Origin: a bacterium | Lineage (GTDB): Bacteria > JAJVIF01 > JAPKYR01 | Assembly: GCA_026394215.1 (NCBI GenBank) | Contig: JAPKYR010000159.1 | Coordinates: forward strand, 1-33,459 | Length of the DNA: 33,459 nucleotides | Reading direction: 5' to 3' | Shown: positions 1-33,459 of the stretch, in pieces | Layout of the letters: each line of letters opens with the position of its first letter | Position numbering within the stretch: position 1 is the stretch's first letter | Notes under the pieces: model-generated | Database searches by the model: none | Seen by the model: the letters and a program-made list of their open reading frames with translations, nothing else | Told to the model about the DNA's origin: nothing | Program-made: the position numbers and the translations under genes

Positions 1-83
1 AGTAAATTTTCAACAATCCCTTTCTATTCGGCAATTATCCCTAATGCCGATAATAAATCAATTGCCGGATGCACCCACCCTAT

Positions 84-140
84 CCGGGTGCGCCGCTTTT
101 CTAAGCGGCATAATGCCGGCTGGAAAGCCGGCGCACCCGG
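84..140. repeat. REP-like intergenic palindrome with two nested hairpins
   Basis: Outer arms CCGGGTGCGCC (84-94) and GGCGCACCCGG (130-140) enclose CCGC..GCGG and GCCGGCtggaaaGCCGGC hairpins. Confidence 0.6.
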
Positions 141-152
141 AACTGACTTACC

Positions 153-596
153 TTAATTCATCCTCTGTTCGAAATAAGGAGGTTGGGATGGGGCGGGGGT
201 TGAATGGTGATGGATGATTTTCCAGCCGTCGGATTCGCGATGGTAAATGTTCGTAACGTACACTTCTATTGACAGGGTCTCGTCACCATGGGTTGTGACC
301 ACCGTTCCCCCAAGGAAAGTCCAGCCAAGGTCGCCCAAACGCATGACCGTGATCGGGTGCATGACCGTCTTCAATTTACTTGTGTGGTAGGTGATTGTCT
401 CTATCGCAAGCCTTACGGATTGGGGTCCTTTCGCAATCTCGATACCGGGGAAAATGATCGTAACCTCGTCCGACTCGCTCCAGCACGACATGATAGCGTC
501 GACATTTAATGTCTGAAGCGCTGCGAAAAAATGCGCATCGGCATCGAATACCGGCTCAACATCCTCCACATCGTCATCTTGAAATCCGTCGTGCAT
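153..596 (-). CDS. SnoaL-like/DUF4440 (NTF2-fold) protein
   Basis: 147-aa ORF; pattern FFAALQTLNVDAIMSCWSESDEVTIIFPG...GWKIIHHHST is typical of SnoaL/DUF4440 proteins. Confidence 0.75.
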   Translation of the reverse strand: MHDGFQDDDVEDVEPVFDADAHFFAALQTLNVDAIMSCWSESDEVTIIFPGIEIAKGPQSVRLAIETITYHTSKLKTVMHPITVMRLGDLGWTFLGGTVVTTHGDETLSIEVYVTNIYHRESDGWKIIHHHSTPAPSQPPYFEQRMN

Positions 597-631
597 ATCT
601 TGACTCGAAAAGATTGGTTTGTTGAAAAATA

Positions 632-1498
632 CTATCCCACAAACCTGAAATCATCGACAGCAGGGACTATCCCGGCGTCCGAAGCGCGCGACAGCAACTC
701 GCGCACCGCATTTCGACCTGCATCGCCCCAGTCGATAGTATAGTCGTTGACATACATCCCTACAAACTCATCGACTTTTTCATCGGAGAGGTCGCGTCCG
801 AAGTCTTTCGCATAGGCGATTGCCTCATCGCGATGGTCAAAACCATAGAGAATGCTCTCCCTGATCGCCCGCGCGGATTTTTCGTGAATCTCAGAACCAA
901 GGTTGATTTTAATTACATTGGCGCCGAGGGGTAAGGGAAGCCCCGTTTCATTGCGCCACCATTCGCCAAGGTCGCATATACAGTGCAGGCCTTCATTTTC
1001 GTATGTGATCTGGCCCTCATGGATAATCACACCCGCCTCGACTTCCCGGTTTTTTACCGCATCCATGATCCGGTCGAACGCCATTTCCTCGGTTTTCAGA
1101 CCGGGAATGGCAAGTCTCAAAACAAGCGCGGCGGTTGTGAGGGAGCCGGGGATCGCGACAACTTTTCCCTGGAGATCATTCAAATCGATATTTTCCACAG
1201 CGACAATTCTCGGGCCGTAACCGTCGCCGACACTCGCGCCGCAATTCAGGAACGCGTAGTAATTGGCCAGGTATGGATACGCATGGACACTTATCGCGGT
1301 TATATCGTATGTATGCTTCACCGCGGCATGGTTCAAAGACTGGATGTCGCTTAAAGTATGCACGAAATCGATCCCCGGGATTTTAACATGACCCTTCGCC
1401 AGCGCCCAGAACATGAACGCGTCATCGGAGTCGGGCGAATGCGCCAGGGTCAGCTTTTTAACTTGTTCGTTCATGATAGCAGGGGGGTAGTGTAACAC
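632..1498 (-). CDS. mqnD: 1,4-dihydroxy-6-naphthoate synthase-like protein (futalosine menaquinone pathway)
   Basis: LTLAHSPDSDDAFMFWAL, SVHAYPYLANYYAFLNCGASVGDGYGPRIV and VVAIPGSLTTAALVLRL are MqnD-like motifs. Start may be the internal ATG at 1474. Confidence 0.85.
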   Translation of the reverse strand: MLHYPPAIMNEQVKKLTLAHSPDSDDAFMFWALAKGHVKIPGIDFVHTLSDIQSLNHAAVKHTYDITAISVHAYPYLANYYAFLNCGASVGDGYGPRIVAVENIDLNDLQGKVVAIPGSLTTAALVLRLAIPGLKTEEMAFDRIMDAVKNREVEAGVIIHEGQITYENEGLHCICDLGEWWRNETGLPLPLGANVIKINLGSEIHEKSARAIRESILYGFDHRDEAIAYAKDFGRDLSDEKVDEFVGMYVNDYTIDWGDAGRNAVRELLSRASDAGIVPAVDDFRFVG

Positions 1499-1704
1499 AA
1501 TAATTCAGGGATTTGTGTCTGGTTTATTCCACACCAGAAAAGAATGTAGTGTATGTATCAGAACCGGGAACGATTGGATTAATCCGACACAATCGCATCA
1601 TAACATCCTGAAACGCCTTTAATCATCGGGGTTTCAGCGCATTTCGATGGTCATATGCGGGGCGCCATACGGATATTATTCATAGAGGAGAAAGCGGCGC
1701 AAGG

Positions 1705-2571
1705 ATGGTTACCGAGCGTCGCGGATTTACCATGACTTATAAAAAAGACACAGTTGACGGTTTTTTCTGCCCTTCGAAAATATTCATGCAGGATGCGAAA
1801 GAGGCTCAGAAGCCGGATTCGCCTCATAATAAAATCACTAAAACATGCGAGTCGGGATTTTTCGACTGGCTCGCGCCGCACTATGACAGGCTTCAGCCTG
1901 CGATGGACCCGTCGCGATACCAGGCGCATTCGATCATTCTCGATATCCTGAACACAATCGAGCCGGAGCCTGAAAAATTTCTCGACCTCGGCTGCCATAC
2001 CGGTATGCTGACGAGCCAGATACTGGAACTTTTCCCGGAAGCGCATGTGGTCGCGATCGACGGGTCAATCGCGATGCTTGAGGAAGCGAGGATTAATCTG
2101 GAAGAATTCAGCGACCGTATCACGCTCGCAAAAGCAGACTTCCGCGACCGGTGGGAGGATGCGATCGATGGGGATGTGGATGTTATCGTTCATTACGCAT
2201 CGCTATGCTACATTCCACACGATGCGTTGCGCGAAGTCTATACCCGGCTCGTGAAAATCCTTAAGCCGGGCGGATGGTTTCTGCATTGCGACTTAACCGA
2301 GGAAAGGCTTCCGGAGCCGGTTAAACGGATCGCGGCGAATATCCGCGAGTACCAGCGGAATTCTGTCGTGGACGATATCCCCGATGGCGAAAGGCTCTTG
2401 AAACGGCTCGAGCAGGTTAAAAACGCGAACGTGAAGAAAGGACGCCTTGTGGAAATCCCGGCGCTTCCGGAACAGCAAATAGCATGGCTGGTGGGAGCGG
2501 GATTCGAATTCGCGACCAGGATTTACCAGGACTGGCGGCTGTCGCTGTTTCTGGCGAGAAAGCCTGAATAA
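1705..2571 (+). CDS. class I SAM-dependent methyltransferase
   Basis: FLDLGCHTGMLTSQILELFPEAHVVAIDGS (motif I/II) and LKPGGWFLHCDL. Confidence 0.8.
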   Translation: MVTERRGFTMTYKKDTVDGFFCPSKIFMQDAKEAQKPDSPHNKITKTCESGFFDWLAPHYDRLQPAMDPSRYQAHSIILDILNTIEPEPEKFLDLGCHTGMLTSQILELFPEAHVVAIDGSIAMLEEARINLEEFSDRITLAKADFRDRWEDAIDGDVDVIVHYASLCYIPHDALREVYTRLVKILKPGGWFLHCDLTEERLPEPVKRIAANIREYQRNSVVDDIPDGERLLKRLEQVKNANVKKGRLVEIPALPEQQIAWLVGAGFEFATRIYQDWRLSLFLARKPE

Positions 2572-2584
2572 TAAATTGCGCGTT

Positions 2585-3244
2585 TCAGGAAGCGATTCTT
2601 GCAGGCGCCGCTTCTTCGGCTTTTAAGAATTCATTGTAGAAATCGCCTGTCATGTATGTTACGTGAGTGCCCAGGTTCTCATAGATAACCAGGACATCCG
2701 AATCGGCGTCCCTGAACATGTCGTGAATTTCCGAAACTCCAGTGATACTTTCCAGTGGGTCCACACGCAGGCTCGCGTCGTAGCTGTCGACGACGATCCC
2801 GATTACCATATTCTTGAGCTCATTAAGGTCCATACCCTCTGAGCTGTCGCCTGATTCATCGGCAGCCGTGGCTTCCTCACCGGCTGGGACAAATCCATAA
2901 GTCGTGTCGATTGCGACAATTACTCCGTCGCGAACGAAAATATTGATATCGGGAGCGCCCATGGTTCTATCTACATTTTTATTATTGCTGAATACCTGCA
3001 CGGGCGGGTCGTACTCCGACCATGCGTCCGTGGGCATTAAGATTGGCAGCACATCCGACACATTGCCGCTTAACTGCCCGAAATCGACCTCCTCAAATAC
3101 CGCGGTATCGAATGAGTCGCCTGCGCCGCGAAGATCCAGCGTGTAATAGCCGGTAATATCGGTTTTTCCTGTCGGCATCTGGGCATTTGCCGGGATTATG
3201 AGAATTAGGCAGAAAAGTAATGCGATCCAAATTTTACTGAACAT
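2585..3244 (-). CDS. secreted protein of unknown function
   Basis: N-terminal signal peptide MFSKIWIALLFCLILIIPANA; GGAG Shine-Dalgarno upstream of the ATG; no recognised domain. Confidence 0.65.
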   Translation of the reverse strand: MFSKIWIALLFCLILIIPANAQMPTGKTDITGYYTLDLRGAGDSFDTAVFEEVDFGQLSGNVSDVLPILMPTDAWSEYDPPVQVFSNNKNVDRTMGAPDINIFVRDGVIVAIDTTYGFVPAGEEATAADESGDSSEGMDLNELKNMVIGIVVDSYDASLRVDPLESITGVSEIHDMFRDADSDVLVIYENLGTHVTYMTGDFYNEFLKAEEAAPARIAS

Positions 3245-3344
3245 TTCATGCTCCTGTAATGAGAATTACCGCGGAGTATCTTCACCCGCGGCTTGTGGGG
3301 ATTATAATCGAATAAGTTTGTAACGGCGACATAAAAAAAATAAA

Positions 3345-3369
3345 ATGCCCGGGATGAATTTCCGGGCAT
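3345..3369 (-). terminator. rho-independent terminator of the first RRM gene
   Basis: On the minus strand ATGCCCGG-aaattcatc-CCGGGCAT is followed by TTTTATTTTTTTTAT. Confidence 0.7.
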
Positions 3370-3397
3370 AGTTTTTACTCGTTAAAAGTCGCAGGTA

Positions 3398-3724
3398 TCA
3401 ATAGCGGTTTCGTCCGCCTCCACCGCCGCCGCCGCCGCGATAGCCACCGCCGCCGCCGCCACGTCGATCATCTCGACGCGGTTCTTTTGGGCGCGCCTCA
3501 TTAACGGTAATTGTTCGACCACCAAGCTCAGTTCCGTTCAGCGCGTTTGTTGCTGCAAGCGCCTGTTTCTGATCTGGCATTTCGACGAAACCGAAGCCTT
3601 TTGATCGGCCGGTGTCGCGATCGGTAATAACCCTGGCTGATTCCACTTCTCCATAAGCCTGGAAAGCGGATTGTAACTGGTCGTCCGAAACATCGTAGCC
3701 AAGATTACCTACGTAGATATTCAT
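3398..3724 (-). CDS. RRM-domain RNA-binding protein with glycine-rich tail (copy 1)
   Basis: RNP motifs IYVGNL and KGFGFVEM; C-terminal GGGGGGYRGGGGGGGGRNRY. ATG at 3722-3724 has AGGAG upstream; the ORF-track start at 3832 lies in the -35 box. Confidence 0.92.
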   Translation of the reverse strand: MNIYVGNLGYDVSDDQLQSAFQAYGEVESARVITDRDTGRSKGFGFVEMPDQKQALAATNALNGTELGGRTITVNEARPKEPRRDDRRGGGGGGYRGGGGGGGGRNRY

Positions 3725-3832
3725 TAAGTCTCCTATTTTTCTGACTTCGCGGCTCAGTTTCACTAAAAATTGAAATCTGTCCCGAATGTCGTGACTTGGC
3801 TGGATTATACCATTTTCAAGGGTAAAGTCCAA
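3725..3832 (-). promoter_or_regulatory. promoter and conserved 5' leader of RRM copy 1
   Basis: Minus strand TTGGAC (3827-3832), 17 nt, TATAAT (3804-3809), then a leader closely matching that of RRM copy 2. Confidence 0.65.
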
Positions 3833-3859
3833 TTTTTATTATTTATTTATTGATTTACG

Positions 3860-3982
3860 GGGTATTTTCCCATCTTGTTTGGCGTTATAATAACTGCGGG
3901 GACACCTTTTTTTGCCTGACGAGAGGTTAATATAAGTCTGGAATATCACAGGCAAAAATAAGGTGTCCCCGGGGAAATACCC
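3860..3982. repeat. long imperfect inverted repeat, REP/MITE-like
   Basis: CGGGGACACCTTTTTTTGCCTG (3897-3918) against CAGGCAAAAATAAGGTGTCCCCG (3949-3971), flanked by GGGTATTTTCCC / GGGGAAATACCC. Confidence 0.7.
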
Positions 3983-4002
3983 TCATTCAAATCCCGGCAA
4001 CT

Positions 4003-4064
4003 GTAAATACCGGTAGCTGCTAGCCCGAAGCGTTAGCGGAGGGTAGCAGCTATCCGGGATTTAC
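4003..4064. repeat. inverted repeat, REP-like hairpin
   Basis: GTAAATACCGGTAGCTGCTA (4003-4022) against TAGCAGCTATCCGGGATTTAC (4044-4064). Confidence 0.6.
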
Positions 4065-4082
4065 CTTGCTGAAGAACAAAAA

Positions 4083-4109
4083 ATGCCCGGGAAATGAATT
4101 CCCGGGCAT
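4083..4109 (-). terminator. rho-independent terminator of the second RRM gene
   Basis: ATGCCCGGGAATTCATTTCCCGGGCAT followed by TTTTTTG on the minus strand. Confidence 0.7.
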
Positions 4110-4135
4110 CGTTTACTCGTTATAAGTTGCAGGGA

Positions 4136-4450
4136 TCAATAGCGGTTACGTCCGCCTCCACCACCGCCGCCACGATATCCGCCACCGCCGCCGCTGTCGC
4201 GACGAGGTGCTTTCGGGCGAGCCTCATTAACGGTAATTGTTCTGCCATCGAGCATGGTACCATTCAGCGCGTCTGTCGCTGCCATAGCCTGTGCTTTGTC
4301 CGGCATTTCGACGAAACCAAAGCCTTTTGATCGGCCGGTGTCGCCATCAGTGATAACCCTGGCTGACTCCACTTCTCCATAAGCCTGGAAAGCGGCTTGT
4401 AGCTGGTCATCCGACACGTCGTAACCAAGGTTACCTACGTAGATATTCAT
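4136..4450 (-). CDS. RRM-domain RNA-binding protein with glycine-rich tail (copy 2)
   Basis: Nearly identical to copy 1: MNIYVGNLGYDVSDDQLQAAFQAYGEVESARVIT..KGFGFVEMPDK; Gly-rich C terminus. Confidence 0.93.
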   Translation of the reverse strand: MNIYVGNLGYDVSDDQLQAAFQAYGEVESARVITDGDTGRSKGFGFVEMPDKAQAMAATDALNGTMLDGRTITVNEARPKAPRRDSGGGGGYRGGGGGGGRNRY

Positions 4451-4556
4451 TAAGTCTCCTGTGTCTGACTTCGCGGCTCAGTTTTCACGTATTGAAAATT
4501 CTGTCCCGAATGTCTAGACTTGATTCTTATTATAGCATATTTAAGAATAAAATCAA
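4451..4556 (-). promoter_or_regulatory. promoter and conserved 5' leader of RRM copy 2
   Basis: Minus strand TTGATT (4551-4556), 16 nt, TATAAT (4529-4534), then the shared leader up to AGGAGACTTAATG. Confidence 0.65.
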
Positions 4557-4619
4557 ATTTTTTTAATTTATTTATAGATTTTATGGGGGATTTTTGAGGG
4601 GGAAGGCTTTCGGAGCCTG

Positions 4620-4677
4620 GCATTTGGTATATTACGAGCATCCCCCCGTAGCTTCGGCGAGCGGGGTCGCCAAATGC
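4620..4677. repeat. intergenic inverted repeat with inner UUCG hairpin
   Basis: GCATTTGG (4620-4627) against CCAAATGC (4670-4677), enclosing CCCC..GCTTCGGC..GGGG. Confidence 0.45.
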
Positions 4678-4792
4678 GGCCCCTGCGTTTTTTTAGGGAG
4701 TAGCAAGGAAATTTTTTTTTATGGATTTTGAATTATTTTATAACGCCCTGCTAACAAGTTCCTGGGTGAGATACTGACAGAAAGTTAATGAA

Positions 4793-5539
4793 TTACTTTT
4801 TAAGTGATATTTTTTCAGATCCACTATTATATTGAAGTAGTTTCTCCCATAGAATGTTGCCCTCACCATCACAAAAATTGATGGTAAACATTTTTACAAA
4901 CAAGTTAAATTTTTTATCCCATAATTCTTTAAATTCCAAATAATGAATATCTGGTTCGTTGTCCATGAATGTTAACATCTTTTGGTAGAATTGTTCGTCA
5001 CCAGTAATTTTTGTCCAAAATGCCTGTCCTGCTAATTTAAAATATTTCCTTGCTGATGTTGGCTCTGAATTAACTACTCCATACCCGCAACCCATTATAG
5101 GAACAAAATATTTTTTTACCCTCCTTAATGTTGCTCTTAAAGATCCCTCCACTTCCTCAAATCGTTGATTCAGCTTGGATACTTGGTCGGAATTGAATGC
5201 ATTCGGACCAGATTTCAGAGAGATAGCCTGGTAAGAATCACTTGACTCAATTATAAAATCTACCCCCTTTGAAGCAGCGATATTGGCATTTGATGCAGCC
5301 TGGCAAATTGGTTCAAAAAACTCATCACCAAACATTGATTCATCCGATGAAGAAACATAAGCATTTAATAATTCCCCAACTAATTCACCGACATTTGGTA
5401 TTCCTTTCGCCCTAAACATATAAGGATTTTTTCGCTTCAGTACCTTCGTGAAATCCAAGTCATTCAAACTAGATTTTCTACGCGCATAAAAATTTGCCAA
5501 GCAATTTTTAATGATCCCCTCAAGGTCCTTCTCATTCAT
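4793..5539 (-). CDS. type II restriction endonuclease, PmeII-family-like
   Basis: KRKNPYMFRAKGI, SSSDESMFGDEFFEPI, KGVDFIIESSDSYQAISLKSGPNAFNSDQVSKL (D-Xn-SLK catalytic-type motif); overlaps the upstream methyltransferase by 8 nt. Confidence 0.78.
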   Translation of the reverse strand: MNEKDLEGIIKNCLANFYARRKSSLNDLDFTKVLKRKNPYMFRAKGIPNVGELVGELLNAYVSSSDESMFGDEFFEPICQAASNANIAASKGVDFIIESSDSYQAISLKSGPNAFNSDQVSKLNQRFEEVEGSLRATLRRVKKYFVPIMGCGYGVVNSEPTSARKYFKLAGQAFWTKITGDEQFYQKMLTFMDNEPDIHYLEFKELWDKKFNLFVKMFTINFCDGEGNILWEKLLQYNSGSEKISLKK

Positions 5540-6452
5540 TGCATTCTCTTCCCTTTTCCATTTTTGATTTCACTCGTTTTGTTGCTAAATCAACATAAGC
5601 AGCATTAATATCAATTCCAATGAAGTGCCTATTAAGACTCTTACATGCAACGGCTGTAGTACCCGAGCCAATGAATGGGTCAAGTACGATGTCTCCCTCT
5701 TTCGTTAATAATTTAATAAACCATGATGGTAAAGAAACAGGAAATGCGGCACTATGATTCTTATTTCCGCATTCGGTAGCTAAGTGTAAGACATTGGTAG
5801 GATATACTTTATCTCTCCCAATCCAATTGGATACATTTTTTCCAAATCCACTATCAACCTTCGAATTATCACGTATTTTATCTGTTTCACTTAGGTTTTT
5901 TAATCTAGATTGACTCCAATCACCCATAGGGACCATTACTTCTTCTTGGTACATTGAGAAATCTTTACCCTTCGTAAAATGCAGGCAACGTTCCCAAGCA
6001 TCCCGGAATCTATTAGGCCATTTGCCAGGATAACAATTCCTCTTATGCCAGATGTATTCTTCGGTCCATAGCCACCCTTGATTCCTCATTTGAAGAATTA
6101 GTTCAATCACATACGTAAGCCTTTCACCATTTACAGCAATTTCCTTAATATTGAGAACAAATGAGCCTGTTGGTTTGAGAACTTTTAGAATTTGATCAGA
6201 GATAGGTAAAAACCACCCAACATAATCTCTGGGCTTGACGCCGCCATAGACTTTTGATCTTCTATCGGCATATGGCGGTGACGTTACAACCAAATCAACA
6301 AAATTATCAGGCATATCTTGAAGGATATCCAGGCAATCTCCTAAGATAATAGAATCGAGATATTTCGATGAAATGTTAGAACGTTTCGGCACTATATCAT
6401 GGTCCCTCTTCCTTGGTAAGGGAAACTTTAATTGTGTTTGATATCTTACCAT
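5532..6452 (-). CDS. DNA methyltransferase of an R-M system, probable N4-cytosine type (TSPPY), beta-type motif order
   Basis: Motif IV LVVTSPPYADRR near the N terminus; motif I IVLDPFIGSGTTAVA near the C terminus; strong AAGGAGGG Shine-Dalgarno. Confidence 0.9.
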   Translation of the reverse strand: MVRYQTQLKFPLPRKRDHDIVPKRSNISSKYLDSIILGDCLDILQDMPDNFVDLVVTSPPYADRRSKVYGGVKPRDYVGWFLPISDQILKVLKPTGSFVLNIKEIAVNGERLTYVIELILQMRNQGWLWTEEYIWHKRNCYPGKWPNRFRDAWERCLHFTKGKDFSMYQEEVMVPMGDWSQSRLKNLSETDKIRDNSKVDSGFGKNVSNWIGRDKVYPTNVLHLATECGNKNHSAAFPVSLPSWFIKLLTKEGDIVLDPFIGSGTTAVACKSLNRHFIGIDINAAYVDLATKRVKSKMEKGRECNE

Positions 6453-6632
6453 AATTAACCCTCCTTTTAAATTAAAATATCTTGCCCTGCTTATGGTAAA
6501 ACGGTTGAGAAGGCCTAAAGCTGACGTAAATTATGAGAAAATTTAGATTTTATTTCCGATTCATCCGAATAGCGGTAAAAGTAAAAAGATATAACCTCCC
6601 CCTCCTTCATGCTATAATTCCCCCTATACCAC

Positions 6633-7838
6633 ATGCCCGCGATTGAGATACATAACCTGTCCAAGTGCTTCCGGCTCTACACGTCCAAGACCGAGTCGGC
6701 GGTCGAGCGTTTCCTTATGATGAAGAGGTCGAGGTATGAAAAACTATGGGCGCTCGACGGGGTCAACCTGGAAGTCAATCAGGGACGGGTGGTCGGCGTC
6801 ATCGGGCCGAACGGGAGCGGGAAGTCGACTCTGCTCAAGGTCCTGTCGCGGATTTACCGTCCGGACGGCGGGACGTACAAGGTCAACGGAAATGTCGCCG
6901 CGCTTCTCGAACTTGGCGCGGGATTTCACCCGGAACTTACGGGCCGCGAGAATATTTTCCTGAACGGATCGATCCTCGGACTTACGCGCAAGGAGATGAA
7001 GGCGAAGTTCAACACTATTGTGGAATTTTCGGGGCTTGAGAAATTTCTCGACACGCCGATCAAGAACTACTCGTCGGGGATGGTCGTGCGGCTCGGATTT
7101 TCGGTCGCGATGAGTATCGATCCGGAGGTGCTTCTGATCGATGAGGTTCTGGGAGTCGGGGATCTGAATTTTTCGAAGAAATCGTTCATGGCGATAAAGT
7201 CGTTCGCGGAGAAGGGGCGGACGATTTTGTTCGTTTCGCACGATCTATCGGTGGTGGGATCGTTCGCTGATGAGGTCGTATGGCTCGACGAGGGGAAAGT
7301 CCGCGGGCAGGGCGATCCGACCGAAATTATCAAGGCTTACATGCATGACTTGCAGATTCGCAGGGAGGATATGCACTCGAAGGGTCGGATGCAGGACGCG
7401 ATGCAGAAGGAGAAGTCGGGATCGGGGGAGATGACGATCGAGAAGGTGCGGTTTTACGATCCTAAGGGCGAGGAGAAATATTTATTCACGGCTGGGGAGG
7501 ATATGGATGTGGTGGTGGAATATGCGGCGAACAAACCGGTGAAGAGCCATTCGCTGTATCTTGCGTTTCATGCGTTCGACGGGCGTATGCTTATCGGGCC
7601 GATTCTGAGGCCGTACGACGCGCCGGTCGAGGGGTCGGGGCGGATCAAGATCACATTCCCTGCCCTGCCATTGTTGAAGGGCGAGCATTTTTTGTCGGTG
7701 GGATTGTTCCATGACGACTGGGTGAACGCGTACGATTTTCATGATAAATATTATCGATTTACGGTAAATCAGCCGACGGAGTGGGGAATCAAGGGCGAGA
7801 TTTATGCAAAGGCGGACATAGAGTATCAAAATAGATAG
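6633..7838 (+). CDS. polysaccharide/O-antigen-type ABC transporter ATP-binding protein with Wzt-like C-terminal domain
   Basis: Walker A GPNGSGKSTLLK, signature YSSGMVVRLGFSVAM, Walker B EVLLIDEVLGVGD, and a C-terminal beta-rich extension of about 150 aa. Confidence 0.88.
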   Translation: MPAIEIHNLSKCFRLYTSKTESAVERFLMMKRSRYEKLWALDGVNLEVNQGRVVGVIGPNGSGKSTLLKVLSRIYRPDGGTYKVNGNVAALLELGAGFHPELTGRENIFLNGSILGLTRKEMKAKFNTIVEFSGLEKFLDTPIKNYSSGMVVRLGFSVAMSIDPEVLLIDEVLGVGDLNFSKKSFMAIKSFAEKGRTILFVSHDLSVVGSFADEVVWLDEGKVRGQGDPTEIIKAYMHDLQIRREDMHSKGRMQDAMQKEKSGSGEMTIEKVRFYDPKGEEKYLFTAGEDMDVVVEYAANKPVKSHSLYLAFHAFDGRMLIGPILRPYDAPVEGSGRIKITFPALPLLKGEHFLSVGLFHDDWVNAYDFHDKYYRFTVNQPTEWGIKGEIYAKADIEYQNR

Positions 7839-7874
7839 GGTGGGAAAAAAGGGGAATTCGGGAATTTTTCTGGA

Positions 7875-8687
7875 ATGCAAGACTTAAAAGCATCATATCG
7901 TGCGGTGAACGAACATCGGATCATCCTGGGGTGGTCGAAGTATATCCTTGCGATCTGCGCGATTGTCGGGTCGTGGATGTCGCCTGCGTACGAGGGATCG
8001 ACGTGGATGTCGCTGGTGCTGGGGGCGGTGTCGGGATGGGCGGCGTTGTGTCATCTGGCGGATGGATTTTCGAGGGGATATGTGATTTACACTTCCGTTT
8101 CGGGAATAATTTTTATCGTTGCGGCGGCGTTTTCCCCTGAAGGTGTGCCATTACTGATGGGCGCGATCGGGGGCGTGGTCGGGTATCTGGCGATACTGCT
8201 ATATGTCACGATGGAACCGAGGATCGAGATAAGGAAATCTGTCGGGAGATTTTATAACGTGAGGTATCCGCTGCAGAAGATTGTACCGCTGATGTATTTA
8301 GCGCCGGAATTGCTTTCGCCGATATTCAACCCGGTCGCGGCGTTCCACTGGAGCGTGGGGATGTTCGGGATTCCCGTGATGAGATTTTCATTTTTCGATG
8401 CGATGTCGGTGTACAGATATATTTCGCGCCAGACGTCGGGGCTTGAGATCGATCCGAATAACTGGAGGGAGTCGGTGTATATGTTTCGGAGGGCGGTGGG
8501 GATACTGAATCTGCTGGAAACGCTTCATCGGTACGAGGAGGCGGATCTTGACGGAGTCGCGCTGGCGGCATCGGCGAGGCTTGCGCTCGCGGGGATAACG
8601 TCGGGATCGAGGGAAGTGTTGTCGGAGGTATTGAGGACGCTGAAACCGTGGAGACGGGAGATGTTGATGGGAGCGTATGATTTGTAA
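7875..8687 (+). CDS. membrane protein of unknown function
   Basis: 270-aa ORF with several hydrophobic segments in the N-terminal half; same strand and about 36 nt after the ABC ATPase. Confidence 0.65.
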   Translation: MQDLKASYRAVNEHRIILGWSKYILAICAIVGSWMSPAYEGSTWMSLVLGAVSGWAALCHLADGFSRGYVIYTSVSGIIFIVAAAFSPEGVPLLMGAIGGVVGYLAILLYVTMEPRIEIRKSVGRFYNVRYPLQKIVPLMYLAPELLSPIFNPVAAFHWSVGMFGIPVMRFSFFDAMSVYRYISRQTSGLEIDPNNWRESVYMFRRAVGILNLLETLHRYEEADLDGVALAASARLALAGITSGSREVLSEVLRTLKPWRREMLMGAYDL

Positions 8688-8911
8688 GTGGAGGTAGAAA
8701 AGAGTCCCGTGCAATTTTTCCAATCCGGATTTATTTATTTATTTTGTATCTAACCAGATCATATTAATTTTCTATAAGACAAACAGGCTGATTTCAATTG
8801 TCCGGATAAAATCAGATAAAGCCAGCACATACATTAAAAGCGATATATATATTAGATGATACTCGGTGAATCGAAAATCAGATATCGTCACTTGAGTCGG
8901 AGGTTGAATTT

Positions 8912-9496
8912 TTGGAAACACTAATATCAAATTTGAAGAAAGATGAGATTCTCGAGATTATCGAAAACCTCCTTGCCCTTGTCTTGAAACGAGATGATAA
9001 CATCACCCGGTTATTGACAAAAATCGAGGGTCTTGAGACTGAAGTAAACAAATCCAAGGGAAAGCAGAATCCGACCGGCGTGCAGGACAATATTGACATT
9101 AGTCGCGCACGATTAAAACTGGGAGAACGTGAAGGTGTTTTCCTTGTCGACGACTGTCCTGTCATGCAGCGCATTCTCAAGGACCTGGTGCAGCATTCCG
9201 GGCTGACTGTGGTAGGGGAAGCATATGATGGGATCGATGCGCTCCGTTTATTTATGACAATCAAACCCAAAGTCGCGATTGTCGATATCGACATGCCCCG
9301 GATGAACGGTCTCGACCTTACAAAGAAACTTAAGGAAATCGATCCCGAGATAAAAGTGATTATCATCTCAGGTATAATGGATAAATCCACCGTCCTTACC
9401 GCATTGAACTACGGCGCCTGCGAATATCTGGTTAAACCGGTAAAACCAGCGCGTATCTTAAATGCGCTTCAGGAAGTCATGGCGGAAGTCGCTTAA
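8912..9496 (+). CDS. response regulator receiver (CheY-like) protein with N-terminal helical extension
   Basis: VFLVDD, VAIVDIDMPRMNGLDL, IIISG and YLVKPV; TTG start preceded by GGAGG. Confidence 0.88.
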   Translation: METLISNLKKDEILEIIENLLALVLKRDDNITRLLTKIEGLETEVNKSKGKQNPTGVQDNIDISRARLKLGEREGVFLVDDCPVMQRILKDLVQHSGLTVVGEAYDGIDALRLFMTIKPKVAIVDIDMPRMNGLDLTKKLKEIDPEIKVIIISGIMDKSTVLTALNYGACEYLVKPVKPARILNALQEVMAEVA

Positions 9497-9730
9497 GAAA
9501 CTATATCGACCCGGATTTTCGTTCCCCAGCGGTTTATTCAAGCCAATTCCATTATTTTTTTGGTTCCTTTTTGTAATATTGTTTGGTTCATTTTGTAAAA
9601 TTGTTTCGCTGGACCTTTAAACATGGTAAAATACAGGCGCATGCCAGCTTGTGAAATTTCTCGCAAGCGGGTTTCTGTACCGCTTTTTTTATTGCATCCA
9701 TATGTAGTTTTTGCTTTAAGGAGTTTTGAA

Positions 9731-10360
9731 ATGCAAAATGCCCAGGAACGCCCTGTGCTCGACCAGGCCGAACTCGATCCGGAATTTCCAAGAAGAATGA
9801 CGCGCAAAGCCTGGGGCGAAAACCTCCGACGCTGCATACAATGTGGAAACTGCACCGGCACATGCCCATTGAGCGAATACATGGATCTTGGCCCAAGGAA
9901 AATTATCTCCATGGTCCGCTCCGGCAATAAAACCGACGTACTCAAGTGCGATACTATCTGGCTATGCGCTTCCTGCTATGAATGCACTGTGGAATGTCCG
10001 AAGGAAATCAAAATCACCGACGTGATGTACGCTCTCAAGCAGCAGGCACTCGACGCGGGACATACGCCTCGGTCGATGCCTCTACCGGTTCTCGACAGGG
10101 AATTTTTCAATATCGTTATGAAACTCGGGCGCAGCCAGGAAACATGGCTTATGGCGTTGGTCATACTGAAAACCAACTGGCTGAGAGGACTGGATCTCGC
10201 GCCGATGGGGCTGAAACTTTTTGCCCAGGGAAGGTTGTCGCTCCTTCCCGACCCTATCAAAGTCGGAACCGGCAAGAAAGGCGATCTGAAAACAATTATG
10301 GACGCATGCGACAGGCTTGATAAGGAAGAGGAAAAGGAAGCGGGCGTTTCATCACACTGA
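9731..10360 (+). CDS. 4Fe-4S protein, heterodisulfide reductase subunit C-like
   Basis: Two CxxCxxCxxxC motifs (CIQCGNCTGTCP and CASCYECTVECP). ATG at 9731 has AAGGAG upstream; the ORF-track start at 9623 is probably too far upstream. Confidence 0.85.
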   Translation: MQNAQERPVLDQAELDPEFPRRMTRKAWGENLRRCIQCGNCTGTCPLSEYMDLGPRKIISMVRSGNKTDVLKCDTIWLCASCYECTVECPKEIKITDVMYALKQQALDAGHTPRSMPLPVLDREFFNIVMKLGRSQETWLMALVILKTNWLRGLDLAPMGLKLFAQGRLSLLPDPIKVGTGKKGDLKTIMDACDRLDKEEEKEAGVSSH

Positions 10361-10375
10361 TCGGAAGGAAAAGTC

Positions 10376-11248
10376 ATGAGATACATATATTATCCGGGAT
10401 GTTCGGCGGGCGGCACGGGAAAAGCATACGACGAGTCGATCGTCGAGGTCTTCAAGGCTCTGAATATCGAGATGGAAGAGCTTAAGGACTGGAACTGCTG
10501 CGGCGCAACGGCCTATATGGCTGTCGATGAGGCGAAAGCGTTCGCGCTTGCCGCAAGAAACCTCGCGATTGCGGAGGACCAGTATCCTGCTGATGAGGAG
10601 ATCCATATTGTCGCTCCGTGCAGCGCATGTTATCTGGGGCTTTTGAAAGCGAAACATTACACGGAATCCGATCCGAAGATCGGCGGCAAAATCAAGAAAG
10701 CGCTCGCCGCGGCGGATCTTGAGTACAAGGGAAAGTGCCAGGTACGAAATCCCCTCGACGTGTTCGCGCATGATTTCGGGCTTGATAAATTGAAGGCGAT
10801 GACTAAAAAACCGCTCGAAGGCCTGAAAGTCGCGTCTTACTACGGCTGCCAGATCGTGCGGCCATATTCGGAATTTGAGGAGCGCGCGACTCCTGTCACT
10901 ATGGACAACATTCTGAAGGCGATGGGGGCAACACCTGTCGACTGGTCGTGCAAAACACGATGCTGCGGCGGAATGCTCACTTGGTCGACCGGCGCGGGGA
11001 AGGAACTTAATTACATCCTCCTGAAGGAAGCGGAAAAAGCGGGCGCCGACGTTATCGCGACCGCATGTCCGCTATGCAATTTCAACCTCGAATGCTTCCA
11101 GGATAAGATCAAGGCTAAATACGGCATGAAAAAAGAAATGCCGGTCGCTTATTACACTCAGCTTATGGGACTGGCACTCGGCCTCGACGAAAAAGCGCTT
11201 GGTATGGGAAGGCTGTTCGTACCGCCGAAGATTCCGGTGAAGGTGTAA
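10376..11248 (+). CDS. CCG-domain protein, heterodisulfide reductase subunit B-like
   Basis: Two CCG-type motifs: WNCCGATAYM...PCSACY and CKTRCCGGML...ACPLCNFN; YYPGC N terminus; 15 nt after the hdrC-like gene. Confidence 0.88.
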   Translation: MRYIYYPGCSAGGTGKAYDESIVEVFKALNIEMEELKDWNCCGATAYMAVDEAKAFALAARNLAIAEDQYPADEEIHIVAPCSACYLGLLKAKHYTESDPKIGGKIKKALAAADLEYKGKCQVRNPLDVFAHDFGLDKLKAMTKKPLEGLKVASYYGCQIVRPYSEFEERATPVTMDNILKAMGATPVDWSCKTRCCGGMLTWSTGAGKELNYILLKEAEKAGADVIATACPLCNFNLECFQDKIKAKYGMKKEMPVAYYTQLMGLALGLDEKALGMGRLFVPPKIPVKV

Positions 11249-11265
11249 GAAATTACAACCAGAAT

Positions 11266-11466
11266 TTAAATCTCCCAAACTTGCCCGGTTTTTCTTCCTG
11301 TTGCCTTGGCAAGCTCATTATCTATTTTCTGTAGTTCGACAACAATGCGAATCTTATCCTCAAATGGGAGATTAGCGAGCGCGACACGATGCGCGAGTTT
11401 GGATTTTCTCGCCCTTTCCAGCCAGTCGATTTCGCCTGGATTTTTAATTTCCTTTGATGAAGTCAT
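11266..11466 (-). CDS. small protein paired with a nucleotidyltransferase-like gene
   Basis: 66-aa ORF overlapping the upstream gene by 23 nt; NLPFEDKIRIVVELQKIDNE. Confidence 0.6.
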   Translation of the reverse strand: MTSSKEIKNPGEIDWLERARKSKLAHRVALANLPFEDKIRIVVELQKIDNELAKATGRKTGQVWEI

Positions 11467-11992
11467 CCCATCTTTCCCTCAAACCATATCTGGTTAAGAT
11501 ATCGGAAAATTTACCGGAATCAAATTTAAGTCTGGCGTCAGGTTGCCCGATTAATTCCAATAAATTCTCAATTCTAATTTTATCCTTGGGCCTGAATGTC
11601 TGAACCATAATCGCCATAAGGTATTCAAGAGAAAAGATTTGAGCATTGGTGCTGCCAAACTTTACAGATATTGACTCTTCAACAGCTTCCTCAATCAGGG
11701 GATTATATGCCGGTAAAAATTGAACATGTACTCCCTCTATTAATATCCCATCACCTTCTATCGAATATCCAAGGCCGGTAAGATAATTGTATGTTGGAGT
11801 TAAAAGGTTAAGGTCGTCTTTGCCGGTCGGAAAAAATACGAACAAATCCAGATCATATGCCATTGTGGGTTCGCCATAATATGTGGCTGCGATGCCGCCA
11901 CCAATGGCATACTTTTTAAAGATGCCCCTACTTTCAAGTGATTTTAGAATCTCCAGAGTCTTTTCCATAAAATTAAAATTCCCATATGGCAT
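11444..11992 (-). CDS. nucleotidyltransferase-fold protein
   Basis: YAIGGGIAATYYGEPTMAYDLDLFVFF: GG..A then DxD in the typical NTase arrangement. Confidence 0.7.
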   Translation of the reverse strand: MPYGNFNFMEKTLEILKSLESRGIFKKYAIGGGIAATYYGEPTMAYDLDLFVFFPTGKDDLNLLTPTYNYLTGLGYSIEGDGILIEGVHVQFLPAYNPLIEEAVEESISVKFGSTNAQIFSLEYLMAIMVQTFRPKDKIRIENLLELIGQPDARLKFDSGKFSDILTRYGLRERWDDFIKGN

Positions 11993-12021
11993 TATAACTT
12001 CAGTAGATAAAGAAAACTACT

Positions 12022-14928
12022 CTAATCCCCCCATGCATAAAGCGCAGATGCCGCGTAATGCCCGGTCATAAATATCGTCCCGTCCGCTCCGATCGACGGC
12101 GCGTGTGTAACAAGATAGCCGAGATCATCGGATTGCCAAAGGATATCGCCGTTGTCGCCGTCCATTTTAACCAAACCGACAAATGGCGCGCCCGGCTGAT
12201 GCCCTACAGCGACATATACATCGCCGTTCGCGTCAATCGCCGCTGTGCCGTCGATTCCGGTACTCGCGAAAACATGGTCCCATAGTACTTCACCGTTTCC
12301 AGCCCCATCGCCGTCAGGGCTGAAACACCTGAAATGCCCCAGACGGTCGCCAACGAAGACATTTCCGGTATTCGGGTCGATCGCAGGCGACGCCCACATG
12401 TAGAAACTGGTGTTATAGTCCCAGAGGAAATCGCCGTTTTCGTCAATCGCGTTAATACTAAATCCCTCATAGTCCGTGAAATAGATATTTCCCTGAGGAC
12501 CAACGGCAGGTGTATGAAGTATCCACCAGGAGTGCTGATATTCCCAAAGGGGAGTGCCGCCGCCTTCCGGCTCGAAACAGAGAATCTTTCCCCATGTGCC
12601 GCCTGTCGCGATTATATTCCCGTTCGGAAGAATCGCCGTGCCAAGCTGCCAGGGATTAGAATATGACGAAGCCGGAATCCAGTAGCTCCAGCCTTTAGTG
12701 CCATCAGGATGGACTTGCTGGATATAGCCTGAGTCATACGCTGAGCTATATGTCACATAAACGGAACCATCGTGTCCGATAGATGGTGAGCTGGCATAGC
12801 ATGGGGTAGCGCTAAGGTAGCATGACCAGACCTGCGATCCGTCCACCGGATCCACTTTGTACAGATAATTCGCGGTTGGGCTTCCCATGCAGGTATAGAC
12901 ATAACCGTCAGCATCGAGAGCCGGACAGAAACTCACCCATGGCGTGAGCGGTTTGAATTCCCATTTCAGCGAGCCATCCGGATTAACCCCATACAATGCG
13001 CAGTTCCGTATTGTGAAGTAAATAGAACCATCGCTTGCGATTACGCAGCCCTCCTCTCCCTGCTCCTCTGCCGGAAATACCCACTTGGGGGTACCCGATT
13101 TTGTCGAATCGCCGTATCCGACATACTTGCTCGCGCACTGGTTCAGATCGCCGCCCATCCAACTCGGCCACGGATGATCGAGCGCTTCGACTATGTGGAA
13201 ATCATCGAAACAAGACTCGCATTGCGCGCCGTATGCATCGGTCACCCTGACACAAACCGTGTATGTGCCCTCTGTATCGTAATGCACCGTTACAGTCGGA
13301 TCGCTGCCGTCATCGAAAATCCCGTCATCATCCGTATCCCACGCGAATGTAATCGCATCCCCATCGGGATCGAACGAACCGGACGCGTCGAACTCGATAT
13401 CGACAGGCAACAGGCCTGAGTATGGGAGTATCGGGTCGGATACCAGAACGCATTCCGGCGGCTGGTTTACAAGAAAATCGGTAATGCTGCATATTGTGTA
13501 ATCGTATTCAATATCCGTAACTTTCACATATACCGAATAATAGCCGTTCGTTGTATATTCATAATCCTTTGTCACCGCATCCGATTCCCAGTCGGTTCCA
13601 TTTTCGCTCCACTGATAAATTAGCGGCCCGCCTTCCGGATCGTAACCGTTAGCGTCGAACGTGATCGTTACCGGTAGTGGACCTTCGTAATCCACACCCG
13701 GGTCCGAAGTCAGGTCGCATTCGGGAGGCTGGTTATATGGTGATTCTGCAATTGTCAGCGGGATTCTGAAAAAAGACGCGAGAGGTCCTTCCCCGTGAGG
13801 GACTCCCACAAGTTTATTGGAATAATCGCTTTGGGGATACTCGGCGATTACCCACGCCTCGTGATCGGTCCCGACAAATGGATCGGATTGGATTTCGATA
13901 TGGTAAGTTGAATAATTTTCTCCTCCGGGTGATGCGTATGTCGCGGCGTTGAACGGCATCACATTCTGTAAAACGCCGGATTCAAGTCTGATCGTTGTCG
14001 GTTGCTTTTTCCAAGCGAACAGGTCGATATCGAGGATAAGGTCCCCGCCGGAGCCATCGATTTCATTAAAGTAAAGGTCGGGTGTCTGAGTAATTTTTGC
14101 CGCTACCGCCTCATCGCGATGATATGGATGATATGGTCCGTCCCCCTCATCTTCCCACGCGAGCACGACCGCATAACTGAATTTAAGACCCGGATCCGGC
14201 ATCGGGAATTCAAGTTTCATCGTCCGTCCGACTCCATTTTCGAATACACCATCGAAATTCGGTCCGACTGTCAGGAAGAACCACAGGTCCTGATCCTTCT
14301 CAAGATGTTTCGCATAATACTTGTAAGGATTCAGAGTCGCGTTACCTTCAAAATTCTGGTACCCCCCCGGCGCCCATCCGAAAATCAATTCCGTGGTGAA
14401 TTCCGACGGGTTGAACCACCGCGTGTACCCGTCGGCATTGGTCATATACAAATCCATGCCATGTTCGGCGACCCGGAGGTTCTGATAATCGAGTGTAGAA
14501 GAACCGTCGCCGATCACAACTCCCATCACATCATATCCCTGGTACTGGTCATATCCCGGAAACGGGTGGTAGATGCTGAACTCCACATCGACGCCAAGGA
14601 ATGACGGATCGTCCTGGTGAAAGGCGACGGAATCGAACGTGATTCCGTACTTTGGGATGTTCATCTTGTTCAGAAAAGGCACAAGGTTGAGTGTGAAATC
14701 GACCGTCCGGTTCGGGACAATTTCAATCGTCTTGTTCTCAACATCGAGCTGGCAGTCAAAATATCCGAGAAGATATGTCTTGGCGGGATTCTGTTCAAAC
14801 CATGCGGTATCAGACGTCATTCCGACCTGGGTATCCGGTGCAGATGGGTTCCTGTCGCCGCTACTGCAACCTGTGCATAGCAGCACTAACAGAATTACCA
14901 TGCCGAGTAACACTGTCCACCTGTTCAT
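12022..14928 (-). CDS. large lipoprotein with PKD-like domains and PQQ-like beta-propeller repeats
   Basis: Lipobox LLCTGC after MNRWTVLLGMVILLV; two PKD-type repeats (DPEGGPLIYQWSENG; FDPDGDAITFAWDTDDDG); repeated W..P..SPAIG.DG.IY.. units. ATG at 14928 has GGAGG upstream. Confidence 0.85.
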   Translation of the reverse strand: MNRWTVLLGMVILLVLLCTGCSSGDRNPSAPDTQVGMTSDTAWFEQNPAKTYLLGYFDCQLDVENKTIEIVPNRTVDFTLNLVPFLNKMNIPKYGITFDSVAFHQDDPSFLGVDVEFSIYHPFPGYDQYQGYDVMGVVIGDGSSTLDYQNLRVAEHGMDLYMTNADGYTRWFNPSEFTTELIFGWAPGGYQNFEGNATLNPYKYYAKHLEKDQDLWFFLTVGPNFDGVFENGVGRTMKLEFPMPDPGLKFSYAVVLAWEDEGDGPYHPYHRDEAVAAKITQTPDLYFNEIDGSGGDLILDIDLFAWKKQPTTIRLESGVLQNVMPFNAATYASPGGENYSTYHIEIQSDPFVGTDHEAWVIAEYPQSDYSNKLVGVPHGEGPLASFFRIPLTIAESPYNQPPECDLTSDPGVDYEGPLPVTITFDANGYDPEGGPLIYQWSENGTDWESDAVTKDYEYTTNGYYSVYVKVTDIEYDYTICSITDFLVNQPPECVLVSDPILPYSGLLPVDIEFDASGSFDPDGDAITFAWDTDDDGIFDDGSDPTVTVHYDTEGTYTVCVRVTDAYGAQCESCFDDFHIVEALDHPWPSWMGGDLNQCASKYVGYGDSTKSGTPKWVFPAEEQGEEGCVIASDGSIYFTIRNCALYGVNPDGSLKWEFKPLTPWVSFCPALDADGYVYTCMGSPTANYLYKVDPVDGSQVWSCYLSATPCYASSPSIGHDGSVYVTYSSAYDSGYIQQVHPDGTKGWSYWIPASSYSNPWQLGTAILPNGNIIATGGTWGKILCFEPEGGGTPLWEYQHSWWILHTPAVGPQGNIYFTDYEGFSINAIDENGDFLWDYNTSFYMWASPAIDPNTGNVFVGDRLGHFRCFSPDGDGAGNGEVLWDHVFASTGIDGTAAIDANGDVYVAVGHQPGAPFVGLVKMDGDNGDILWQSDDLGYLVTHAPSIGADGTIFMTGHYAASALYAWGD

Positions 14929-15022
14929 ATAAACCTCCGGCGATAAAAAGAATTGAGTGTTGCTTTTCATACATAATTATAGATTCTTATTAAAAATAAT
15001 CCAAGTCTGAAGGGGTGTTTTT

Positions 15023-15111
15023 CGTAGCATGCGACTCCGGCGCATAAAAAATTCAATCACGCGCAGGATGCACGCGTTACGAAAAATCATGCGACGGAGT
15101 CGCATGCTACG
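15023..15111. repeat. REP/MITE-like element with 17-bp perfect arms
   Basis: CGTAGCATGCGACTCCG (15023-15039) is the exact reverse complement of CGGAGTCGCATGCTACG (15095-15111). Confidence 0.75.
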
Positions 15112-15231
15112 GTTTATTGAATTACGGATGCAAATCATCATAAATCAAGTTCAACCCTTATCCATAATTAAAGAAGATATTAATGTAATTTAGCAGGCTT
15201 TAAAGCTGCTCTGGAAGGAGCTTCTTTCTGC

Positions 15232-16347
15232 GTGGCTTCAACAAAGGGTCAGAATAAACCTTCGAGCTCGTCGAAGTCCGGGAAAAAAGTCAGCAAAAAT
15301 GACAAGGCGCGCGCCTTAGCCTTCAGGCGCGGCGCGACAACTGTCATTGTCCTCGTTATCCTTGCCCTGATTGGCTATGGGGGTTACTCCATCTGGAATT
15401 TTTTCGGACGCCCGGGTATCCCTTTGATTCCGGTTACCGAACGCACCGTATGTGTCGAACTCTATTTCTACGATAACGCGGTCGCATTCCTGGTCCCTGT
15501 GCATAGGAATATCACGCTAGAACAAGGCGAAAACCTGACCGACCGCGCTGTAAAGGAATGGGCGACAGGACCCGATGATCCTTACCTCGCGCGTATTTAT
15601 CCCGCGAATATCCCCGTCCCCGGCGTGACTACCAGCGGGGATGTCGCGATTGTAGATTTCCCGGCGGAAATAGCCGCGCACATGAGTGGCACGAGGCGTG
15701 AAACCGACCTTTTCGACGCCCTTACACTTACAGTCGCCGCAGCCGGTGAATGCGGTTCAGTCAGGATCACAATCGATGGTGCGCCTCAGGACGTCACTCC
15801 GGAAGGAATCGACCTTACTGAGCCCTTGAAACCACCGCTATATATAAACCGGGTTTCGGATTCCGGAATCGAAGGCGAATCGAAATGGGTGCCATCATGG
15901 TTCCTTGATTCATCCGGGCGATACCTTCTGCCGCTCTCAATCGAGACCCCTATCGACGCGGAAGACGCAAGTGTCGCGGTTGAAAAATTACTTGGCGATC
16001 CCCCGCGGCTTACGTATCCCCCTCCGAATCCGATCGCCCCGAATGGGTACCGCCTCGAGCGTCTGGTTGTCGAGAACGGAATCGGAAATGTCGACATTAC
16101 CGTGCCTTCCGCCGAAACCGCATTCATGAATTATGACGTCAACACCTTCCGGCGCGCCGTGTACCTCACTCTGAAAGCATGCTGCGGCGTAACTGATATA
16201 AATATCAAATTGAACGGACGCGACCTTACCGATTATCTGCGTTTCGGCAACCTGGCTCCGGTCTCTAATGAGACATGCTGGAATCTGGAATATTCGACTC
16301 AGGTCCCGGATACCGGTATAAATTCAACTTCGGGAGACAGCGTGTGA
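15232..16347 (+). CDS. GerMN-domain protein with two GerMN-like repeats and an N-terminal transmembrane anchor
   Basis: Hydrophobic segment TTVIVLVILALIGYGGYSIW; repeated pattern NLTDRAVKEWATGP...VDFPAEIA...LTVAAAGECGSVRITIDG and VAVEKLLGDPP...LTLKACCGVTDINIKLNG. Confidence 0.75.
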   Translation: MASTKGQNKPSSSSKSGKKVSKNDKARALAFRRGATTVIVLVILALIGYGGYSIWNFFGRPGIPLIPVTERTVCVELYFYDNAVAFLVPVHRNITLEQGENLTDRAVKEWATGPDDPYLARIYPANIPVPGVTTSGDVAIVDFPAEIAAHMSGTRRETDLFDALTLTVAAAGECGSVRITIDGAPQDVTPEGIDLTEPLKPPLYINRVSDSGIEGESKWVPSWFLDSSGRYLLPLSIETPIDAEDASVAVEKLLGDPPRLTYPPPNPIAPNGYRLERLVVENGIGNVDITVPSAETAFMNYDVNTFRRAVYLTLKACCGVTDINIKLNGRDLTDYLRFGNLAPVSNETCWNLEYSTQVPDTGINSTSGDSV

Positions 16348-18536
16348 CAAAAAAGCCGGCGATACATGCTTTTTTCATCGCCCTGCTAAGCGTCATGCTT
16401 TTGCTTGCTTCCTCCACGATTTTGCATGCTGAAACGGTTACATTCGGCGGAACAGTCTGTGCTCACCCGTATATTTCAAGAGACGGAGGGATTTTTATCG
16501 CCCTCTCCGATATTGAAAGCCGCCTTGGAGTCAATTCGCTTTACGACGGTACCCGCCTGATTCTTGGCGGGACTATCCACGGTACAATCGTTGTCGATCC
16601 CAATTCCCACACATTAAACATTGGTAACAATGGAATAGATTTCAGGCACAATCTTATTTACGAAAATGGAGAATGGTATGCACCAGAAGAATTTATCAGT
16701 AAGGCACTCGGCGTCACATCAAAGATGGACGTTGAAAGCGGGGATTTATTCCTTTATCCGCTGGTTGTTTCAATAAGCCCCTGCGGCAATTACGTGCAAA
16801 TTGAATCATCGATCGCCCCCGTTTATCAGGCTTTTGAATTAGCCGACCCTCCCCGGCGCGTAATCGATATCTCAGGCTCATATCTCGATGGCGATACCCT
16901 TGCGGTTAATGGGACAGACATCGGAGTAAGCGGAGTGAGACAACTTCGCGCAAGCCAATGGCAGGACGATCCTCCCATTGTCAGGGTCGTTTTCGAATGG
17001 GCTTCCGATCCCGCACCCGGCCATACGGTTTTCCCCGACAACAAAAGCCTTTCGGTCCTTATCGGCAGCAATATTACCGGCGCCACCCCATGTTCCGATA
17101 TAAATATCCTCCATCAGCCCATGGATCCTGTAAATCCACCTGCACCGGTCATTCCCGATCCCAATCCCAACCCTGTCCCTGTCGATCCCCCTTCGAATCC
17201 CGATGTTGATATCCAACAGGGTCCTGAAGTTCGGCCTGATAATGAGGTTGTCGAGCCGGCTGGAAATCCATTGTTCCAAAACCCGCTCGTGAATCCCCCT
17301 ATCAGTCCACCTGCACCTATACCGATCGAAGTTCCCCCGGCTCCGGTCGTTCCGGTCGAGAATCCTGTCCCTGCCAATCCTGATAACGGCGATAATATCC
17401 CGTTGTCGCAACTCGGATGGGATGTCGCGTTCGAGATGAATCCCGAGGGCGAGATAACGGCGACCATCACAGCGCCGGCGTTTCAGGAAGTCAGCGATTT
17501 CACAATCGCCGGCGACGGGATGCGGATCGTACTGGATCTGAAAGGCACTGTCCTTCAGGGTCATGGAGAACGAAATTTAACCGGCCTTGGTGAAATTTCC
17601 GGACTTCGTATCGGGCAATTCGATGAGAATACCACCAGGATTGTATTCGATATGGGCCGTGTGGTCGCATATGATCTTCAGTCCGATCCCGCTGCAGGAA
17701 AAATTATCGTCAGACTCCTGAAAGGCGATTTAATCGGAAAAACAATCTGTATCGATCCCGGACATGGCGGTCGGGATTCCGGAGCCGAAGGTCCAACAGT
17801 CAATGAAAAGGACCTCAATCTCGAGATGGCGATGTACCTTAAGGAGTACCTTGAGGAGCAGGGCGCGCACATTATTATGACTCGCACCGCAGACGAATAC
17901 ATAACGCTTCCGAGCAGAATAAGTATCGCGCGCCAGTCCCCGGTCGATATGTATGTCTGCATCCATAATAATTCTACTGAGGAACCAACCGCGTTGCAGG
18001 GATCGTTATTCCTTTTTAGCGACGAAAATTTCATGCCGCTCTACCGGCTTGTGCATCGCGGAGTCGCTGCGCGGACGGGTGTACCGGGACTTGGCCCGGT
18101 CGAGGATGAGCGCGGATTGTACATTCTAAGGCAAGCCGATGGCATTCCGGTGGTTTTCGTCGAGGGAGGGTTCATGACTAACCCGGTCGATTACGCGCGC
18201 CTGACCGACTCATCGCGCCTTTACTCAAAAAATATCATGCTCGGGGTTATGGACGGAATTCTCGCGTACTATTCCGGTCGCGACCTTCCAGCAGTCAAGT
18301 ATCCGGATTATGGAACCATGGTGGATGTGGGAATTTTCGACCTTGTCGGGACCCCGCTGGTGATCAACCATGACGGGGATACTGGCAGCGCATGGGATTC
18401 GGTCCCGCTGGAGGAGACCGCATCGGACGATTCCTCGGACGAAACCTCATCAGACGATGATTCTGAAACCGACGATTCCACCGATGACGACGACTCCTAT
18501 CATCGCCTTCGGGGTCGCGGTGCATACAGGTATTGA
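16344..18536 (+). CDS. N-acetylmuramoyl-L-alanine amidase (AMIN plus Amidase_3) with proline-rich linker and acidic tail
   Basis: ICIDPGHGGRDSGAEG, VDMYVCIHNNS, VVFVEGGFMTN. GTG start at 16344 overlaps the TGA of the preceding gene (GTGA). Confidence 0.88.
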   Translation: MTKKPAIHAFFIALLSVMLLLASSTILHAETVTFGGTVCAHPYISRDGGIFIALSDIESRLGVNSLYDGTRLILGGTIHGTIVVDPNSHTLNIGNNGIDFRHNLIYENGEWYAPEEFISKALGVTSKMDVESGDLFLYPLVVSISPCGNYVQIESSIAPVYQAFELADPPRRVIDISGSYLDGDTLAVNGTDIGVSGVRQLRASQWQDDPPIVRVVFEWASDPAPGHTVFPDNKSLSVLIGSNITGATPCSDINILHQPMDPVNPPAPVIPDPNPNPVPVDPPSNPDVDIQQGPEVRPDNEVVEPAGNPLFQNPLVNPPISPPAPIPIEVPPAPVVPVENPVPANPDNGDNIPLSQLGWDVAFEMNPEGEITATITAPAFQEVSDFTIAGDGMRIVLDLKGTVLQGHGERNLTGLGEISGLRIGQFDENTTRIVFDMGRVVAYDLQSDPAAGKIIVRLLKGDLIGKTICIDPGHGGRDSGAEGPTVNEKDLNLEMAMYLKEYLEEQGAHIIMTRTADEYITLPSRISIARQSPVDMYVCIHNNSTEEPTALQGSLFLFSDENFMPLYRLVHRGVAARTGVPGLGPVEDERGLYILRQADGIPVVFVEGGFMTNPVDYARLTDSSRLYSKNIMLGVMDGILAYYSGRDLPAVKYPDYGTMVDVGIFDLVGTPLVINHDGDTGSAWDSVPLEETASDDSSDETSSDDDSETDDSTDDDDSYHRLRGRGAYRY

Positions 18537-18553
18537 ATGATCTACTACTTGCA

Positions 18554-19996
18554 CTACCTGATTCCCATCTTTTTCCAGTCCCCTTTCATAAACAGATACA
18601 AATAAACCGTGCACTCTATCGACGCAGACACCGCCATCGCGAGCCATACGCCCCATTCCTCCAATCCGGTATATGTGGACAAAAAATACGCAAGCGGCAA
18701 TCTGATAATCCAGTTGCCGATTAAATGCGCGCCCAGAGGACGCATGCTGTCTCCTGCTCCACGCAAACATCCGACAAATACAAAACCGGACTGGAAAATC
18801 TGCGTGATCGCGTTTATTCGAAGGTACCAGCTTCCGGATTGTATTACCGATGGATCCGTGTTGAACGCCCCGACGATCTTGTCCGGTATCAGCAAAAACA
18901 GGAGGGAGATAATTACCATCAGAGACAACCCGGACTTCCACGCGGACCATGCCGCCTGCTCGGCTCGTTCAGGATTCCCCGCGCCAAGGTTCTGCCCGAC
19001 CATAGTCCCTGTCGCGGTGAATAATCCCATCAGAGGAATAAACCCTATCGCTTCGGAGCTGAATCCTACCCCAAGCGAAGCCTGCGCGACAGTCGGGAGA
19101 TAGGTATAGGAAAGAATCCTGTACAAAAACAGGACATTTATATTTCGCGACAGTGTTTGAATGCTGTTCGGGATGCCCAGCCTTAAAATCGCCTGAAACT
19201 CGTTTAAATACGGGCGGAAATCCTGAATCCTTATTTTCATCCTGTATTTTCCGGACATCAGGAAAACCAAAATTATAAGTGTGCCAAGACCCCTTGCGAT
19301 AGTTGACCCGATCGCTGACCCCGCAATTCCAAGCTCCGGCGCTCCCCATTTACCATAGATCAGCATGTAGTTCAGAAGTATATTAACCGCGTTCGTAAAT
19401 ATCATAATAAATAATGGGGTGACCGTATCACCAAGCCCCTGCATAATGGAGACTCCGAGATATAAAAGAAAAAAAAGCGGCATGAAATCGAAAATTATCC
19501 TGGTATAGGTCATCGCGAAGTTGGTCACTCTTGGCTCGGAATTAAAAAAGCCGACAAGATTCGGAAGGAACAGTTTCGCTAGAACGATCATGATAATTCC
19601 TAATATCAACCCGATCATCAGCGTGTGCGACGCCGACCTTCTGGCATGCTCTTCGCGTCCGGCGCCGGTGTGCTGCGATACATGCGTAATCGTCGCGAAC
19701 CCGACTCCGAATCCGATGGCCATCAGCAATCCGAGCAGGTTATTCGATGTGACAAGCGCTGCGAGGGCTTCCTTTGCATGTAACTTAATATGCCCGATCA
19801 TCACGATATCGGCGATACCGATCGCAAGTTGAAGAAACTGGGACAGAATAATTGGGACGGCAAGTTTCATCGTCGTGGATAAAATCGGCCCGTGCACAAG
19901 GTCGAGCCTTTTATTGTTTTTTTCCGGACCTGAATCCTTTTGAATATTTATTGTATTGTTACTCGCCATATCGTAATGCGGACTTTCAGTCTGCAT
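18554..19996 (-). CDS. MATE family efflux transporter
   Basis: PIILSQFLQLAIGIADIVMIGH, GVGFATITHVSQHTGAG, MGLFTATGTMVGQNLGAGNPERAEQAAW. Start may be the internal ATG at 19969. Confidence 0.9.
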   Translation of the reverse strand: MQTESPHYDMASNNTINIQKDSGPEKNNKRLDLVHGPILSTTMKLAVPIILSQFLQLAIGIADIVMIGHIKLHAKEALAALVTSNNLLGLLMAIGFGVGFATITHVSQHTGAGREEHARRSASHTLMIGLILGIIMIVLAKLFLPNLVGFFNSEPRVTNFAMTYTRIIFDFMPLFFLLYLGVSIMQGLGDTVTPLFIMIFTNAVNILLNYMLIYGKWGAPELGIAGSAIGSTIARGLGTLIILVFLMSGKYRMKIRIQDFRPYLNEFQAILRLGIPNSIQTLSRNINVLFLYRILSYTYLPTVAQASLGVGFSSEAIGFIPLMGLFTATGTMVGQNLGAGNPERAEQAAWSAWKSGLSLMVIISLLFLLIPDKIVGAFNTDPSVIQSGSWYLRINAITQIFQSGFVFVGCLRGAGDSMRPLGAHLIGNWIIRLPLAYFLSTYTGLEEWGVWLAMAVSASIECTVYLYLFMKGDWKKMGIR

Positions 19997-20118
19997 ATCT
20001 ACTCAACTTCCAGCCTGCATCAATCCCCAATATACAAAAAATACCGGATACCCACCACGGGCAATTTTCCCGGTAGCCAGTTTATTGTACCATTATCTTC
20101 CAAGTTCAATTGTGGTTA

Positions 20119-20826
20119 CTAAAATTCCGGAAGCGATATGTATTCCGCGATAATATCCGCGCCGTTCGACGTCCCTATCCTGTCCGCGCCCGCGCTTAAC
20201 ATCATCTCGAAATCCGCCCTTGTGTGGATTCCACCCGACGCTTTGATCGCGACACGTCCCTGCGACGACGCCTGTAGTAATTGCAGATCCGATACAGTCG
20301 CTCCGCTCGGCCCTAATCCCGTAGATGTTTTCACATAATCGATCCCCGTCCTCGCAAGATGCTCGACCGCCCACCGTTTCTCGGCTTCGTTAAGATAACA
20401 ACACTCGATTATCCCCTTCAGTATTACCCGCTCCTTCCGAATCGTCTCCCTATTGTCCGCGTATATCCTGAGGTCTCTCAGCTCCCCCACAAATTCCGAG
20501 TCGTTGCCGGATTTCAGGTGTGAAATATTAACGACAAAATCGATTTCCTCGCACCCGCGATCGATCAGGTCCTTCACCGCCTGGATTTTCGTATGGCGGA
20601 TTGCGAACCCGAGCGGAAAACCGACCACCGATCCCACACGGGTTTCAGTTTCGATGCAGTACATCGACGCCAGCGAGACATACATGGGCGGGACAAACAG
20701 CGCCTTGAATTTCCTTTTTGAATTTTCGTTCAGCCACTGCTTGTAAGTCGATTCCGGAAGCTCCGGACGCAGGAGAGTCTGGTCAATCAAAGCTGCGGCT
20801 TCATCGCTTGTTGTGGGTAATTTCAT
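20119..20826 (-). CDS. deoC: deoxyribose-phosphate aldolase
   Basis: VVGFPLG, EIDFVVNIS, VILKGIIECCYL, YVKTSTGLGPSGATV, IKASGGIHT, IGTSNG. Confidence 0.93.
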   Translation of the reverse strand: MKLPTTSDEAAALIDQTLLRPELPESTYKQWLNENSKRKFKALFVPPMYVSLASMYCIETETRVGSVVGFPLGFAIRHTKIQAVKDLIDRGCEEIDFVVNISHLKSGNDSEFVGELRDLRIYADNRETIRKERVILKGIIECCYLNEAEKRWAVEHLARTGIDYVKTSTGLGPSGATVSDLQLLQASSQGRVAIKASGGIHTRADFEMMLSAGADRIGTSNGADIIAEYISLPEF

Positions 20827-20985
20827 TCCAAAAATACCTGTCTTATACCTTTAATATCCAATGTAGTTATCGGGCCTTGAATATCGATGTCCGATCAGCT
20901 TGAGTCTGCTGTTCCAACCGATGGCAACGAATTGGGTTTCCATTAAGGGAATACTTCTTTCCCCGATCTGAACCGCTTTAATAAG

Positions 20986-21549
20986 CTATTCCTTAACCCG
21001 CTCGATATACCGTCCATCGCGGGTATCGACTTTTATTTTTTCGCCCTCGTTTACAAACAATGGCACCGAAATTTTCGCTCCGCTCTCGATTGTCGCCGGC
21101 TTTGTCCCACCCGTTGCCGTATTACCCTTCTCGCCCGGATCGGTCTTCACGACCCTTACTTCAAGAAATATCGGCGGGGTAACCTCAAGTATCTCATTCT
21201 CGTGCATCAGCACTGTCGAATTCGTATTCTCAAGCAGAAATCCCGCTCTGTCGCCCACCAATGCTTCGCTGACACCGATCTGCTCGTAATTCTCATTATC
21301 CATAAAAATGTAATTCGTGCCGTCATGATATAAGTACGACATGGTGCGGCTTTCCACACGTATATTCTCGACCTTCTCGCCAGCGCGATATGTCCGCTCC
21401 ACAATCGAACCGGTTCGAAGGTTAAGCTGCTTCACCCTCACAAACGCCGGACCCTTCCCAGGCTTTACATGCTGAAACTCGGTTATTTTCCAGAGCTGGT
21501 TATCGTACTTGAAACACGTCCCCGGCCGTAAATCATTTGTAGTAATCAT
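20986..21549 (-). CDS. efp: elongation factor P
   Basis: MITTNDLRPGTCFKYDNQLWKITEFQHVKPGKGPAFVRVK...PGEKGNTATGGTKPATIESGAKISVPLFVNEGEKIKVDTRDGRYIERV. The true start at 21549 shortens the ORF-track call. Confidence 0.95.
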   Translation of the reverse strand: MITTNDLRPGTCFKYDNQLWKITEFQHVKPGKGPAFVRVKQLNLRTGSIVERTYRAGEKVENIRVESRTMSYLYHDGTNYIFMDNENYEQIGVSEALVGDRAGFLLENTNSTVLMHENEILEVTPPIFLEVRVVKTDPGEKGNTATGGTKPATIESGAKISVPLFVNEGEKIKVDTRDGRYIERVKE

Positions 21550-21705
21550 ATAAGGTAAATCTCCTCTACGAAGGGGATAGTATATCCTTAAGGGGGCAAT
21601 ATCTGCAAATTTAATTTTCTGGTTGTTCTTCTTCACACTTGAAAATCCGTCTCGACCAACCACCCCCATTGCGAACACTCCCTTTGCGTGATAACATCTA
21701 AGTGT

Positions 21706-21925
21706 CCCGGCTGTACGGTCGTAATTGAGTTTGACTCGAATACCTAACTCATGGGGACCTGTTAATGCGCGATGTGTTGAAGGCCGCTCTTGAAACGGCC
21801 CCTTAAAAGGCCAGGCGGAATCCTGATTCGCGTAAGGCTTCTAGCCCCGGCGAATGAGCCGGTCAGGACCCCACCATTGCTTGGACAGAGTCCAAACACA
21901 AGATCGGCCAGTCGGGCTTTTTTTT
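21706..21925 (+). ncRNA. structured intergenic RNA candidate of about 210 nt; 6S-like topology is possible
   Basis: CCCGGCTG (21706-21713) pairs with CAGTCGGG (21909-21916), followed by T(8); TTTGACTC pairs with GAGTCCAAA; GGGGACCTG pairs with CAGGACCCC across an unpaired central region. No convincing ORF. Confidence 0.5.
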
Positions 21926-22005
21926 GAAATTTTCCGTCCTTTATGGTATTAATCTTCATCCGGATTATCCTTATCCGGAATATCTGAAAAATCCAGGAGG
22001 CTATT

Positions 22006-22338
22006 ATGGCCATTACTGAAGTTGCTTCAAACACGTTTGAGAAAGTTGTAATCGAAGCATCCAAAGAAAAACCGGTCGTTGTCGATTTCTGGGCTCCATG
22101 GTGCGGACCATGCCACATGATATCCCCAGTAGTCGAGGAACTCGACAAGGAGTACGACGGAGCGATTTCGTTCTGCAAGGTCAACACCGACGAATGCCCG
22201 GATATCGCAAGCAGGTACAATGTCATGAGCATTCCGACACTGTTGCTGATTAAAGACGGCGATGTGAAGGAAACCGTTGTCGGCGTCACTCCAAAAGCCG
22301 CTCTGAAGAAAAAATTCGATGAGCACATCGGCGACTGA
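22006..22338 (+). CDS. trxA: thioredoxin
   Basis: VVDFWAPWCGPCHMISPVVEEL, VNTDECPDIASRYNVMSIPTLLLIKDG. Confidence 0.95.
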   Translation: MAITEVASNTFEKVVIEASKEKPVVVDFWAPWCGPCHMISPVVEELDKEYDGAISFCKVNTDECPDIASRYNVMSIPTLLLIKDGDVKETVVGVTPKAALKKKFDEHIGD

Positions 22339-22369
22339 TGCGATTTACATCTGGGAAAATCTCTCTAAC

Positions 22370-22391
22370 TGCCCGATTTCGGGCATTTTTT
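22370..22391 (+). terminator. rho-independent terminator after the thioredoxin gene
   Basis: TGCCCGATTTCGGGCA followed by TTTTTT. Confidence 0.7.
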
Positions 22392-22408
22392 ATATCGGAC
22401 GATAACAA

Positions 22409-23563
22409 ATGACATCCACGACCGCATATTTCGACCATGGCGCCACATCGCCCCTCCGAAATTCCGCATATGAGGCGATGAAACCGTACATGATGGAAAA
22501 ATTCGCGAATCCCGCAAGTGCGCACAGGATGGGACTCGAAGCCCGTCATGCTCTCGACTCCGCGCGGGACAGGATCGCGGATATTCTCGGCGTCGATTCG
22601 CGCGAAATTATCTTCACCAGCGGTGGAACGGAAGGCATAATTCTCTCGCTGGTTGGCGCATATATCGGAAATAAACATCGCGGCAGGCACATTCTGGTTT
22701 CTTCAATCGAACACAGCGCGACATTAACAATTCTGGATTTCCTCAAAAATGAAATGGGAGCGGAAGTCGAAACTGTCGATGTCGACCGCGACGGGATTCT
22801 CCAACTCGATGATTTTGAACGCAAACTTCGCGATGACACAGTTCTGGTAAGCGTCATGAGGGTCAATAACGAGATCGGCACAATTCAGCCGATTGAAAGA
22901 ATTTCCGAAATCTGCAAATTGGAAAATATCATCGTCCAGTCGGATTGCGTCCAGTCGTTCGGAAAGATACTCACCGATTTGAAGAAACTGGACGTCGATA
23001 TCGCGATCGCGTCATCGCACAAATTCGGCGGTCCCAGAGGCAGCGGTTTCATGTACGTCAGGCAGGGAACCTACATAAAAAATATTTGCGAGTCATCGCA
23101 CGAATTCGGGCTACGCGCCGGGACGGTAAATGTCGCGGGAGCGGTCGGGACATCGGTCGCGTTGGTCGAAGCTATCGTTGAATTACCGGGCCTTATACCC
23201 CGCCTGGCAGATTTCCGACGGCAACTCCTCTACTGCATCAATAACACCGCCTCCGACGCAAGCATCAACGGTTCATCCGATCACTGCATACCGTCGACAC
23301 TGAACGTACATCTCCCCGGATGCGAGGGTGAGGTGCTTGTCCAGGCGCTTGATATGGATGGCATCGAAGCGGGCGCTGGATCGGCATGCCATTCAGGCGC
23401 GAACGAGCCGAGTCACGTTCTGACGGCGATGGGTCGCAGCCGTCTTGAGGCATTGAGCAATTTAAGGCTGAGCATGGGATACACGACCATACAGGAAGAG
23501 GTTGACAGGTTTATAAAAGTATTTCCCGGGGTATATGGGAGAGTGAGGGGGACAGACAAGTAA
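22409..23563 (+). CDS. cysteine desulfurase (NifS/IscS-like class V aminotransferase)
   Basis: YFDHGATSPLR, FTSGGTEG, SSHKFGGPRGSGFMYVR (PLP lysine), GSACHSGANEPSHVLTAMG. Confidence 0.93.
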   Translation: MTSTTAYFDHGATSPLRNSAYEAMKPYMMEKFANPASAHRMGLEARHALDSARDRIADILGVDSREIIFTSGGTEGIILSLVGAYIGNKHRGRHILVSSIEHSATLTILDFLKNEMGAEVETVDVDRDGILQLDDFERKLRDDTVLVSVMRVNNEIGTIQPIERISEICKLENIIVQSDCVQSFGKILTDLKKLDVDIAIASSHKFGGPRGSGFMYVRQGTYIKNICESSHEFGLRAGTVNVAGAVGTSVALVEAIVELPGLIPRLADFRRQLLYCINNTASDASINGSSDHCIPSTLNVHLPGCEGEVLVQALDMDGIEAGAGSACHSGANEPSHVLTAMGRSRLEALSNLRLSMGYTTIQEEVDRFIKVFPGVYGRVRGTDK

Positions 23564-23669
23564 CCTTAGCTTTCCAATCTTGAAGGATTTCAGCTAAAAA
23601 CTTGCCTAAATAATATTTTAGTAGTAGTATAATTTTTAGAGTTCAGAGAAGGATGAAATTTAAGGGAAA

Positions 23670-24602
23670 ATGACTCCGGCAATTAAAATACAAAGATACC
23701 CAAGGCTACAGAATAATCTTCTTGATGAAACTACTTTAAAACCTCATGTAAGGAAACTGTCCATCGGGGAACTTGAAAAAATTGTCCTCGACGCGATTCA
23801 ATATGCGAATATTAAGTCTAGTCGGGATGCATTTAACATCCCAGACGATGCGTCTGATGATGAAATAAACGAGGTTTACACTCAGGCAGGCAGGAGATTA
23901 TTTCAATATTTTATCGAACATTGCGTCGATCCGGCATCAACCACATATCAATGTTTTAACCAATCCTATAAAGAAGTTGGAGCAGAGCAGTTTAGAAATT
24001 GGATTACCCAAAAAGCGAGGATGAATACGGGTTGGCGCTATCAATCCATTGCTAAAAACGCCGCCAGTGTTTCAGGGCGATTCGAAACCATATCAGATAT
24101 TGGCACCCAGGAAGCCGATTTCAATGCTGTTATTTCCTATTGTGAAGGGAATGGCGTTTTAACAATATACGTATCGGTAAAAAACCGGGAATCGACCATG
24201 GGAGGACAGGACTGGCCTAAAGCCATCGCTGCATTGGAAAAAGTTGCTATTAATGATAAGAACAGAGTTGGAGATTATATTTGTGTATTTGGGATTGCAA
24301 TTGATAAGGGACTGCGGCATATAAAATCAATCAAGAAAACAGGGCAACCTCATTCAATCAATACAGAAATTTGGAGATCAGGATTCTTTTGGCCATTTTT
24401 TACAAATCTGACATATGAGGAGATTATACAGGCAGTATTAAATCAACTTATGGCTACCGAAACTGCTGACCCCATAGCATTCGACATTCCTGTACAAATT
24501 CTAAACTCATTCGGGGAATGCTGCAAAAAGCACAACCTGGTCAGTGATAATGGGGACTTCAATAACATTGGTAATTTAATCAAATTGTTTTGTGGAAGTT
24601 GA
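23670..24602 (+). CDS. putative restriction endonuclease, unassigned family, partner of the downstream methyltransferase
   Basis: 310-aa ORF ending 5 nt before the methyltransferase ATG; EADFNAVISYCEGNGVLTIYVSVKNRESTMGGQDW resembles a PD-(D/E)xK core with an SxK variant. Confidence 0.6.
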   Translation: MTPAIKIQRYPRLQNNLLDETTLKPHVRKLSIGELEKIVLDAIQYANIKSSRDAFNIPDDASDDEINEVYTQAGRRLFQYFIEHCVDPASTTYQCFNQSYKEVGAEQFRNWITQKARMNTGWRYQSIAKNAASVSGRFETISDIGTQEADFNAVISYCEGNGVLTIYVSVKNRESTMGGQDWPKAIAALEKVAINDKNRVGDYICVFGIAIDKGLRHIKSIKKTGQPHSINTEIWRSGFFWPFFTNLTYEEIIQAVLNQLMATETADPIAFDIPVQILNSFGECCKKHNLVSDNGDFNNIGNLIKLFCGS

Positions 24603-24607
24603 GAGTA

Positions 24608-25471
24608 ATGCTCTATAGAACTGAAATAATTTTTGGAGACTCGCGAGAAGTCCTGAAAAAGTATCCGGACAGTCACTTCAACCTGATCTTCACGTCACCT
24701 CCATACGCAGATGCTCGAAGAAAGCACTACGATAGCATCAGTCCTGATGAATTTCCCGATTTCCTGCTTTCATTCCACGAGCAATTCTGGCGTGTATTAT
24801 CTGAAGATGGTTCGTTTGTGCTGAATATCAAAGATAAGGTAGTCAATGGTAGGCGCAACAGGTATGTGTGGAAAACAGTCATGGCGCTGGAAGAAAAAGG
24901 CTGGTTAAGCATTGATGATTATCTATGGTTGAAACCGAATGCTATGCCGGGATATTGGAGGAATCGTTTAAGAGATGAATGGGAATACTGCTTCCATTTT
25001 ACAAAAGACAAAAATTTCGCAATGTACCAGGATGCGGTAAAAAAGCCGATGGGGGATTGGGCTGAAAAACGGTTGGCAAATCTGAACGGCAAGAGTGCAG
25101 AACGACACAATAGCGAAAATAGCAGCGGTTTTGGGCGTGATTTAAGAAACTGGTTAGGCAAAGAATATGTACTTCCCGGGAATGTTGTACAAGTGCCTCT
25201 GGTTGGGAAAAATATGGGTCATCCTGCGGTATTTCCAGTAAAACTACCTGAATTTTTCATCAAACTTTTTACGAAAGAAGGAGATTCCATATTGGACCCA
25301 TTTGCCGGGAGTGGTTCTACAGGAATTGCAGCAGAGGAAAATCTCAGAAATGTTGTCTTGGTTGATAATAATCTGGACTATTATAATTTAATGCTTAAAC
25401 GGCTTGGAAGTGATAATTTATTAGGCCGAAAACGAAAATTCATTAATGAGAATGAATTGATAACAAAATAA
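24608..25471 (+). CDS. DNA methyltransferase of an R-M system, probable N4-cytosine type (TSPPY), paralogous to 5532-6452
   Basis: LIFTSPPYADARR near the N terminus and ILDPFAGSGSTGIAA near the C terminus; ATG at 24608 preferred to the TTG at 24590. Confidence 0.9.
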   Translation: MLYRTEIIFGDSREVLKKYPDSHFNLIFTSPPYADARRKHYDSISPDEFPDFLLSFHEQFWRVLSEDGSFVLNIKDKVVNGRRNRYVWKTVMALEEKGWLSIDDYLWLKPNAMPGYWRNRLRDEWEYCFHFTKDKNFAMYQDAVKKPMGDWAEKRLANLNGKSAERHNSENSSGFGRDLRNWLGKEYVLPGNVVQVPLVGKNMGHPAVFPVKLPEFFIKLFTKEGDSILDPFAGSGSTGIAAEENLRNVVLVDNNLDYYNLMLKRLGSDNLLGRKRKFINENELITK

Positions 25472-25486
25472 TATTTAACCTTTTTA

Positions 25487-25972
25487 TTATAAAAATGGAA
25501 CCAATCCTGCGTGTTCTTCCGATTCCCCGATTTCCTTAAGCCTGCCGTAAATCACATTGATCCTGGCGCGTCCAAAAGCGATTGCGGCGAACGACATGCC
25601 GGTAATTACCAGCGCCAGCGCGCGTCCGACTGGCTCCTTCCCGAGAACCTGCGTCATCAGAGGGACGGGGAAAAGGATGATGATCCCTAAAATTATCAAC
25701 CACAGGCTGACCAGACGGTATCCCATTAAAGTTTTCGCCTGGTTGATACTTGCCGCGTGGAAAAATCCCGCGGCGAGAACACAGCTTAAGAGATTCCACG
25801 CTCCGAGAATTAACGTGGTCATCAGACGCATAATCGCGGCATGTTCCTCATGAATGAAAAGGTTCGGGGGCGCGGTGATCCATCCGAAAGCCCAGACTAT
25901 AGCCAGAAGCACAAGGCCGAGTCCTGCTGCCAGTCGATGCGGAAAGATCGCTTTTTGAGCTGATTTATCCAT
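25487..25972 (-). CDS. membrane protein of unknown function
   Basis: 161-aa ORF with about four hydrophobic segments. Confidence 0.65.
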   Translation of the reverse strand: MDKSAQKAIFPHRLAAGLGLVLLAIVWAFGWITAPPNLFIHEEHAAIMRLMTTLILGAWNLLSCVLAAGFFHAASINQAKTLMGYRLVSLWLIILGIIILFPVPLMTQVLGKEPVGRALALVITGMSFAAIAFGRARINVIYGRLKEIGESEEHAGLVPFL

Positions 25973-26070
25973 TGATTCAATGTCAATCAGAATAGTTTAT
26001 TAAAATTAATTAATTCAACCGGGGCAGTATAGCAGAAACCGGGACGGAATTAACTATTGAATCTGTATAT

Positions 26071-26119
26071 CATCGGCGGGACACCGATGACACAGCGCCC
26101 ATGTGCGGGACGCACATGG
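26071..26119. repeat. REP-like doublet of adjacent hairpins
   Basis: CATCGGcgggacaCCGATG (26071-26089) and CCATGTGCGggaCGCACATGG (26099-26119); CGGGAC occurs in both. Confidence 0.6.
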
Positions 26120-26138
26120 CACTAGCTGTTCAGATATT

Positions 26139-27188
26139 CTACTCATCAACCTGAGCCTCATTTCTCCCGGCTTCGTCAAGGAGATTTTTAAATATATCAA
26201 GCGAGAACAACACCTGGCGTGTTCCCTGTATTTCGTCCGGGCTGACGACCGGCGAGTTATTGTCCCGGGTAATAATATTTTCCGGAGTGTCCGGGTCATC
26301 ATAGCTTGTGTAATGGTCCCAGTATCGTGCCTGACCATGCTTGCTTCCATCGAGCAATGTTACCTGCCAGTAGACAATTTTATTATCGATAAGCCCGCCT
26401 TCGACATTCACTCTCATTCTTCCCCTTGAACCGAAAGGCCATGCATTATCCGGATTCATCTTTAAACCAATCCCGTCAAGCATACCTTCAAGGCTTTCCG
26501 GCGGATGCTGGTAGAGCGTGATATATCCCGACACCGCGCTCTCCCATACCTGCGCGAGGAAGCAGACATATTGCTCCTGCAAATCCGGCGGTTGAGGCAG
26601 GGACTGGCCGAATATCGACGTCACCTCATCCGGGTTTATATAGATTCTTTCTTCGCTTGGTTCGTGGGACGCCTGCCCAGCCCAATTCACCTTTTCAAGG
26701 GTGCGCCTTGAAATAAAACTCCCCGTTGTTCCCTCCGGAGGTACTAATGCAAACAGAAACGGGGAAATATTGCCTTTTATATCCTGACCGGAATCAAGAA
26801 TTTCCACCGGTTCACCGGATTCGTTCGCGAATATGAATGGCCGGAATCCGGATTGATCGAGTTGGGCGACACTGGTCGCGGATGAAAGATTAACGATGCA
26901 ATACCAGGCAAGATCGACGGTTAATTGTCTTGAGTGCGTATCCTGCATTATCCATCGAGCCTGGGAGTATGGCTTGATTTCACTTATTGCATCAGGGGGA
27001 ATATATTCGCCGCGATTGGAATTCGACCTGGGGACAATTCTGATCAGGACCCATCCTGCAGCAAAAATAAGGGCAAGGGAAACGACAAGTATCAGGCCTT
27101 TCTTCAGGATCTGAAGTACGGGAATTTTTTTCTTTTCTTTCGGATCCCGTGAAAGATTTGTGTACTGTTTGAACCTTGGTTGCGCCAT
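26139..27188 (-). CDS. single-pass membrane-anchored protein of unknown function
   Basis: 349-aa ORF; one transmembrane segment GLILVVSLALIFAAGWVLI near the N terminus; no recognised domain. Confidence 0.65.
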   Translation of the reverse strand: MAQPRFKQYTNLSRDPKEKKKIPVLQILKKGLILVVSLALIFAAGWVLIRIVPRSNSNRGEYIPPDAISEIKPYSQARWIMQDTHSRQLTVDLAWYCIVNLSSATSVAQLDQSGFRPFIFANESGEPVEILDSGQDIKGNISPFLFALVPPEGTTGSFISRRTLEKVNWAGQASHEPSEERIYINPDEVTSIFGQSLPQPPDLQEQYVCFLAQVWESAVSGYITLYQHPPESLEGMLDGIGLKMNPDNAWPFGSRGRMRVNVEGGLIDNKIVYWQVTLLDGSKHGQARYWDHYTSYDDPDTPENIITRDNNSPVVSPDEIQGTRQVLFSLDIFKNLLDEAGRNEAQVDE

Positions 27189-27293
27189 CCTAAAACCGCC
27201 ACAGATGCAAGGCTGATTCAGAGCATCAGCTCCTACATATTATCGGGGTTTCAGGCCATGGTTGGAATAACCATAGGGCAAATCGAAGGCCGT

Positions 27294-29060
27294 TTATAAC
27301 ACATCTGTCTGAGACGCTACTTCTTCGAATGTTGTTTCCTTTGCGAGGACTTTCCTGATCCCGTCCTTGTACAACGGGATCATCCCGTGTTTTATCGCAG
27401 TCTCTTCAATACGGACTGTATGGGCATGGTTGATAATCAAACTACGGATATCATCCTCTGTCTCGAGCAATTCACCGATCGCCGATCGCCCATAAAACCC
27501 GGTATTAAAGCAACGATCGCAACCTTTGCCATATGCAAGCTTTATCGGCTCATCGCCATACTTCGCGATATCATCGATGCTCAGACCCATGTCATTAAGC
27601 ACCGTTTCATCCGCGACATATTCGGTCATGCACTGCTTGCAGACCAGCCTGACCAGCCTCTGTGAAAGTACGCACCGCAATGTGCTTGCAAGCAGATATG
27701 GCTCGACGCCCATATCGAGAAGCCTTGTAATAGCTCCGGACGCATCGTTAGTATGGAGCGTCGCGAAAACAAGGTGCCCGGTGAGCGATGCCCTGATGGC
27801 GATCTCGCTGGTCTCAAGGTCGCGAATCTCGCCGATCAGAATGATATCCGGGTCCTGGCGAAGTATCGACCTTAAACAGTGCGCGAAAGTCAGCCCGATA
27901 TCCGGATTCACCTGTATCTGCGTAATATCCCCCATCTTGTACTCGATCGGGTTTTCGACTGTTGTGATGTTCTTCTCTTTCGAGTTCAGGATTTTCAACG
28001 CCGAATAAAGAGTGGTGGTTTTTCCGGAACCGGTAGGGCCGGTCATGGCTATAATTCCATGGGGTCTTGACAGGTGACGTCGAAATTTCAGTACCATCTC
28101 AGGGGCAAAACCGAGGTGGCGCATATCGAGTATTGTCGCCGACCGGTCCAGTACTCGCATGACCACCTTTTCCCCGAAAATTGTCGGGCTTGTTACTACA
28201 CGGAAGTCGATTTCCTGTCCCTCGAGCTTGATGTTGAAATGACCGTCCTGAGGCATCCGGTGTTCGGTTATATCGAGGTCGCAGAGAATTTTAATTCGGT
28301 TGACAACCTGATCGGCTTTTTCGTACGAAATCGGCGTGACAAGTTCCTGGAGCACGCCGTCAACTCTGAAACGGACATGCAACGCGTCCTCAGCAGGCAT
28401 CAGGTGGATATCGGATGCGTGGAACTGAAGCGCCTGCAATATAAGCAGGTTTACCAGCCGGATGACTTCAGTCTGCTCGGGGAGTTTTCGAAGGTCTTCG
28501 ATCTCAATCCCCAGCTCGCGGGTGAGATGGACTCCCTGGTCCTTACCGACCGATTTCAAAAGGGTTTCGATAATTTTCTTTCGGAAATGCGAGCGATACT
28601 CAAAGATTTTTTTCTTGATCGCGCCTTTGCTCGCGAGATAACTTTTCGCGGAAAAACCGCATAAATCCCTGATCCTGTCCCTGAGGGCGATATTTTTCGG
28701 ATCAGACATCGCGATATGGATGTAAGAGCCCTCGATCCTTATCGGGAATACGGTATTTTTCTCGCAGAAATCCTGCTCAAGCCTGGTAACCACATCCGGG
28801 TTCGGCTCGATTGTGTCGAGAAGGACGTAGGGCACATTATATTTTTGTGAGACAATTTTTAAAACCGGTTCCTCCTCGACAAGCCCGCTGTCGAGTATCT
28901 CCTCCTCGACAAACACGCCACGCTCCATAGCCATTGCTTGGATCTTCCGGAGTGTTGCTCGGTCGAGAGCCCCCGATTCCAGAAGCTCTTTTTCGAGCGA
29001 TGTAAGCGGAAATCTTGCATCCATTATGTCCGGCGGATATTCATCGAGTTTATGCGACAT
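27294..29060 (-). CDS. GspE/PilB-family secretion or pilus assembly ATPase
   Basis: Walker A GPTGSGKTTTLYSAL, ILIGEIRDLETSEIAIRASLTGHLVFATLHTNDA, tetracysteine CKQC...CDRC, N-terminal MshEN-like region. Confidence 0.93.
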   Translation of the reverse strand: MSHKLDEYPPDIMDARFPLTSLEKELLESGALDRATLRKIQAMAMERGVFVEEEILDSGLVEEEPVLKIVSQKYNVPYVLLDTIEPNPDVVTRLEQDFCEKNTVFPIRIEGSYIHIAMSDPKNIALRDRIRDLCGFSAKSYLASKGAIKKKIFEYRSHFRKKIIETLLKSVGKDQGVHLTRELGIEIEDLRKLPEQTEVIRLVNLLILQALQFHASDIHLMPAEDALHVRFRVDGVLQELVTPISYEKADQVVNRIKILCDLDITEHRMPQDGHFNIKLEGQEIDFRVVTSPTIFGEKVVMRVLDRSATILDMRHLGFAPEMVLKFRRHLSRPHGIIAMTGPTGSGKTTTLYSALKILNSKEKNITTVENPIEYKMGDITQIQVNPDIGLTFAHCLRSILRQDPDIILIGEIRDLETSEIAIRASLTGHLVFATLHTNDASGAITRLLDMGVEPYLLASTLRCVLSQRLVRLVCKQCMTEYVADETVLNDMGLSIDDIAKYGDEPIKLAYGKGCDRCFNTGFYGRSAIGELLETEDDIRSLIINHAHTVRIEETAIKHGMIPLYKDGIRKVLAKETTFEEVASQTDVL

Positions 29061-29265
29061 TAAAGCCTCCAGCGATCCTGAAATTATCCTGTCGTTCGAT
29101 TATCTATGTTCCCTTGTCTTCGAATCTAATTCCTCTAATGGATTTTACCATAACAGACAGTTACAGATTTTAGCTGATTAAGAAAATCCGCTGGATATCA
29201 TTGGATAATGAACAAAAGAAGAAGAAGAATTCTGAACATTTTGAAAAATTTAAAGCTCACAAGTA

Positions 29266-29406
29266 TTGACAAAAGATTACATAATGATACACTATATAAG
29301 TCTGCCTCCTTTATAACCGTGAGTATAATTGCTAACAAAGATCAAATCGAATCGGCATAAAAAGTCGAAAAAGCCCCGGGTAAAATACCCGGGTCTTCTT
29401 ATTTTT
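29266..29406 (+). ncRNA. small RNA candidate of about 105 nt with promoter and terminator
   Basis: TTGACA (29266-29271), 16 nt, TACACT (29288-29293); transcript would end at CCCGGGTAaaaTACCCGGG followed by tcttcttatttttt. No sizeable ORF inside. Confidence 0.4.
29375..29393. terminator. bidirectional-type terminator hairpin
   Basis: CCCGGGTA (29375-29382) / TACCCGGG (29386-29393), T-rich downstream on plus and CTTTTT on minus. Confidence 0.65.
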
Positions 29407-29413
29407 TACCTGG

Positions 29414-30001
29414 TCAATCGGTCATGAGATAATCACCCGGAACCTGGAAATCACTGGCGGTCAGATCGCTGTCATCTTCGAAATTCCTGTAAGTGTAAGC
29501 GACCATCCCATCCCCATCGGAATTGGGAAACCGGATGGAATTTAAAATTCCGTCCTCGAAAACCACCGTAACCCGTCCACCCTGGCCAAGCTCGATTGTA
29601 TCGCTGACATCATCCGGCTGACCTATTGCCGATGCAAATGTAAGCGGGTTGATCCGCCCGGGCTCAGATAACCAATCCAGCCAGCTATCGGATGTACTTC
29701 CCGGCGTATCGGGGTTATCCATTTCGCGTGCGGTTTTGATAGCGGGGGTTAGAATATATAATTTCCCTCCCGAGAGGAGTTTGACGCTGTCGATCCCGCC
29801 GATCTGTCCCTCAAGGCGGGAATTTTCGCCGAAAGCCATACCGGAGAACTCGGCAGTATCCTGACCGGGCACTTCCATTACCATAGTGAAAGTCGCTCCG
29901 GTATCATGGGATCCTCGTCCCGCCGCGATCACTTGCACGGCCGCGACCGCAAGTAGAAGCAGGATTATCCCAATTACCCATGCAAGCCTTGTTTTAACCA
30001 T
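29414..30001 (-). CDS. secreted or membrane-anchored protein, possibly LolA-like fold
   Basis: N-terminal signal anchor MVKTRLAWVIGIILLLLAVAAVQVIAAG; GGAGGG Shine-Dalgarno; beta-rich pattern with KLYILTPAIKTAREM. Confidence 0.55.
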   Translation of the reverse strand: MVKTRLAWVIGIILLLLAVAAVQVIAAGRGSHDTGATFTMVMEVPGQDTAEFSGMAFGENSRLEGQIGGIDSVKLLSGGKLYILTPAIKTAREMDNPDTPGSTSDSWLDWLSEPGRINPLTFASAIGQPDDVSDTIELGQGGRVTVVFEDGILNSIRFPNSDGDGMVAYTYRNFEDDSDLTASDFQVPGDYLMTD

Positions 30002-30252
30002 AATATCCCTCCGTCGAATTTATAACCTATTAGTTAATTATAACCTATAATCAACTTATCGGTATAACCGGACAGAGATTTCCTAACCTGCATATATTTC
30101 CGTTCTCATTGATAAAGGGCGCCTGTAAACAGGATGATTTCGCGATTTCTCTTTTACCCCTTATAATAATTATAGAAATACGGACTGAAACCGGAAATTA
30201 CGCCGACGTTAATCCTGACATTATTATAAAGGACTGCTTAGGAAGGTTCGGG

Positions 30253-31176
30253 ATGCAACCGACCGATTGGAAATCGATGTCAAGCACGAGACTTCAGAAA
30301 ATCTGTAAAGTTATTACGTGGCTGGAGCTTGCCGTCGGGTTTTTCCTTATCGCGATGGCAATCTATCTGCTACCGTTCCGGGAATTATGGGTAACTTTAC
30401 TGGTCCTGATCGTCGCGAGTTCATTTTCCTACCACATCAAGGTTGAATTTCCCTTCGCCAGAATCAGCCAGGCATACAGTGTCAATTTTCTCGCGGTGCT
30501 TGCCCTGGGTCCGTTAAGCGGAGCGCTCATCGCGGCATCGGGCGTGACACTTGGCGATGGGCTTTTCCGGCGTAAGCGCGCGCATGCTGTCCTGATCAAT
30601 GCGGCGGTGCAGTTTATCACGACTTATCTCGCAGGTACTATTTACTTCATTCTTGGCGGTATCGGTGGGATCGGCGACGGAGCGAGAGTTGAGGCATTCC
30701 TGGTTCAACCGAATGCAAGCATGTTCTTCCCGCTTTTGGGAGCTGCGTTCATCCATACGGTTGTCAACATCAGCCTGCTGATTCCCGCGATAATCAGCGA
30801 AGGGAGAATGATCCAGCAGGCGACCCTTCTGAAATTATCGAAATGGGACCTCCTGAGTACTCTATGTTTCACGCCGCTAAGTTTTTATATCTTCCTGATT
30901 TATTACGGCACGCTCGGAATCAGGCTTGTTCCACCAATTCTATTCCTGCTCGTGACATGGGTGCTTGTGCAGCGAACACTCGATCTGAATCTCGCGAAAG
31001 GAAAACTCGACCTGAACGTGGACCGTCTGCAGAAAATCACCCAGATTTCCAAAGCAATAAATGCGGCGGGGTTGAATCCGGAAGAAATCCTCGACATTGT
31101 ACTTGTGAACGGCATGATGGTGTGCGGCGCTCCCGCGGCGGTTGTGAGGCTTTTCGATTCAAGTCCAGCGCAGTGA
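30253..31176 (+). CDS. multi-transmembrane N-terminal sensor part ending inside a GAF-like domain (N-terminal half of a split gene)
   Basis: Multiple TM segments from KVITWLELAVGFFLI onward; ends ...MMVCGAPAAVVRLFDSSPAQ followed by TGA (31174-31176). ATG at 30253 preferred. Confidence 0.7.
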   Translation: MQPTDWKSMSSTRLQKICKVITWLELAVGFFLIAMAIYLLPFRELWVTLLVLIVASSFSYHIKVEFPFARISQAYSVNFLAVLALGPLSGALIAASGVTLGDGLFRRKRAHAVLINAAVQFITTYLAGTIYFILGGIGGIGDGARVEAFLVQPNASMFFPLLGAAFIHTVVNISLLIPAIISEGRMIQQATLLKLSKWDLLSTLCFTPLSFYIFLIYYGTLGIRLVPPILFLLVTWVLVQRTLDLNLAKGKLDLNVDRLQKITQISKAINAAGLNPEEILDIVLVNGMMVCGAPAAVVRLFDSSPAQ

Positions 31177-31188
31177 GATTTCGCGGAG

Positions 31189-32382
31189 TTGATCAGGCCG
31201 AATTCTGAAAGATGGAAACGGTTTTTCTCGTCGGAGGCGTTCCAGGCTATTGTGAATTATGTGCGCGATACCGGGAAAAGTCTTCTTATCGATGAATTCC
31301 GGGTAAATATTCTCGGCACCTGGTTCACCCCCGCGCTTCTGGACAAGTATGAACTAAAATCATTCCTGGCCTTCCCGATCCTTCGAGAGGACAAGGTTGA
31401 GGGTCTGCTCTTTTTCTTCGGCGACATGGCGAGTATGTTCACCCAGACGCATATCGAGACGCTTGAGTACCTGTCGGGCGAGATCGCGATCGCTATCCGT
31501 AACGCGAGAATCCATCATGAGATCATGCTCCAGAATGACAGGAGAGCCGAGGAAATCCGCCTCGCCGAGAAAGTGCAGCAACATATCCTTCCTAAAATTT
31601 ACAGGGCTGAAAATATACGCGCGCAGGGAATAATCCGTCCTGCAAGGCAGTTGTCGGGGGATTATTTCGACATTGTCGAGCTGACTAATAATCGACTCGG
31701 AATCGCGATGGGCGACGTCAGCGGGAAGGGCGTTCCGGCAAGCCTTACCATGATGGCGATCATTAACTCGGTACGGGTTCTCGCGCATAAGGTAAAACGT
31801 CCGGATGAGATGCTCAAGGCTCTGAATGAGAGCCTGTACGAAGGGGACTCCAGCCTTGAGGATTTTTACCAGTATTCAACCGGCTTCTATGCAATCCTCG
31901 ACATGAAAACTCTGAAGTTGACATATTCGATAGCGGGAAGCGAGAAACCTCTCTGGTGGCACAGTGAGCAGAAATTCCTTTCGCAGCTTGAGGGCGAAGG
32001 GCTTCCGCTGGGGATGTTCGAAGGTGCAAAATATTCTGTGGAGAAAGCTCAGCTCGAACGAGATGACAAACTTGTGTTTTTCACCGACGGTGTTACCGAT
32101 GCGGTAAATCTGGATAAAAAACGGTATGGCAGGACTACCTTCTCGAATTCTGTCGAGAAGAATTGCCTCAAAGAAAGGCACAATCTGATCGATGCGCTGC
32201 TTAACGATGTGAGAGATTTCCAGCAGGGAGCCGATCCATTCGACGATATCGCCCTTATGGTCATTGAAATTACCGGGGAGGCGACGCCATTGGAAAGGCC
32301 CAAATTCAGGTCGAGCGCTGAATCGCTTATCATCGATACATCGAAGCACAGCCAGTCTCCCCTCTTTTCCGACGAGGATTAG
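31189..32382 (+). CDS. GAF remainder plus PP2C-type SpoIIE/RsbU serine phosphatase (C-terminal half of a split gene)
   Basis: RLAEKVQQHILPK, LSGDYFDIVEL, IAMGDVSGKGVPASLTMM, FFTDGVTDAVN, FDDIALMVIEI; same reading frame as 30253-31176. Confidence 0.88.
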   Translation: MIRPNSERWKRFFSSEAFQAIVNYVRDTGKSLLIDEFRVNILGTWFTPALLDKYELKSFLAFPILREDKVEGLLFFFGDMASMFTQTHIETLEYLSGEIAIAIRNARIHHEIMLQNDRRAEEIRLAEKVQQHILPKIYRAENIRAQGIIRPARQLSGDYFDIVELTNNRLGIAMGDVSGKGVPASLTMMAIINSVRVLAHKVKRPDEMLKALNESLYEGDSSLEDFYQYSTGFYAILDMKTLKLTYSIAGSEKPLWWHSEQKFLSQLEGEGLPLGMFEGAKYSVEKAQLERDDKLVFFTDGVTDAVNLDKKRYGRTTFSNSVEKNCLKERHNLIDALLNDVRDFQQGADPFDDIALMVIEITGEATPLERPKFRSSAESLIIDTSKHSQSPLFSDED

Positions 32383-32420
32383 TTTTCCCCACCCTGATAC
32401 CGGTGTACAATAGTAATTAA

Positions 32421-32684
32421 ATGTCGGGTTATTTCCTTAGAATACTTTATTACCTTGTCGTCGCGTTCGCGATCGGGACGGTAGCTCAGTATGCCACCGG
32501 ATACAGCAGGCAGCGTATTTTTACAACCTTTATTCTGGGATTCATCGGCGTGATGGCAGGGGACTTTGTCGCATATCATTTTCACCTTTTCGATTTCAGG
32601 TTCTTTGGGATATCTATCATGTGGTCGATTCTTGGGGCGGTTGTTTTCGTGCTGTTGTTCAGGCTGGTGCGCGGGCAATGGTAA
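32421..32684 (+). CDS. small membrane protein, GlsB/YeaQ/YmgE (transglycosylase-associated)-like
   Basis: 87 aa, three hydrophobic helices, FTTFILGFIGVMAGDFVAY...SILGAVVFVLLFRLV. Confidence 0.6.
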   Translation: MSGYFLRILYYLVVAFAIGTVAQYATGYSRQRIFTTFILGFIGVMAGDFVAYHFHLFDFRFFGISIMWSILGAVVFVLLFRLVRGQW

Positions 32685-32763
32685 TTTGTATTTTACTCTG
32701 AACGTTTATTCCATCCGTTGCATCTTAAATAGCAGAACCAGCTAATGAAAGGGCGTACAAGCC

Positions 32764-33318
32764 ATGACCTTCCGGACAATCGCATTTTTCGCTTTGATCT
32801 TCGCGCTTATCAGCGTGGGGATTTACTGGTTCGTTAATCGTCCGACCGTCGAGGAAAGAGCATTAATTGGATTCTTTGGCGAATTCAAACAGGGCAAATA
32901 TGAGGAAGCCCAGGCATATACGGCTGTAAACGATTTCTGGCAGATGGCGTCTAAAACCTCTGTCATAGATACAAGCGGCGCAGAATATACAATAGGAGAT
33001 TATTTCCCTGAAGAAAGCAGACTGGCACTTCAGATATCTATTGAAAGCTATGTCAAACCCCATATCGCGAAATGGAAATACCTTTTCATGGACACGCAGC
33101 GGCTTTCCGAAGCTAGATCTGTCGTTCATTTCAGAATTGAGCTTGGCATTCGCGATTTCAGCAGCGGGAACCTTATCGCGGAAGCCGATGAGGGGCGGGT
33201 CGAGGGAACGGCTTATATGGTTCTGAAAGACGGCGAGTGGAAAGTGGACAGGTTTGACCTTGCGTTATTTTCAGATCAGGATCTTGAACTGGCGCCTTAT
33301 CTCGAAGAGGGAAACTGA
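32764..33318 (+). CDS. membrane-anchored protein of unknown function, possibly NTF2/DUF4878-like
   Basis: N-terminal TM helix MTFRTIAFFALIFALISVGIYWFV; then VEERALIGFFGEFKQGKYEEAQAYTA...GEWKVDRFDLA. Confidence 0.6.
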   Translation: MTFRTIAFFALIFALISVGIYWFVNRPTVEERALIGFFGEFKQGKYEEAQAYTAVNDFWQMASKTSVIDTSGAEYTIGDYFPEESRLALQISIESYVKPHIAKWKYLFMDTQRLSEARSVVHFRIELGIRDFSSGNLIAEADEGRVEGTAYMVLKDGEWKVDRFDLALFSDQDLELAPYLEEGN

Positions 33319-33447
33319 AAATTCCCGATTTCATAATTTTTTAATTATGGGTAAATTTGAATAATTTTCCGAATAATTCTGCTATTATTACCCGCACGAT
33401 TTTATTTTGATCCAGAGCCCAATAAGGAACCAGGGCTTAACTGTTCA

Positions 33448-33453
33448 AAGGAG
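33448..33453 (+). promoter_or_regulatory. Shine-Dalgarno sequence for a gene starting just past the window
   Basis: AAGGAG followed by atacga at the window edge. Confidence 0.5.
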
Positions 33454-33459
33454 ATACGA

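Follow-up and report, generated by a model that had tools for sequence, protein, structure and literature searches.

The question raised by this locus is whether a TGA codon standing within a gene for a membrane-bound sensor phosphatase is read by the cell in some special way or represents a plain nonsense change. The gene lies in the window (the whole stretch of DNA analysed, 33,459 nucleotides) and belongs to contig 47 of the draft genome of an uncultured bacterium, which is 93% complete and comprises 321 contigs with a total of 3.45 Mb. Its features are as follows:

30240 to 30246, + strand: Shine-Dalgarno-like AGGAAGG, 6 bases before the ATG at 30253 (duplex energy -7.1 kcal/mol)
30253 to 31173, + strand: upstream part of the gene, with a membrane domain (MASE9-like, under the Pfam cut-off), a linker helix and the first GAF strand
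31075 to 31497, + strand: GAF coding region, broken by the stop (Pfam PF01590/PF13185, residues 275-415 of the read-through protein)
31174 to 31176, + strand: in-frame TGA, codon 308, in a variable GAF loop; GGC (Gly) in the same-genus relative
31177 to 32382, + strand: downstream in-frame part, with the remaining GAF, a helix, the SpoIIE/PP2C phosphatase and the stop TAG
31189 to 31191, + strand: TTG proposed as a separate start, with an abutting GGAG (spacing 0); a non-start codon in the relative
31687 to 32271, + strand: SpoIIE-type PP2C phosphatase domain (Pfam PF07228, E 5.5e-44), motifs GDVSGKG, TDGxTD and DD intact

The frame opened by the ATG at 30253 reaches the TGA at 31174-31176 and, read through it, continues to the stop at 32380-32382, i.e., one continuous gene of 709 codons is split, with no second stop and no frameshift in the 401 codons that follow the TGA. 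The read-through protein (709 residues) consists of a multi-helix membrane part, with helices predicted across residues 11-271, a GAF domain (275-415) and a SpoIIE domain (479-673). As the N-terminal membrane family, MASE9 stayed under the Pfam cut-off (20.7 bits vs. 24.3). The GAF domain was recovered above its cut-off (E 1.6e-7; PF01590 32.3 bits vs. 22.4), and the SpoIIE domain scored 150.8 bits where 25 is the cut-off; its motifs with the metal-binding Asp residues (GDVSGKG, TDG.TD, DD) are conserved in the alignment. When the halves were searched singly, the GAF match was gone from the upstream one and the downstream one retained only the C-terminal part of the domain. The stop falls in the loop after the first GAF strand, and model confidence was below 50 at residues 303-316. 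The preliminary description had proposed a GAF domain that begins before the stop and continues after it, in a single gene whose halves share one frame; the Pfam matches agree with the former, and an alignment of 709 residues to an intact relative with the latter. A single gene interrupted by an in-frame TGA is thus confirmed, and the stop is genuinely present in the assembled sequence.

Besides the draft itself (G000), the comparison included a genome of the same genus (G001) and two other members of the same class (G002 and G003). Chance adjacency of two open reading frames can be excluded because the G001 ortholog (L002) aligns, free of stops, across the 709 residues with 76% identity. Intact homologs were also found in G002 (30% identity) and G003 (26% identity). 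The possibility had been raised that homologs encode two separate proteins with the same boundary, and all three relatives encode one continuous protein instead. A search of viral contigs gave no relatives, and one scan of genome contigs for further ones returned the same-genus relative only. In pairwise alignment the codon opposite the TGA was GGC (Gly) in G001, GAG (Glu) in G002 and AGC (Ser) in G003, although the placement in the last two is loose because the loop is variable; the residue is unconserved, and none of the three has a stop there. The interrupted state is therefore private to one genome. The pN/pS against G001 was 0.184 before the stop and 0.203 after it, in one pairwise comparison with synonymous change near saturation. 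The similarity of both values, together with the absence of any further disabling change in 401 codons, suggests that the stop would be either recent relative to the split of G000 and G001 or missing from the real gene.

The order of genes around the phosphatase differs from that on the G001 contig. Elsewhere in the window, an EcoO109I-type restriction endonuclease adjoins an N6/N4 DNA methyltransferase as a type II restriction-modification pair (4793-6452, - strand). A second N6/N4 DNA methyltransferase (23670-25471, + strand) is preceded by an open reading frame without Pfam match, possibly the cognate restriction enzyme. Two tandem, nearly duplicate RRM RNA-binding proteins with Gly-rich tails (3398-3832 and 4136-4450, - strand) have in common a terminator-like sequence downstream. 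No Rfam elements or tRNAs were found in the window.

The phosphatase is not the only gene of the draft with such a stop. In 1.25 Mb, or 36% of the genome, we looked for in-frame stops flanked on either side by coding signal. The phosphatase TGA ranked among the better candidates; most of the others were gene boundaries, and three were not:

L036 (G000 contig 6) 259 to 2415, - strand: uvrB, with TAG at codon 417 of 719 (1165-1167)
L176 (G000 contig 89) 5131 to 6621, + strand: gltX, with TGA at codon 371 of 497 (6241-6243)
L032 (G000 contig 2) 11030 to 12967, + strand: dCache/PAS sensor protein, with TAA at codon 276 (11855-11857)

The codon opposite the uvrB stop encodes Glu in all three relatives (GAG, GAA, GAG), and the dCache/PAS protein has stop-free matches in 19 other genomes. 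The gltX stop, which stands opposite a GGG codon of G001, interrupts the anticodon-binding domain, and this gene is the sole glutamyl-tRNA synthetase (GluRS) match found in the genome. Counting the phosphatase, the breaks involve all three stop codons and one of them affects a normally essential gene. Since loss of GluRS is normally lethal, most living cells, if not all, probably lack at least the gltX stop. That the assembly breaks a tRNA synthetase gene of this kind suggests that some or all of these stops stem from errors in the consensus or from a mixture of strains. As a control by homology, alignment with 34 genes of G002 gave one true nonsense, that of uvrB; at three other stops the match was weak and confined to the N-terminal end, and these were attributed to alignments running past the start codon into upstream sequence. 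Among the discarded candidates, the tandem frames of lipoyl carrier/NtrC, MreC and its next gene, FlgH/FlgI and two glycosyltransferases were judged to be gene boundaries by Pfam, and so were, from sequence alone, SucC/SucD and the remaining ones with the exception of L093 3892.

The kind of base change was similar in three of these genes. The preliminary description expected CGA or TGG as the original sense codon of the phosphatase; the Gly codon of the same-genus relative points rather to GGA. Most simply, then, a GGA (Gly) would have become TGA, judging from a relative only 76% identical and at a position within a variable loop. The simplest route in the phosphatase, uvrB and gltX alike is a G to T change at the first codon position (ancestral GGA, GAG and GGA). 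Given the codon usage of the genome, 16-25% of random nonsense changes would be of this type, depending on transition bias, and the chance of finding it in three out of three is roughly 0.4-1.5%, for a set of three cases with the ancestral codon inferred in two. Small as the sample is, the pattern hints at an oxidation-type error or at a G:C to T:A mutational bias. A mutator strain lacking MutY might be one source of such changes: no match to MutY was over the cut-off in G000, G001 or G003, though the 266-bit match of G002 was also under it.

In our view the TGA is very likely a sporadic nonsense substitution (a consensus error, a strain allele or a recent mutation) in an otherwise normal phosphatase gene. 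One G to T change would have converted GGA into TGA within the gene for this membrane-GAF-SpoIIE phosphatase. This change may be confined to the draft consensus, as a sequencing or assembly error or as an allele carried by a fraction of the population, or may be a real and recent mutation. The first, an artefact or minority allele, seems on balance the probable origin; a real mutation in the sampled cells is possible, if rather doubtful. Were it real, translation would end at codon 308, leaving a stub made of the membrane part and a broken GAF domain, and save for trace leakage there would be no phosphatase output. Of the four options offered by the preliminary description, nonsense mutation and assembly error (or strain variation) are the ones that gained support, and neither readthrough nor a separate start at TTG 31189 found positive evidence.

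Readthrough of the TGA, programmed or tolerated, that would give a little full-length phosphatase is very improbable. The equal constraint before and after the stop would fit with it, as would the in-frame stops under purifying selection that have been reported for bacterial genomes generally (PMC7918605). However, the relatives have sense codons at the position of codon 308, and the search for a tRNA or recoding element that had been suggested brought up nothing in its favor. The RNA 3' of the stop contains no stimulatory structure and folds less stably than its shuffles (z-scores 0.58, 0.45 and 1.13), and no tRNA with UCA anticodon appeared among the G000 tRNA genes read with ARAGORN, an absence that in an incomplete assembly is not proof. 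In addition, other genes of the draft are broken by all three kinds of stop, and therefore nothing is specific to this site.

Equally improbable is a division of the gene into two separately translated proteins, in which ribosomes would reinitiate at TTG 31189 or GTG 31252 to make the phosphatase half. The TTG is located 12 bases past the stop, but its GGAG lies at spacing 0 and is unusable as a Shine-Dalgarno sequence, and G001 has CTC at this position. The GTG is preceded by GGAGG, although the distance of 14 bases is long. In either case the product would start within the GAF fold, and the single continuous protein of all three relatives argues against the split. It is still less probable that termination at each of the three stop codons is leaky and tolerated as such in this lineage, with the stops in gltX, uvrB and the phosphatase being usefully translated and acting as a brake on expression.

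Two further readings can be practically dismissed. Selenocysteine at the TGA would find some basis in G003, of the same class, where tRNA-Sec and SelB are both over the cut-off, but in the draft itself (93% complete) both are under it, and no relative has Cys at this position (Gly, Glu and Ser). TGA is reassigned to Gly in Gracilibacteria, and a Gly codon does stand opposite the TGA both here and in gltX; a similar reassignment in this genome is nevertheless refuted by the normal use of TGA as terminator, which ends 241 of 682 long open reading frames in the 1.25 Mb (TAG 159, TAA 282), as had been advanced against a global code change. Also against it are an intact RF2 over the cut-off, the lack of a UCA-anticodon tRNA among those examined, and the breaks of uvrB (TAG) and the PAS protein (TAA), which a change in TGA leaves unexplained.

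A sporadic nonsense substitution is an ordinary phenomenon, and recoding is unsupported. As a single gene the case has little importance and serves rather as a caution: when in-frame stops appear in conserved genes of metagenome-type drafts, the rest of the genome should be checked before proposing recoding.

There are precedents for both the stop and the protein. The nonsense variants described by Belinky et al. (2021; PMC7918605) resemble the present case in having one in-frame stop and two gene halves that look constrained, but here one genome represents the species, too few to show a polymorphism. The phosphatase domain is alike, by Pfam, PDB sequence search and fold, to those of P. aeruginosa RssB (3f79), Rv1364c (3ke6), SiaA (6k4e) and SpoIIE (5mqh). 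Unlike all four, the protein described here has another sensor part, a multi-helix membrane domain followed by GAF, and its gene carries a TGA in codon 308.
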